Shown in pieces: positions 1-55,922 of a DNA stretch of 55,922 nt (position 1 is the stretch's first letter; each line of letters begins with the position of its first letter). The stretch covers positions 1-55,922 of the forward strand of contig NZ_AKZI01000004.1 of NCBI RefSeq assembly GCF_000293785.1. The letters run 5' to 3'. The position numbers and the translations under genes are program-made. This stretch comes from Rhodovulum sp. PH10 (GTDB taxonomy: Bacteria > Pseudomonadota > Alphaproteobacteria > Rhizobiales > Xanthobacteraceae). The notes beneath the pieces are model-generated. The model made no database searches. It had not been told where the DNA came from and saw nothing but the letters and a program-made list of their open reading frames with translations.

Positions 1-47
1 ACTGGTGGCCAAAATCCATCACTCGGAACTGATCACCCGAATCCGGT

Positions 48-1406
48 ATGATCAGCGCCGAGGCGTACGCCACCCTGCGCGACACCGCCGAAGGCCGGGC
101 GCCGCTCGATGCCGCCGCCGCGACCCTGGTGGCGCTCACCGCCGGCGGCTTTCTGGTCGAAGACGGAGAGGACGAGCGGGAGGCGGTCGCCGAGACCCAC
201 CGTGCCGCCCGCGAAAACTGCGAGACGCTGCATCTCGTCCTGGTGCCGACGCTGTCGTGCAATCTCGCCTGCCCCTACTGCTTCGAGCCCGGCGTCACCC
301 CGGTTGCGGGCCGCACGGCGATGACCGAGTTCGTGCGGGACGATCTGTGCAGCCTGGTTCGCGCTGCCGTCGCCGAGGGCACCCGCACGCTGCGCGTCAC
401 CTGGTACGGCGGTGAGCCTCTGGTCGGCTGGCAGAACCTGGTCGACACCAGCGAGCGGCTGATCGCCACCTGCGAGGCGGCCGGCTGCGGCTATTCGGCC
501 GAGATCGTCACAAACGGCACGCTGCTGACCGCCGACCGCGCGCGCAAGCTCGCTGCGCTGAAGGTGACGCAGGCGCAGATCTCGCTCGACGGCCCGCCCG
601 ACATCCACGACCTCCGGCGGATCGGCCGCAACCGAAAGCCGACCTTTGCGGCGGTGGTGGAGGCGATCGCCGCGGCCGCGCCGTGCCTGCGGGTGGCGGT
701 GCGGATCAATGTCTGCCGGCGGGTCGCCCCGCGGGTCGAGGAGGTGCTGGCCATCCTCGCCGCCCGCGGGCTGAACCGAAGCGTGAGCGTGCATCTCGCA
801 CCGCTGCGCCCGGCGCCCGGCGCGGCCGGCAGCGCGCCCCCCGCAGCAGCGGCCGGCACCGCGATCGACTGGCTCGACGACCGCGAGGTGGCGGCGCTGC
901 GCGTCGCCTTCGACGACCTGTTGCGCCGCCACGGCTTTCCGGTCCATCCGACCGGGCTGCCGCAGCCGCGCGGCACCGCCTGCATCGCCGACCAGGACGC
1001 GAGTTTCGTGATCGAGCCGGACGGCACCGTGCAAAAATGCGACTGGACGGTCGGCATCGCCGGCGCCGCGGTCGGCCGGCTCGGCCCCGGCGGGATCGAG
1101 TTCGACGAGGACATCGCGCGGTGGCGTGACCTCGACGTGCCGGACGATCCCGAGTGCGCCGCCTGCCGTTTCCTGCCGCTGTGCCGCGGCGTCTGTCCGC
1201 TGCGCCGGCTCGCCGGGGAAAAGCCGTGCCTGCCGTTCCGCCACGTGTGGGCGCGGGTGCTCGCCCGCTCGGCCGGCTTTTCGCCGGACGAGGCGGAGGC
1301 GGTGGAGCCGGCGCTCGACGGGCCGGGCCTGCGCGGGGTCGGCCTCGCCGACATCGCCGCCCTCGCCGACCGGGCGGAGCGGGAGCCGCCGTGTGACCTT
1401 CAGTAG
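48..1406 (+). CDS. Radical SAM/SPASM domain protein (possible peptide maturase)
   Basis: 452 residues. The [4Fe-4S]/SAM motif CxxxCxxC lies at residues 71-78 (CNLACPYC), followed by YGGEPL and a TNG-type strand as in radical SAM barrels. A SPASM-like cluster region near residues 330-395 has EPDGTVQKCDW and then cysteines in ECAAC, LCRGVC and PC, which normally bind auxiliary iron-sulfur clusters. SPASM enzymes usually modify a ribosomal peptide or a sulfatase-type protein; no candidate substrate is visible, but the window begins just upstream. An in-frame stop at 30-32 makes ATG 48 the first possible start. It has no convincing ribosome binding site, and the N-terminus seems short for the family, so a frameshift or lost 5' end is possible. 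The 3' end overlaps the convergent SDR gene by 7 bp. Family call firm, substrate unknown. Confidence 0.85.
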   Translation: MISAEAYATLRDTAEGRAPLDAAAATLVALTAGGFLVEDGEDEREAVAETHRAARENCETLHLVLVPTLSCNLACPYCFEPGVTPVAGRTAMTEFVRDDLCSLVRAAVAEGTRTLRVTWYGGEPLVGWQNLVDTSERLIATCEAAGCGYSAEIVTNGTLLTADRARKLAALKVTQAQISLDGPPDIHDLRRIGRNRKPTFAAVVEAIAAAAPCLRVAVRINVCRRVAPRVEEVLAILAARGLNRSVSVHLAPLRPAPGAAGSAPPAAAAGTAIDWLDDREVAALRVAFDDLLRRHGFPVHPTGLPQPRGTACIADQDASFVIEPDGTVQKCDWTVGIAGAAVGRLGPGGIEFDEDIARWRDLDVPDDPECAACRFLPLCRGVCPLRRLAGEKPCLPFRHVWARVLARSAGFSPDEAEAVEPALDGPGLRGVGLADIAALADRAEREPPCDLQ

Positions 1407-2125
1407 CTCGCCTGCCCGCCGGACAGGTCGAACACCGCCCCGGCGTTGAAGCTGCAGGCGTCCGACGCCAGCCAGGCGATCAGATCGGCCGCCTCGGCGG
1501 TGGTGCCGAGCCGCTTCATCGGGCTCCGGTCGATCATCGCCTCGATCACGGCGGGCTCCATCGCCCGCACCACCTCGGTGTCGATCGCCGCCGGCGCGAC
1601 GCAGTTGACGCGGATGTCGGTCGCCGCCAGCTCCTTGCCGAGCGACTTGGTCAGCGCCACCACGCCGGCGCTCGCCGCCGAATAGGCCGCGAGCCCGCGC
1701 CGTCCCTCCTTCGCCGCCAGCGAGGCGACGGTGACGATACGGCCGCGGCCGATCCGCCGCATCTGCGGCAGCACCGCGCGCACCACCTGATAGACGCCGG
1801 TGAGGTTGACCGCGAGGACGGTGTTCCACTCCTCCTCCTCGAGCCGGTCGAGCGGACCACGCGGGCCGCCGAGGCCGACGCTGGTCACCAGAATGTCGAT
1901 CCGGCCGGTGCCGGCGATCACCTCCTTCACCGCGGCGGCGACGTCGGCGGTGCGAGTGACGTCGACCGCGATCGAGCCGACGCCCTCGTGCGGCACCGGG
2001 TCGAGGTCCCAGGCGAAGACGTTCGCCCCACCCGCGCGAAACCGCTCGGCGGCGGCCCGGCCGATCCCCCTCGCCCCGCCGGTGACGACGGCGGTCTTTC
2101 CGGAAAAGTCGTAGCGCACGGTCAT
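1400..2125 (-). CDS. SDR family oxidoreductase, FabG-like, lacking the catalytic lysine
   Basis: 241 residues. The Rossmann signature TGGARGIG sits near the N-terminus, followed by VNLTGVY, the VASLAA serine region, and the C-terminus DLSGGQASY typical of sugar-acid or 3-oxoacyl-type SDRs. The active-site helix reads AYSAASAGVVALTKS: the tyrosine is present, but the residue four positions on, normally lysine (YxxxK), is serine. The usual NNAG motif is also altered (VTSVG). The protein may therefore be inactive or use an unusual mechanism. Start chosen at ATG 2125, which has GGGGAGAGG upstream; a longer frame to 2188 exists but lacks such a site. Divergent from the yjbQ-RLP pair, with a 203-bp gap. 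Substrate not predictable. Confidence 0.85.
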   Translation of the reverse strand: MTVRYDFSGKTAVVTGGARGIGRAAAERFRAGGANVFAWDLDPVPHEGVGSIAVDVTRTADVAAAVKEVIAGTGRIDILVTSVGLGGPRGPLDRLEEEEWNTVLAVNLTGVYQVVRAVLPQMRRIGRGRIVTVASLAAKEGRRGLAAYSAASAGVVALTKSLGKELAATDIRVNCVAPAAIDTEVVRAMEPAVIEAMIDRSPMKRLGTTAEAADLIAWLASDACSFNAGAVFDLSGGQASY

Positions 2126-2328
2126 GAAGGCCTCTCCCCGCATCGGGCACGGAAGCGACCATCCTACACGCATTGCGTGACGATCCACCGCCCGCCCGCG
2201 ACGGGTCGCGACCGGGCGGCACCGTTTGCGCCGACGACCGCCGCGCGCTACCGTCCGTCGGGTCGTTTCGCACCGTCGCCGGCTCCGCCGGCATCCATTT
2301 CCGCTTCCTCCCGTTGCCCCGTGCTCCC

Positions 2329-2757
2329 ATGAAGATCTTTCGACACCGCCTCGATCTCGCCACCACCGCCCCGATCGAGATCGTCGACCTCACCGAGCGG
2401 GTGCGCGAATGGGTCGCCTCGACCGGCGTGACGGACGGGCTCGTCACGGTGATCACGCTGCACACCACGGCGCGCATCAACGTCAACGAGCGCGAGCCGC
2501 GGCTGCAGCAGGACATGGTCACGCATCTGAAGCGCGCGATCCCGAAGGACGGCGACTGGCTGCACAATCTCGACACCGTCGACGGGCGCGACAACGCCCA
2601 TTCGCACCTGCTCGGCCTGTTCATGACGGCCTCCGAGACGATTCCGGTGAGCGGCGGCGCGCTGGTGCTCGGCGAGTGGCAGAGCATCTTCTTCATCGAG
2701 CTGGACGGCCCGCGCGAGCGCCGTGCGGTCGAGCTTCAGCTTCTCGGAACAGACTGA
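2329..2757 (+). CDS. yjbQ: YjbQ family protein (UPF0047; secondary thiamine-phosphate synthase type)
   Basis: 142 residues, normal length for YjbQ/UPF0047. Recognised by [13 protein letters not shown], the [21 protein letters not shown] segment and the end [19 protein letters not shown]. coli YjbQ has a weak, promiscuous thiamine-phosphate synthase activity; the true physiological role of the family is uncertain. ATG 2329 is chosen because homologues begin at this point; the ribosome binding site is poor. The stop is 4 nt before the RuBisCO-like gene, so the two are very probably co-transcribed. Confidence 0.85.
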
Positions 2758-2761
2758 TTCC

Positions 2762-4060
2762 ATGACACCGGACGACATCGGCGGCTTTTTCGCAAAGCGA
2801 ACGAGCCTGAACCTCGACGACTATCTCGAGCTCGACTTCACCTTCGAATGCGTCGGCGACCCGCGGGAAGCGGCCGCGCATCTGTGCAGCGAGCAATCGA
2901 CCGCGCAGTGGCACCGTGTCGGGATCGACGAAGATTTTAGGCCGCGCTTCGCCGCCAAAGTGCTCGAGCTGGACGCGCAGCCGAGGCCCGGCTTCTCGAT
3001 TCCGGTCGAGGGATTTGCCGCCGGAAAGCCGGTCCATGCCTGCCGGGTGACGATCGCCCATCCGCACGGCAATTTCGGCCCGAAAATCCCGAACCTCCTG
3101 TCGGCCGTGTGCGGCGAAGGCGTCTTCTTCGTGCCCGGCATTCCGCTGATCCGGCTCGAGGACATCCGCTTTCCGGCAAAATTTTTGGAGGCGTTCGAGG
3201 GGCCGCGGTTCGGCCTCGCCGGCCTGCGCGAGCGGCTGAAGGCGTACGATCGGCCGATCTTCTTCGGCGTCATCAAGCCGAACATCGGCCTGCCGCCCGA
3301 GCCGTTCGCAGAGCTCGCGCACCAGGCGTGGTGCGGCGGGCTCGACATCGCCAAGGACGACGAGATGCTGGCCGACGTGCCGTGGTGCCCGCTGGAAGCG
3401 CGCGCCCGGCTGCTCGGCGAGGCCCGGCACAAGGCCGAGCAGGAGACCGGCGTCCCGAAGATCTATCTCGCCAACATCACCGACGAGGTCGACCGCCTGG
3501 TGACGCTGCACGACCTCGCTGTGAAGAACGGCGCCAACGCGCTGCTCGTCAATGCGATGCCGGTCGGGCTGTCGGGCGTGCGGATGCTGCGCAGGCATGC
3601 GAGCGTGCCGCTGATCGCCCACTTTCCCTTCATCGCCTCGTTCGCGCGGCTTCCCGCCTACGGCATCCATTCGCGGGTGCTGACGCGGCTGCAACGGCTC
3701 GCCGGCTTCGACGCGGTGATCATGCCGGGCTTCGGCCCGCGGATGATGACGCCGGAGCACGAGGTGCTGGACTGCGTGCGGGCCTGCCTCGAGCCGATGG
3801 GATCGATAAAACCGTGCCTGCCGGTGCCGGGCGGCAGCGATTCCGCCGCCACCCTCGAGGGCGTGTACCGAAAGGTCGGCAGCAAAAATTTCGGGTTCGT
3901 GCCGGGCCGCGGCGTTTTTGGGCACCCGATGGGTCCGGCCGGCGGCGCCGCCAGCATCCGTCAGGCGTGGGACGCCATCGCCGCGGGGGTATCGGTCGCC
4001 GAGCACGCGAAGGCGCATCCGGCACTGGCGGCAGCCTTGGACGTTTTCGGGCGACGCTGA
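2762..4060 (+). CDS. RuBisCO-like protein (form IV RLP)
   Basis: 432 residues, RuBisCO large-subunit fold. [10 protein letters not shown] at 192-201 keeps the carbamylated lysine and the two Mg2+-binding acids (K198, D200, E201), and K172 in IKPNIG is kept. The second lysine of the KPK motif is Asn174, and the loop-6 lysine region reads MPGFGPRMM, so it cannot be a normal carboxylase. Phosphate-binding glycines are present ([15 protein letters not shown]). The sequence resembles the Rhodospirillum rubrum RLP, which isomerises 5-methylthioribulose 1-phosphate in S-adenosylmethionine by-product salvage; that specific activity is inference. Follows yjbQ by 4 nt. No cupin or other methionine-salvage gene is nearby. 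Confidence 0.9.
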
Positions 4061-4080
4061 CCGGCCCGCCACCGCTGGTC

Positions 4081-4193
4081 GGTAGGGTGCGCAAAGCGAA
4101 GCGTGCGCACCTCGGGAGTGCGCACCTTCGGGCACCTGCGTCGACGCCACGTGGGCACGGCGCGCAACCGCGCGCCTTCCGCCCACCCTAATC
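4081..4193 (+). repeat. Intergenic repeat with inverted ends (copy 1)
   Basis: About 113 bp starting GGTAGGGTGCGCAAAGCG and ending CGCCCACCCTAATC, so the ends are imperfect inverted repeats, with internal palindromic pieces such as GTGCGCAC. A related element occurs at about 19153-19237 in the same orientation. This resembles the short non-coding palindromic repeats common between genes in Rhizobiales. It lies between the RLP gene and the convergent membrane-protein gene. Confidence 0.6.
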
Positions 4194-4209
4194 GGTCTGC
4201 TCCGTGCCG

Positions 4210-4812
4210 CTACGCCTTCTCGGCGGCGGCCGGGGCGTCGGCTGCAGGTGCCGGCCGGGGCGGCGGGCGGTCGGCGTCGATCTGGTCGGCCACCTCGTGC
4301 AGCAGGCGGGCGACCTGGCGCGCGCCCATTGTCTTGGTCATGCCGGTGGTCGCGGCGTCGAGCAGCACCAGCGCGCCGTCGCCGACGCCCTCGCGTTCCG
4401 CCTCGGCGGCCAGCCCGGCGAGGCCCTCACGCCAAAAAGTCTCGGTGCGCACCCGCTCGGCGTCGAGGATGCGGTCGATCGGCGCCAGCCGCTCCGACGA
4501 CGAGCGGGCGGAGGTCGCAGACACCCGCGCCGCCGCCGCGCGGTCGGCCGCCGGCTCGGTGTAGCGGCGCTCGGCCGCCCGTGACGCGGTGGTCCCCGCG
4601 CCGGCCGCCTTCAGCGCCGCGGACCGGGTGCGCATCCGCCGCTTGTCGCTCCAGATCGACCAGCCGCCGAAGGCGAGCGCACAGGCGCCGGCGATCAGCA
4701 GCACCCAGTTCGGCGCGCCGTCGCGCAGGGCGTTCACGCCCTGGATCGCCACCAGGGCCGCACCGGCGGCCGCCAGGCCGACGGTCAAAAAGAACGAGAC
4801 CAATCGTATCAT
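4210..4812 (-). CDS. Hypothetical membrane protein, two N-terminal TM segments
   Basis: 200 residues, not recognised. Two hydrophobic stretches, about 4-24 and 38-56, are followed by a basic segment (KRRMRTR) and then a polar, alanine-rich soluble region with a charged helical part (DRILDAERVRTETFWREGL) and a proline/alanine-rich tail. It probably sits in the inner membrane with the C-terminal part in the cytoplasm. ATG 4812 is preceded by GGAAG at good spacing; a GTG codon immediately upstream (4815) is an alternative start. No link to neighbours is evident. Confidence 0.65.
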   Translation of the reverse strand: MIRLVSFFLTVGLAAAGAALVAIQGVNALRDGAPNWVLLIAGACALAFGGWSIWSDKRRMRTRSAALKAAGAGTTASRAAERRYTEPAADRAAAARVSATSARSSSERLAPIDRILDAERVRTETFWREGLAGLAAEAEREGVGDGALVLLDAATTGMTKTMGARQVARLLHEVADQIDADRPPPRPAPAADAPAAAEKA

Positions 4813-5089
4813 CACGAAATCTTCCGAGCGGGATTTTTGCGTCCGAGCGTCGAAAAGCCGCCCGGCGTATCGGCCGGGGCGGCGAGCGGGATACCGATCC
4901 TCGCGCCCGTGGCGCCCGGTCTGTCAAGTCCGGGGGCTCCCGCATCCGCGCCCTCGCCCGCCCTCGCCCGCCCGTCGGTCCGCCGTACCCGTCGCGCCGC
5001 CCCCGGCTGCCGGCCGGCGGCGCGCGGACCGATGCCGCATTGGTGCCTTGTTGGCGGCGCTGATCGAGCGGCGAGGAAGGGGAGAACCG

Positions 5090-5644
5090 ATGACCGCAGC
5101 ACCTCGCAAACCCGCGCGATCGACCACCGTTCTCGGCACCCTGATGCTCGCCGCCGGCCTCGCCTGGAGCGGCGCCGCCGGCGCCCAGGAGGCCAACGGC
5201 CTGCCCGGCGTGCGCAGCTACGGCGGCCCGATGTTCGGCAGCTCCAAGCCGATCGGCGGCGGCGATCCGGTGCGCCAGGGCGCGCCCGCCTGGGACCTGA
5301 ACCACGACGGCGTCTACACCTGCGAGGAATGGCAGATCTATGCCGGGCGGCTGTTCGACAAGGCCGACGCCAACCACGACGGCAAGCTGGACCGCAAGGA
5401 GTTCGCGACGCTCGGCAAGTACGATCCGCTGTTTCGCGACGCCGACATGGGCTATTTCGACGACGACCGCGACGGCCGGGTGTCGCGCGCCGAGTTCGTC
5501 GGCAAGAAGAGCATCCTGTTCGGCCGCTACGACCGCAACGGCGACTGCCGGGTGACGCCGGAAGAGCTGAGCGGCGGAGGCGAGCGAAAAACCTTTGCGC
5601 CGACACTTTCCCCGGGCGGGATCGGCGGAAAGATCCCGTTCTGA
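5090..5644 (+). CDS. Exported EF-hand protein
   Basis: 184 residues. A signal peptide (about residues 1-33, ending GAAGAQ) suggests periplasmic location. Four EF-hand-like calcium loops follow: DLNHDGVYTCEE, DANHDGKLDRKE, DDDRDGRVSRAE and DRNGDCRVTPEE; the last has Cys where glycine is usual at loop position 6, so it may bind weakly. Strong ribosome binding site (AGGAAGGGGAGA) before ATG 5090. Calcium binding or sensing outside the cytoplasm is likely; the partner is unknown. It stands alone, 121 bp before the flavin oxidoreductase gene. Confidence 0.8.
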   Translation: MTAAPRKPARSTTVLGTLMLAAGLAWSGAAGAQEANGLPGVRSYGGPMFGSSKPIGGGDPVRQGAPAWDLNHDGVYTCEEWQIYAGRLFDKADANHDGKLDRKEFATLGKYDPLFRDADMGYFDDDRDGRVSRAEFVGKKSILFGRYDRNGDCRVTPEELSGGGERKTFAPTLSPGGIGGKIPF

Positions 5645-5765
5645 CCGACGACCCCCCGCCCGACGGCGGCGCCGACGAGCCCATCGTTCGCGACGGACGC
5701 CCGCCACGCCCCGCCATCGCCGACGAATCCCCCCACCCCCGCAGAAAAATCCCCCGAGTGCCCTC

Positions 5766-6872
5766 ATGCCCAGTGCCCTGTTCACGCCGGTCGAGATCGC
5801 CGGAAAGACCTTCGAGAACCGCATCGTGGTCGCGCCGATGTGCCAGTATGCCGCCAATGACGGCGTGGCGAGCGACTGGCACACGACCCATCTCGGCATG
5901 CTGGCGAACTCCGGCGCCGGCCTGGTGATCGTCGAGGCGACGCATGTCGAGCGGCGCGGCCGGATCACCCATGGCTGCCTCGGCCTCTACTCGGACGCGA
6001 ACGAGGCGGCGCTCGCCCGCGTCGTCGCCCACTGCCACGCCATCGGCGCGGCAAAAATCGGCGTCCAGCTCGCCCATGCCGGCCGCAAGGCCTCCTCGCA
6101 GCGCCCGTGGGACGGCGGCAAGGCGCTCCGCCCCGACGAGGACCCGTGGCCGACCATCGCCCCCTCGGCGATCCCGTTCGGCGACAACTGGCACGTGCCG
6201 GCCGAGATGGACGAGGCCGAGATGGAGCGGGTGATCGCCGCCTTCGCGCAGGCCGCGGCGCGCGCGGTGCGGATCGGCTTCGACACCATCGAGCTGCACG
6301 CCGCGCACGGCTACCTGATCCACTCCTTCCTGTCGGCGGTCTCCAACCAGCGCGGCGATTCCTACGGCGGCTCGCGCGAAAACCGCATGCGCTTCCCGGT
6401 GGCGGTCGCCCAGGCGGTGCGCGCGGCGGTGCCGGCCGGGCTGCCGCTCGGCGCCCGCATCACCGGCGACGACTGGCTCGACGGCGGCATCGCGGTCGAG
6501 GAGGCGATCGTTTTTGCCCGCGCGCTGAAGGATCTCGGCTACGATTATGTCGACGTCTCCTCGGGCGGGCTGACGGCGGCCGCCCGCAACCCGACCGGGC
6601 TCGGCTACAACGTGCCGCTGGCCGAGGCGGTGCGGCAGGCGACCGGGCTCGTCACCCGCGCGGTCGGGCTGATCGTCGACCCGCATCAGGCCGAGAGCAT
6701 CGTCGCCGAGGGCAAGGCCGATCAGGTTGCGCTCGCCCGCGCGATGCTCGACGATCCGCACTGGCCGTGGCACGCCGCCCGCGAGCTCGGCGGCGAGGTC
6801 TCCCGCCCGCCGCAATATCTGCGGGCCGGCCCGCATTTCTGGGCCGGGGCGGTGACGAAGCACGGCACCTGA
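5766..6872 (+). CDS. namA: NADH:flavin oxidoreductase, old yellow enzyme family (YqjM/NamA-like)
   Basis: 368 residues, FMN-dependent TIM barrel. Subfamily markers of YqjM/XenA-type ene-reductases are present: APMCQY with the redox-tuning Cys26 and Tyr28, QLAHAGRKAS, the substrate-binding pair His178/His181 in ELHAAHGYL, QRGDSYGGSRENR, and DYVDVSSGG. Such enzymes reduce activated C=C bonds (enones, nitro-compounds) with NAD(P)H; the natural substrate is rarely known. ATG 5766 is placed at the conserved beginning of the family; the frame is open upstream, but that part is low-complexity. Cytoplasmic, apparently monocistronic. Confidence 0.88.
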   Translation: MPSALFTPVEIAGKTFENRIVVAPMCQYAANDGVASDWHTTHLGMLANSGAGLVIVEATHVERRGRITHGCLGLYSDANEAALARVVAHCHAIGAAKIGVQLAHAGRKASSQRPWDGGKALRPDEDPWPTIAPSAIPFGDNWHVPAEMDEAEMERVIAAFAQAAARAVRIGFDTIELHAAHGYLIHSFLSAVSNQRGDSYGGSRENRMRFPVAVAQAVRAAVPAGLPLGARITGDDWLDGGIAVEEAIVFARALKDLGYDYVDVSSGGLTAAARNPTGLGYNVPLAEAVRQATGLVTRAVGLIVDPHQAESIVAEGKADQVALARAMLDDPHWPWHAARELGGEVSRPPQYLRAGPHFWAGAVTKHGT

Positions 6873-6903
6873 GAGTTTTTTGTACGCTCGAGGAGGCGGC
6901 GCG

Positions 6904-8349
6904 ATGATCCGGGACGGCGACGACGACGGCGGTCCCGACCACGACCGCCGGGCGATGCTCCTCGCCGCCGGGATCGGTGCCGGGCTCGGTGCCGGCCTCA
7001 CGGCCACCGCCTTCGCGAGCCCGGCCGGGGCAGCGCCGCGCAAGACCAACGCGGCCGCCGGCCCGATCTCGGCCTACGGGATCGACGGCGGCACGCTCGG
7101 CCTCACCCCCGGCAGCCCGCTCGACCAGACGCAGCTCTTCCAGCGCGCGCTCGACCGCGCGGCGGCGGCCGGCAGCCCGCTGGCGCTGCCGCCCGGCGTC
7201 TACCGGGTCGGCGGCCTGCGGCTGCCCGACGGCACCCGGCTGGTCGCGGCGCCGGGCTCGGTCCGGCTCGAGCTCACCGAGGGCGCCTCGCTGCTCTCGG
7301 CCGCGAATTCCGCCCGGATCGCCCTCGACGGCCTCGTGCTCGACGGCCAGGGCAAGCCCTTGCCCGACGACCGCGGGCTGCTTCACTGCGAGAACGTCGA
7401 GCGGCTCGCCGTCACCGACTGCGATGTGGTCGGCGCCGGCGCCACCGGCATTCACGCGCTCGCCTGCGGCGGCGAGATTCTCGCCTGCCGCTTCACCGAC
7501 ACCGCCGACGTCGCGATCGTCACCCGCAACGCGCGCCACATGGTGATCGCCCGCAACACCATCGCCGGCGCCGGCAATGCCGGCATCCAGGTGCTGCGCT
7601 GGGAGGCCGGCGAGGACGGCACCCTGGTCGCCGACAACCACCTCACCCGGATCCGCAACCGGGACGGCGGCACCGGCCAGTTCGGCAACGCGATCAACAT
7701 TTTTCGGGCGAACGGCGTAATCGTGCGCGGCAACCGGGTGCACGACTGCGCGTTTTCCGGCGTGCGCGGCAACTCGGCCTCGAACCTGCAGATCGTCGGC
7801 AACACCGTCACCAAGGTGGGCGAGACCGCGCTCTATTCGGAGTTCTCGTTCGAGGCGTCGATCGTCTCCGGCAACATCGTCGACGGCGCCCAGACCGGCG
7901 TCGCCATCGCCAATTTCGCCGACGGTGGCCGGATCGCCGTGGTCCAGGGCAACATCCTGCGCAATCTCGCGCCGGGCACGGTGAACCCCGACCCGGAGTT
8001 TCCGCTCGGCGTCGGGATCGGCATCGAGGCCGACTCGACCGCGGTCGGCAACGTGATCGAGCGGGCGACGGCGATCGGCATCGGCGTCGGCTGGGGGCGC
8101 TACGTGCGCGACGTCGCGCTGACCGGCAACGTGGTGCGCGACAGCGGCATCGGCATCGGCGTCACGGTGGCCGACGGCGCCGGGCCGGTGCTGATCTCGG
8201 GCAACCTGATCTCCGGCAGCCGGATCGGCGCGATCGTCGGGCTCGACCACAAGGTCCCCGTGACGGGCGACCTGTCGGCCGACAATACCGCCCGTTTTTC
8301 GCACCTGGCGATAATCGGCAACAAGACGGATCGTCGGGCACCACCGTAA
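6904..8349 (+). CDS. TIGR03808-type Tat-translocated repetitive (right-handed beta-helix) protein
   Basis: 481 residues. A twin-arginine signal (DRRAMLLAAG, then a hydrophobic stretch ending ASPAGAAP) predicts Tat export. The body consists of repeated strands of the form NxI.GNxV typical of parallel beta-helix proteins (for example ISGNLISGS, LTGNVVRDS, IVSGNIVDG), starting with a pectate-lyase-like PPGVYRVGGLRLPDGT segment. This matches the Rhizobiales family of Tat-exported repetitive proteins with unknown function, possibly acting on polysaccharide. ATG 6904 has a perfect AGGAGG (6891-6896) at 7-nt spacing. Confidence 0.85.
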   Translation: MIRDGDDDGGPDHDRRAMLLAAGIGAGLGAGLTATAFASPAGAAPRKTNAAAGPISAYGIDGGTLGLTPGSPLDQTQLFQRALDRAAAAGSPLALPPGVYRVGGLRLPDGTRLVAAPGSVRLELTEGASLLSAANSARIALDGLVLDGQGKPLPDDRGLLHCENVERLAVTDCDVVGAGATGIHALACGGEILACRFTDTADVAIVTRNARHMVIARNTIAGAGNAGIQVLRWEAGEDGTLVADNHLTRIRNRDGGTGQFGNAINIFRANGVIVRGNRVHDCAFSGVRGNSASNLQIVGNTVTKVGETALYSEFSFEASIVSGNIVDGAQTGVAIANFADGGRIAVVQGNILRNLAPGTVNPDPEFPLGVGIGIEADSTAVGNVIERATAIGIGVGWGRYVRDVALTGNVVRDSGIGIGVTVADGAGPVLISGNLISGSRIGAIVGLDHKVPVTGDLSADNTARFSHLAIIGNKTDRRAPP

Positions 8350-8722
8350 TATTGGACTATTCTGCACCGCACTACGGACGTTGCAGTGCGATTAATTCCT
8401 TTTTAACTGGAGTTCCTCGTCCAGCCGGCAAATTCGGCCCGCGACCCGAAATTAATACTGGCGAGCGGGGCACGTCCTGGTTTATACTAAAGTCGAAATC
8501 GGGAGGCGAGGTCGCCCCGGCCTGCAGTCCATCGACGAGGCTCGTTCGGGGGGTCGGGCCGGCTGCGCCAGCGGCCGCACGGCTCCGTCCGTGTTTGCAC
8601 CGGGATCGGCCCTCGCCGGTTGCCGCGTCGCCCGTGCGAGCTTCGCGTCCCGACGACCGAGCACGACCGACCCGCACGCCCGGCGACGGCGAAGCGGGGG
8701 AGCGAGACGAGGGAGGAAGGCC
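8350..8722. other. Non-coding stretch with an AT-rich patch
   Basis: No credible gene. Positions about 8345-8500 are markedly AT-richer than the surroundings and hold short ATTAAT/TTTATACT-type pieces, which suggests a promoter region, presumably for the small gene at 8723. The rest is GC-rich and featureless. Confidence 0.5.
8392..8407 (+). promoter_or_regulatory. Candidate CtrA-type box
   Basis: TTAATTCCTTTTTAAC fits the alphaproteobacterial CtrA consensus TTAA-N7-TTAAC exactly. It lies in the AT-rich patch, 316 bp before the next gene. A single short match in AT-rich DNA may be chance. Confidence 0.3.
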
Positions 8723-8962
8723 ATGGAGTGTGCCCCGGAGACCACCGCAGCACGCGGCATCCGCGTCCCGGTTGCCGGCCTGTTCGACCGGCAACTCTGC
8801 CCGTGCTGCCATGCCGAGTTGATCGCGCCCGACCAGTCGCGCCACGTCAGCGACGCCCTCATCCACCACGTGTGGACCTGCGACGAATGCGGCACCGCCT
8901 TCTCGACGCTGGTCCGTTTCGACCGATGGGCGACGCCGCCCTGCCGGGCCCAAGCGGCGTGA
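8723..8962 (+). CDS. Small zinc-ribbon-like conserved protein
   Basis: 79 residues. Two CxxC pairs, LCPCC and TCDECG, are separated by about 27 residues and probably bind one zinc ion; the layout (CPCCHAELIAPD...HHVWTCDECGTAF) matches a small family common in Rhizobiales whose function is unknown. ATG 8723 follows GGGAGGAAGG, an excellent ribosome binding site, whereas the longer open frame upstream does not look coding. The stop overlaps the start of a short 12-bp repeat tract. Confidence 0.75.
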   Translation: MECAPETTAARGIRVPVAGLFDRQLCPCCHAELIAPDQSRHVSDALIHHVWTCDECGTAFSTLVRFDRWATPPCRAQAA

Positions 8963-9018
8963 AGAGCGGCGTGACGAGCGGCGTGAAGAGCGGCTCGAGC
9001 GCCGCGTGGAGGGCCGCG
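8959..9018 (+). repeat. 12-bp tandem repeat tract
   Basis: Units GTGAAGAGCGGC, GTGACGAGCGGC and GTGAAGAGCGGC are followed by two decayed copies. The tract starts inside the stop region of the zinc-ribbon gene. Confidence 0.6.
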
Positions 9019-9050
9019 TAGCCGGGTGCTTCTCCGACGGCGCGCCTTTC

Positions 9051-9181
9051 GGTGAACGGCCGCGACGAGGATCTCGGTGAACGGCCGCGACGAAGATCGA
9101 GGCCTGGAAGATCGAGGCCCGGACGACCGAGGCCCGGACGATCGGAACCCGGACGATCGGAACCCGGACGATCGGAGCCCG
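9051..9181 (+). repeat. 25-bp duplication plus six 15-bp tandem repeats
   Basis: Two copies of GGTGAACGGCCGCGACGA stand 25 bp apart (from 9051 and 9076). From 9092 to 9181 there are six head-to-tail 15-bp units; the consensus drifts from GAAGATCGAGGCCCG on the left to GACGATCGGAACCCG on the right. There are no spacers, so this is a minisatellite and not CRISPR. Confidence 0.8.
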
Positions 9182-9614
9182 CCGGCGCGCGCCCGACCAA
9201 AACACCCCGACCCCGGCCGCACCCGTGCGGCCGGTTCCGTCTTCTCCCCTCCCTCGAGTCACACGACACCGGCACCTCACGCCCCCCGCGTCACACGACC
9301 GTCATCTCGACCGCTCCGCCACTCGGATCGCACCGCCACTCGGGTCGCACCGTCACATGCGTCGCATATCCGAGTACGCCGCAGCGCCCCGTGCGTCGCC
9401 CGGCCGGGTGGTCGCACCGCCGTGTGGGTCGCATGGCCGCACCGAGCGACGCGGCCCCCGCGAAACGCGCGAGGCGACGACGATGCTGCACCGCGAACCG
9501 CCCGTCCCGCTATTGCCCAAGCCCCGAAAACACGGCTAACTCCGGCCGGTCGTCGCCGACCACGGGGGCCGCCGTCCTCCTTCTCTGGACGCGCAACAGC
9601 AGGATCGCGAGCCG
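9182..9614. other. Non-coding repetitive spacer before aas
   Basis: 433 bp without a credible gene. It contains two tandem 17-bp units (CGCCACTCGGATCGCAC-like, 9317-9350) and scattered ACTCGG/GTCGCAC fragments, as if an older repeat array has decayed. The aas promoter must lie here, but no clear -35/-10 pair is visible. Confidence 0.5.
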
Positions 9615-12600
9615 ATGTTCTCCCACCTGATGATCACGCGGCGCTTCGCGCCGCTGTTCTGGTGCCAGTTCTTCAGTGCCTTCAACGACAACTTTCTGAA
9701 GAACGCGCTCGTCTTCCTGATTCTGTATCATCTTTCGGGATCGAGCTCGGAGGCGCTGATCACGCTCGCCGGCGCGACGCTGATCTTCCCGTTCTTCATC
9801 CTGTCCGCGCTCGGCGGCGAGATCGCCGACCGCTGGGACAAGGCGCTGGTGGCGCAGCGCCTGAAGCTCGCCGAGATTCCGGTGGCGCTGGTGGCGGTCG
9901 CCGGCTTCTGGTTCCATTCGATCGCGCTTCTGTTCGTCGCGCTGTTCATGGTCGGCGTGATCGCCGCGCTGTTCGGCCCGATCAAGTACGGCATTTTGCC
10001 CGATCATCTGAAGCGCTCCGAGCTGCCGGCCGGCAACGCGTTGGTGGAGGGCGCGACCTTCCTCGCCATCCTGCTCGGCACCGTGGTCGGCGGCCTCGCG
10101 GCAAAAGACGGCGGCGACCCGGCCGCCTTCGCCTGGCTGATGATCGTCGTCGCGCTCGCCTGCTGGGGCTCCTCGCTCCTGATCCCGCGCACCGGCGAGG
10201 GCGCGCCGCATCTGACGATCGACAAGAACATCTGGCGCTCGACCACCGGCCTTCTCGGCTATCTGCGACGCGAGCCGCGGCTGTGGTGGACCGCGCTGGT
10301 GGTGAGCTGGTTCTGGCTCACCGGCGTGATCGCCTTGTCGCTGATGCCGCCGCTGATCAAGTCCGCGCTGGGCGCCGCCGAGGAGGTGATCACCGCCTAT
10401 ATCGCGATCTTCTCGATCGGCATCGCCGCCGGCTCCGCGCTCGCCGCCTGGCTCGCCAGCGGGCGCATCGTGCTGCTGCCGACCGTGTTCGGCGCCGTGC
10501 TGCTCGGCCTGTTCTGCATCGATCTCGGCTTTTGGCTGTCGGGTGTCGCTTCGCCCGCGGTCGGGCGCGGCTTTTCGGAGGTGCTCGGCTCCGCCCGCGG
10601 CCTGCACGTCGCGATCGACCTGTTCGGCATGGCGGTCGCCGGCGGCCTGTTCATCGTGCCGGCCTTCTCCGCGCTGCAGGCGTGGTCGGCACCGGAGCAC
10701 CGCGCCCGCGTGATCGCCGCCAACAACGTGCTCAACGCCGCCTTCATGGTGGCCGGCACGCTGTTCGTCGCGCTGCTGCAGCTCGCCGGCCTGTCGCCGC
10801 CCGCGCTCTTTCTGCTGCTCGGCGCCGCCAATCTCGCGATCGCCTGGGTGATCTTTCGGACGCTGCCGACCAACCCGGTGCGCGACTTCCTCGTCTCGAT
10901 CTTTCGCGCCCTGTTTCGGGTCGAGGTGCACGGCCTCGAGAACGTGGAGAAGGCCGGCCCCAACGCCATCATCGCGCTCAACCATCTGAGCTTCCTCGAT
11001 GCGCCGCTGGCCCTCTCGATCCTGCCGAAGGACCCGGTGTTCGCGATCGACGTCCACATCTCCCGGCGCTGGTGGGTGAAGCCCTTTCTGCGCTTCACCC
11101 GGGCGATGCCGATCGACCCGACCAATCCGTGGGGCACCCGCGAGCTGATCCGCGCGGTGCAGGGCGGCGAGAGCCTGATCATCTTCCCCGAGGGGCGGAT
11201 CACCGTCACCGGCAGCCTGATGAAGATTTACGACGGCGCCGGGCTGATCGCCGAGAAGTCGGGCGCGATGGTGCTGCCGGTGCGCATCAAGGGGCTCGAG
11301 CAGACGCCGTTCTCCAGGCTCGAGCGCCACCAGGTGCGCCGCCGGCTGTTTCCGAAGGTCACCGTCGACATTCTCGAGCCGATCCGCCTGCACGTGCCGG
11401 ACGAGCTGCGCGGCAAGAAGCGCCGCGTCGCCGCCGGCGCCGCGCTCTACCGGGTGATGTCGGACCTGATCTTCCGCACCACCTCGATGGACCGTACCAT
11501 CCCGCAGGCGATGATCGAGGCCGCGCACGTGCACGGCATGAAGCGCATCGCCATCGAGGACCCGGTGACCGGCCCCCTCACCTACAAGAAGATGCTGATC
11601 GGCGCCGCCGTGCTCGGCCGCAAGCTGATGCCGCTCGCGGGCGAGGGCGAGATCGTCGGCGTGATGCTGCCGAACGCCAACGGCGCGGTCGTCACCCTGC
11701 TCGGGCTGATGTCGGCGGGGCGCGTGCCGGCGCTCCTCAACTTCTCCGCGGGACCGGCGAACGTGCGGGCCGCCTGCAAGGCCGCCGCGCTGAAGACGAT
11801 CGTGACCTCGCGCGCCTTCGTGGAGAAGGGCCGGCTCGGCGCGCTGATCGAGGCGCTCGAAGGCGACCATCGCATCGTCTATCTCGAGGACGTACGCACG
11901 ACCATCACCACTGCCGACAAGCTGCGCGGGCTCTACGAGTTCGGCAAGCCCTTGGTCGAGCGCAAGCCCGACGATCCGGCGGCGGTGCTGTTCACGTCCG
12001 GATCCGAGGGCGTGCCGAAGGGCGTGGTGCTGGCCCACCGAAACATCCTCGCCAATGCCGCCCAGGCCAAGGCGATCGTCGACTTCGGCTACGGCGACAA
12101 GGTGTTCAACGTCATGCCGGTGTTTCACGCCTTCGGCCTGACGGTGGCGTTCATCCTGCCGCTGGTGCACGGCGTGACGGTCTACATGTACCCCTCGCCG
12201 CTGCACTACCGGCTGGTGCCGGAGCTCGTCTACGCCACCAACTCGACCGTGCTGTTCGGCACCGACACCTTCCTCGCCGGCTATGCCCGCACCGCCAACG
12301 CCTACGATTTCCGCTCGCTGCGCTTCGTGATGGCGGGCGGCGAGCCGGTGCGCGAATCGACCCGGCGGGCCTGGATGGAGAAATTCGGGCACCGCATCCT
12401 GGAAGGCTACGGCGTCACCGAGGCCGCGCCGGTGATCTCGCTGAACACGCCGATGTTCAACAAGTTCGGCACGGTCGGCCGGCTGTTTCCGGGGCTCGAG
12501 GCGCGGCTCGAGCCGGTCGAGGGCGTCGACGAGGGCGGCCGGTTCTTCATCCGCGGCCCCAACATCATGATCGGCTATCTCCGGGTGGAGAAGCCCGGCG

Positions 12601-13016
12601 TGGTCGAGCGCCCGCCGGGGGGCTGGCACGACACCGGCGACATCGTCGACATCGACGCCGAGGGCTTCATCACCATCAAGGGCCGCGCCAAACGGTTCGC
12701 GAAGGTCGGCGGCGAGATGATCTCGCTGGCCGCGGTGGAGACGCTCGCCTTCGATCTGTGGCCGGACGGCCTGCACGCGGTCGCCACCATCCCCGACCCG
12801 CGCAAGGGCGAGAAGCTGATCATGATGACCACCTGGCCGAATGCGAACCGCGCCGAGTTCGCCCGCTTCGCCCGCTCGCGCGGCGCCTCGGAGATCTTCG
12901 TGCCGGGCGAGTTCGTGGTGGTCGAGGCGCTGCCGATGCTCGGCGGCGGCAAGATCGACAACCTCGCCGTCACGCGCCTGGTGCGCGAGCGCTACAATCT
13001 CGAGGGAGCGGCCTGA
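9615..13016 (+). CDS. aas: Aas-type trifunctional protein: MFS flippase + PlsC acyltransferase + acyl-ACP synthetase
   Basis: 1133 residues in three domains. About 1-415 is a 12-TM major-facilitator/LplT-like lysophospholipid flippase (RFAPLFWCQFFSAFNDNFLKNAL). About 425-640 is a PlsC/LPLAT acyltransferase with the HX4D motif in NHLSFLDAP (near 455) and FPEGRITVTGS. About 650-1130 is an AMP-forming acyl ligase with FTSGSEGVPKGV (near 792), GYGVTEAAP and WHDTGDIVDID. Together they import lysophosphatidylethanolamine and re-acylate it in the inner membrane, recycling phospholipids. E. coli has LplT and Aas as separate proteins; fusions like this are common in proteobacteria. All key motifs look intact. 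The gene stands alone between repeat-rich spacers. Confidence 0.93.
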   Translation: MFSHLMITRRFAPLFWCQFFSAFNDNFLKNALVFLILYHLSGSSSEALITLAGATLIFPFFILSALGGEIADRWDKALVAQRLKLAEIPVALVAVAGFWFHSIALLFVALFMVGVIAALFGPIKYGILPDHLKRSELPAGNALVEGATFLAILLGTVVGGLAAKDGGDPAAFAWLMIVVALACWGSSLLIPRTGEGAPHLTIDKNIWRSTTGLLGYLRREPRLWWTALVVSWFWLTGVIALSLMPPLIKSALGAAEEVITAYIAIFSIGIAAGSALAAWLASGRIVLLPTVFGAVLLGLFCIDLGFWLSGVASPAVGRGFSEVLGSARGLHVAIDLFGMAVAGGLFIVPAFSALQAWSAPEHRARVIAANNVLNAAFMVAGTLFVALLQLAGLSPPALFLLLGAANLAIAWVIFRTLPTNPVRDFLVSIFRALFRVEVHGLENVEKAGPNAIIALNHLSFLDAPLALSILPKDPVFAIDVHISRRWWVKPFLRFTRAMPIDPTNPWGTRELIRAVQGGESLIIFPEGRITVTGSLMKIYDGAGLIAEKSGAMVLPVRIKGLEQTPFSRLERHQVRRRLFPKVTVDILEPIRLHVPDELRGKKRRVAAGAALYRVMSDLIFRTTSMDRTIPQAMIEAAHVHGMKRIAIEDPVTGPLTYKKMLIGAAVLGRKLMPLAGEGEIVGVMLPNANGAVVTLLGLMSAGRVPALLNFSAGPANVRAACKAAALKTIVTSRAFVEKGRLGALIEALEGDHRIVYLEDVRTTITTADKLRGLYEFGKPLVERKPDDPAAVLFTSGSEGVPKGVVLAHRNILANAAQAKAIVDFGYGDKVFNVMPVFHAFGLTVAFILPLVHGVTVYMYPSPLHYRLVPELVYATNSTVLFGTDTFLAGYARTANAYDFRSLRFVMAGGEPVRESTRRAWMEKFGHRILEGYGVTEAAPVISLNTPMFNKFGTVGRLFPGLEARLEPVEGVDEGGRFFIRGPNIMIGYLRVEKPGVVERPPGGWHDTGDIVDIDAEGFITIKGRAKRFAKVGGEMISLAAVETLAFDLWPDGLHAVATIPDPRKGEKLIMMTTWPNANRAEFARFARSRGASEIFVPGEFVVVEALPMLGGGKIDNLAVTRLVRERYNLEGAA

Positions 13017-13025
13017 CGCCGCTCT

Positions 13026-13070
13026 CCTTGTGGTGAGGAGCAGCCAAGGGCCGTATCTCGAACCACGAGG
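13026..13070. repeat. Palindromic intergenic repeat (TGGTGAGGAG...TCTCGAACCA family)
   Basis: Starts CCTTGTGGTGAGGAG and ends ATCTCGAACCACGAGG; the outer arms CCTTGTGGT/ACCACGAGG pair 8 of 9. A related element (GTCCCGAGGAGC...GCGTCTCGAAGG) is at the right edge of the window. It lies 10 bp after the aas stop and could act as a transcript end. Confidence 0.6.
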
Positions 13071-13103
13071 CCAGATCCGTCGCGGGCGACCGATAGGCCG
13101 AAC

Positions 13104-13172
13104 GCCCCCTCACCCGGAGCACTCGCGTTTGCGCGGGCTCCAACCTCTCCCCGCATGCGGGGAGAGGTGAAG
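13104..13172. repeat. Palindromic repeat of the CTCTCCCCGC...GCGGGGAGAG family (copy 1)
   Basis: Positions 13143-13168 form a perfect 26-bp palindrome (ACCTCTCCCCGCA and its complement), preceded by CCCCCTCACCCGG and a second hairpin (GGAGC...GCTCC). A second copy of the core is at 17219-17241. It lies between convergent aas and btuB and could terminate both. Confidence 0.75.
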
Positions 13173-13191
13173 ACGAGCAAGCAATCCATCC

Positions 13192-15411
13192 TCAGAACGT
13201 CGCGCCGGCGCGCACCAGAAACGTCCGGCCCGCCTGCGGATAGGCGTTGTAGGTGCCGAGCGACGAGGTGCTGGCGACCGCGTAGTCGAAATAGTCCTCG
13301 TCGAACAGATTCTGCACCGAGACCGACCAGAAATAGCGGTCGAGCTTGCCGGCCAGCTTCACGTCGACCAGCCCGACGGCCGGGATCAGCGGCTGCTGGT
13401 TGGCGGAATCGTTGTCCATCCGGCGCGAGCCGACGTAACGCACGTCGCCCGAGAACACGAGACGGGTGTCGATCACGTTCCACACCACACCGACGCGGGC
13501 GGTGTTGCGGGCGACCAGCGGCACGTCGTTGCCGGCGAAATCGCCCTCGCGAAACACCGCGCGGGTGTAGGCGACACTGCCCTCGAGCTCGACGTCGTCG
13601 GTCAGGCGGAAGCTCGCGCTCGCCTCGGTGCCGTAGCGCCGGGTCGGGTCGAGATTGACGTTGGTGAAGGTCGCCGGGCTGTAGAAAATCTCGTCGTCGA
13701 GATACATGTCGTAAATGCTCCACTGCAGCCACAGCGGACCGGAGACGACCCGGAACCCGCCCTCGTAATCGTGCGAGGTCTGGGTCTTCAGCGAAAAGTT
13801 CGACGGCGTGCCGTAGGGCGAGCTGCCGACCCGCTCGTCGAGATTGGGCACGCGGAAGCTCTGGGCGGTGCGGCCGAACAGCGTCACCACCGAGTTCAGC
13901 CGATGCTCGAGCCCGAGGTGGTAGGCGGTGTTGGTCTTGCCCTCGTCGAGCGGGTTCGCCTGGGTGTCGCCCGGGAAGCAGCCGTAGCCCGGATAGCAGG
14001 TCGGCCCCGAATAGCCCGGCGCATTGGGGTCGAGCGAATCGGTCGCGGTGATGTCGGTGCGCTGCACCCGCCCGCCGAACGACAGGTCGGTGGTCGAGAA
14101 CAGCGTCACGGTGTTCATCGCGTAGGCGGCGAGCGAGGTCTGGTCGAGATCGTAGGAGTGGATCGCGGTGGCGCCGTCGAACAGGCTGCGCGGCGAGTCG
14201 TAGTCGGTGTGATAGAGGTCGACGCCGGCGGTCGCCTTCCACGGCACGCCGAACACGTTGGTGTCGACCCGCACGCGCGGCGTCACCGAGGAGGTGACCA
14301 GCGTCGAGTCGAAATAGCTCAGCGGCGACTGCGCGCAGCCTCCGACCGACGTGTTGGTGGCGAAGTCGAAGCACGACTGGAAGAAGCCGGCCTGCTGGGT
14401 GCGCGCCCGCACGCCGCCGTCGACGATCAGCTCGAGCCCCGGCATCAGATCGACCGTCACGCCGCCGGTTCCGCTCGCCTGCTGCTGGTTGCCGTAGTCG
14501 TAGGGCGTGTCGGTGCCGCGCGGGTCGGTCGCGACCTGATTCACCCGGTTCCACGGATCGACCCGGCGGCCGGCCGGATAGCCGAGATGCTGATCGCTCG
14601 CGGTGGCGTTGAGATAGACGCTGCCCCACTCCTGCGTATAGCGATAGTCGGCCACCGCGTTGGTCTGGTGATACTCGTTGTTGTCGCGATAGCCGTCGGC
14701 GCGCACCGCATTGGCGAACAGCGCCAGCGCGTGCGGCCCGCTGGTCACCGTCGCCGAGCCGCGGCCCTCCACCTGCCCATAGGAGCCGGCCGCGATCTCC
14801 GCCTTGGCGCCGGTCGGGGCGTTCACCGCGTTTTTCGTCACGATGTTGATCACGCCGCCGACCGCGCCGTCGCCGTAGAGCACCGCACCCGAGTTGCCGC
14901 GGGTGATCTCGACGCGCTCGATGCTCTCCAGCGGGATCGCCGCCCAGTCGATATTCTGCTGGTCCGGCACGTCGATGCGGCGGCCGTTGACCAGCACCAG
15001 CGTGTTGGACATCGCGGTGGCGCCGAAGCCGCGCAGATCGACCGTCGCCCGCGCCCCGTTGACGCCGCCATACATGTTGCTGACCTGCACGCCGGGCGCG
15101 CGTGCCAAGATGTCCGGCAGCGTCTGCGCGGGCGCGCGGGCGATCTCCTCGGACGTGATCACGGTGGTGGAGGCGCCGGTGACGCCGGCGTCGGTGCGGC
15201 TCGCGGTGACGAGAAGCTCGGGCAGCGTCACGCCGTCCTGCGCGTGTGCCTGCGGCACGGACACGAGGCCCGCGAGCACGGCGGTCGCGAGCGCGGTGGT
15301 GACGAGCGCGGTGGTCGTGCGCAGCAGGGCGGCGGACGAGGGCCGCGCCCGCGCGAAACACGGTGCGGAACCGGACGGCGCGCCGTCGGTGTGGATGGGT
15401 GCCGGTGTCAT
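13192..15411 (-). CDS. btuB: TonB-dependent outer-membrane receptor, BtuB-type (vitamin B12)
   Basis: 739 residues. A signal peptide ends near AHAQDG and is followed by the TonB-box-like LPELLVTASR, a plug domain (TLPDILARAPGVQV, DLRGFGATA, LVLVNGRRIDVPD, ERVEITRGNSGAVLYGDGAVGGVINIVTKN) and a 22-strand barrel ending in aromatic Phe (FLVRAGATF). Specificity for cobalamin or a cobinamide is inferred from the cobalamin riboswitch in its leader (15641-15855), the strongest evidence for the substrate. ATG 15411 has GAAGGA upstream. Transport needs TonB/ExbBD and an inner-membrane BtuCDF, none of which is in the window. Confidence 0.9.
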   Translation of the reverse strand: MTPAPIHTDGAPSGSAPCFARARPSSAALLRTTTALVTTALATAVLAGLVSVPQAHAQDGVTLPELLVTASRTDAGVTGASTTVITSEEIARAPAQTLPDILARAPGVQVSNMYGGVNGARATVDLRGFGATAMSNTLVLVNGRRIDVPDQQNIDWAAIPLESIERVEITRGNSGAVLYGDGAVGGVINIVTKNAVNAPTGAKAEIAAGSYGQVEGRGSATVTSGPHALALFANAVRADGYRDNNEYHQTNAVADYRYTQEWGSVYLNATASDQHLGYPAGRRVDPWNRVNQVATDPRGTDTPYDYGNQQQASGTGGVTVDLMPGLELIVDGGVRARTQQAGFFQSCFDFATNTSVGGCAQSPLSYFDSTLVTSSVTPRVRVDTNVFGVPWKATAGVDLYHTDYDSPRSLFDGATAIHSYDLDQTSLAAYAMNTVTLFSTTDLSFGGRVQRTDITATDSLDPNAPGYSGPTCYPGYGCFPGDTQANPLDEGKTNTAYHLGLEHRLNSVVTLFGRTAQSFRVPNLDERVGSSPYGTPSNFSLKTQTSHDYEGGFRVVSGPLWLQWSIYDMYLDDEIFYSPATFTNVNLDPTRRYGTEASASFRLTDDVELEGSVAYTRAVFREGDFAGNDVPLVARNTARVGVVWNVIDTRLVFSGDVRYVGSRRMDNDSANQQPLIPAVGLVDVKLAGKLDRYFWSVSVQNLFDEDYFDYAVASTSSLGTYNAYPQAGRTFLVRAGATF

Positions 15412-15640
15412 CTGGGACAAATCCTTCGCGTGTCCTGACGGAGCAGGAGAGACGTCCCGACGCGAAGACGCGCGCGTGGGCCGCGTGCCGCGATGCGGCG
15501 ACGCGCCCCGCCGGGCGCATTCCGGCAATGGCGTGATCGAGGAAGCGAATCGAAAAACGGACATGGCGATCCCCGCGTCGGTGGTGATGTCACCGCTGCG
15601 AAGACCGCTCCGTATGGACGCCCCGCCCACCGGTTGGGTG

Positions 15641-15855
15641 ACCGTGTCGGCAGGTCTCCTGGCTCGCGGGTCGTCGCTGCATCCGGCCTTCCCGGTTTCC
15701 CAGTGGCCCGTGGTGGATGCGGCTCGCCGCTCACAGTTGCGGGGGCAGCCACGGCTCCGGCTCCCGAGATCGCTCTCGTGGAAGACCGTCCCGTGTTCCC
15801 TCTTTCCTCCCCGCGGACGTCCCGCGGGGAACCGACACGGGCGGCACGATCCGAA
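15641..15855 (-). ncRNA. Cobalamin (adenosylcobalamin) riboswitch
   Basis: On the minus strand the leader carries the conserved blocks in order: a 5' stem (CCCGTGT...ACACGGG); CTGCCCCCGCAACTGTGAG (15730-15748); GCCACTGGGAAACCGGGAAGG (within 15685-15707); and the B12 box GCCAGGAGACCTGCC (15649-15663). The 3' end is about 230 nt before the btuB start, leaving room for an expression platform. High cobalamin should lower expression of the receptor. Outer boundaries are approximate. Confidence 0.93.
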
Positions 15856-15951
15856 ACCGGCGGGGATGCGTCAAGCGCGTGTCACGACTGCGTGGCGGAT
15901 CGGCCGGACGTGTTGCCCGCCGTCCACACTCCTCGCGCCGATCCGCGTAAA

Positions 15952-16284
15952 TCAGGCCGGCGGCCGCTCGGCGGTCTCGTCGAGCAGCCAGCCGAGATAG
16001 GCCTGGTCGACGCTCTCGAGCGGCATCACCAGAATGGCCGGGGTGTCGTAGGGGTGGGTCTCGTGCACCACGGCCCGCACCGCCTCGGCGAGCGAGGCGC
16101 GGGTCTTGACGATCATCACCGCCTCCTCCGCCCGCTCGACCGTACCCCGCCACCGGTAGACGGAAATCATCCGCGGCAGGATGTTCACGCAGGCCGCCAG
16201 CCGGCGCTCGACCAGCTCGCGCCCGGCCGCCTCCGCCTCGACAAGCCCGGGCCAGGTCGTATAGACGAACACCGCACGCTCCAT
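15952..16284 (-). CDS. cutA: CutA divalent-cation tolerance protein
   Basis: 110 residues, full length for CutA1. Recognised by [51 protein letters not shown], and [24 protein letters not shown]. CutA forms very stable trimers and binds copper and other divalent metals; its biological role is still debated. ATG 16284 has GGAAGGGG upstream. Divergent from nadK with a 54-bp gap. Confidence 0.92.
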
Positions 16285-16338
16285 CGTCGGTCCCCTTCCG
16301 GCGCCCGGTGGCGCTGCCACCGACCGAGCCGCCTCGCC

Positions 16339-17118
16339 ATGATGCTGCCTGCCGAGATCGAGCGGATCGCCTTCGTCGCCAGTCCGACGCCGGAGGCGAG
16401 CCAGGCCCTCGACACGCTGGTCCGCCGCTACGGCAGCGTCGCCCCCGAGGACGCCGACGTCATCGTCGCGCTCGGCGGTGACGGCCTGATGCTCAAGACC
16501 CTGCACAACTTCATGAGCACCGGCAAGCCGATCTACGGCATGCATCGCGGCACGGTCGGCTTTCTCATGAACGACTATCGCGAGGACGGCCTCAAGGAGC
16601 GGCTGCACAGCGCCGAGGCGACGGTGATCCACCCTCTGGTGATGCGCACGCTCGACGCCGACGGCAACGGCCACGAGCACCGCGCGATCAACGAGGTGTC
16701 GATCTTTCGGCAGACCTATCAGGCGGCCCGCCTGACGGTGATGATCGACGGCAAGACGCGGATGCGCGAGCTCACCGCCGATGGCATCATCGTCGCGACG
16801 CCGGCCGGCTCGACCGCCTACAACCTGTCGACCGGCGGCCCGATCATCCCGATCGGCTCGCCGCTGTTGGCGATGACGCCGATCAGCCCGTTCCGCCCGC
16901 GCCGCTGGCGCGGCGCGCTTTTGCCGGACACCGCGGTGGTGACGGTCGGGGTGATGGAGCCGATCAAGCGGCCGGTCGCCGCGGTCGCCGACCACGACGA
17001 GGTGCGTTCGGTGCACCATGTCGACATCCGCATGGACCACTCGATCGCCATGCTGATGCTGTTCGACCCCGGCCACAATCTCGACGAGCGAATTTTGCGC
17101 GAGCAGTTCAGCCACTGA
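16339..17118 (+). CDS. nadK: NAD kinase
   Basis: 259 residues. Phosphorylates NAD to NADP in the cytoplasm. The ATP/polyphosphate motif GGDG is at 46-49 ([14 protein letters not shown]), the NE motif is N118/E119 (AINEVSI), and the glycine-rich NAD site is [19 protein letters not shown] at about 146-164. Length matches the short alphaproteobacterial form. Two adjacent ATG codons (16339, 16342) could start it. Divergent from cutA. Confidence 0.94.
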
Positions 17119-17218
17119 ACGGGGTGGCGGGCGCGTTCGGCCGACCTGGCCCGACACGCCGTCGGCGGCGGCTGGCCGATCGGGGTTCGGACGATGCCCC
17201 GAATGCGGCGCGCCTCCT

Positions 17219-17241
17219 TCTCCCCGCTTGCGGGGAGAGGT
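17219..17241. repeat. Palindromic repeat CTCTCCCCGC...GCGGGGAGAG family (copy 2)
   Basis: TTCTCCCCGCTTGCGGGGAGAGG, nearly the same core as 13143-13168, in the spacer after nadK. Confidence 0.7.
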
Positions 17242-17288
17242 GAAACCAGCGCCGGACCGAGCGGCGAAAACCGAACGGAAAAATCGAA

Positions 17289-17343
17289 GGGGACTCGTCC
17301 CCGGGGACGAGTCCCCGGGACTAGTCCCCCCGGGACGAGTCCC
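17289..17343. repeat. Cluster of four GGGAC...GTCCC palindromes
   Basis: Four consecutive 12-14-bp inverted repeats: GGGGACTCGTCCCC (17289), GGGGACGAGTCCCC (17303), GGGACTAGTCCC (17317) and GGGACGAGTCCC (17332). They lie just before the convergent DUF411 stop. A similar cluster is at 24935-25001. They may fold as terminators or serve as protein-binding sites. Confidence 0.75.
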
Positions 17344-17344
17344 G

Positions 17345-17830
17345 TCAGATCGCGGTGGTGCCCCGATAGCGCGCAAACGTGCGGCGGCCGGTCGGGCCGA
17401 ACAGCACCACCTCGTACTCTTCCGGCTCGCCGCCTTCCATGCCGGGCGAGCCGCCGGGCATGCCGGCGACCGCGAGGCCGGTCGCCTGCGGCGCCTCGGC
17501 GAGCAGCCGGCGCACGCTGATGGCCGGCACGTGGCCCTCGACCACATAGCCGCCGATCTCCGCCGTGTGGCACGACTGCAGGTCGTCCGGCACGCCGAGC
17601 CTCGCCTTCACCCGCATCATGTCGTCCTGCTGGACCAGCGTGACCGAGAAGCCGTCCTGCTCGAGATGGCGGGCCCAGGCGGTGCAGCACCCGCACGAGG
17701 GGTCCTTGTGCACGGTGACGTGCGGCAGCGGCTTGGCGCCGAGCGCGCGGACCTGGAGGAGACTGGCGACGACGGCGGTCACGGCTCCGCCGATCAGGGC
17801 GGAGATCGCGCGGCGGGAGAGAATCGGCAT
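17345..17830 (-). CDS. DUF411 metal-binding protein (copper-associated)
   Basis: 161 residues. An N-terminal membrane signal (AISALIGGAVTAVVASLLQV) is followed by VTVHKDPSCGCCTAW, the cysteine cluster of the DUF411 family, then SCHTAEIGGYVVEGHVPA and GLAVAGMPGGSPGME, both family hallmarks. The mature part is thioredoxin-like and periplasmic; members often sit with copper-resistance genes, but none is adjacent here. ATG 17830 follows AGGATCC at suitable spacing. Divergent from the CheY-like gene with 167 bp between. Confidence 0.85.
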   Translation of the reverse strand: MPILSRRAISALIGGAVTAVVASLLQVRALGAKPLPHVTVHKDPSCGCCTAWARHLEQDGFSVTLVQQDDMMRVKARLGVPDDLQSCHTAEIGGYVVEGHVPAISVRRLLAEAPQATGLAVAGMPGGSPGMEGGEPEEYEVVLFGPTGRRTFARYRGTTAI

Positions 17831-17997
17831 GCAGGATCCTTCGCTTCCGGGCCGGTCGAATCGGACCGCCGGCCGCACGCTTGGACACGAGCAGCGCGGT
17901 TTTTTCTGGGCGCCATGTTCAACGTTTCGTTAAAATTTCTCGATCACTCTCGGCGGTGAGCCCACGGCGCGTCGGCGCCCTCCCGCGCAGGGAAACC

Positions 17998-18546
17998 ATG
18001 GTCCGCATCGACTTCAACCGGCTGCGGTTTCTGTTGATCGACGACAACATGCACATGCGGCGGATCATCCGCACGCTGCTGCACGGGTTCGGCTCGCGCG
18101 AGGTGTACGAGGCGGAGGACGGCGCGGCCGGCCTGGAAGCCTTCACCCACAACATCCCCGACATCGTGATCACCGACTGGGCGATGCCGATCTTCGACGG
18201 GCTCGAGCTCACCCAGATGATCCGTCAGCCGGGCGCCAACGCCAATCCTTACGTGCCGATCATCATGCTGACCGGCCACTCCGAGAAGAAGCGGGTGATG
18301 GCCGCGCGCGACTGCGGCGTGACCGAGTTCCTGGCCAAGCCGATCTCGGCCAACGCGCTCTATCAGCGCATCATCACGGTGGTGGTGAACCCGCGGCCGT
18401 TCATCAAGACGAAGACCTATTTCGGGCCGGACCGCCGGCGGCTGGTGAACCCGAACTATGTCGGCGTCGAGCGCCGCAAGGGGTCCGGCAAGGCCGAGGT
18501 GATCCCGCAGCAGGCGCTGTTCGAGCGCGTGAAGGTGACCGAGTGA
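17998..18546 (+). CDS. CheY-like single-domain response regulator with arginine-rich tail
   Basis: 182 residues. The receiver domain spans about 8-130 with acidic pocket D15/D16, phospho-acceptor D60 (VITDWAMP), a conserved Thr in MLTGHSE and Lys in FLAKPIS. The tail of about 50 residues contains FGPDRRR and GVERRKG. There is no DNA-binding domain, so it acts through protein contacts. Arginine-rich tails on CheY-like proteins are known from the c-di-GMP-binding Cle group in Caulobacter; that parallel is only a suggestion. Overlaps the next gene by 4 nt (GTGA), so translation is coupled. ATG 17998 is preceded by AGGGAAA. Confidence 0.88.
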   Translation: MVRIDFNRLRFLLIDDNMHMRRIIRTLLHGFGSREVYEAEDGAAGLEAFTHNIPDIVITDWAMPIFDGLELTQMIRQPGANANPYVPIIMLTGHSEKKRVMAARDCGVTEFLAKPISANALYQRIITVVVNPRPFIKTKTYFGPDRRRLVNPNYVGVERRKGSGKAEVIPQQALFERVKVTE

Positions 18547-19130
18547 GCACGGGACGCCAGGGCGCCGGGGCGGGCGGAAAACCGCCGGCGTCGGTGGAGA
18601 AATTCGCCGACCACGAGGTGATCGTGCCGCGCAACGTGCTGCGCAAGGCATGGGCGCAGGGGCCGGCGAAGGCGGGCGCCGAGGACCCGGTCGCCGCCGC
18701 CGAGAAGGCGCTCGCGGCGCTGTCGGGCGAGTTCGCCGACTGGATGGCGAGCGAGAGCGAGCGGCTCGACACCGCCCGCCGGGCGATCGCCGCGCAGGGC
18801 TTCGATGCGGCGCGCCGGACCGAGCTGTTTCACGCCGCCCACGACATCAAGGGCCAGGCCGCGACTTTCGGCTTTCCGCTGGCGGCGGAGGCGGCCGCCG
18901 GCCTGTGCCGGCTGATCGAGCGGACGCCCGAGGGCAGCCGCATCCCGCTGGTGCTGGTCGACCAGCACGTCGACGCGGTGCGGGCGATCGTGCGCGAGCA
19001 CGACGCGCCGGCCGCCGATGCCACCGCCCGCGCTCTGGTGACCCGGTTGCGCGAGGTCTCCGACGCCTTCTTGCGCGACATCGGCGCCCCCCTCGATGAT
19101 GACGACGCCCCGCCCACCGCGCCGCGGTGA
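18543..19130 (+). CDS. Hpt (histidine phosphotransfer) domain protein
   Basis: 195 residues, GTG start within the stop of the CheY-like gene. The Hpt helix carries H100 in FHAAHDIKGQAATFGF, the expected phospho-accepting histidine, inside a four-helix bundle of about residues 60-180. The first 50 residues are Gly/Ala/Pro-rich. It should exchange phosphate with the adjacent CheY-like protein; no hybrid kinase is nearby, so the upstream donor is unknown. Confidence 0.85.
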   Translation: MSTGRQGAGAGGKPPASVEKFADHEVIVPRNVLRKAWAQGPAKAGAEDPVAAAEKALAALSGEFADWMASESERLDTARRAIAAQGFDAARRTELFHAAHDIKGQAATFGFPLAAEAAAGLCRLIERTPEGSRIPLVLVDQHVDAVRAIVREHDAPAADATARALVTRLREVSDAFLRDIGAPLDDDDAPPTAPR

Positions 19131-19152
19131 GACTTCTTGCAGGGTCTATTCG

Positions 19153-19237
19153 AGTAGCGTGCGCAAAGCGCAGCGTGCGCACGCCTCGTCAGGCACGGTG
19201 GGGCGTGCCCGCGGCGCAATGCGCCTTCGCGCACCCG
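19153..19237 (+). repeat. Intergenic repeat with inverted ends (copy 2)
   Basis: GAGTAGCGTGCGCAAAGCGC, then GCGTGCGCAC ... TGCGCCTTCGCGCACCC; same family and orientation as 4081-4193. It begins 22 bp after the Hpt gene. Confidence 0.55.
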
Positions 19238-19269
19238 ACGCGCTCGGCACGCGAGCCAGCCGATCGGCC

Positions 19270-19433
19270 GTCATGGCCGGGCCAGCGAAAAGCCGTGACT
19301 CCACCACCCGTTCCACCGCCGTCATGGCCGGGCCGGCGCGCAGCGCCGTGACCCGGCCATCCATCCGGCAAAAAGTCTTTCTCGCGAAAACGATGGATGC
19401 GCGGGTCTTCGCCCGCGCATGACGGAAGAAATT
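19270..19433 (+). repeat. 164-bp direct repeat, left copy
   Basis: Starts GTCATGGCCGGGCCAGCG and ends GCATGACGGAAGAAATT. It holds two hairpins: ATGGCCGGG...CCCGGCCAT, and ATGCGCGGG-TCTTCG-CCCGCGCAT. The right copy at 19821-19983 differs at only a handful of positions. Sequences of this type are dispersed REP-like repeats in Rhizobiales. Confidence 0.85.
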
Positions 19434-19494
19434 GAGCTATTGTATTCAGGTACCATTGTTCTCGTGAGAATCGAAGAACACGGGTGGCCGCCCG

Positions 19495-19788
19495 ATGGCC
19501 AGATCTTTCTGGGTCTACATCCTCGCAAGCCGGCCGGGCGGCACGCTCTATGTCGGCGTCACGAGCGATCTGATCCGGCGCGTTTACGAGCACCGCGAAG
19601 GGACGGTCGCCGGCTTCACCAGGCGGTACGCCGTGAAGTCGTTGGTCTATTTCGAGCGGTACGACACCGCGCCACCAGCGCTCCAGCGGGAGAAGAACAT
19701 CAAGCACTAGCCGCGGGAGTGTAAGGTCGATTTGATCGTGTCGGCGAACCCCGATTGGCGCGACCTTTACGACGAGATTTGCGGTTGA
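19495..19788 (+). pseudogene. GIY-YIG nuclease family gene interrupted by an in-frame stop
   Basis: The frame opens with ATG 19495 and gives a GIY-YIG domain: VYIL (19513 on), TLYVGVTSDLIRRVYEHR with the catalytic arginine, and the metal-binding glutamate in LQREKNIKH. Translation stops at TAG (19708-19710) after 71 residues, exactly where relatives have tryptophan (KHW; TGG to TAG). Beyond it the same frame continues with KVDLIVSANPDWRDLYDEI to a TGA at 19786-19788, the normal family C-terminus. A second Trp position also reads Cys. The truncated form keeps the catalytic core, so residual function cannot be excluded. Flanked by near-identical 164-bp repeats. Confidence 0.82.
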
Positions 19789-19820
19789 GCGTCGTGGCGC
19801 CCGCCCCGACAGTTCACGCT

Positions 19821-19983
19821 GTCATGGCCGGGCCAGCGGAAAGCCGTGACCCCACCACCCGTTCCACCGCCGTCATGGCCGGGCCGGCGCGCAGCGCCGT
19901 GACCCGGCCATCCATCCGGCAAAAGTCTTTCTCTCGAAAACGATGGATGCGCGGGTCTTCGCCCGCGCATGACGGAGGAGATT
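19821..19983 (+). repeat. 164-bp direct repeat, right copy
   Basis: Starts GTCATGGCCGGGCCAGCG and runs to GCATGACGGAGGAGATT; about 96 percent identical by eye to 19270-19433 with one 1-bp gap. Lies 32 bp after the end of the interrupted GIY-YIG frame and 63 bp from the VWA gene stop. Confidence 0.85.
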
Positions 19984-20046
19984 CGGCAGATCGGGCAACG
20001 TCGATGGATTCACAAGCGTCCGATCACCGTATCTTCCCTCCCCCCA

Positions 20047-21222
20047 TCACCTCACCAGCTCGCGCATCGCCCGGTCGAGGCCGTCGAGCGTGAGCGGATA
20101 CATCCGGCCGCCCATCAGCTGGCGCACCATTTTGATCGACTGCGTGTACTCCCACTGGTCCTCGGGCGTCGGGTTGAGCCACACGCAGGCCGGATAGGTG
20201 CGCGTCAAGCGCTCGAGCCACACCTGCCCCGGCTCCTCGTTCATGTGCTCGACCGATCCGCCAGCCAGCAGGATCTCGTACGGGCTCATGGCCGCGTCGC
20301 CGACCACGATCACCTTGTAGTCGCTCGGAAACGTGTGCAGCACGTCGAAGGTGGGGGTGGCCTGCTCCCAGCGCCGGGCGTTCTCCTTCCACACCCGCTC
20401 GTAGAGGCAGTTGTGGAAGTAGAAATATTCGAGGTGCTTGAACTCGAGCCGCGCGGCGGAAAAAAGCTCCTCGGTCTGCGCGATGTGCCAGTCCATCGAG
20501 CCGCCGACGTCGAAGAAGGCCAACACCTTCACCGCGTTGTGGCGCTCGGGGCGCATGTGGATGTCGAGATAGCCCTTGTGCGCGGTGCCCTTGATGGTGC
20601 CGTCGAGATCGAGCTCCTCCGGCGCGCCGGTGCGGGCGAACTTGCGCAGGCGGCGCAGTGCCACCTTGATGTTGCGGGTGCCGAGCTCGACGGTGTCGTC
20701 GAGGTCCTTGAACTCGCGCTTGTCCCACACCTTCACCGCGCGAAAATTGCGGTTGCCCTCCTGGCCGATCCGCACGCCTTCCGGATTGTAGCCATAGGCG
20801 CCGAACGGCGAGGTGCCGCCGGTGCCGATCCATTTGTTGCCGCCGTGATGCGCCTCCTTCTGCTCGGCGAGCCGCTGCTTCAGCATCTCCATCAGCTTGT
20901 CGAAGCCGCCGAGCGCCGCGATCTCGGCCTTCTCTTCTTCGGTCAGGTATTTTTCCGCGAGCTTTCTCAGCCATTCGGCCGGGATCGCCGCCTCGAGCGC
21001 CTCGCCTGCCGTCTCCAACCCATTGAACACGCTCGCAAAAACACGGTCGAACTTGTCGAGATTGCGCTCGTCCTTCACCAGCACGGCGCGCGCGAGATAG
21101 TAGAAGCTCTCGATCCGCCGCTCGGCGAGGTCGGCGTCCATCGCCTCCATCAGCGACAGATACTCGCGCAGCGTCACCGGCACGCCGGCGCGCTTGAGGG
21201 CATGGAAGAAGCCGACGAACAT
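20047..21222 (-). CDS. VWA domain-containing CoxE-like protein
   Basis: 391 residues. The N-terminal half (FFHALKRAGVPVTLREYLSLMEAMDADL) and VWA half match COG3825/CoxE-type proteins. The metal-ion-dependent adhesion site reads FFDVGGSMDWH, with glycine in place of the first serine of DxSxS, as is usual in this family. Relatives normally work with a MoxR-type AAA+ ATPase in metal-enzyme or complex maturation; no MoxR gene is in the window. Start ATG 21222 has GGAGAGGAC upstream; the long open frame beyond it is low-complexity. Cytoplasmic. Confidence 0.85.
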   Translation of the reverse strand: MFVGFFHALKRAGVPVTLREYLSLMEAMDADLAERRIESFYYLARAVLVKDERNLDKFDRVFASVFNGLETAGEALEAAIPAEWLRKLAEKYLTEEEKAEIAALGGFDKLMEMLKQRLAEQKEAHHGGNKWIGTGGTSPFGAYGYNPEGVRIGQEGNRNFRAVKVWDKREFKDLDDTVELGTRNIKVALRRLRKFARTGAPEELDLDGTIKGTAHKGYLDIHMRPERHNAVKVLAFFDVGGSMDWHIAQTEELFSAARLEFKHLEYFYFHNCLYERVWKENARRWEQATPTFDVLHTFPSDYKVIVVGDAAMSPYEILLAGGSVEHMNEEPGQVWLERLTRTYPACVWLNPTPEDQWEYTQSIKMVRQLMGGRMYPLTLDGLDRAMRELVR

Positions 21223-21385
21223 GGTTTCGTCCTCTCCGAACGGGGCGCGCGGCGAGCGCATCGGTATCCGGCGCGAGTTTAGGGGGGCCGCGCGCGGCGG
21301 TCGAGCGGCCCGCGACGCACGATCCCGGAGGGAACCGGCGCGCCTCGGGCCCCGTTGAGCCGGTGCCGCGAGACGAACACGGATC

Positions 21386-22480
21386 ATGCACGAGCCCGCC
21401 CCCGCCCACTCCCCCGCCCCGCTTTCTGGCCGCCGCGTCGGCCTGTCGCTGGTGATGCTGGCGGCCTCCGCCGCGCTGGTCGCCTTCGCCGCCCGCACCG
21501 ACGCGCCGCCGCAAAAGCCGCCGGCCGAGGGCGACGGCATCGGCAACCGCGCCCGCGACGAGGGGGCCGAGCGGCTCGACCGCCCGGAATTCGCCGGCAA
21601 GACCGCGAAGGACGCGCCGGTGCGCGGCTGGTTCGAGGTCCTGAAGGGCGTGTTCGGCCGGATGAGCGAGGACCGGGTGACCTCGATCGCCGGCGGCGTG
21701 ACCTTCTTCGCGCTTCTGGCGATCTTTCCGGCGATCGCCGCGCTGGTGTCGATCTACGGTCTGTTCACCGACCCGACCTCCCTCGCCGACCAGCTCGACG
21801 CCCTCTCGAACGTGCTGCCGGGCGGCGCCATGGAGGTGGTCGGCAGCCAGCTCCACCGGATCGCCGAGCACGGCCGCACCAGCCTCGGCGTCACCTTCCT
21901 GATCGGCATCGGCACCGCCCTGTGGAGCGCCAATGCCGGCATGAAGGCGCTGTTCGACGCCCTCAACATCGTCTACGGCGAGAAGGAGACGCGCGGCTTC
22001 TTCAAGCTCAATCTCGTCTCGCTCGGCTTCACGCTCGCCGCCATCCTGCTGATCCTCTGCGCGCTCGGCGCGGTGGTCGTGCTGCCGGTGGTGTTCGGCT
22101 ATGTCGGGCTCGACGGTCAGGTCGAGCTGGCGCTGAAGCTCGGCCGTTGGCCGGCTCTCCTGGTGGTGCTCTCGCTCGCGCTCGCGGCGATCTACCGGTT
22201 CGGGCCGAGCCGCACCGTCGCCCGCTGGCGCTGGATCACCTGGGGCAGTGCCACCGCTTCGCTGCTGTGGCTCGCGGCGTCCGTGCTCTTTTCCTGGTAC
22301 GCGGCGAATTTCGGCAGCTACGACAAGACCTACGGCACGCTCGGCGCGGCCGTCGGCTTCATGACGTGGATCTGGATCTCGGTGATCGTGGTGCTGCTCG
22401 GAGCAGAGGTCGACGACGAGCTGGAGTATCAGGACCCCTCGGTGCCGCGTCAAAAGCTCGGCGAACGGCTCGCCGCCTGA
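21386..22480 (+). CDS. YihY/virulence factor BrkB family membrane protein
   Basis: 364 residues. A poorly conserved N-terminal part with one hydrophobic segment (about 19-36) precedes the YihY core from about residue 85: MSEDRVTSIAGGVTFFALLAIFPAIAALVSIYG, GTALWSANAGMKALFDALNIVYGE, then several TM helices ending GFMTWIWISVIVVLLGAEVDDELE. About six to seven TM segments in total; inner membrane. Function of the family is unknown; earlier assignment as ribonuclease BN was wrong. Divergent from the VWA gene. Confidence 0.88.
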   Translation: MHEPAPAHSPAPLSGRRVGLSLVMLAASAALVAFAARTDAPPQKPPAEGDGIGNRARDEGAERLDRPEFAGKTAKDAPVRGWFEVLKGVFGRMSEDRVTSIAGGVTFFALLAIFPAIAALVSIYGLFTDPTSLADQLDALSNVLPGGAMEVVGSQLHRIAEHGRTSLGVTFLIGIGTALWSANAGMKALFDALNIVYGEKETRGFFKLNLVSLGFTLAAILLILCALGAVVVLPVVFGYVGLDGQVELALKLGRWPALLVVLSLALAAIYRFGPSRTVARWRWITWGSATASLLWLAASVLFSWYAANFGSYDKTYGTLGAAVGFMTWIWISVIVVLLGAEVDDELEYQDPSVPRQKLGERLAA

Positions 22481-22677
22481 GCGAGCGTCGCGCCGCCGTC
22501 CCTCCGCCGTCTGCGAGGCCGCCTGTGAAAACGGATCGTCGGGAGACCATCGTTCTGCCCTGATCCTGCCTTCCCGACGTATAGAAGAGGCGCACCCGGC
22601 CGAACGCCGGCGGCGGCCGGGCGGCGCACGGGGCGTCGCGACGGGCCGGGATTGTTCCCGCCGACGGAGTGGCGACG

Positions 22678-24927
22678 ATGGTGATGCGGAGATGGCGGCA
22701 GGCAGCCGGGCCGGTTCCGGTGCTTCTCGCGGGGCTCGCGCTCGTCGTCGCCTTGCCGGCAGCCGCCCAGATCGCCCCCGCTCCGCCTGCCGCGGTTTCG
22801 CCGGGCGACCAGTCCTATTCGCCGGCCCCCGACGCGCCGCGGCCGCCCGCCTCCGACCCCGCGGCGGCGCCCGCCCAGGGCGGCCCGCTGCCGCTCGAGC
22901 CGGCGGTCGGTGTGGCGATCGACTGGCAGGTGAAGAACCGCTTCCGCCTCTTCCGCGACGAGAAGGATTTCTTGCGCCACGTGTCCGCCGAGCGCGGCCG
23001 CACCGTGCTCGCCGCCGAACAAACGCTCGCCGCCGAGACCGGCGGACGCGGCTGGGCCCGCGACACCGTGGTGCGGCTGTGCACCGACACCGCCGGCCGG
23101 GTGACCGAGACCTGCGTGCGCGACGGCGTGCGCGAAAACTATCTCGACCCGGCCGATCACCGGATCGAGGCGCGGCTGATCGGCACGGTCGACCCCGCGG
23201 CGACCTGCAGCTGGACCTTCGAGGACGGCGACAGCCTGCCGCGCTCGGTCGCCGTGTCGTGCCGCGAGCCGGTCAATCTCCGGGTCGCCTATGGCCGCCC
23301 GACCGTCGCCACCGTCGACGTCACCGGAGCGGACGGCGTGCCGCGCCGCGCCACCACCGAAATCCTCGTTCACGACTACCTCGTCGCCGGGCTCGGCGAC
23401 TCGATCGCCGCCGGCGAGGGCAATCCCGACCGGCCGGTGGTCCTCTCGGACGACGGCTTCTGCTTCCGCCGCTTCATCGGCACCGGCCGCTCGGAGTATT
23501 TCCGGCCCGGCCGCGCCGGCTACAAGGGCGACAAGGCGTGCGACAGCGGCCGCTCCGCCGCCGCGACCGACCGCTCGGCCTGGTCGAAGCTCGCCGCCCG
23601 CTGGATGAGCGCGCCGTGCCACCGCTCGCTCTACGGCTACCAGCTGCGCGCCGCGCTGGCGCTCGCGGTGGAGAACCCGCGCATCGCCGTCACCTTCCTG
23701 CCGCTCGCCTGCAGCGGCGCCACCATCGAGGCGGGCCTGTTCGGCAGCCAGGAGGCGCGCGAGCTGAATTGCGGCACCTCCGGCTCGCAGTCCTGCCCGT
23801 CGAGTGTGCCCGGCCAGCTCGGCCAGCTGCGCGAGCTCCTGAAGCGGGCGCGAAAAACCCATGCCGACCGCGACCTCGACCTCCTGTTCCTCACCGTCGG
23901 CGCCAACGACATCGACTTCTCCGGCCTGGTCGCCGACGTGATGATCCAGGCGCCGGCCGAGCGCACCCTGCTCGGGCGCGCCGGCATCATCGGCAGCGTC
24001 GAGGAGGCGCAGAACGGCATCGACGTCACCCTGCCGACCTCGTTCTACAAGCTGCGCGGCGCGCTGAAGCACTTGGTCGGCGGCGACTTGCGCCGCGTCG
24101 TCTACGTGTCCTACGGGCACCCGGCGCTCGACCCGAACGGCGGGGCGTGCCGCACCAGCCGCGACGGCTTCGACGTGCACCCCGCCTTCGGCCTCGACGG
24201 CGATCGCCTGGGGCCGATCTCGCGCTTCGTGCAGAACGGCTTCTTTCCGCGGCTCAAGGCGCTCGCCACCTGCTCCGGCGGCGTCGTCTGCAAGGACCCG
24301 GCGCACGAGCGCATGACCTTCGTCGACGCCCACCAGCCGGCCTTTGCCAGCCACGGCGTGTGCGCCCGCTCGATCGACGACCCGCCGTTCGACCGCAACT
24401 GCTTCTCGGAGACCGGCGACAGCTTCGAGACGAGCCCCGTGGAAGGCGCCACCGCCCCGCTGGTGTGCGGCGCCCGGCCGAGCGATTTTCGCCCCTACGC
24501 CTCGCGGGCGCGCTGGATCCGCACCGCCAACGACAGCTACTTCGCCGCGATGACCTTTCCCGAGGGCGTGTCGGCGACCCTGCAGCCGAGCGACCTGCAC
24601 GACGCCACCTGGGGCATCCTGTCGGCCGTCTATGGCGGCGCGATCCACCCGACCGCCGAGGGCCACGCCGCGATGGCCGACGCCGCCGTCGCCGGTGCCC
24701 GCGCGGTGCTGAACATCCCGCAGCCGGACTACGACGCGGTGCTGGCCGCGCCGCTGCCCGCCCCCTTGCCCGCCCCCTTGCCGGCCCCCCTGCCCGCCCC
24801 CTCGTCCGCGCCGCTGCCGCCCGGCGCCGGCGGTGCCCTGCCGCCCGCAACGATGCCGTCCGGCCCGACCCCGCCCGGCGTGGTGCAGCCGGCGGTGCCG
24901 CCCCAAACCCTGCCGCCGCTGCGCTGA
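22678..24927 (+). CDS. Large exported SGNH/GDSL-family hydrolase
   Basis: 749 residues. Signal peptide to about residue 31 (LVVALPAAAQ), then a Pro/Ala linker and a domain with paired cysteines. The SGNH blocks follow: block I GLGDSIAAGEGNP with nucleophile S242, block III VGANDIDFSG (Asn near 413), and block V IHPTAEGH with catalytic His near 656. The long insert between blocks is cysteine-rich, so the enzyme is likely periplasmic or outer-surface. The tail has tandem PAPL units (12-bp DNA repeats near 24760-24800). It probably acts as an esterase or lipase-type hydrolase; substrate unknown. ATG 22678 has GGAG 8 nt upstream; GTG 22669 is an alternative. Confidence 0.83.
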   Translation: MVMRRWRQAAGPVPVLLAGLALVVALPAAAQIAPAPPAAVSPGDQSYSPAPDAPRPPASDPAAAPAQGGPLPLEPAVGVAIDWQVKNRFRLFRDEKDFLRHVSAERGRTVLAAEQTLAAETGGRGWARDTVVRLCTDTAGRVTETCVRDGVRENYLDPADHRIEARLIGTVDPAATCSWTFEDGDSLPRSVAVSCREPVNLRVAYGRPTVATVDVTGADGVPRRATTEILVHDYLVAGLGDSIAAGEGNPDRPVVLSDDGFCFRRFIGTGRSEYFRPGRAGYKGDKACDSGRSAAATDRSAWSKLAARWMSAPCHRSLYGYQLRAALALAVENPRIAVTFLPLACSGATIEAGLFGSQEARELNCGTSGSQSCPSSVPGQLGQLRELLKRARKTHADRDLDLLFLTVGANDIDFSGLVADVMIQAPAERTLLGRAGIIGSVEEAQNGIDVTLPTSFYKLRGALKHLVGGDLRRVVYVSYGHPALDPNGGACRTSRDGFDVHPAFGLDGDRLGPISRFVQNGFFPRLKALATCSGGVVCKDPAHERMTFVDAHQPAFASHGVCARSIDDPPFDRNCFSETGDSFETSPVEGATAPLVCGARPSDFRPYASRARWIRTANDSYFAAMTFPEGVSATLQPSDLHDATWGILSAVYGGAIHPTAEGHAAMADAAVAGARAVLNIPQPDYDAVLAAPLPAPLPAPLPAPLPAPSSAPLPPGAGGALPPATMPSGPTPPGVVQPAVPPQTLPPLR

Positions 24928-24934
24928 CGGACTC

Positions 24935-25001
24935 GTCCGCGGGGACTCGTCCCGGCGGGACTAGTCCCGGAGGGACTCGCCCCGGCGGGGACTCGTCCCC
25001 G
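24935..25001. repeat. Cluster of GGGAC...GTCCC palindromes (second locus)
   Basis: GGGGACTCGTCCC (24941), GGGACTAGTCCC (24957), GGGACTCGCCCC (24973) and GGGGACTCGTCCCC (24987) follow one another directly after the SGNH gene. Same motif family as 17289-17343. Confidence 0.75.
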
Positions 25002-25393
25002 AGGCGACGCGTCGCCCCTCCCTCGTCCCTCTCCGGCCCGGCCACGCCTTCGCGCGAAAAGGCGCGAAACGAAACGTCCGGCGCGACCGCGGGAAAACGG
25101 TCTTCGGAATGCGGAGCCGCCTTGCGGAAATTCCGTATTGTCAGGTTCCGGGTTTCGGCGTCACAGCTCGTAACGCTGCTACGTCCGACGGACCGGCCAC
25201 GCCGGTTCACCCAGCGAGAGCCGGAGCCCGCGATGCCGCTCTGCCACCGCTCATCGGTCGTCGAGACGGCCGTGTCGACGGCGGCCGGGCGTTTCGGATT
25301 CTGCACGTTCGTCCACGGGATCGGTCCGGCATTCGCCGGCCGCCCCGGCGACCGCGACCCCCGCCGGCGCCCTCCCCACACAGTGGACCCATC
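25002..25393. other. Leader region of the hydrogenase operon
   Basis: About 390 bp with no credible gene. The least GC-rich part is about 25120-25160 (TTGCGGAAATTCCGTATTGTC), a possible promoter. No clear FNR/FixK box (TTGAT-N4-ATCAA) or sigma-54 element was found. ORFs read through here on both strands but look like shadows. Confidence 0.4.
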
Positions 25394-27391
25394 ATGACCG
25401 AGGTCAGCTACGGCGCCTGGGACGGCGTCGTCTTCGACTATCGCGACGATACCTCGAGGAGCGCGCACAACGCCTTCCCGGTGCTGAAGAACTTCGACGA
25501 GTTCGACGACGGCAACCGGATCCGCGCGTTCTTCGGCGACCGCGGCTTCTTCATCTTCGACCCGACCGTCAGCCTGATCGACGCGCTGTGGCGGCAGATG
25601 GTGGAGGCGGCCGACCAGTCGTGCGGCAAGTGCACGCCGTGCCGGATGGGCACCGTGCTGGTGCGCGACGCGCTCGACGCGCTGCGCCGCGGCGAGACGC
25701 CCCCGCTCGGGCTCGACGGCATCGAGACGATCGCCGACCAGATGACCGCCACCTCGATGTGCGGCCTCGGCCAGACCTGCGCCAAGTCGCTGCTCACCGC
25801 GCTGCGCGATTTTCGCGACGTGATCGAGGCGGAGATCGAGCGCGGGCCCCAGCCCGAGCAGCACGGCCTCGCCTACATGACGGCGCCCTGCATCGAGGCC
25901 TGCCCCTCGCGCATCAACGTGCCGCGCTACATCGACTACATCCGCGACGGCAAGCCCGAGCACTCGCTCGGCGTCATCCTGCAGAAATACCCGATGGCCG
26001 CCACCTGCGGGCGCGTCTGCGTGCGGTTCTGCGAGATGGCGTGCCGGCGCAAGATGGTCGACGAGGCGGTCGGCATCAAGACGCTGAAGCGCTACGTCGC
26101 CGAGCAGCAGACCGGCGACAACGCCCTGCGGTTCGGCCGCGAGCTGATCGCCCAGCCGCTCGGCGCCGACATGCGCGTCGCGGTGGTGGGCGCCGGCCCC
26201 GCCGGCATCTCGTGCGCCTACCACCTGCTGCTGCACGGCTATCACGTCGACATCCTGGAGGCGATGCAGGAGCCCGGCGGCATGGCGGCGATGGGCATTC
26301 CGAGCTACCGCCTGCCCAAGAAGGTGCTGCACGCCGAGACCGACATCATCACCGAGCTCGGCGGCCGCTTCGTCTTCAACAAGGCGCTCGGCCGCGACTA
26401 CGGCATCGACGACCTGTTTTCCCGCGGATACCGTGCCGTGTTCCTCGCGATCGGCTGCCAGCAGGGCACCCGGCTCGGCGTCGAGGGCGAGGACCCGCTG
26501 ACCGCCGGCTACAAGTCCGGCATCGCCTTCCTGCTCGACGTGCACGACCACGTCGCCGGCACCCGCAAGGTGACGCTCTACGGCGACGTCGTGGTGGTCG
26601 GCGGCGGCAATGTCGCGATGGACTGCGCCCGCTCGGCGCTGCGGATGGGCGCCGCCAAGGTGCACCTCGTCTATCGCCGTACCCGCGAGGACATGCCGGC
26701 CGACCGCGAGGAGGTCGAGGCCGCCGAGAAGGAAGGCGTGATCTTCCACTTCCTCACCAACCCGGTGAAGATCGTCACCGACGACGACCGCATCACCGGC
26801 GTCGCGATCGGCGCGATGCGCCAAACCATCGCCGACGGCCGCGGCCGGCGCGGCGTCGAGCCGGTGCCGGACACCGAGCGCGTGCTCGCCTGCACCACGC
26901 TGATCGCCGCGATCGGCCAGCAGGTGCGCGCCGAGACGCTCAGGGCCGACGACCGGGTCGCGCTCGACCAGTGGAACTGCGTCAAGGTCGACCCGACCGA
27001 CCTCGCTACCTCGCGCCCCGGCGTCTTTGCCGGCGGCGACTGCGCCTCCGGCCCCTCGACGCTCATTCACGCGATGGCCAACGGGCTGAAGGCGGCGCGC
27101 TCGATCGACGATTGGATCCGCAAGGGCCATGTCTGCTTCCAGCCGCGCTCGCGCATGCGCGACCTGCTCAACGACAACCAGATGCTCGCCGACGACGCCG
27201 TCGAGGTGCCCGTGAAGCCGCAATACCGCGTCCACCACCCCGAGCTCGATCCGGAAGTGCGCAAGCTGATGTTCGAGGAGGTGGAGCAGACCATCACGCC
27301 CGAGCAGGCCTACCGCGAGGCCAAGCGCTGCATGCGCTGCTACCGCACCTATTCGGTGATCACCGAGAACCCGATCGCGAACGGAGCCTGA
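25394..27391 (+). CDS. NuoF-type Fe-S domain fused to GltD-like FAD/NAD(P) oxidoreductase (hydrogenase partner)
   Basis: 665 residues. Residues 1-150 resemble the C-terminal [4Fe-4S] part of NuoF/HndC: SCGKCTPCRMGT (C77, C80, C83) and SMCGLGQTC (C123). The rest is a GltD-type module (glutamate synthase small subunit): Fe-S cysteines in PCIEACPSRINVPRY and CGRVCVRFCEMACRRK, FAD motif VAVVGAGPAGISCAY (about 262), NAD(P) motif VVVVGGGNVAMDCARSAL, and PGVFAGGDCASGPSTLIHAMANG. The NuoF FMN/NADH domain itself is missing, so pyridine nucleotide must bind at the GltD part. It is 2 nt from the hydrogenase gene and should pass electrons between NAD(P)H and that enzyme. Direction of flow is unknown. Confidence 0.85.
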   Translation: MTEVSYGAWDGVVFDYRDDTSRSAHNAFPVLKNFDEFDDGNRIRAFFGDRGFFIFDPTVSLIDALWRQMVEAADQSCGKCTPCRMGTVLVRDALDALRRGETPPLGLDGIETIADQMTATSMCGLGQTCAKSLLTALRDFRDVIEAEIERGPQPEQHGLAYMTAPCIEACPSRINVPRYIDYIRDGKPEHSLGVILQKYPMAATCGRVCVRFCEMACRRKMVDEAVGIKTLKRYVAEQQTGDNALRFGRELIAQPLGADMRVAVVGAGPAGISCAYHLLLHGYHVDILEAMQEPGGMAAMGIPSYRLPKKVLHAETDIITELGGRFVFNKALGRDYGIDDLFSRGYRAVFLAIGCQQGTRLGVEGEDPLTAGYKSGIAFLLDVHDHVAGTRKVTLYGDVVVVGGGNVAMDCARSALRMGAAKVHLVYRRTREDMPADREEVEAAEKEGVIFHFLTNPVKIVTDDDRITGVAIGAMRQTIADGRGRRGVEPVPDTERVLACTTLIAAIGQQVRAETLRADDRVALDQWNCVKVDPTDLATSRPGVFAGGDCASGPSTLIHAMANGLKAARSIDDWIRKGHVCFQPRSRMRDLLNDNQMLADDAVEVPVKPQYRVHHPELDPEVRKLMFEEVEQTITPEQAYREAKRCMRCYRTYSVITENPIANGA

Positions 27392-27393
27392 CG

Positions 27394-29265
27394 ATGACCT
27401 CCTCCGACGTTTCGGCCGCCCCGGCCGGCGCCACCGCGACCGACACCACCGCGCGCGAGCTCTCGGCCACCATCAACGGCCAGCCGGTGACCGGCCGGGC
27501 GGGCGAGAGCATTCTCGAATGCGCCCGCCGCCACGGCGTCTACATCCCCACCCTGTGCGAGCTCGCCGACATCGACCACACGCCCGGCACCTGCCGCGTC
27601 TGCCTGGTCGAGATCAGGACCAAGGGCTCGAGCAAGACCCATCTCGTCACCTCCTGCACCACGCCGATGGAGGACGGGATCGAGATCAGGACCCGCACCG
27701 CGGCGCTGCGGGCGATGCAGCGGCTGCAGGTCGAGCTTCTGCTCGCCGACCACGACCAGGATTGCGCCACCTGCATCCGCCACGGAAAATGCGACCTGCA
27801 GGACGTCGCCCAGTTCGTCGGGCTGACGCAGAACCGCTTCTTCGATCCCGCCCGCGTCGCCGCCCGCCCGGTCGACGATTCCTCGCCGGCGCTGATCCGC
27901 AACATGCAGCGTTGCATCCGCTGCCAGCGCTGCATCGCCATCTGCCGCGACGGCCAGGGCGTCGACGCGCTGATCCAGACCGGCAGCGGGCTCGAGACCG
28001 CGGTCGGGCTGCGCTACGGGCTCACGCAGAAAAACTCCGCATGCGTCACCTGCGGCCAGTGCGTGCTGGTCTGCCCGACCGGCGCGCTCGGCGAGCGCGA
28101 CGAGACCGACCGCGCGCTGGAGATGATGTACGACCCCGAGCTGATCACGGTGGTGCAGTTCGCCCCCGCCGTCCGGGTCGGGTTCGGCGAGGAGTTCGGG
28201 CTGCCGCCCGGCACCAATGTCGAGGGCCAGATCATCACCGCGCTGCGCATGCTCGGCGCCGACATCGTGCTCGACACCAATTGGGGCGCCGACCTCGTGA
28301 TCATGGAGGAAGGCACCGAGCTCTTGCACCGGCTGAAGAAGAAGCAGCGGCCGACCTTCTCCTCGTGCTGCCCGGCCTGGATCAATTTCGTCGAGCGGCA
28401 CTATCCCGACATCATCCCGATGCTGTCGTCGACCAAGTCGCCGCAGCAGTGCGTCGGCACGCTCGCCAAGACCTATCTGCCGGAGAAAATGGGGATCGAC
28501 CCGAAAAAGATCCGGGTGATCTCGGTGATGCCGTGCATCGCCAAGAAGGACGAGATCGCCCGCCGCCAGCTGTCGCACGACGGCGTGCCGGAGGTCGACG
28601 TGGTGCTCTCCACGCGCGAGTTCGCCCGCCTCTTGCAGCGCGAGCACATCGACCTGAAGTCGCTCGAGCCGTCCGGCTTCGACAACCCGTACATGAGCGA
28701 GTATTCCGGCGCCGGCGCGATCTTCGGCACCACCGGCGGCGTGATGGAGGCGGCGATCCGCACAATGTATTTCGTCGTCAACGGGAAGGAGCTGGAGCAC
28801 GTCGAGATCGAGGAGCTGCGCGGCTTCGAGGGCGTGCGCACGGCGACCGTCGCGCTCGGCGGCGAGATCGGCGACGTGAAGATCGCCATGTGCCACGGGC
28901 TGAAGCCGACCCGGCAGATCGTCGAGCTGGTGCGCTCCGGAAAGTCCGACCTCGACTTCATCGAGATCATGGCGTGTCCCGGCGGCTGCGTCGACGGCGG
29001 CGGCACGCTGCGCTCGAAGAAGGCGTATCTGCCACACGCACTCAAGCGCCGCGAAACCCTGTTCGGCATCGACCGCAAGAAGGCGGTGCGCCAGTCGCAC
29101 AGGAACGAGCAGGTGCAGGCGCTCTATCGCGACTATCTCGGCGAGCCGGACTCCGAGAAGGCGCACCACCTGCTGCACACCTGGTACACCGACCGCAAGA
29201 TCGAGATGACCCAGACGGTCCGCGAGGTGTGGGCCGACATCAAGATGGGCGGCAAGGTGTATTGA
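27394..29265 (+). CDS. hydA: [FeFe] hydrogenase, group A (A2-like, glutamate-synthase-linked)
   Basis: 623 residues, all parts present. An N-terminal [2Fe-2S] domain (C55, C67, C70, C88) is followed by a His/Cys [4Fe-4S] segment (H120, C124, C127, C133) and a two-cluster ferredoxin domain (C174-C184 and C217-C227). The H-domain has L1 SSCCPAW (C325 proton relay, C326 ligand), L2 MPCIAKKDE (C381) and L3 MACPGGCVDGGG (C528, C532), and the C-terminal small-subunit-like tail is fused. All four H-cluster cysteines are conserved, so it is a catalytic type and not a NarF-like relative. Start ATG 27394 lies 2 nt after the partner gene with GGAG inside its last codons, giving coupled translation. HydE, HydF and HydG maturases are not in the window. 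Confidence 0.93.
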   Translation: MTSSDVSAAPAGATATDTTARELSATINGQPVTGRAGESILECARRHGVYIPTLCELADIDHTPGTCRVCLVEIRTKGSSKTHLVTSCTTPMEDGIEIRTRTAALRAMQRLQVELLLADHDQDCATCIRHGKCDLQDVAQFVGLTQNRFFDPARVAARPVDDSSPALIRNMQRCIRCQRCIAICRDGQGVDALIQTGSGLETAVGLRYGLTQKNSACVTCGQCVLVCPTGALGERDETDRALEMMYDPELITVVQFAPAVRVGFGEEFGLPPGTNVEGQIITALRMLGADIVLDTNWGADLVIMEEGTELLHRLKKKQRPTFSSCCPAWINFVERHYPDIIPMLSSTKSPQQCVGTLAKTYLPEKMGIDPKKIRVISVMPCIAKKDEIARRQLSHDGVPEVDVVLSTREFARLLQREHIDLKSLEPSGFDNPYMSEYSGAGAIFGTTGGVMEAAIRTMYFVVNGKELEHVEIEELRGFEGVRTATVALGGEIGDVKIAMCHGLKPTRQIVELVRSGKSDLDFIEIMACPGGCVDGGGTLRSKKAYLPHALKRRETLFGIDRKKAVRQSHRNEQVQALYRDYLGEPDSEKAHHLLHTWYTDRKIEMTQTVREVWADIKMGGKVY

Positions 29266-29358
29266 GGTGGCCTGCCACGACGCGTCCGCGCAGCATTGCC
29301 GCGCGGGGCGCGTGTGGTAGCGTTGGGGTCGATCCTCGCACAGGAGGGAGGTCGGCCC

Positions 29359-29631
29359 ATGAAAGCGCTCACCGTCACCGATCTTCCGGACGCCGTGGTC
29401 GCCGTCATCGAGCGGCGGGCGGCCGATCGCGGCCTCACGGTCGAGGAGGAGGTGCGCCGGCTGCTGGAGACCGCCTATTCGGCCGACGCCGCCGCGCTGC
29501 ACGACGCGCAACTCGCCCGGCTGCGGGCGACGCTCCAGGCATCGATCGAGCACGGCGGCACCGTCTCCGACGCGCAGCTCGACGCTGCGCTCGCGGCCAA
29601 GGCGGACGAGCTGGCAAAGCAAGGGTATTGA
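29359..29631 (+). CDS. FitA/ParD-like ribbon-helix-helix antitoxin
   Basis: 90 residues. The N-terminal KALTVTDLPDAVVAVIERRAADRGLTVEEEVRRLLE is a ribbon-helix-helix DNA-binding unit of the FitA/plasmid-stability type; the C-terminal part is helical and should wrap the toxin. A very strong site, AGGAGGGAGG, precedes ATG 29359. It is 1 nt from the toxin gene and would both neutralise the toxin and repress the pair. Confidence 0.8.
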   Translation: MKALTVTDLPDAVVAVIERRAADRGLTVEEEVRRLLETAYSADAAALHDAQLARLRATLQASIEHGGTVSDAQLDAALAAKADELAKQGY

Positions 29632-29632
29632 C

Positions 29633-29944
29633 GTGCGCCGCGCGCGGTTCCTCGCCTCGGTCGAGCGGGACCTCGTCAATCTCCTCGAGCATCTTGCACG
29701 CGAGACCGGCAGCCTCCCCACGGCGCTCCGCTTCGTCACCGAGCTGCGCGCGAAATGTCACCATCTCGCCGGCCTTCCCGGGACGCTCGGGCGGTCACGG
29801 CCCGAGCTCGGCTATGCCATCCGCAGCTTCCCGTTCAAGGGCTACGTGATCTTCTTTCGCTATGTCGACGACGCGTTCGAGGTGATCGACATTCTGGAGG
29901 GTCATCGCGACCCGACCACGTGGTTCGGCACGGAACGGCACTGA
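29633..29944 (+). CDS. ParE/RelE-superfamily toxin
   Basis: 103 residues, GTG start. FLASVERDLVNLLEHLARETGSLPTALRFVTELRAKCHHLAGLPGTLGRSRPEL, then RSFPFKGYVIFFRYVDDAFEVIDILEGHRD, is the typical ParE layout. ParE toxins poison DNA gyrase and RelE toxins cleave mRNA on the ribosome; sequence alone points to ParE more than RelE. Directly follows the antitoxin. Confidence 0.85.
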   Translation: MRRARFLASVERDLVNLLEHLARETGSLPTALRFVTELRAKCHHLAGLPGTLGRSRPELGYAIRSFPFKGYVIFFRYVDDAFEVIDILEGHRDPTTWFGTERH

Positions 29945-30002
29945 TCGTCGGGTGCCGGCGGCCCGGTCACGGCAGGGCCGTGCGGACGAAACCGAGAAGA
30001 GG

Positions 30003-30861
<859 letters not shown>

Positions 30862-31338
30862 TCAGGACGCGGCGGCGCGCCGGAGAGTGGCGATCGCCGC
30901 CCGCACCGCATGCCCCGCGAGGGCCAGCCGGTGCAGCGGCTCGGCGGGGTCATCCCCTTGCGCCACCGCGCTTTCCACCGCCTCGGCAGCGCTCACCAGG
31001 GCCCACGCGCCGATCCCGCGGGCGGAGCCTTTGAGCGTGTGCGCGAGCGTCGCGACGGCGGCCGGCGGCGCGGTGTGCATGCGGTCGGTCAGAAGCACGA
31101 TCTGCCGGTCGAACAGCTCCAAGACCTCGCGCTGGAGCGCGGCGTCGCCGAGCGTCATCCGGAACAAGTGTGCGTGATCGATGATCGCGGCCCGCGAAAC
31201 GCTCTCGTCGGGTGCCGCTCCCCCTGCTCCCGCCCCTGCCCCTGCCCCTGCCCCTGCCCCTACCCCGGCCGCCGAGACCGAGGGCCGTGGCGCGGGCGGA
31301 GCCGCCGGGCGGCGGCCCTCCCGATATCGTTCCTGCAT
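30862..31338 (-). CDS. Second orphan Hpt domain protein
   Basis: 158 residues. H100 in LAHTLKGSARGIGAW is the phospho-accepting histidine; residues about 50-155 form the Hpt bundle. The first 45 residues are low-complexity, including an Ala-Gly run encoded by five perfect GCCCCT hexamers (31232-31261 on the plus strand). No kinase or receiver gene adjoins it. AGGGG precedes the ATG. Confidence 0.83.
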   Translation of the reverse strand: MQERYREGRRPAAPPAPRPSVSAAGVGAGAGAGAGAGAGGAAPDESVSRAAIIDHAHLFRMTLGDAALQREVLELFDRQIVLLTDRMHTAPPAAVATLAHTLKGSARGIGAWALVSAAEAVESAVAQGDDPAEPLHRLALAGHAVRAAIATLRRAAAS

Positions 31339-31578
31339 CTAACGCCCCTGCACGCTTTTCTTTGCCGGCGAGGATGCCACGGAGACTCTGTTCTTACGGT
31401 AAATGCCGGGGGATTTTTCTTCGTGGTAAAGGGATTCTCTGCCCGCGACGCGACCTCGCGCCGCCGGCTCGCCGGGCCGTCCCGCCTGTGGAAAAAAGGC
31501 GCCGCGGACCAAAAAGCAGGGGACGACTCGAACCGGCCGGCGCGGCCGGTCACGGCCCGTCGAGCCCCTGCCCCACCC

Positions 31579-31884
31579 TCACGCGCCGGGCGGAATCCGC
31601 CCGAGAATCCGGTACCCTGCGGGGGTGAGGCGGCACACCAGCCAGTCCGGCTTGAGCGGGTTGTCGAACCACGGCGTGGCCCAGCCGTGCGCCACGCAGG
31701 ACTCCACCGTCTTGCGCGGCACCGAGCGGCCCTCGCCGTCGAACAGCGGCAGCTTGCCGCCGGGCTCTGTCAGGCCGCGCTCGAGGTAGCGGCGCTGCGG
31801 CTCGGACGGCCGCACCGGCGCCACATTGTCGCCCTCGGGATGGTGAGGTACCAGGGGAACGTCCTTGGCGAGCGGCTTCGGCAT
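31579..31884 (-). CDS. Conserved hypothetical protein (about 100 residues)
   Basis: 101 residues, soluble, no signal. Characteristic segments are HHPEGDNVAPVRPSEPQRRYLERGL, PGGKLPLFDGEG, KTVESCVAHGWA and PDWLVCRLTPAGY. I recognise it as a small protein conserved in Bradyrhizobium-type bacteria without known function; the C-terminal part looks like a winged-helix fragment (LTPAGYRILG). ATG 31884 is preceded by GGAAGG. Divergent from the giant repeat gene. Confidence 0.7.
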   Translation of the reverse strand: MPKPLAKDVPLVPHHPEGDNVAPVRPSEPQRRYLERGLTEPGGKLPLFDGEGRSVPRKTVESCVAHGWATPWFDNPLKPDWLVCRLTPAGYRILGRIPPGA

Positions 31885-31910
31885 TGACACACCTTCCGCG
31901 TGACGCGCCG

Positions 31911-31935
31911 TTAACGATGATTAAAAAAGGGTTAC
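31911..31935. promoter_or_regulatory. Candidate CtrA-like sites upstream of the giant gene
   Basis: TTAACGATGATTAA (TTAA-N6-TTAA) overlaps TTAA-N7-TTACC, the latter one base from the CtrA consensus TTAA-N7-TTAAC. They sit between the divergent conserved hypothetical and the 2647-residue gene, about 180 bp before its start. The match is imperfect. Confidence 0.3.
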
Positions 31936-32112
31936 CAACTCGGTTTCCCGGATGCTGCGCGCTGGGTAGGATAGCGTGACCACAGGGGGGAATCCCAGCG
32001 GCATATCGTTCCCACCTGGGGCCGGGTCGTGTCTGCGCGCGGTGGCGCGGCGGTCCGGGTCGTCCACAGGGCCTCAGTCCTGTTCAGCGTATTGTACGAG
32101 GCATCGATCGAC

Positions 32113-35100
32113 ATGGCGAACAATCCGAAGAAGGCTCAGGATCCGACCGAGGTCGCTCTGTCGGCGATCCAGGAGGCGTTGAACATGGGCGGCGAGCGCA
32201 AGGCCGCCCAGGACCCCGACGCCACCGGCCCGACCTCGGAGGAGCCGGCCGGTCCGCCGCCGGAGCCGCGCCGCGATCGCCTCGCCCTGCCCGACACCGC
32301 CGACGCCGATTTCGCCCCCCCGCCCCGCGCGGAGTACGACCGCCGGGCGGAGTACGACGACGCCGCCGACTTCGACCCGCGCCCCTTTCCCGAGCCGCCG
32401 CGCCGGGTCGCCGATGCCCTGACGCCCGCCGCCAACGACGACCGCGAGACGATCGGCCAGGTGCTGCAGACGCTGCAGCGGCGCCCCGCCCGCACGCCCT
32501 ACATGGTGGCCGGCCTGTTCGCCGCCGCCTGGGCGATCGCCGCGATCGGCATCGTGCTCGGCTACTGGAGCGAGATCGGCGCCATGATCGCCGGCTCCGC
32601 CGCGGTGCCGCTCGCCTTCGGCATCGCCACCGCGCTCGGCGCGCCGATCGTGTTCTTCTTCGTGCTCGCCCACATGGTCGCCCGCTCGCAGGAGCTGCGC
32701 ATCGTCGCCCAGGCGATGACGCGCGCCGCGATGCGCTTCGCCGAGCCGGAGACCGTCGCCTACGACTCCGTGGTGAGCGTCGGCCAGGCGATCCGCCGCG
32801 AGGTCGCCGCGATGGGCGACGGCGTCGAGCGCGCGATCGCCCGCGCAGTCGAGTTGGAAGCGCTCGTCAACAACGAGGTCGCCGCCCTCGAGCGCGCCTA
32901 CAACGACAACGAGCTGCGCATCCGCACCCTGCTCGACGGCATCGCCCAGCAGCGCGAGACCCTGGTCGGCGAGGCCGAGCAGGTGCGCGACGCGCTCTCC
33001 AACGTCCATCTCGATCTGTCGAACGACATCTTCAACGTCTCGGAGATGGTCGGCGAGCGCTTCGACGAGGTCTCGCAGCGCATCACCAAGGCCTTGACCG
33101 ACAAGGGCGACACCATCACCGCGGCGCTCGGCACCGCCGGCGAACGGATGATCACGACGCTCGGCGAGCGCGGCGGCGACCTCCTGGAGCGGCTCGAGCG
33201 CACCAGCGAGGAGGCGACCCGCGCCATCGAGACGGTCAGCGACCGCCTGACCGACGGCATCAACCTGAAGACCGGCCACCTCAACGACGCCATCGTCGAG
33301 ATCGCCGACAACATGCAGGAGATGGTCGGCGGCCGGCTCGACCGGGTGGCCGACGACTTCGCCCAGAAGACCATCTCGCTGGTCGAGCTGATGGAGTCGC
33401 GCTCGCGCGAGATCACCGGCATGGTGATGGAGCAGTCCGACGCGATCGCCGGCACGCTGGTCGAGACCTCGACCCAGATCGCCGACACCATCGCCGAGCG
33501 GGTCGACGAGGTGAACGACACCCTCAAGGCGACCGGCGACTCGATCGTGCTCGACCTCAGCCTGCGCGGCAGCGACATCGTCTCCAAGCTCGAGGAGACC
33601 GGCGCGCGCGTCAGCGAAAGCCTCGACGAGCGCGGCGAGACCTTCACCCGCACCCTCACCGAGAGCGCCCAGGCGCTGGCCGACACCATCGGCGTGCGCG
33701 GCGACGAGGTGCGCGACCTGCTCGCCGAGCGGGTCGGCGCCTTCGAGGAGATCCTCTCGACCGGCACCGGCCGGCTGGCCGACCAGCTCGGCTCGCGCGG
33801 CGACGAGGTGCGCGACATGCTCGCCGAGCGGCTCGCCGCCTTCGAGGAGATGTTCAACACCGGCGGCCACGAGCTGGCCGAGCGGATCGGCCGCGACAGC
33901 GCGACGCTCGCCAGCCTGATCACCCGCCACCTCGCCGAGTTCGACCGCACCGTGAAGACCTATGGCGGCGAGATCGTCGAGCGGATCGGCGAGCGCACCC
34001 GCGACGTCGACGACAGCCTGAAGACCTATGTCGAGACCTTCGACGCGCGGGTGGCCACCCGCTCCACCGAGATCGCCGACGTCCTCGAGAGCCGCCTGGT
34101 CCGCTTCGAGGAGGCGCTCGACCAGCGCACCGTCTCGATCGGCGAGACCCTGACCGCGCGGGTCGCCGAGATCGGCAAGTCGATGGGCGACGGCAGCCGC
34201 GAGGTGGTCGCCGCGCTCGAGCGGCGGATCGACGAGATCACCGACACCATCGCCTCCGGCGGCGACCGGCTGGTCGAGGCGGTGGCGACCAAGATGACCG
34301 AGATCGACACCAATCTCGGCAGCCGCGCCGACGGCGTGACGGTCGCCCTCGACGACCGCATCGTCCGCCTCGAGGCGCTCCTGATCGGCCGCGCCGAGGC
34401 GCTGACCGGCGACATCGAGACGCGTAGCAAGGCCGCCGCCGACCTCCTGCTGGGCCGGGCGGAAACCCTCGCTGCCGACGTCGAGAGCCGCACCACCAGC
34501 GCCGCTGAGACGCTGCTCGGCCGCGCCGAGGCGCTCACCGCCGACATCGACGGCCGCACCCGCGCCGCCGCCGAAACCCTGCTCGACCGCACCGCCGCGG
34601 TCACCGCCGACGTCGAGACCCGCACCACCGCCGCCGCCGAGGCGATGCTCGGCCGCGCCGAGCAGGTCGCCGCCGACATCGAGAGCCGCAGCCGCAGCGC
34701 CGCCGACCTGTTCGCCGGCCGGCTCGGCGAGGCGACCACCGACGTCGAGACCCGCAGCCGCACCGCCGTCGAGGAGATGGTCGGCCGGATCGGCGGGATG
34801 GCGTCGGACATCGAGTTCCGCAGCCAGTCGGCGACCGACCGCCTGGTCGAGCGCGCCGGCACCATCGCCGGCGACATCGAGGGCCGCGTCCAGGCGGTCA
34901 CCGACCGCCTGCTCGGCCGCGCCGAGACCGTGAGCGCCGACCTCGAGAGCCGCAGCGCCGCCGCCACCGACCGCGTGGTCGGCCGGATCGGCGAGGTCTC
35001 CGCCGAGATCGAGACGCGCACCCGCGCCGCCGCCGAGCTTCTGCGCGACAGCGCCGAGGGCGTCACCACCGAGGTGGAGGTGCGCGCCCGCAGCGCCGCC

Positions 35101-38100
35101 GACCAGCTCGTGCAGACGATCGGCGGGGCCACCGCCACCATCGACGAGCGCGCCCACACCGCCGCCGACCTGTTGCGCGACAGCGCCGAGGGCGTCACCG
35201 CCGACGTCGAGGCCCGCACCCGCGCGGCCGCCGAGCGGCTGGTCGACAGCATCGGCGGGGCCACCGGCGAGATCGACGCCCGCAGCCGCGCCGCCGCCGA
35301 CCTCCTGCGCGGCAGCGTCGACGGCGTGGTCGGCGAGATCGAGATCCGCAGCCGCAGCGCCGCCGACCTGTTGCGCGAGAACGCCGAGGGCGTCACCACC
35401 GACGTCGAGGCCCGCACCCGCGCGGCCGCCGAGCGGCTGGTCGACAGCATCGGCGGGGCCACCGACGAGATCGACGCCCGCAGCCGCGCCGCCGCCGACC
35501 TCCTGCGCGGCAGCGTCGACGGCGTGGTCGGCGACATCGAGGTCCGCACCCGCAGCGCCGCCGACCTGTTGCGCGAGAACGCCGAGGGCGTCACCACAGA
35601 CGTCGAGGCCCGCACCCGCGCGGCCGCCGAGCGGCTGGTCGACAGCATCGGCGGCGCCACCGCCGAGATCGACGCCCGCAGCCGAGCCGCCGCCGACCTC
35701 CTGCGCGGCAGCGCCGAAGGCGTGGCCGGCGACATCGAGATCCGCACCCGCGCCGCCACCGACCAGCTGGTCGAGCGCACCGGCACGCTGGTGCGCGAGG
35801 TCGAGCAGTCGACCGGCGCCAGTGCCGACGCCTTCGCCGCCCGCGTGCAGGCGCTGGCCACCGAGATCGAGAACCGCACCGGCACCGCCGCGACCGTCAT
35901 CTACGATCGCTTCGAGGGTTTTGCCCGCGACATCGAGGTGCGCAGCAACACCGCCGCGACCTTCCTGTCCGAGCGCATCGACGGCTTCGGCACCGACCTC
36001 GAGGTGCGCACCGCCGCCGCGGTCGACCGTTTGGCCGAGCGCACCGAGGCGGTCGCCCACACCGTCGAGCAGCGCAGCGACACCGCCTCCGCCCTCCTGG
36101 TCGAGCGCGCCGAGCAGGCCGTCCGCACCGTCGAGGACCGCACCGGCACCGCGGTCGACCGCTTGGCCGAGCGCACCGAGACGGTCGCCCGGACCGTCGA
36201 GCAGCGCAGCGACACCGCCTCCGCCCTCCTGGTCGAACGCGCCGAGCAGGCCGTCCGCACCGTCGAGGACCGCACCGGCGCAGCGGTCGACCGCTTGGCC
36301 GAGCGCACCGAGACGGTCGCCCGGACCGTCGAGCAGTGCAGCGACACCGCCTCCGCCCTCCTGGTCGAACGCGCCGAGCAGGCCGTCCGCACCGTCGAGG
36401 ACCGCACCGGCACCTCGACCGAGGCCTTGGCCGAGCGGATGGAGCGGCTCGCCGAGCTGATCCGCCAGGCCACCGGCGACGCCGAGCAGTCGCTCGGCCG
36501 GCTCGCCGAGAGCACCACCGGCCAGGTGCGCGGCAGCGCGGCCGAGGCCGAGGCCGCCCTGGTGCGCGCCGCCGACGGCTCGACCGAGCGGCTGCGGGCC
36601 GCGGTCGACGACCTGCGCGACACCCTCGCCTCGGTGTCCGCCTCGGTCGGCGGCAGCCTGAAGGAGGACGTGGTCGCCCTCGAGCGGCTGCTCACCGACA
36701 CCGCGACCGGGGTCGGCGGGGCGCTGCGGCGCGACGCCACCGACATCGAGCAGCTGCTGCGCTCGGTCGGCGACGCGCTCGGCGGCACGCTGCGCCAGGA
36801 CACCGCCGAGGTCGAGCGGGTGCTCACCGGCGTGGTGTCCGGCATCGGCGGCACACTGAAGACCGACGCGGCCGAGTTCGAGTACGCCCTCACCCGCGTC
36901 TCCAAGGAGATCGGCGGCCGCATCCGTCAGGACACCGCCGAGATCGAGACCGCCCTCACCGGCCTGTCGGCCGAGGTGAGCGGCACCCTCAAGCAGGACG
37001 CCGCCGAGATCGAGCGCACCCTGTCGACGCTGTCGGTCGAGGTCGGCGGCTCGCTGCGGCGCGACGCCGCCGAGGTCGAGCGCACCTTGTCGGGCGTCGG
37101 CAACGGCCTGAGCGAGACCATCCGCAACGACGTCGGCGAGGCCGAGCGGATGCTGACCTCGGTCACCGCGACCGTGACCGGCACCCTCTCGACCGTCTTC
37201 ACCGAGGTGCGCGAGACGCTCGCCCGGGATTCCGCCGAGATCGAGCGCGCCCTGTCGGCGGTGTCGGCCGGCGTGCGCGACGTGATCCGCCAGGACACCG
37301 CCGAGATCGAGCAAACCCTCACCTCGGTCTCCTCCGGCGTGCGCGACATTCTCCGCCACGACGCCGGCGAGGTGGAGCGCAGCCTCACCGCGCTGTCGTC
37401 CAACGTCAGCAGCACGCTGCGCGGGGACGCTGCCGAGGTGGAGCGCGTGCTCACCACCGCGACCAGCGGCCTGTCCGGCACGCTGCGGACCGACGCCGGC
37501 GAGCTCGAGCGCACGCTCACCGGCCTGTCCGACACCGTCGGCGAGGCGCTGAAGCGCAATGCCGCCGAGGTCCGGGAAACCCTGCTCGGGGTCGGCACCG
37601 AGGTCGCCGACACCTTCGTCGGCAAGGCCGAGGAGATCGCCGGCGCGATCGAGACGCGCTCGGGCGAGCTGAACGCCGTGCTCGACGAGAAGAGCAGCGT
37701 CCTGATCGCGGCGATGACCGCCAAGGGCGGCGAGTTCACCGCCGGCATGACGCGGGTCACCGACAGCGCGGTGAAGTCGATCGAGGCCAAAGCCTTCGCC
37801 TTCACCCAGGCGATGATGGACAACTCCAACGAGCTCGCCCGGGTGATCACCGAGGCCAGCACCAAGGCCACCGACTCCGTCAACAAGAGCCTGAAGGACC
37901 TGCAGGACACCTCGCGCAACGCGGTCACCGACTCGGCCGCCACGCTCACCAAGCGGATGCAGGACTGGCAGGAGATCACCCGCACCACCGTCGCCCAGTC
38001 GGCCGCCGGGCTCACCCAGAAGCTGCAGGAGCTGCAGGAAACCACCCGCACCTCGGTCACACAGTCGACCACCGCCCTCACCCAGAAGGCGCACGAGCTG

Positions 38101-40056
38101 CAGGAGCTGACCAAGAGCGTGATCGGCCAGACCACCGCGGTGTTCACCGAGCGCACCAAGGAGCTGCAGGACACCACCAAGGCCGTGGTGAGCCAGTCGA
38201 CCCTGGTGCTCACCGAGAAGACCCGCGAGCTGCAGGACACCACCCGCATGGTGGTCGGCCAGACCACCACGGTGTTCGCCCAGAAGGCGAACGAGCTGCA
38301 GCAGTCGACCCGCACCAGCGTCGAGGAATCGACCGCGATCGTGCTCGAGCAGGTCGAGACGCTGCAGAACGCCACCCGCAGCGCGGTCGAGCAGTCGAAG
38401 GAGACCGCGGTCGCCACCGTCTCCGAAATCCTCGAGACGCACGGCATGCTGCGCTCCGACACCACCGCGCTGTTCGAGCGGCTGCGTGACGCCAATGCGC
38501 TGATCCAGGAGGTCTTGGGCGGCGCCCAGGACAATCTCGGCGCGATCGAGCAGGGCCTGTCGTCGCGGGTGACCGACTTCGTCACCACCATGAACGAGCT
38601 CTTGGCCCGCACCAACGACACCACCGACCGGGTCAACGACCATATCGGCTCGTTCCAGGACATCAGCAGCAAGGTGCTCGGCGAGCTCGGCTCGATCGTC
38701 GAGCAGTTCGACAGCCACGGTCGCTCGCTGACCGAGATGGTCGACCTGATCGAGGGCTCGAACCGGCGCAGCGAGGAGGCCTTGTCCGACCGTCGCGGCG
38801 AGCTCGACGCGATCGTCGCCACCCTCGACGCCCGCACCGAGGACCTCGACATGCGGCTCAAGCGCTTCTCGGGCCTGCTCGAGGAATCGCTCGCCGCCGC
38901 CGAGGGCCGCGCCCGCGACATCGCCCGGGTCGTCGCCGAGGCGAGCTCGCAGAGCACGCGGGCGATCGCCGAGAACCACGAGCAGGTGCGGGTCACCGCC
39001 GAGGAGGAGCGCCAGCGCACCGCCGAGAGCCTGCGCGGAATCTACGAGCAGGCCTCGAACGAGGCGCACGCGCTGTTCCGCCAGACCTCGAACGAGGCCG
39101 AGGGCATGCTGCAGGCCGCCAACGAGCGGTTCGCGGAAGTGCTGCAGAACATGAAGCAGATGACCGCCGAGATGCAGCAGGAGCTCGACGGCACCCGCCA
39201 GGAGCTGCGGCGCGGCATCCTCGAGCTGCCGCAGGAGACCGCCGACAGCGCGGCCCAGATGCGGCGGGTGATCGTCGACCAGATCGAGGCCTTGGCCGAG
39301 CTGAACCGCATCGTCGCCCGCCACGGCCGCACGATCGACACCGCGGCGGCCGAGCAGCCGGCGCAGCAGGCCCGCCGGGCCTATCGCGAGGAGCCGGCGG
39401 CGCTGGTCGCGGTCGGCGGCGGCGGTCGCGCCGAGCCGGCCCGCCAGGCGATGCCGCCGATGCGGGAAGCCGCCTCGCCGCGCGCCGAGATGCCGATGGG
39501 TCCGCCCGTCTCACCGGTGCCGCAGCCGCCGCGTCGCGGCGAGCCGCCGATGCCGGCCCCCTCGGTCCAGCCGGCGGCGACCGCTGCCCGTGGTGGCGGC
39601 TGGCTGTCCGACCTGCTCACCCGCGCCTCGCGCGAGGACGAGGGCGAGGAGCGTGCGCCGGAGCGTGCCGGGCCCCGGCAGGAGAGCCGTCCGGACGACC
39701 GCTCGGCGCACTGGTCGATCGAGTCGCTCGACTCGCTGTCGGTCGACATCGCCCGGATGATGGACCACGACGCCGCCGCCGAGCTGTGGGACCGCTACAA
39801 CCGCGGCGAGCGCAACGTCTTCACCCGCCGGCTCTACACCATGCAGGGCCAGAAGACGTTCGACGAGATCCGCAAGCGCTACCGGGCCGACCGGGAGTTC
39901 AAGCAGACCGTCGACCGCTACATCGACGAGTTCGAGCGGCTGCTCGAGGAGGTCTCCCGCAACGACCGCGGGCAGGTCGTCTCGCGCACCTACCTGACCT
40001 CGGAGACCGGCAAGGTCTACACCATGCTGGCGCACGCGGCGGGACGGTTCGAGTGA
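32113..40056 (+). CDS. Giant membrane-anchored apolipoprotein-like repeat protein, Growth Pole Ring (GPR)-like
   Basis: 2647 residues. Acidic N-terminal region (1-125); two adjacent TM segments at about 131-154 and 160-195; from about 220 to 2330 almost unbroken amphipathic helix in 22-residue steps, for example five successive units such as QSTTALTQKAHELQELTKSVIG near 1960-2070; a Pro-rich linker (about 2430-2530); and a compact non-repetitive C-terminal domain (about 2536-2647, DIARMMDHDAAAELWDRYNRGE). This matches Agrobacterium GPR, a roughly 2100-residue apolipoprotein-like protein that forms a ring at the growing pole. Role in polar growth is inferred. ATG 32113 is chosen since relatives start MANNPKK; the ribosome binding site is weak and the frame extends to 32029. 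Confidence 0.85.
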   Translation: MANNPKKAQDPTEVALSAIQEALNMGGERKAAQDPDATGPTSEEPAGPPPEPRRDRLALPDTADADFAPPPRAEYDRRAEYDDAADFDPRPFPEPPRRVADALTPAANDDRETIGQVLQTLQRRPARTPYMVAGLFAAAWAIAAIGIVLGYWSEIGAMIAGSAAVPLAFGIATALGAPIVFFFVLAHMVARSQELRIVAQAMTRAAMRFAEPETVAYDSVVSVGQAIRREVAAMGDGVERAIARAVELEALVNNEVAALERAYNDNELRIRTLLDGIAQQRETLVGEAEQVRDALSNVHLDLSNDIFNVSEMVGERFDEVSQRITKALTDKGDTITAALGTAGERMITTLGERGGDLLERLERTSEEATRAIETVSDRLTDGINLKTGHLNDAIVEIADNMQEMVGGRLDRVADDFAQKTISLVELMESRSREITGMVMEQSDAIAGTLVETSTQIADTIAERVDEVNDTLKATGDSIVLDLSLRGSDIVSKLEETGARVSESLDERGETFTRTLTESAQALADTIGVRGDEVRDLLAERVGAFEEILSTGTGRLADQLGSRGDEVRDMLAERLAAFEEMFNTGGHELAERIGRDSATLASLITRHLAEFDRTVKTYGGEIVERIGERTRDVDDSLKTYVETFDARVATRSTEIADVLESRLVRFEEALDQRTVSIGETLTARVAEIGKSMGDGSREVVAALERRIDEITDTIASGGDRLVEAVATKMTEIDTNLGSRADGVTVALDDRIVRLEALLIGRAEALTGDIETRSKAAADLLLGRAETLAADVESRTTSAAETLLGRAEALTADIDGRTRAAAETLLDRTAAVTADVETRTTAAAEAMLGRAEQVAADIESRSRSAADLFAGRLGEATTDVETRSRTAVEEMVGRIGGMASDIEFRSQSATDRLVERAGTIAGDIEGRVQAVTDRLLGRAETVSADLESRSAAATDRVVGRIGEVSAEIETRTRAAAELLRDSAEGVTTEVEVRARSAADQLVQTIGGATATIDERAHTAADLLRDSAEGVTADVEARTRAAAERLVDSIGGATGEIDARSRAAADLLRGSVDGVVGEIEIRSRSAADLLRENAEGVTTDVEARTRAAAERLVDSIGGATDEIDARSRAAADLLRGSVDGVVGDIEVRTRSAADLLRENAEGVTTDVEARTRAAAERLVDSIGGATAEIDARSRAAADLLRGSAEGVAGDIEIRTRAATDQLVERTGTLVREVEQSTGASADAFAARVQALATEIENRTGTAATVIYDRFEGFARDIEVRSNTAATFLSERIDGFGTDLEVRTAAAVDRLAERTEAVAHTVEQRSDTASALLVERAEQAVRTVEDRTGTAVDRLAERTETVARTVEQRSDTASALLVERAEQAVRTVEDRTGAAVDRLAERTETVARTVEQCSDTASALLVERAEQAVRTVEDRTGTSTEALAERMERLAELIRQATGDAEQSLGRLAESTTGQVRGSAAEAEAALVRAADGSTERLRAAVDDLRDTLASVSASVGGSLKEDVVALERLLTDTATGVGGALRRDATDIEQLLRSVGDALGGTLRQDTAEVERVLTGVVSGIGGTLKTDAAEFEYALTRVSKEIGGRIRQDTAEIETALTGLSAEVSGTLKQDAAEIERTLSTLSVEVGGSLRRDAAEVERTLSGVGNGLSETIRNDVGEAERMLTSVTATVTGTLSTVFTEVRETLARDSAEIERALSAVSAGVRDVIRQDTAEIEQTLTSVSSGVRDILRHDAGEVERSLTALSSNVSSTLRGDAAEVERVLTTATSGLSGTLRTDAGELERTLTGLSDTVGEALKRNAAEVRETLLGVGTEVADTFVGKAEEIAGAIETRSGELNAVLDEKSSVLIAAMTAKGGEFTAGMTRVTDSAVKSIEAKAFAFTQAMMDNSNELARVITEASTKATDSVNKSLKDLQDTSRNAVTDSAATLTKRMQDWQEITRTTVAQSAAGLTQKLQELQETTRTSVTQSTTALTQKAHELQELTKSVIGQTTAVFTERTKELQDTTKAVVSQSTLVLTEKTRELQDTTRMVVGQTTTVFAQKANELQQSTRTSVEESTAIVLEQVETLQNATRSAVEQSKETAVATVSEILETHGMLRSDTTALFERLRDANALIQEVLGGAQDNLGAIEQGLSSRVTDFVTTMNELLARTNDTTDRVNDHIGSFQDISSKVLGELGSIVEQFDSHGRSLTEMVDLIEGSNRRSEEALSDRRGELDAIVATLDARTEDLDMRLKRFSGLLEESLAAAEGRARDIARVVAEASSQSTRAIAENHEQVRVTAEEERQRTAESLRGIYEQASNEAHALFRQTSNEAEGMLQAANERFAEVLQNMKQMTAEMQQELDGTRQELRRGILELPQETADSAAQMRRVIVDQIEALAELNRIVARHGRTIDTAAAEQPAQQARRAYREEPAALVAVGGGGRAEPARQAMPPMREAASPRAEMPMGPPVSPVPQPPRRGEPPMPAPSVQPAATAARGGGWLSDLLTRASREDEGEERAPERAGPRQESRPDDRSAHWSIESLDSLSVDIARMMDHDAAAELWDRYNRGERNVFTRRLYTMQGQKTFDEIRKRYRADREFKQTVDRYIDEFERLLEEVSRNDRGQVVSRTYLTSETGKVYTMLAHAAGRFE
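35170..35763 (+). repeat. Three 198-bp tandem repeats inside the GPR-like gene
   Basis: Unit starts at 35170, 35368 and 35566. Each encodes three 22-residue helices (for example LRGSVDGVVGEIEIRSRSAADL) and the DNA copies are nearly identical, pointing to recent duplication or gene conversion. Confidence 0.9.
36022..36417 (+). repeat. Three 132-bp tandem repeats inside the GPR-like gene
   Basis: Unit starts at 36022, 36154 and 36286. Each encodes two 22-residue helices (VDRLAERTETVARTVEQ..., ...LLVERAEQAVRTVEDRTG). Units 2 and 3 differ by only a few bases. Confidence 0.9.
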
Positions 40057-40109
40057 AACGCGATAGAGTGAGCTTCGAATAACAGGCGTCCGCAGAGAAC
40101 GGGACCACC

Positions 40110-40133
40110 GGAGCGCGCCCACGGGCGCGCTCC
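40110..40133 (+). terminator. Hairpin terminator after the GPR-like gene
   Basis: GGAGCGCGCC-CACG-GGCGCGCTCC, a perfect 10-bp stem, followed by TTCGCGTTTC. It starts 54 bp after the stop codon. The T run is broken, so termination may be partial. Confidence 0.6.
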
Positions 40134-40310
40134 TTCGCGTTTCTGGAGGTCTTTTCGGTGGACCGCGCGGCAGCGGCAAGGCCGCCTGCCCCGCCGCCTG
40201 CGCCACCTGGGCCGCCGCCCTGCCCCATCGGCTCGGAAAAGCCACGCTTTCTTGGTGACGCCGACGGCGGAACGTGGGATTGCGGGATCGCCGACACCGA
40301 GGAGCGAGCC

Positions 40311-40922
40311 ATGGACGAGCGCGCGAGAAGCACCGCAGCGGACACCATCGCCGGGCACTTTCGCGCCTCCTGCGAGGCGCTCGACCGCGCCGCGAACGAC
40401 CCCGCTCTGCTCGCCTCGGTGCAGGCGATCGCCGACGCGGTGACCTTGGCCTACCGCGCCGGCGGCAAGCTCCTGGTCGCCGGCAATGGCGGCAGCGCCG
40501 CCGACGCCCAGCACATCGCCGCGGAATTCCTCTCGCGCATGAACTTCGACCGCGCGCCGCTGCCGGCGGTGGCGCTGACCACCGACACCTCGGTGCTGAC
40601 CGCGGTCGGCAACGATTTCGGCTTCGACCTCCTGTTCGAGCGCCAAGTGCGGGCGCTCGGCCGGCCGGGCGACGTGTTTCTGGCGATCTCCACCTCGGGA
40701 AAATCGCCCAATGTGCTGGCGGCGCTGCGGGCGGCAAAGGAGATCGGCGTCACCACCGTGGGCTTCACCGGCAATCGCGACAGCGAGATGACCGCGCTGT
40801 GCGACCATCTGCTCGCCGCCCCCACCCCGGCGACCCCGCTGATCCAGCAGATCCACATCGTCGCCGCGCACGCGATCTGCACGCTGGTCGAGGACGCTTT
40901 GTTCGGGCCCGCCGCCCCGTGA
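40311..40922 (+). CDS. gmhA: Phosphoheptose isomerase (SIS domain)
   Basis: 203 residues. Converts sedoheptulose 7-phosphate to D-glycero-D-manno-heptose 7-phosphate, first step of ADP-heptose synthesis for the LPS core. Motifs: [47 protein letters not shown], and [16 protein letters not shown] 40311 follows GAGGAGCGAG; the open frame upstream is proline-rich and unlike the family. Overlaps the next gene by 4 nt (GTGA). Confidence 0.9.
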
Positions 40923-42283
40923 CGGCCGCCGCGGCCGCACCGGAAGCCGCCGTCCCGGCGATCCTGCTCGCCGATGCGCGCTCGGTGTCGCTGTCGCTCG
41001 GAGGCGTGCCGCTGCTCGCCCGGCAGATCGCCGCCTTGCCCGCAGACGTCGTGACACGCATTGCCGTCGTCGCACCGGATCGCGCGGCGGCAAAAATCCG
41101 GGCGATCGTCGCCACGTCCGTGCCCAATGCGCCGTTCGAGGTTTTTGCGACCTTGTCCGAGGCGGCCGGATGGGCCGCGGCGGGGGATGCCGGAACGCCG
41201 GTACTGCTGATCGACGGCCCGGTGCTTTTCGACCTTTCCCTCGGCCCCGTCCTGCAGACGCATGCCGCGCAGACCGCCGCTCTCACGGTTGTCGCGCAGC
41301 CGACGCTCCACCCCCGCGAAAGCGACCTGATCGCCGAGCGCGACGGGGTCGTGACACAAATCTTCCCGGCCGACCGGCCGGAGAAGCAGGACCAGCGCAA
41401 TCTTTCCCCCGCCGGCATTTTCGTCGTCGCGCCGCGTGCCCTCCCGGCCGTCGTCGAGACCGGCGGCCCGCTGGCCGCGCTGCAAACGCTGCTGGCACGA
41501 CACGCAAGCATCGCCTGCCACCCGACACCGGAATACGTCTCCCGCCTGGACACCCCCGCGGCCGCCGAGGCGGCGGCCCACGACATCGCGTCGCACATCC
41601 CCGCGGCGCGGCGGCTGGCAAAGCTCCGACCGGCCCTGATGGTCGATGTCGACGGCGTGCTCAACGAGGACGCCGGCAGCCGCGGCGTGCTGTCGCCCGA
41701 CGCCATCGTGCCGATCCCCGGCGCCGGCCGGGCGCTCGCCCGCGCACGTGCAGCGGGCTTTCTCACCGTGGCGGTCACCAACCGGGCGCAGATCGCCCGC
41801 GGCGACATCACCTTCGCGATGCTCGACCGCATCCTCGGCCGGCTCGAGGCCCACCTCGCCGCCGAAGGCGGGCTTCTCGACCGCATCTATGTCTGCCCGC
41901 ACCATCCGGGCCCCGTCCCGCACGGCGGGGTGCCGGCTTTGGTGGGTCCCTGCGAGTGCCGAAAGCCCGGCACGCTCTCGTTTCGCCGCGCCTTTACCGA
42001 GCTGCCGATCGACGTCTCCCGCACCTGCATGATCGGCGACAATCTCTCCGACATCGCCGCGGCCAAGGCCGTCGGAATTCCCGGCTACGGCGTGCGCACC
42101 GGTCATGGCTGCCGCCCCGGCAAGCGACGCCCGGCCGGCACCGAGCACGCGCCCGACCAAATGTTCGACGACATTTGCGCGGCGGTGGATTTCGTTCTGG
42201 CGAACCGCCCGAGCCCGACGAAAGCGCCGGCCACAGCGACCCCCGACGACCGCGCGCCACCCTGCTGCGAAGGAGCCCCCTGA
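40919..42283 (+). CDS. Nucleotidyltransferase-like domain fused to GmhB-type HAD phosphatase
   Basis: 454 residues, GTG start inside the gmhA stop. Residues 1-235 follow the fold of sugar-phosphate nucleotidyltransferases ([45 protein letters not shown]), but the essential GGxGTRL loop is replaced by [10 protein letters not shown], so activity is doubtful. Residues 240-430 are a HAD-IIIA phosphatase with [19 protein letters not shown], the GmhB zinc motif CPHH...CEC, RKPG, and [12 protein letters not shown]. This half should dephosphorylate heptose 1,7-bisphosphate. Co-transcribed with gmhA; the remaining heptose genes are elsewhere. Confidence 0.82.
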
Positions 42284-42286
42284 ACC

Positions 42287-42904
42287 ATGAGCGAGACCCA
42301 TTTCTACGAGCCGTCGGCGGGCCACCGCCTGTCGCACGACCCCTTCAAGGCGATCGTCGCGCCGCGCCCGATCGGCTGGATCTCGACGCTCGACGCGAAC
42401 GGCGTCGCCAATCTCGCGCCCTACAGCTTCTTCAATGCGGTGTGCGACAACCCGCCGATGATCGCCTTCTCCTCGAACACCCGGAAGCACAGCCTGACGA
42501 ACGCCGAGGCGACCGGCGAGTTCGTGTGGAATCTGGCGACGCGCCCGCTCGCCGAGGCGATGAACCTGTCGTCGGCGCCGGTGCCGGCGGAGGTCGACGA
42601 GTTCGCGCTCACCGGGCTCAAGACCGCACCATGCCGGCTGGTGCGCCCGCCGCGGGTCGCCGCCAGCCCCGCCGCGCTCGAATGCCGGCTCCTCCAGGTG
42701 GTCGAGCTGATCGGCCGCAGCGGCCGCTCGGCCGACCACTGGCTGGTGATCGGCGAGGTGATCGGCGTCCATATCCGCCCGGAATTCCTGCGCGACGGCA
42801 CCTACGACACCGGCGCTGCGCACCCGATCATGCGGGCCGGCTATCGCGACGAGTATGTCGAGGCGACGCCGGAGACGTTTTTTCGGATGTCGCGGCCGAA
42901 ATAG
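42287..42904 (+). CDS. Flavin reductase family protein (FMN-binding split barrel)
   Basis: 205 residues. AIVAPRPIGWISTLDANGVANLAPYSFFNAVCDNPPMIAFSS is the FMN-binding signature of the DIM6/NTAB flavoprotein group; TGEFVWNLATRPLAEAMN and HWLVIGEVIGVHI are also typical. It could be a flavin reductase or a domain-specific oxidoreductase; substrate unknown. AAGGAG lies inside the end of the HAD gene, 4 nt separate the two, so it is probably the third gene of the operon. Confidence 0.87.
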   Translation: MSETHFYEPSAGHRLSHDPFKAIVAPRPIGWISTLDANGVANLAPYSFFNAVCDNPPMIAFSSNTRKHSLTNAEATGEFVWNLATRPLAEAMNLSSAPVPAEVDEFALTGLKTAPCRLVRPPRVAASPAALECRLLQVVELIGRSGRSADHWLVIGEVIGVHIRPEFLRDGTYDTGAAHPIMRAGYRDEYVEATPETFFRMSRPK

Positions 42905-42908
42905 CGCG

Positions 42909-44303
42909 TCACACCGGGATCCGCACGGTCGCCCTCAGCCCGCCGAGCGGGGAATCGCCGAGCGAGATGTCGCCGCCGTGCGAGCGGGTGATGTCGCGGG
43001 CGATCGACAGGCCGAGGCCGGTGCCGCCCTCGTCCTGGTTGCGGGCGTCGTCGAGCCGCAGGAACGGCTTGAACACGTCCTCGCGCAGATGGGCCGGGAT
43101 GCCGGGACCGTCGTCGTCGACGGTGACGGTGAGCCAGCGGTGGTCGCGGTGGCCGGTGATGGCGATCTCGGTCGCGTAGCGGGCGGCGTTGGAGACGAGG
43201 TTCGACAGGCAGCGGCGAAACGCATCGGGCCGCACCGTCACCACCGGGTGACCGTGGAAGGCGACGGACGTGTGGTGGCCGTGCCGCTCGGCGTCGTAGG
43301 CCAGCTCGTCGAGGAAGGCCGCCATGTCGGTCGGCTCGGCCTGCTCGCCGGAATCGCCGCGGGCGAAGGCGAGATAGGCCTCGACCATGCGCGCCATCTC
43401 GTCGACGTCCTTCTTCAGCGCGTCGACCTCCGGCCCCTCGTCGAGCAGCGCCAGCTCGAGCTTGAAGCGCGTCAGCACCGTGCGCAAATCGTGCGACACG
43501 CCGGCGAGCATCGTCGTGCGCTGGTCGATCGCGCGCTCGACGCGGCGCTTCATCTCGATGAAGGCTAGCGCGGCGCGCCGCACCTCCTGCGCCCCGCGCG
43601 GGCCGAAATTGGCGACCTCCCGCCCCTTGCCGAAATTCTCCACCGCCTCGGTGAGCTTGAGGATCGGCCGGATCTGATTGCGCAGAAACAGGATGGCGAC
43701 GACGATCAGCACCAGCGAGGTGCCGACCATCCACAGAAGGAAGATCTCCGAGTTCGACGCATAGGCCGCATTGCGGCGCGCAAAGGTGCGGATCACCGCA
43801 TTGTCGAGCTGGATGCGGATCTCGACCAGCGACGAGCGCCCGACCGTGTCGACCCAGAACGGCCGGCCGATCTGCTTCCTGATCTCTTCCGACAGGGCCT
43901 GGTCGAGCAGCGAGAAGAACGGCTTCGGGCCGACCGGCGGCAGCTCGGTGCCGGGCAAAAAATCGACCACCAGGCCGAGCCGCTGCTGGGCGATCCGCCG
44001 CAGCGTCGCGTGCTCGGGGTCCTGCGGGTAGGAGTTGTAGATGTCGATCAGCGCGGCGATGTCCTGGGTGACGGCGGCCGAGAGGCGCCGCGTCACCGTG
44101 TTCCAGTGCCGCTCCATGAAGACGAAGGCGACCACCGATTGCAGGATCACCATCGGCGCGATGATGATCAGGAGCGTGCGGGCATAGAGCCTGGTCGGCA
44201 GCACGCCCTTGAGGAGCCGGCCGAGCCGGTGCCACACCGCGGCGACGCCGCCGGCCGCCGTGCGCAGGCGGGCGAGGCCGACGCCGAGGTCGAGGCTCGT
44301 CAC
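42909..44303 (-). CDS. EnvZ-like sensor histidine kinase
   Basis: 464 residues. TM1 (about 42-63, LLIIIAPMVILQSVVAFVF), periplasmic sensor domain to about 185, TM2 (187-208), HAMP linker (IRPILKLTEAVENFGKG), DHp with phospho-acceptor H271 in GVSHDLRTVLTRFK, then HATPase with N-box NLVSNAARYA, DDGPGI and GGTGLGLSIA. The signal is unknown. Its ATG overlaps the regulator stop by 4 nt, so both are made together. Converges on the flavin reductase gene, which ends 4 nt away. Confidence 0.92.
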   Translation of the reverse strand: MTSLDLGVGLARLRTAAGGVAAVWHRLGRLLKGVLPTRLYARTLLIIIAPMVILQSVVAFVFMERHWNTVTRRLSAAVTQDIAALIDIYNSYPQDPEHATLRRIAQQRLGLVVDFLPGTELPPVGPKPFFSLLDQALSEEIRKQIGRPFWVDTVGRSSLVEIRIQLDNAVIRTFARRNAAYASNSEIFLLWMVGTSLVLIVVAILFLRNQIRPILKLTEAVENFGKGREVANFGPRGAQEVRRAALAFIEMKRRVERAIDQRTTMLAGVSHDLRTVLTRFKLELALLDEGPEVDALKKDVDEMARMVEAYLAFARGDSGEQAEPTDMAAFLDELAYDAERHGHHTSVAFHGHPVVTVRPDAFRRCLSNLVSNAARYATEIAITGHRDHRWLTVTVDDDGPGIPAHLREDVFKPFLRLDDARNQDEGGTGLGLSIARDITRSHGGDISLGDSPLGGLRATVRIPV

Positions 44304-45043
44304 GTCGTCACCACCAGCCGGTAGCCGATCCCGCGCACGGTCTGCAACAGGAGCGGGTTCGCCGGATTGGTCTCGATCTTGCGCCGCAGGCGATTGACCT
44401 GCACGTCGACCGCGCGCTCGCCCGCCGCCGAATTGGTGCCGGCCAGCGTTTCGCGGGTCACCGTCTCGCCGGGCGCGGCGGCGAGCATCCGCATCATCTC
44501 GCGCTCGCGATCGGTGAGATGGACAATCTCCTCGCCCTTGCGCAGCTCGACGCGGGCGAGGTCGAACACGAACGGCCCGAACCGCACCTGCTCGGGCGGG
44601 TGCGCCGCGGCCGGCTGGATGCGCCGCAGGATGCTGCCGACCCGCAGCGACAGCTCGCGCGGCTCGAACGGCTTGCTGACGTAATCGTCGGCGCCGATCT
44701 CGAGGCCGGTGATGCGGTCGTCTTTCTCGGAGCGGGCGGTGAGCATCAGGATCGGCACGCTGGACGTCTTGCGGATCGAGCGGGCGAGCTCGAAGCCGGT
44801 CTCGCCCGGCATCATCACGTCGAGAATCAGCAGGTCGAAGGCGATGCCGCCGAGTTTTGCCCGCGCATCGGCGGCGTTCTCCGCGGTCGTCACGCGATAG
44901 CCCTCCGCCGCGAGGTAGCGCGACAGCAGTGTGCGGATGCGGCGATCGTCGTCGACCACCAGAAGGTGCGGCGCATCGTCCGGCAGGCCCGACGGCACCG
45001 GCTCGGGTGCGGCCGCCGGAGGAACCTCGGGTGTCTCGGCCAT
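44300..45043 (-). CDS. OmpR/PhoB-type DNA-binding response regulator
   Basis: 247 residues. Receiver domain with acidic D31-D33, phospho-acceptor D75 (LILDVMMPG), MLTA and VSKPFEPREL; then an OmpR-type winged helix (VELRKGEEIVHLTDREREMMRMLA, ERAVDVQVNRLRRKIE, VRGIGYRL). About 25 Pro/Ala-rich residues precede the receiver. ATG 45043 has GGAGG upstream. Partner of the kinase; it follows the MarR gene by 14 nt, so the three genes form an operon. Confidence 0.93.
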   Translation of the reverse strand: MAETPEVPPAAAPEPVPSGLPDDAPHLLVVDDDRRIRTLLSRYLAAEGYRVTTAENAADARAKLGGIAFDLLILDVMMPGETGFELARSIRKTSSVPILMLTARSEKDDRITGLEIGADDYVSKPFEPRELSLRVGSILRRIQPAAAHPPEQVRFGPFVFDLARVELRKGEEIVHLTDREREMMRMLAAAPGETVTRETLAGTNSAAGERAVDVQVNRLRRKIETNPANPLLLQTVRGIGYRLVVTT

Positions 45044-45057
45044 CGCCGCCTCCGTGA

Positions 45058-45792
45058 TCAGAAGCGCCGGCCGCGCGTGCGCGGCACGCCGGTCGCGCCG
45101 TCGACCAGATCGAGCACGTCGTCGCGGCCGCGCACGTCGATCATGCCGACCAGGAAGCGCCGCACCTCGTCGTGCGCGTCGGGGCCGATCTCGGCGAGCG
45201 CGCGGTCGATCCGCCGCGTCTGCAGCATCGCGAGCCGCACCGACAGGGCCTCGCCCTTGGGGGTGGCGAACAGGCGGCGCTGGCGGCGGTCGGTCTCGCC
45301 CTCGCGCTGCTCGATGAAGCCCTCGTCGACCAGCTGCTTCAGAACCCGCCCGAGCGACTGCTTGGTGATGCGCAGAAGGTCGAGCAGCTCGGCGACCTTC
45401 ATGCCGGGATTGCGAAAGACGAAATGCAGCACGCGGTGGTGCGCCCGGCCGAAGCCGAAGCCGACGAGCACGCTGTCGGGGTCGCTCACGAAGTCGCGAT
45501 AGGCGAAGTACAGAAGCTCGATGATGTCCCAGATCGGCTCGGGCGAGCCCTGCCCCGAGCCGGCACCCGGCGCCGCGGGCGCCGCCGGCCCCGGCGAGGC
45601 CGAGGCCGAACCGGCCGAGACCGAACCGGCCGAGAGCGAGCCGGTCGAGACCGGACCTGACGCGAGCGTCCCCGGCGCGAGCGCCCCTGCCCCGCGCGGC
45701 GCGCCGGCTCCGGCGCTGCCGATCACGCAACCCGGCCCCGCATCCATGCTGGTCGGGCGGGCCGGCATTGCCGGGAATTTTATGTCAGCCAT
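45058..45792 (-). CDS. MarR family transcriptional regulator with long N-terminal extension
   Basis: 244 residues, of which the first 85 are low-complexity (Ala/Gly/Ser/Pro with tandem AGSxSAGS units). The winged-helix core follows: YFAYRDFVSDPDSVLVGFGFGRAHHRVLHFVFRNPGMKVAELLDLLRITKQSLGRVLKQLVDEGFIEQ and a TDRRQRRLFATPKG wing. An internal start nearer the core is possible, but the ATG at 45792 sits on a perfect inverted repeat (45781-45801) that may be its own operator. Divergent from ilvE; first gene of the MarR-regulator-kinase operon. Confidence 0.85.
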   Translation of the reverse strand: MADIKFPAMPARPTSMDAGPGCVIGSAGAGAPRGAGALAPGTLASGPVSTGSLSAGSVSAGSASASPGPAAPAAPGAGSGQGSPEPIWDIIELLYFAYRDFVSDPDSVLVGFGFGRAHHRVLHFVFRNPGMKVAELLDLLRITKQSLGRVLKQLVDEGFIEQREGETDRRQRRLFATPKGEALSVRLAMLQTRRIDRALAEIGPDAHDEVRRFLVGMIDVRGRDDVLDLVDGATGVPRTRGRRF

Positions 45793-45801
45793 GTTGACAT
45801 A
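45781..45801. promoter_or_regulatory. Perfect inverted repeat, probable MarR operator
   Basis: TATGTCA-N7-TGACATA. It covers the MarR start codon on one strand, and its right arm is part of a consensus -35 TTGACA facing ilvE. Size and symmetry fit a MarR dimer site. Confidence 0.6.
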
Positions 45802-45822
45802 TTTCGGTTTGATTGTTACTCA
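45794..45822 (+). promoter_or_regulatory. Possible ilvE promoter
   Basis: TTGACA at 45794-45799, 17-bp spacer, then TACTCA (a weak -10). It would give a leader of about 210 nt before ilvE. Confidence 0.35.
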
Positions 45823-45837
45823 GAGTGCGGGGTTTGC

Positions 45838-45952
45838 GAAACGATCGTGCTCGCACCCCGCTTGCGTCGCCTGCCGAAGCGCGGTCTCATGACGGCGCCG
45901 ACCATATCGGGACTTCCGGCGCGACGCAAAAGCCGGAGGCACGATCGTTTTC
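45838..45952. repeat. Inverted pair of the GAAACGATCGTGC motif
   Basis: GAAACGATCGTGC at 45838-45850, and its inverse with one extra A (GCACGATCGTTTTC) at 45939-45952, both between MarR and ilvE. A third exact copy is at 48498-48510 between the cytochrome genes. The core ACGATCGT is self-complementary. Confidence 0.55.
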
Positions 45953-46038
45953 AGGCAAGGTCGCGTGCCGTATGGTCGCGTCCCGCCCCGCACGCCCCGT
46001 CGCGCTCGGCTCGCCTGCATTGTTTCAGGAGGATTGCC

Positions 46039-46929
46039 ATGGGCATCCCATTCGACAAGTTCGACGGCGTCATCTGGTACGACGGCAAGCTCGTGCCGTG
46101 GACCGACGCCACCCTGCACGTTCTGTCGCACGGCCTGCATTACGCGAGCGCGGTGTTCGAGGGCGAGCGCGCCTATGGCGGCCAGATCTTCAAGTGCACG
46201 CAGCACTCGGAGCGGCTGAAACGCTCCGCCAACGTGCTCGACTTCGAGATCCCCTACTCGGTCGCCGAGATCGACGCCGCCAAGCGCCTGGTGCTCGAGA
46301 AGAACAACTTCACCGACGCCTATGTCCGGCCGATCGCCTGGCGCGGCTCGGAGATGATGGGCGTGTCGGCGCAGACCAACACCATCCACCTCGCGATCGC
46401 CTCGTGGCAATGGCCGAGCTACTTCAAGCCCGAGGAGCGCCTCAAGGGCATCCGGCTCGACCTCGCGGAATATCGCCGGCCCGACCCGAAGACCGCCCCC
46501 TCGCTCGCCAAGGCGGCCGGCCTCTACATGATCTGCACCATCTCCAAACATCGCGCCGAGCGGCGCGGCTTCGCCGACGCGATGATGCTCGACTGGCAGG
46601 GCCGGGTCGCCGAGTGCACCGGCGCCAACATCTTCTTCGTCAAGGACGGGGTGATCAACACGCCGATCGCCGACTGCTTCCTCAACGGCATCACCCGCCA
46701 GACCGTGATCGAGCTCGCCCGCCGGCGCGGCATCGAGGTGGTCGAGCGGCGCATCCAGCCGGAGGAGCTGTCGGGCTTCTCGGAGTGCTTCATCACCGGC
46801 AGCGCCGCCGAGGTGACCGCGGTCGCCCAGATCGCCGACTGGCACTTCACGCCGGGCGCGATCACCAAGCAGCTGATGGACGACTACACCGCCGAGACGC
46901 AGCCGAAGGGCAGCGCCGCCGCGGCCTGA
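46039..46929 (+). CDS. ilvE: Branched-chain amino acid aminotransferase
   Basis: 296 residues, class IV PLP aminotransferase. Transfers the amino group between glutamate and the 2-keto acids of Leu, Ile and Val. Motifs: LSHGLHYASAVFEGERAY, YVRPIAWRG, the PLP lysine K158 in SLAKAAGLY, AECTGANIFFV, and GITRQTVIELARRRGIEV. AGGAGG precedes ATG 46039. It is followed by a strong terminator, so it is monocistronic, and is probably under control of the divergent MarR protein. Confidence 0.92.
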   Translation: MGIPFDKFDGVIWYDGKLVPWTDATLHVLSHGLHYASAVFEGERAYGGQIFKCTQHSERLKRSANVLDFEIPYSVAEIDAAKRLVLEKNNFTDAYVRPIAWRGSEMMGVSAQTNTIHLAIASWQWPSYFKPEERLKGIRLDLAEYRRPDPKTAPSLAKAAGLYMICTISKHRAERRGFADAMMLDWQGRVAECTGANIFFVKDGVINTPIADCFLNGITRQTVIELARRRGIEVVERRIQPEELSGFSECFITGSAAEVTAVAQIADWHFTPGAITKQLMDDYTAETQPKGSAAAA

Positions 46930-46951
46930 TCCCGGCCCCTCCGGTCCGACG

Positions 46952-46982
46952 ACGCGGCGGCTACGGCCGCCGCGTTTTTTTC
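46952..46982 (+). terminator. Rho-independent terminator of ilvE
   Basis: ACGCGGCGGC-TACG-GCCGCCGCGT, 10-bp perfect stem closed by a stable UACG tetraloop, then a run of T residues. Confidence 0.95.
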
Positions 46983-47181
46983 CTTCGCTCATGGGTCGGC
47001 GTCCAGTGTCTCACCGGAACCGGGTCGAGCCGCGAGGGTCGGCGAACGAGACCCCGATCGAGATCCCGGATCCGGCCGCATCGTCGAGACCGGATCGAAA
47101 TCCGGGGGTCTGGACCCCGGATCGAGATCCCGGCAAAATCCGTTTCCCTCCCCTCGCGAAGCCATTTATAAGGGCCACGGA

Positions 47182-47268
47182 GCCCCTGTGGCGGAATTGG
47201 TAGACGCGCCTGACTCAAAATCAGGTGGTGGAAACATCGTGCTGGTTCGAGTCCGGCCAGGGGCACCA
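47182..47268 (+). tRNA. tRNA-Leu (CAA anticodon)
   Basis: Acceptor stem GCCCCTG/CAGGGGC, D-arm GCGGAATTGGTAGACGC, anticodon stem CCTGA/TCAGG with loop CTCAAAA (anticodon CAA, reading UUG), a long variable arm typical of class II tRNA-Leu, T-loop TTCGAGT, and an encoded 3' ACCA. Confidence 0.96.
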
Positions 47269-47398
47269 ATTCCCGACGATTTCCTTCCCGCCGATTTCTC
47301 TCCCGGCGATTTCTCTCCTGCCGGTCCCTCCCGGGCGAACTCTGTCCCGAATCCCTCTCCCGCCGATCGTCCCCCCTCCGAGGGGCGGGCGCGCAGCC

Positions 47399-48337
47399 TC
47401 ACGACTTCGCCGCGCCTCCCGCCCCGGCCGGCGCAGCCGGCCTAGCCGGCCCGTCGACCGCCGGCAGCGACTTCAGATAGACGGCGATCGCCCGGCGATC
47501 CTCGGCCGAGAGCTGCTTCGTGTTGCGGATCACGTCGGCCATCGAGCCGCCGACCGTGTCGAAGCCGGGCGTCATGCCGGTCTCGAGCAGATAGGCGATG
47601 TCGTCGGCCGACCAGTCCTTCAGCCCCTTCTGGGTGATGTTGGGCACCCAGCCCTTGCCCTCCGGGTCCGGCCCGCCGGCGAGCCGCATGCTCTCCTTCT
47701 TGCCGCCGAGCGCGTCGCGCGGGGTGTGGCACTCGCCGCAATGGCCGGGGCCGTTCACCAGATAGGCGCCGCGGTTCCACTCCTCCGACTGCTGCGGGTC
47801 CGGCCGAAAGACCGCGCCGTCGAGATAGAGGAGCTTCCACAATCCGACCGCGCGGCGAATGTCGTAAGGAAACGGCAGCGCGTGCGGCAGCGCCTTGCCG
47901 GCGACCGGCGGCAGCGTCTTCAGATAGGCGAACAGGTCTCGCACGTCGTCGATCGTCATGCGCTGATAGGACGGGTACGGAAAGGCCGGATAGAGGTGGC
48001 TGCCGTCCGGCGCCGTGCCGTCGTGCATCGCCGAGACGAAGTCGGCCTCGCTCCAGCGGCCGATGCCGTCGGTCGGGTCGGGCGAGATGTTGGGGCCGTA
48101 GAAGGTGCCGAACGGCGTGGTCAGCTTCACCCCGCCGCCGAGCTTTTCGCGCTCGTCCTTGGACGCGGCGTGGCAGGAGGCGCAGCCGCCGATCGAAAAC
48201 AGCGTCTCGCCATTGGCGAGATTTGCCGTGTGCGGCGGCAGCGCGTCGGCAGAAACGCGCTTCGGCGCGGTGAGGACCCACAGCACGACGGCCGCGACCA
48301 CCAGGAGCAGCACCACCCCGCCGACCAGCTTCTTCAT
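47399..48337 (-). CDS. Membrane-anchored diheme cytochrome c
   Basis: 312 residues. An N-terminal hydrophobic anchor (about 5-23) is followed by two class I cytochrome c domains: CASCH near 52-56 and CGECH near 195-200. TPFGTFYGPNISPDPTDGIGRWSEADF and a similar segment in domain 2 place it with the cytochrome subunits that accept electrons from periplasmic dehydrogenases. Partner dehydrogenase not in the window. GGGAGG precedes the ATG. Same direction as the cytochrome c' gene, 180 bp downstream of it. Confidence 0.88.
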   Translation of the reverse strand: MKKLVGGVVLLLVVAAVVLWVLTAPKRVSADALPPHTANLANGETLFSIGGCASCHAASKDEREKLGGGVKLTTPFGTFYGPNISPDPTDGIGRWSEADFVSAMHDGTAPDGSHLYPAFPYPSYQRMTIDDVRDLFAYLKTLPPVAGKALPHALPFPYDIRRAVGLWKLLYLDGAVFRPDPQQSEEWNRGAYLVNGPGHCGECHTPRDALGGKKESMRLAGGPDPEGKGWVPNITQKGLKDWSADDIAYLLETGMTPGFDTVGGSMADVIRNTKQLSAEDRRAIAVYLKSLPAVDGPARPAAPAGAGGAAKS

Positions 48338-48497
48338 GTCCCCGCCTCCCCGGCCCTCGCGGCCCTCGCGGCTCGTGTTCGCATCGCCCGTGTTCGCATC
48401 GCCTGCCCCGAGGGGCGGCCGGCCCGGCGTCCCGCATCGACGGATCGCCGGACCGGCATCACTCGCCTGCGGCGCGGCAGGAGAAGCACCGCGCCGC

Positions 48498-48510
48498 GAA
48501 ACGATCGTGC
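48498..48510. repeat. GAAACGATCGTGC motif (third copy)
   Basis: Identical over at least 15 bp (GCGAAACGATCGTGC) to the copy before ilvE, located between the two cytochrome genes, 8 bp beyond the cytochrome c' stop. Confidence 0.5.
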
Positions 48511-48517
48511 GCCCGGA

Positions 48518-48985
48518 TCAGCTCTTCTTCACGCGAAAATCCTCGTGGCAGCCGCCGCACGCCTTGCCGATCGCCATCACCGCGGGCTTCAGCGTGTCGA
48601 GATCCTTCACCTTGCCGGCATTGGCGGCGATCGCCTTCTGGAGATCGTCGAAATGCTGGTCGAACTCGGCCTTGTTCTCCCACACCTTGTCGGAGGCGTA
48701 GTAGTCGGCATCGGGCGCGCGGCCCTTGGCATCGGCTGTGTAGAGCGCCGGCAGCTTCGCCGACGTGTCCTTCAGCGTCGTGAACGCCGCGTCGACCGCC
48801 GCCTGATCGTAGGAGGCCTGGCCGCGCACCATCTTGCCGATGGTGCCGAGCGCCCGGCCCTGCTGGTCCATCAGCTTCACCCGCTGGATCACCTTGTCGG
48901 ACACGCCCGACTGGGCGGCGAGCGAGCCGATGCCGATTCCCGTGCCGATCGCGAGCACGGCGGCGGCGAGCACGATTCGTTTCAT
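48518..48985 (-). CDS. Cytochrome c' (c-type, four-helix bundle)
   Basis: 155 residues. Signal peptide (about 1-23, LAAAVLAIGTGIGIGSLAAQ), then a helical mature protein with one heme site near the C-terminus (IGKACGGCHEDFRVK), the classical cytochrome c' position. These proteins bind NO and are common in purple bacteria. ATG 48985 has GAGGAGAG upstream; a GTG one codon earlier is possible. Confidence 0.92.
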   Translation of the reverse strand: MKRIVLAAAVLAIGTGIGIGSLAAQSGVSDKVIQRVKLMDQQGRALGTIGKMVRGQASYDQAAVDAAFTTLKDTSAKLPALYTADAKGRAPDADYYASDKVWENKAEFDQHFDDLQKAIAANAGKVKDLDTLKPAVMAIGKACGGCHEDFRVKKS

Positions 48986-49102
48986 CACGTCTCTCCTCTG
49001 GTGGTTTCCGGTCGTTGCCGGTCGGTGATCAGGTCCCCGTCCTCACGGAGCCGGGAGACCGTTTCGGGCCTGTTTCCGCTATCCGTCGCGGCATCCGGTT
49101 TC

Positions 49103-49127
49103 TGATCCGGCGCCGAGCGCCGGATCA
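49103..49127. terminator. 11-bp hairpin between cytochrome c' and the RND operon
   Basis: TGATCCGGCGC-CGA-GCGCCGGATCA; perfect stem, no T run on either side. It lies upstream of cytochrome c', so it may be regulatory or a repeat element. Confidence 0.4.
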
Positions 49128-49311
49128 CGCACTCGACCACGTCAACGCGATGGTAGTGAGATAGGCACGGCGACCAAGTGGCGCACCCGAGCGAGCTCGT
49201 CGGCCGATTCCGACATTCGCATCCGCCGCCGCGAACCCCGTCGCGGGACTCGAATGTCGAATCCGCTCCACGCGCACGCCGGGCAGGATACATTCCGACC
49301 CGCGAATGCAA

Positions 49312-49335
49312 AAGCGGGCGCTCTCGCGCCCGCTT
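49312..49335 (-). terminator. Rho-independent terminator of the RND operon
   Basis: On the minus strand AAGCGGGCGC-GAGA-GCGCCCGCTT followed by TTGC: 10-bp stem, GNRA loop, short T run, 27 bp after the permease stop. Confidence 0.85.
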
Positions 49336-49361
49336 CCGAACTCGTGTGCGCCGCGAACGAT

Positions 49362-52300
49362 CTACTCGGCGGGCTCGGCCGCGGGCGGCGACCCGGCGGC
49401 CTCCCGTTTCTCGCGGCGGCGCCGGCCGAGACCGGCGAGCCAGCTCGTCACCACATAGAAGGCCGGGGTGAAGATCAGGCCGAACACGGTGACGCCGATC
49501 ATGCCGGAGAACACCGCGGTGCCGAGCGCCTGCCTGAGCTCGGCGCCGGCCCCGACCGCCCACACCAGCGGCACCACGCCGAGGATGAAGGCGAGCGACG
49601 TCATCAGGATCGGGCGCAGCCGCAGCCGGGCCGCCTCGACGGCCGCAGCGAAGCGGTCGCGTCCCTGGTCCTCGAGCTGGCGGGCGAACTCGACGATCAG
49701 GATCGCGTTCTTCGCCGCGAGGCCGATCAGCACCACGAAGCCGACCTGGGTGAGGATGTTGTTGTCCATCCCGCGCAGGATCACCCCGGTGATCGCCGCC
49801 ACCAGGCACATCGGCACGATCATGATCACCGCGAGCGGCAGCGTCAGGCTCTCGTACTGCGCCGCCAGCACCAGGAAGACGAACACCACGCCGAGCACGA
49901 AGGCGAAGGTCGCGGTGTCGCCCGCCTTGATCTGCTGATAGGCGAGGCCGGTCCATTCGTAGCCGATGCCGGGCGGCAGCGTCTCCGCGGCGAGCTTCTC
50001 CATGATGGCGATCGCCTGCCCCTGCGAGGTACCGGGCGCCGAATCGCCGTCGAGCTCGGCGGCGGGATAGAGGTTGTAGCGCGGCACCCGGTAGGGCCCG
50101 GAGATGTCGCGCACGGTGGTGAAGGCGCCGAGCGGCACCGTCTGGCCCTGTGCGTTCCGCACCCGCAGCTTCAGCACGTCGCCGGGCTCCAGCCGGTGGT
50201 CGGCATCCGCCTGGGCCTGGACCCGGAAGGTGCGGCCGAACAGGTTGAAGTCGTTGACGTAGGACGAGCCGATATAGACCTGCAGCGCGCCGAACACGCT
50301 GGTCATGTCGACGCCGAGCAGCTGCGCCTTGGTGCGGTCGATGTCGAGGAACACCTGAGGCGTCGAGGTCTCGAACAGCGAGTAGACCTGCTTGAGGCCC
50401 GGCGTCTGGGCGGCCCGGCCCATCATCGCATAGACCGCCCCGAGCAGCGCCTGCGAGCCGACGCCGTCGCGATCCTGCACCATCATCCGGTAGCCGCCGG
50501 CATTGCCGATGCCCTGCACCGGCGGCGGCAGCACCACCACCAGGAACGCCTCCTGGATGGCGGCGAGCTTGCGGAACAGCGCCCCCTGGATCGCCAGCGC
50601 GGTCTCCGCCGGATTGCCGGCGCGCTTGTCGAAGTCGTCGAGGATGACGAACATCGCGCCGGCGTTCGGGGCGTTGGTGAAGGTGGCGCCCGAGAAGCCG
50701 ACGATGTTGACGACGTGGCCGACGCCGGGCGTGTCGAGCACCAGGTCGGCGGCGCGCTTCATCACCGTGTCGGTGCGGGCGAGCGCGGCGCCGGGCGGCA
50801 GCTGGGCGGCGACGATCAGGTAGCCGCCGTCCTGCTGCGGGATGAAGCCGCGCGGCGTGCTGCGGAACTCGTTGAGGCCGAAGCCGATGACCACCAGATA
50901 GGCGGCCAGCGTCACCAGCGTGAGCCGCACCACCTTGCCGGCGAGCCAGCCATAGCCGGCGGCCACCGCGTCGAAGCCGCGGTTGAACAGCCGGAAGAAG
51001 CCGTGCACCGGCCGCTCGATCCACGAGTCGCGGTGGCGCGGATCGTGGGCTTTCAGCAGCAGCGCGCACATCGCCGGCGACAGCGTCAAAGACATGATCA
51101 GCGAGATCAGCGTCGAGCCGGCGATGGTGAGGGCGAACTGGCGGTAGAACTGGCCGGAGATGCCGGTGATGAACGCGGTCGGCACGAACACCGCCGACAG
51201 CACCAGCGCGATCGCCACCAGCGCGCCGCCCACCTCGTCCATCGTCTTGTGCGCCGCCTCGCGCGGACTGAGCCCGGAGGCGATGTTGCGCTCGACGTTC
51301 TCCACCACGACGATCGCGTCGTCGACCACGATGCCGATGGCGAGCACCAGGCCGAACAGCGACAGGTTGTTCAGCGAGAAGCCGAACAGGCTCATCATGA
51401 AGAAGGCGCCGATCAGCGAGATCGGAATCGCCAGGATCGGGATGACCGCCGCCCGCCAGGTCTGCAGGAACAGGATCACCACCAAAACGACCAGGATCAC
51501 CGCCTCGAAGATGGTTTCGACGACCGCCTCGACCGACTGCTGGATGTACTTGGTCGGATTGTAGAGGATCCCGTACTTCACCCCTTGCGGGAAATCCTTG
51601 GAGAGCTGCTCCATGGTGGTGAGCACGGACTCGCCGGTGGTCAGCGCGTTGGAGCCCGGCCGCTGAAACACGCCGAGCGCGACCGAGGGCTGCCGGTCGA
51701 GATAGGAGTTCGACGAATAGTCCTGCGCGGCGAGCTCGACGCGACCGATGTCCTTCAGCCGCACCACCGCCGTCTGGGTCTTCTTGACGACGACCTCGGC
51801 GAACTCGGCCGGATCGCTGAGGCGGCCGAGCGTGCGCACCGCCACCTGGAAGGCGAGCTGGTTCGGCACCGGCGGCTGGTTGAGCACGCCGGAGGCGACC
51901 TGGATGTTCTGCGCCTGCAGCGCCGCGGTGACGTCGGCGGCGGTGAGATCCAGCGTCTGCATGCGATCGGGATCGAGCCAGATCTGCATCGCGTAGTCGC
52001 GGCTGCCGAACACCGTGATCGAGCCGACGCCGTCGACGCGCGACAGCACGTCCTTGATGCGGATGTTGGCGTAGTTGGAGATGAACAGCTCGTTGCGGGA
52101 CGAATCCGGCGAGAACAGGTTCACCACCATCAGGATGTCGGGCGACGACTTGTTGACGGTCACGCCGATCTGCTGGACCTGGCTCGGCAGGCGCGGCGTC
52201 GCCACGGCGACGCGGTTCTGCACCTGCACCTGGGCGATGTCGAGATCGACGCCCAGATTGAAGGTCACGGCGATCGAGAAGCGGCCGTCGGCGGTCGAGT

Positions 52301-52547
52301 TGGAGGAGATGTACATCATCCCCTCGACGCCGTTGATCTGCTGCTCGATCGGCGCCACCACCGTCTCGGCGACGGTGTCGGCGCTGGCGCCCGGGAACTG
52401 GCCCGAGACGTTGATGGTGGGCGGCGCGATCTCCGGATACTGCGCGACCGGCAGGCTCAGATAGGAGACCACGCCGAGGATCACGATCACGATCGAGATC
52501 ACCGACGCGAAGATCGGCCGCTCGATGAAGAAGTGGGAGAGCTTCAT
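49362..52547 (-). CDS. RND multidrug efflux permease (HAE1/AcrB-MexF type)
   Basis: 1061 residues, full length. N-terminus LSHFFIERPIFASVISIVIVILG, docking segment PVAQYPEIAPPTINVSGQFPGASA, TM4 proton-relay acids in LAIGIVVDDAIVVVENVERN, and a second pseudo-repeat to residue 1040; 12 TM helices and two large periplasmic loops. It expels drugs or other toxic compounds by proton antiport in a trimer with the adaptor encoded just upstream and a TolC-like channel, which is not in the window. The adaptor gene ends 10 nt before this start. A basic tail (RRRREKREA) follows the last helix. Confidence 0.93.
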   Translation of the reverse strand: MKLSHFFIERPIFASVISIVIVILGVVSYLSLPVAQYPEIAPPTINVSGQFPGASADTVAETVVAPIEQQINGVEGMMYISSNSTADGRFSIAVTFNLGVDLDIAQVQVQNRVAVATPRLPSQVQQIGVTVNKSSPDILMVVNLFSPDSSRNELFISNYANIRIKDVLSRVDGVGSITVFGSRDYAMQIWLDPDRMQTLDLTAADVTAALQAQNIQVASGVLNQPPVPNQLAFQVAVRTLGRLSDPAEFAEVVVKKTQTAVVRLKDIGRVELAAQDYSSNSYLDRQPSVALGVFQRPGSNALTTGESVLTTMEQLSKDFPQGVKYGILYNPTKYIQQSVEAVVETIFEAVILVVLVVILFLQTWRAAVIPILAIPISLIGAFFMMSLFGFSLNNLSLFGLVLAIGIVVDDAIVVVENVERNIASGLSPREAAHKTMDEVGGALVAIALVLSAVFVPTAFITGISGQFYRQFALTIAGSTLISLIMSLTLSPAMCALLLKAHDPRHRDSWIERPVHGFFRLFNRGFDAVAAGYGWLAGKVVRLTLVTLAAYLVVIGFGLNEFRSTPRGFIPQQDGGYLIVAAQLPPGAALARTDTVMKRAADLVLDTPGVGHVVNIVGFSGATFTNAPNAGAMFVILDDFDKRAGNPAETALAIQGALFRKLAAIQEAFLVVVLPPPVQGIGNAGGYRMMVQDRDGVGSQALLGAVYAMMGRAAQTPGLKQVYSLFETSTPQVFLDIDRTKAQLLGVDMTSVFGALQVYIGSSYVNDFNLFGRTFRVQAQADADHRLEPGDVLKLRVRNAQGQTVPLGAFTTVRDISGPYRVPRYNLYPAAELDGDSAPGTSQGQAIAIMEKLAAETLPPGIGYEWTGLAYQQIKAGDTATFAFVLGVVFVFLVLAAQYESLTLPLAVIMIVPMCLVAAITGVILRGMDNNILTQVGFVVLIGLAAKNAILIVEFARQLEDQGRDRFAAAVEAARLRLRPILMTSLAFILGVVPLVWAVGAGAELRQALGTAVFSGMIGVTVFGLIFTPAFYVVTSWLAGLGRRRREKREAAGSPPAAEPAE

Positions 52548-52557
52548 CGGGTCGTGC

Positions 52558-53778
52558 TCACTCGGCCTTGGCGCGCTGCGCGCCGTCGCCGGCGGACGCC
52601 TGCGGGCCGCCCGCGGCGCCGTTGGCGGGCGCGGCGCCCTCCTCCTTCGGCGTCACCGTCTGGCCCGGCCGCACCCGGGCGAGGCCGTTGACGATCACCC
52701 GGTCGTCCGGCACGAGGCCGCTCTTCACCACCCGCAGCTTGCCGTCGACCACCCGGCCGAGCTCGACGAACTTCTGGGTCGCCTTGTGGTCCTGGCCGAC
52801 CACCAGCACGTATTTGCGGACCTGCTCGGAGCCGATCGCGGCGTCCGGCACCAGCAGCGCCGTCGCCGGCTCGGAGGCCTGCACCCGCACCCGCGCGAAC
52901 ATGCCGGGGGTGAACAGGTCGTCCGGATTGTCGAGCACCGCGCGGCCGCGGATGGTGCCGGTGCCGCGGTCGATCACGTTGTCGATGAAGTCCATCCGGC
53001 CCTTGTGGGGGAAGTCCTTCTCGTCGATCAGCTGGAGCGACACCTCGGCGCCGCCGGAGCGGCTGGCGGGGCCGTCCTTGGCGAGCCGCTGGTAGCGCAG
53101 ATAGGCGGCCTCGTCGAAGGTGAACTCGAAGCGGATCGGGTCGTAGCTGACGATCGTCGCGAGCGGCGTGGTCGAGCCGGTCGAGCCGCCGCTGATCAGG
53201 TTGCCGGGCGACACCCGGCGATCGCCGATGCGGCCGTCGATCGGCGCCCGCAGCTCGGTGAATTCGAGATCGAGCGCGGCCGACCGCACCGCCGCCTCCT
53301 GGGCGGCGACCGAGGCCTGGGCGACCCGCTTGGCCTGGGTGCGCTGGTCGAACGCCTGCTCGGTGATGGTGTGGTCGCGCACCAGCTGCTGGGCGCGCTG
53401 CAGGTCGGTCTCGGCGAAGGCGAGATTGGCGCGCGCCTGCTCGAGATTGGCCTTGGCCTGGTCGAGCGTGGTCTGGAACGGCCGCTTGTCGATGGTGAAC
53501 AGCAGGTCGCCCGCCTTCACCATCTGGCCGTCCTTGAAATTGACCTGGTCGAGATAGCCGGAGACGCGCGCACGCACCTCGACCGAGTCGATCGGCACGA
53601 AGCGGCCGACATACTCGTCGTAGTCCGCCACGGGCTGCTGCACGGGCTTGGCGACCGTCACCGCGGGCGGCGGCGGACCGCCGGCGGCCTGCTTGCCGTC
53701 GCCGCCGCATCCGGCCACGAGGCCCGCCAGAAGAACAGCCAAGCCTGCGGCGGCAAGGCGCGCCGGTTTCACGGTCAT
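52558..53778 (-). CDS. RND periplasmic adaptor lipoprotein (AcrA/MexE type)
   Basis: 406 residues. Lipobox LVAGC with C24, then DEYVGRFVPIDSVEVRARVSGYLDQVNFKDGQMVKAGDLLFTID (barrel-sandwich), a coiled-coil hairpin (about 110-175), a beta-barrel and a membrane-proximal domain with PGMFARVRV. Bridges permease and outer channel in the periplasm. ATG 53778 follows GGAGCTCCT and gives the cleanest signal; the open frame continues to 54084 but is low-complexity. Confidence 0.92.
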   Translation of the reverse strand: MTVKPARLAAAGLAVLLAGLVAGCGGDGKQAAGGPPPPAVTVAKPVQQPVADYDEYVGRFVPIDSVEVRARVSGYLDQVNFKDGQMVKAGDLLFTIDKRPFQTTLDQAKANLEQARANLAFAETDLQRAQQLVRDHTITEQAFDQRTQAKRVAQASVAAQEAAVRSAALDLEFTELRAPIDGRIGDRRVSPGNLISGGSTGSTTPLATIVSYDPIRFEFTFDEAAYLRYQRLAKDGPASRSGGAEVSLQLIDEKDFPHKGRMDFIDNVIDRGTGTIRGRAVLDNPDDLFTPGMFARVRVQASEPATALLVPDAAIGSEQVRKYVLVVGQDHKATQKFVELGRVVDGKLRVVKSGLVPDDRVIVNGLARVRPGQTVTPKEEGAAPANGAAGGPQASAGDGAQRAKAE

Positions 53779-54174
53779 AGGAGCTCCGTCGGAGTTGGTC
53801 CGGGAGGACATTGCGCAACATTCGGCCGACAACAAGGCCGGTTCCGCCACGCCTCGGCGACCCTGCGGCCGCGGTTCCCGTACCTCGGCATCGATCGCCA
53901 GCCCCCCCATATAGCGGCCGGCCCTTGCAAGTCCATTGCCAAAAAGCCACAGAGGCGCCGGTTTCTCGGCCACAGACGCGCATTTTCTCGCCGCTCTCTC
54001 GCCGTCGCGGCGGAGCGCGCGGCGGCCGGGCGGCCGGCCGGCGCGCGGTCGCCGACCACCGGTGGTGTCGCCCGCCGCACGCAATAAATTCGTTTGTATT
54101 CGACGATAGTATACTTAAGATTGCATCGACTCGCCCGCATCCAGGCTCGCCTGCCCGGCCGATTGATTACCGGA
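53779..54174. other. Promoter region of the RND operon
   Basis: 396 bp, no credible gene. Positions 54080-54125 are strikingly AT-rich for this genome and contain TATACT/AGTATA-type pieces; a minus-strand promoter for the efflux genes is likely here. No adjacent TetR-type repressor gene and no clear operator palindrome were found. Confidence 0.45.
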
Positions 54175-55800
54175 TCAGCCCGGCTCGGACGACCCGTCGG
54201 CCGCCGGCGCACCCGGCGGCACGGCCGCCGTGGCCGCCGAGGTGGGCGCGGGCGCGGGCGTGAGCGCCCCTCGGCGGCGGCGCAGCCCCGCGAGGATTTG
54301 CCGGCCGAACAAGAGCGCCACCGCCGCGCCATAGGCGACGGCGCCGATCAGCGCGAGCGACAGCAGCGTCAGCTCGTGCCGCCACGTGCGCAGGCCGGCG
54401 AGCAGCGTGTCCAGCACCTGCTCACCGAAGAACAGCGCCGCGGCGAGCACCAGCCCGGCGACCGTGAGCCGGACGACCGCGTTGCGCATCCGGCGATCGA
54501 TCGCAAAGAAGCCGGCGCGCCGGGCGAACCACACGACCAGCAGGAAATTCACCCACGCCCCGATCGAGGTGGCGAGCGCGAGCCCGACCTGCGCGAGTGG
54601 CCCCATCAGAAAAATCTTGAAGCCGACATTGACCACCACCGCCGCGAGCAGTGCCTTGACCGGTGTCGCCGTGTCGCCGCGGGCGAGAAAGGTGGCAGTG
54701 AGGCTGCGGATCAGCACGAAGGGCAGAAGCCCGATCGTGTAGGCGCGCAGCGTCGCTCCCGCCGCCGCCGCATCTGCCGCGGTGAAGGCGCCGCGGGAGA
54801 ACAGCGCCAGCATGATCAGGTCCGGCACCAGCAGGAAGGCGACCAGGCACGGCACCGAGAGCACCAGCGTCAGCTCGATCGCCCGGCTTTGCGCGTCGCG
54901 CGCACCCGCGGTGTCGCCGGCGGCGAGCCGGTTCGCCATCTCCGGCAGGATCACGGTGCCGACCGCGATGCCGATCACGCCGATCGGGAGCTGATTGAGC
55001 CGATCGGCATAATAGAGCGCCGACAAGGCGCCGGCGGCGAGGAAGCTCGCGATGATGGTGTCGGCAAAAAGCGCGATCTGCATGCCGGCCGACCCGATGG
55101 TGGCCGGCCCGAGCGCCTTGAAGAACTTTTTCACGTCCTCGTCGAACGAGAAGCGGGCGAAGCGCGGCAGCCCGGTGCGCCGCGCGGTGTCGGCGCCGAC
55201 CAAAAGCACTTCGAGAATGCCGGCGATGAAGACGCCCCAGGCGGCCGCGTGCCCGGCGCTCGGAAAGAACACCGCGAGCGACAGCGTCGCCATCATCGAG
55301 AGGTTCAGGAGGATCGGCGCCGCCGCCGGCGAGGCGAAGCGCTGCACCGCGTTGAGCATGCCGCCATAGAGCGTGACGAGGCTGACCAGGAGGAGATACG
55401 GGAAGGTGATGCGGGTGAGATCGACGGCGAGCGCGAAGCGGCCGGGATCGTCGGCAAAGCCCGGTGCGAGCAGGCGGATCACCGTCGGGGTGAACACCAG
55501 CGCCAGCACCAGCAGCACGGCTTCCGCCGCCACCAGCATGGTGAACACACGATCCGCGAACAGTCTTGCCGGGTCCGGCCCGCCCTGCTGGCGCACCCTC
55601 GCGTAAGCCGGAACGAAGGCGGCGTTGAACGCCCCCTCGGCAAAGATCGCGCGGAAATGGTTCGGCAAGCGCAGCGCGACGAAGAAGGCATCGGCGATCG
55701 GGCCGGCGCCGAGCACCGCCGCCAGCATGATGTCACGCAAGAAGCCGGTGACGCGCGACAGCAGCGTCAGTCCGCCGACCGTGAAAATGCGCCCGAGCAT
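54175..55800 (-). CDS. murJ: Lipid II flippase MurJ
   Basis: 541 residues, about 14 TM helices (MOP superfamily). LLSRVTGFLRDIMLAAVLGAGPIADAFFVALRLPNHFRAIFAEGAFNAAFVPAYA is the MurJ N-terminal signature; LNQLPIGVIGIAVGTVILPEMA and the late TM helices fit. Flips lipid II across the inner membrane for peptidoglycan synthesis and is normally essential. ATG 55800 matches the family start; 21 extra codons upstream look non-coding. A Pro/Ala-rich tail ends the protein. Confidence 0.94.
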   Translation of the reverse strand: MLGRIFTVGGLTLLSRVTGFLRDIMLAAVLGAGPIADAFFVALRLPNHFRAIFAEGAFNAAFVPAYARVRQQGGPDPARLFADRVFTMLVAAEAVLLVLALVFTPTVIRLLAPGFADDPGRFALAVDLTRITFPYLLLVSLVTLYGGMLNAVQRFASPAAAPILLNLSMMATLSLAVFFPSAGHAAAWGVFIAGILEVLLVGADTARRTGLPRFARFSFDEDVKKFFKALGPATIGSAGMQIALFADTIIASFLAAGALSALYYADRLNQLPIGVIGIAVGTVILPEMANRLAAGDTAGARDAQSRAIELTLVLSVPCLVAFLLVPDLIMLALFSRGAFTAADAAAAGATLRAYTIGLLPFVLIRSLTATFLARGDTATPVKALLAAVVVNVGFKIFLMGPLAQVGLALATSIGAWVNFLLVVWFARRAGFFAIDRRMRNAVVRLTVAGLVLAAALFFGEQVLDTLLAGLRTWRHELTLLSLALIGAVAYGAAVALLFGRQILAGLRRRRGALTPAPAPTSAATAAVPPGAPAADGSSEPG

Positions 55801-55878
55801 GAACGACCCACCCACATGCGCAACGGCGCGCCGGCGAACGACCCTCGACCGCCCGCAAACCAACGGCGACAGAGCCCG

Positions 55879-55922
55879 ACCTCGTCCCGAGGAGCACTCC
55901 GCAGGAGTGCGTCTCGAAGGGC
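55879..55922. repeat. Palindromic intergenic repeat at the window edge
   Basis: GACCTCGTCCCGAGGAGC...GTGCGTCTCGAAGG with inner hairpin GCACTCC-GCA-GGAGTGC (55894-55910). Same family as 13026-13070; continues past the window. Confidence 0.55.

Follow-up and report, generated by a model that had tools for sequence, protein, structure and literature searches.

GPR/RgsE in Rhodoplanes: a giant membrane-anchored protein with an 11-residue array whose length is quantised across orthologues

The closest described systems are GPR of Agrobacterium tumefaciens (Atu1348, 2115 aa) and RgsE of S. meliloti, with a published identity of 42%. The published architecture of GPR comprises two N-terminal membrane helices, a helix of about 1700 aa, PF01442 matches, a Pro-rich region and an essential C terminus, and the hallmark of GPR/RgsE is localization to the growth pole, as a ring of six foci. 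One report terms GPR/RgsE a promising scaffold candidate for Rhizobiales tip growth (PMC7822825).

The window (the whole stretch of DNA analysed, 55,922 nt) carries a gene of this family (Table 1), which a preliminary description of the DNA had correctly taken to be a single intact frame of 7.9 kb, open for 2647 residues. As start codon, the ATG at 32113 is backed by three congeners that begin in the same way (MANYPKKAKDPTEVALSAIQEALN versus MANNPKKAQDPTEVALSAIQEALN), and PF01442 matches the protein in 15 stretches (E=5.8e-95, 316.8 bits, cut-off 90). The proposal that it is a GPR orthologue agrees with a comparison with S. meliloti, in which the protein used (SMc00190 in print; here from CP090106.1) has the 2089 aa published for RgsE. 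RgsE shares the array type, the linker, the gene order, the membrane region (40% identity, 281 columns, E=7e-61) and the C-terminal domain (65% identity across 99% of 118 residues), and scores 257.8 bits with PF01442; sequence comparison thus supports orthology of the two. The published RgsE–GPR identity is the link to the Agrobacterium sequence, and the likeness to GPR itself is one of published architecture. The extra length over GPR, put earlier at about 500 residues, is real (about 530 aa) but not special: the array span ranks ninth of 103, and open frames of up to 3392 aa occur in the order among the matches listed, which rules out exceptional length.

Table 1. Features of the GPR/RgsE-family locus, in positions of the window
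Feature	Coordinates	Strand	Basis
2Fe-2S ferredoxin-like gene, conserved neighbour	30003..30338	-	PF00111, 48.1 bits
Hpt phosphotransfer-domain gene, divergent neighbour	30862..31338	-	PF01627, 31.8 bits (cut-off 24.6); conserved phospho-His
TTAA-pair cluster in divergent promoter	31911..31935	.	TTAA-N6-TTAA and one-mismatch TTAA-N7-TTAA
GPR/RgsE-family gene, 2647 aa	32113..40056	+	Open intact frame; PF01442; homology to S. meliloti RgsE
Membrane helix 1, residues 128-150	32494..32562	+	Hydropathy; AlphaFold2 helix, block pLDDT 95-98
Membrane helix 2, residues ~164-190	32602..32682	+	Hydropathy; model helix 164-210, running on as cytoplasmic helix
Conserved block behind membrane hairpin, contains NELRIR	32680..32982	+	Two alignments
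11-residue (hendecad) array, residues 266-2110	32908..38442	+	Period 3.667, constant phase, core positions a, d and h at most 1% charged
Recent tandem duplication, 198-bp (66-residue) unit	35139..35764	+	3.2 copies, 93% matches
Recent tandem duplication, 132-bp (44-residue) unit	35999..36437	+	3.3 copies, 93% matches
Distal conserved helical block, residues ~2127-2373	38491..39231	+	Partly off 11-residue phase; ends at conserved LP motif
Pro-rich linker, residues ~2374-2528	39232..39696	+	22 Pro per 162 residues of measured linker stretch
C-terminal all-alpha domain, residues 2529-2647	39697..40053	+	Homology searches; model

Hydropathy places two membrane segments near the N terminus, as first described, and none elsewhere; both are helices in the model, and the predicted topology is that of GPR/RgsE, a hairpin with the bulk of the protein cytoplasmic. 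Beyond the array lie another, dissimilar conserved block, some 250 residues long, the Pro-rich linker and the separate C-terminal domain that had been noted at the outset. This domain is present in at least 374 of 397 genomes of the order and in 116 of 290 genomes of the class. Foldseek comparison with the PDB found no match at E<=0.001 for the N-terminal model (best E 2.0) and no fold match for the C-terminal model (best E 1.0), and a known fold was rejected for both parts. With only moderate confidence in the C-terminal model (pLDDT 76.5, pTM 0.68), a new fold is not established. No Pfam family exceeded its cut-off in the window copy, and the best E among 41 members was 0.0034. A C-terminal domain lacking a PDB fold or Pfam match is a new observation.

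The array had been described as an exact 22-residue repeat over most of about 2100 residues. Identity autocorrelation at lag 22 is indeed strong (0.298, z=35.7 against 50 shuffles) and the array is long, but the unit is 11 residues, 22 being a superperiod, and the phase is constant over only about 1850 residues (~266-2110). The hydrophobicity spectrum exceeds the white-noise expectation 176-fold at 3.667 (11/3) residues; the superperiod is strongest at residues ~700-2100, and lags 11, 33 and 55 dominate at ~200-700. Of the 57 segments of 66 residues taken, 56 could be scored, and 55 of these lay within 45 degrees of one direction, a reference itself derived from the same data. Hendecad positions a, d, e and h carry hydrophobic or small residues in the window array, and a, d and h are at most 1% charged. 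Structure prediction, which had been suggested for the array and was run for its start, gave a single AlphaFold2 helix over residues 238-340 (block pLDDT 89-96 past the first residues). In the two recently duplicated regions, the best 132-nt stretches are 99.2% identical at lag 198 and 97.7% identical at lag 132.

Proline is absent from residues 230-2340 of the window protein, and 103 orthologues have 73 prolines per 150,958 array residues versus 2107 per 15,981 linker residues. With looser array limits, proline per 1000 residues is 2.7 in core, 5.9 in further Rhizobiales and 2.1 in class proteins, as against 0.5 with anchored limits; the higher values probably stem from included linker. All 103 arrays are net negative (median -5.7 per 100 residues), which disfavours their lying on an anionic membrane.

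Array span was measured in 103 chosen orthologues (a 100-locus panel, the window, S. meliloti and Shinella; Sphingomonas was dropped as it has no N-terminal anchor), between the NELRIR-containing block and the LP anchor at the end of the distal block, found in 103/103. A further anchor within the distal block was likewise assigned in 103, probably wrongly in a few. The panel was hand-picked from the best matches listed, with open frames of at least 1146 aa and excluding broken, contig-end and short genes, so that lengths lean high. Spans range about fourfold, from 666 to 2790 residues, and depart from randomness modulo 11 (chi-square 106.9, p=2e-18, kinship ignored). The same test gave p=0.60 modulo 7, p=0.07-0.23 modulo 9, 10, 13 and 18, and p=0.017 modulo 12; linker length modulo 11 is random (p=0.69). 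Among 34 sister pairs on the tree, all of which differ in array length, the array difference is an exact multiple of 11 in 17 (binomial p=1e-9) and not in the other 17; multiples of 7, 10 and 12 number 2, 5 and 2, and linker differences are multiples of 11 in 4 of the 34. Quantised array lengths across orthologues are a new observation. Part of the 11-residue stepping can stem from a mutational bias of DNA with 33/66-bp repeats and not from selection on phase.

The gene order ferredoxin-Hpt-gpr is common to the window and S. meliloti (Fer2 and Hpt upstream), so that the proposed synteny check also favoured orthology. An Hpt gene lies divergently upstream at 115 of 141 Rhizobiales loci and at 8 of 39 outside the order. 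A ferredoxin homologue is kept more often (136 of the 141), which weakens the case for Hpt as a specific partner, since general conservation of gene order may explain its presence. The promoters of gpr-Hpt loci are rich in TTAA pairs; the cluster in the window, which has no exact TTAA-N7-TTAA site, presumably resembles a CtrA box. The divergent Hpt neighbour in most Rhizobiales loci, with TTAA-pair-rich promoters, is a new observation.

Relatives outside the order were sampled as 40 class loci from 111 matching genomes, and further Rhizobiales as 40 of 66, both picked for intact frames; one class locus was too short for scoring. N-terminal profiles matched 101/101 core, 40/40 further Rhizobiales and 24 of the 39 scored non-Rhizobiales loci. 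These relatives share a long array; hydrophobic segments near the N terminus occur in 37 of the 39, and the C-terminal domain of a Sphingomonas parapaucimobilis protein (WP_347091011.1, 774 aa) is 35% identical to that of the window. In 27 of the 39, the repeat unit is 25 residues (best lag 25 or 50). MreB was sought in 80 genomes (40/40 further Rhizobiales, 21/40 class and 19/101 core) and was present in all 21 class genomes searched; a 25-residue unit in MreB-keeping relatives outside the order is a new observation. A true MreB was not found with PF06723 in the genome of the window, where the best matches (58 and 31 bits, in frames of 687 and 781 aa) are read as DnaK-like, true MreB elsewhere scoring at least 271 bits.

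MreB-less growth is no requirement for the family, as GPR-family proteins are also encoded in genomes with MreB. Nine such genomes belong to Rhizobiales, which qualifies the published notion of Rgs proteins and MreB as mutually exclusive. A period of at least 3.645 is found in 39 of 50 MreB-less versus 1 of 23 MreB-bearing rows, but on the tree (165 rows having both conserved parts) there are only six changes of each, and the paired test is uninformative. A link between MreB loss and repeat period is therefore not drawn. One tree group of 16 short arrays (nine MreB-bearing, seven MreB-less) has periods of 3.598-3.634 and one of 3.664, the period being coarsely resolved for arrays of 400-600 residues.

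The explanation that we favour, and hold to be fairly probable, is that this GPR/RgsE orthologue of an MreB-less Rhodoplanes acts as a scaffold of the growing pole, in the form of a membrane-anchored, phase-constrained helical rod. The two-helix hairpin would anchor it in the inner membrane, and from there an amphipathic helix built of 11-residue units would continue, free of proline and with essentially no break. Side-by-side association of arrays as a hendecad coiled coil, a parallel dimer or higher, could yield a rod up to ~300 nm long, with a flexible linker at its end and, beyond it, a small helical domain, the probable binding site for other proteins of the growth pole. Array length would change through tandem duplication and deletion; changes preserving the 11/3 helical phase are strongly over-represented, which suggests that the anchor and end domain tend to keep a defined face of the rod, with the distance left free. 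The absence of MreB from the genome is consistent with such a scaffold.

A rod is challenged mainly by the 50-nm foci in the literature and by the lipid-binding model. Agrobacterium GFP-GPR shows up in foci of 50 nm, which its authors take as a sign of folding (PMC8262873); as the GFP tag is N-terminal, the foci may mark the anchors only. A straight 1700-residue alpha helix would measure about 255 nm. The figure in print, 600 nm, implies about 0.35 nm per residue, and the argument that GPR must fold therefore needs another look. In GPR-depleted cells, polar foci are abolished by loss of 221 C-terminal residues but not of 332, which a simple rod with an end domain leaves unexplained. Also weighing against this reading are the half of the sister pairs that depart from multiples of 11 and the family members in genomes with MreB. 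The published coiled-coil deletions in GPR are given as both 20 and 21 residues, and as 413-433 or 413-434.

It is possible, if on balance unlikely, that the array is a length-tolerant spacer drifting neutrally by repeat slippage, its 11-residue steps being the DNA repeat unit, with no role as a ruler or in phase. The recent tandem duplications within the window gene fit this, and unequal length in every sister pair resembles fast drift. Against it, the near absence of prolines from 103 arrays and of charged core residues from the window array argues that the helix itself is under selection, and phase is held in nearly all scorable segments, whereas the recent duplications cover only part of the protein.

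More doubtful is the published idea of an apolipoprotein-like lipid binder, whose amphipathic 11/22-residue helices lie on or sort growth-pole lipid. The PF01442 match far above cut-off speaks for it, as do a sequence match to human ApoA-IV (3s84, E=2.8e-8) and deletion data interpreted in this way (PMC8262873). In ApoA-IV the three-position hydrophobic face matches that of the window array in narrowness and regularity, which rules out a difference in face width and means that the face alone is no proof of a coiled coil. Proline content separates the two, at 6 per 185 residues in ApoA-IV and none in the window array; the flanking basic residues differ less clearly, with K/R in the window mainly on one flank (50% at -63 degrees from the face centre, 6% at +67 and 21% at +100) and in ApoA-IV on both (59% at +65 and 59% at -98). 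Uniformly negative arrays and the 25-residue units of non-Rhizobiales members also count against lipid binding, and the latter make the apolipoprotein label a questionable pointer to function. Very improbably, the array serves a proton-driven motor as its tail, in the manner of the long tail that ZorA has in the cytoplasm, and perhaps with TolQ, for which there are NCBIfam ZorA matches to the array alone far under cut-off (26.1 versus 190 and 25.5 versus 700 bits), an RgsE–TolQ interaction by two-hybrid and pulldown (PMC7327166) and weak similarity between the N region and a MotA/TolQ/ExbB chain (E=0.82), set against an N-terminal region with no such Pfam match and a model with no significant PDB match.

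As an extension of the phase-constrained rod, we offer quite tentatively, and think rather improbable, a family history in which GPR is a phase-locked ruler. In MreB-bearing Alphaproteobacteria the ancestral units would have had 25 residues (a hendecad and two heptads, ~3.57 residues per turn). Re-pitched via a 3.62 intermediate, the array would have become longer and mostly pure-hendecad (3.66) on the MreB-less polar-grower branch, and rod length, changing by 11-residue (~1.65 nm) steps, would set the geometry of each species' pole ring. The fourfold range, with lengths often changing in such steps, makes the idea testable: as straight helices at 0.15 nm per residue the arrays would span about 100-420 nm, and with the same anchor and end domain they form a natural series for asking whether rod length affects ring size.

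Apolipoproteins are built of 22-residue units punctuated by proline, as class A helices with basic residues on both flanks. ApoA-IV is small and secreted and, to our knowledge, has neither a membrane hairpin nor a C-terminal domain of the GPR kind; its likeness to the window protein lies in the 11/22-residue amphipathic helix. S. meliloti RgsE differs from the window protein in its shorter length, weaker 22-residue regularity (lag-22 identity 0.17 versus 0.30), period (3.654 versus 3.666) and downstream genes. The window protein is the Rhodoplanes version of GPR/RgsE, the giant membrane-anchored protein of relatives that grow from one tip.

The gene at window positions 32113–40056 (+) (gpr) has an intact frame encoding a single protein of 2647 residues, as a preliminary description had proposed, in a genome of 4.83 Mb that is 99% complete. 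The two membrane segments near the N terminus and the distinct C-terminal domain of that description are likewise present, the latter beyond a proline-rich linker. An antisense open frame of 2416 residues (window 32074–39324, −) spans most of gpr; it is read as a by-product of repetitive, GC-rich coding sequence and not as a gene.

Parts of the window protein, in order, and the promoter cluster upstream of its gene
Feature	Position	Length	Remarks
N-terminal tail	before membrane helices		proline-rich
Membrane helix 1	residues ~128–150		hydropathy, structure model
Membrane helix 2	residues ~164–190		hydropathy, structure model
Conserved block	between membrane helices and array		
11-residue array	between conserved block and distal block		
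Distal conserved helical block	after array	~250 residues	
Linker	after distal block		proline-rich
C-terminal domain	after linker	~120 residues	
TTAA-pair cluster	window 31911–31935		divergent promoter; presumably CtrA-box-like

Fifteen stretches of the protein match Pfam Apolipoprotein (PF01442, 316.8 bits), a match also reported for GPR of Agrobacterium tumefaciens (PMC8262873). A protein search of plasmid records located a gene in Sinorhizobium meliloti CP090106.1 whose product matches the published RgsE exactly in length, at 2089 residues (PMC7327166). Aligned with this RgsE, the window protein is 40% identical in the membrane region (E=7e-61) and 65% identical in the C-terminal domain. The two genomes also agree in having genes for a 2Fe-2S ferredoxin and an Hpt protein upstream, encoded on the other strand. 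By sequence and gene context, the window protein is thus an orthologue of S. meliloti RgsE. The GPR orthology first proposed is borne out by way of RgsE, which is 42% identical to GPR (PMC7327166). CP090106.1 is a 3.7-Mb record labelled plasmid pSymB; since rgsE, folP, petA and other genes on it look chromosomal, it is probably a mislabelled chromosome.

Identity autocorrelation of the window protein peaks at lags 22, 44 and 66 (z 35.7, 33.3 and 28.7 against 50 shuffles), followed by 55, 77, 33 and 11. The hydrophobicity spectrum is dominated by a period of 3.667 residues, or 11/3. The 22-residue periodicity described earlier is the strongest lag, but the unit is 11. Of the 66-residue segments that could be scored from the N of NELRIR, which follows the membrane hairpin, up to the distal block, 55 of 56 have a phase that deviates by no more than 45 degrees from a common direction.

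Array length often varies in steps of this unit. In 103 orthologues picked for intact frames, all with the N- and C-terminal domains in a single frame, the span from the N of NELRIR to the P of the LP motif that precedes the linker was measured; it ranged from 666 to 2790 residues (median 1447). With kinship ignored, spans modulo 11 concentrate in class 6 (35/103) and class 10 (21/103; chi-square 106.9, p = 2e-18), with no signal modulo 7 (p = 0.60) and p = 0.017 modulo 12; the adjoining linkers are flat modulo 11 (p = 0.69). Measuring to an alternative anchor in the distal block, whose placement is probably wrong in a few rows, gave the same concentration (35/103 and 22/103). Array length differs in all 34 sister pairs drawn from a quickly built tree that used only the conserved domains. 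Where 3.1 exact multiples of 11 were expected among the differences, there are 17 (binomial p = 1e-9); for 7, 10 and 12 the counts are 2, 5 and 2, and linker differences are multiples of 11 in four pairs. The other half (17/34) fall off the pattern. Four Rhodoplanes arrays, of 2107, 1766, 1678 and 1612 residues, all differ by multiples of 11. In gpr itself there are tandem units of 198 and 132 bp (93% matches), within which identity reaches 99% and 98% over some stretches; these are the visible mechanism of length change, and the effect may be partly mutational rather than selective.

Outside the Rhizobiales the repeat unit is mostly different. Of the 39 members scored there, 23 have a best identity lag of 25 and four of 50, and 32 have a dominant period of 3.56–3.59, near 25/7 (median 3.576 in the 21 also searched for MreB). 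Of 101 core Rhizobiales loci, 89 have a period of 3.65–3.67; 81 have a best lag that is a multiple of 11, and the rest give a lag of 29, 36 or 40. Lags of this kind, among them 18, 29, 36, 40, 43 and 47, can be composed from 11s and 7s. Sixteen short-array Rhizobiales are intermediate (3.598–3.634, one 3.664). True MreB was found in 21/21 class genomes tested and 9/40 further Rhizobiales, and in none of 19 core Rhizobiales tested, the window genome included. Period and MreB broadly go together, over few independent changes and with both MreB states in the intermediate group. The nine Rhizobiales with both genes (L282, L283, L289, L294, L297, L301, L303, L306 and L313) qualify the published view that Rgs proteins do not occur together with MreB (PMC7327166).

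The C-terminal domain is present in 374/397 genomes of the order, 140/149 of the window's family (Xanthobacteraceae), 197/199 of a second family, presumably Rhizobiaceae, and 116/290 of the class, 111 of these outside the order. The class count, with a Sphingomonas case, suggests a wider spread than Krol et al. describe. Among the matches listed, the window's open frame is the longest in its family sample (2693 versus 2491 for the next), and the second family has frames of up to 3392; the window array ranks ninth among the 103 spans. Four non-Rhizobiales loci in MreB-bearing genomes (L268, L243, L246 and L272) have family frames of 1979–2418 residues, which would not fit a length tied only to polar growth.

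A divergent Hpt-like gene lies within 3 kb upstream of gpr at 83/101 core, 32/40 further and 8/39 non-Rhizobiales loci, its phospho-accepting histidine kept in 83 of 86 checked in an initial set. In the stretch analysed around gpr, a ferredoxin homologue is present at 100/101 core, 36/40 further and 2/40 class loci, more often than Hpt among the Rhizobiales; the Hpt gene thus has no special link to gpr within the order. On the Sphingomonas replicon a short family gene adjoins a divergent Hpt-like gene (L130:7637–7930 and L130:8033–10357); there the histidine aligns with leucine, and the product is possibly a pseudo-Hpt. A 103-residue frame between hpt and gpr (window 31579–31890, −) has no Pfam match, and homologues at 21/101 core, 2/40 further and 3/40 class loci. 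Directly 3' of gpr is a SIS-domain protein gene (window 40158–40922, +), where S. meliloti has another gene. The S. meliloti Hpt gene is, at a guess, SMc00191, a tag for which a literature search gave no match. In the 450 bases 5' of gpr, TTAA-N7-TTAA with at most one mismatch occurs at 85/101 core and 26/40 further loci, versus 1/100 and 0/39 downstream controls (exact matches 27 and 8, versus 0 and 0). Spacings of 6 and 8 are enriched too, and the excess outside the order is small (8/38 versus 2/38). We take these clusters to resemble CtrA boxes; rgsE is unmentioned in the examined passage of an S. meliloti CtrA study (PMC4433202).

The GPR/RgsE family was already known; the results on 11-residue steps and on the differing repeat unit are new as far as the literature was searched. 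Hendecad, coiled coil and Alphaproteobacteria together gave no match, and a search joining the growth pole ring to repeats, coiled coils or varying length gave nothing on GPR among the matches listed. The sections available of the Rhizobiales growth-pole-ring, apolipoprotein and Hpt literature (PMC9022086, PMC8262873, PMC7327166) contain nothing on either result.

We read the array as a putative rod, which might also, with lower probability, serve as a ruler. The rod would be anchored at the foci and would hold the end domain away from them. At the alpha-helical rise of 0.15 nm for each residue, 1700 residues would measure about 255 nm. Folding of GPR was proposed since 1700 residues would span 600 nm, and lipid sorting by GPR was also proposed (PMC8262873). 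GPR, which polar growth requires, forms a 200-nm ring of six 50-nm foci, imaged with N-terminal GFP (PMC8262873); such foci would mark its anchors. GPR without its 332 C-terminal residues leaves paired foci and does not restore shape (PMC8262873), which fits an end domain serving partners, not ring assembly. Loss of 221 residues gives a diffuse signal and round depleted cells (PMC8262873), which does not fit a simple rod with an end domain. Partners of RgsE include RgsA, RgsS and TolQ (PMC7327166), and the Brucella abortus homologue is also located at the new pole (PMC9938171).

Proline is absent from residues 230–2340 of the window protein versus 46 in the other 536; the 103 arrays hold 73 in 150,958 residues (50 arrays without any, maximum six), and the linkers of the same orthologues 2107 in 15,981. 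Positions 0, 3, 4 and 7 of the 11-mer, which we take to be the hendecad a, d, e and h set, are filled by non-polar or small residues in the window array, with ILVMF making up 94% of h and charged residues at most 1% of a, d and h. Net charge is negative in all 103 arrays (median −5.7 per 100 residues), and AlphaFold2 models residues 238–340 as a single helix (block pLDDT 89–96 past its first residues). The alternative is a lipid-bound ribbon. Human ApoA-IV has the same narrow hydrophobic face as the window array, so the face cannot separate the two models. Proline lack, flank difference, negative charge and the single-helix model favour, with moderate confidence, a coiled-coil rod: ApoA-IV has six prolines in 185 residues versus none in 2111 of the window protein and, a less clear contrast, flanks of 59% K/R on each side, whereas in the window array K/R make up 50% of one flank and 6% and 21% at the two positions of the other.
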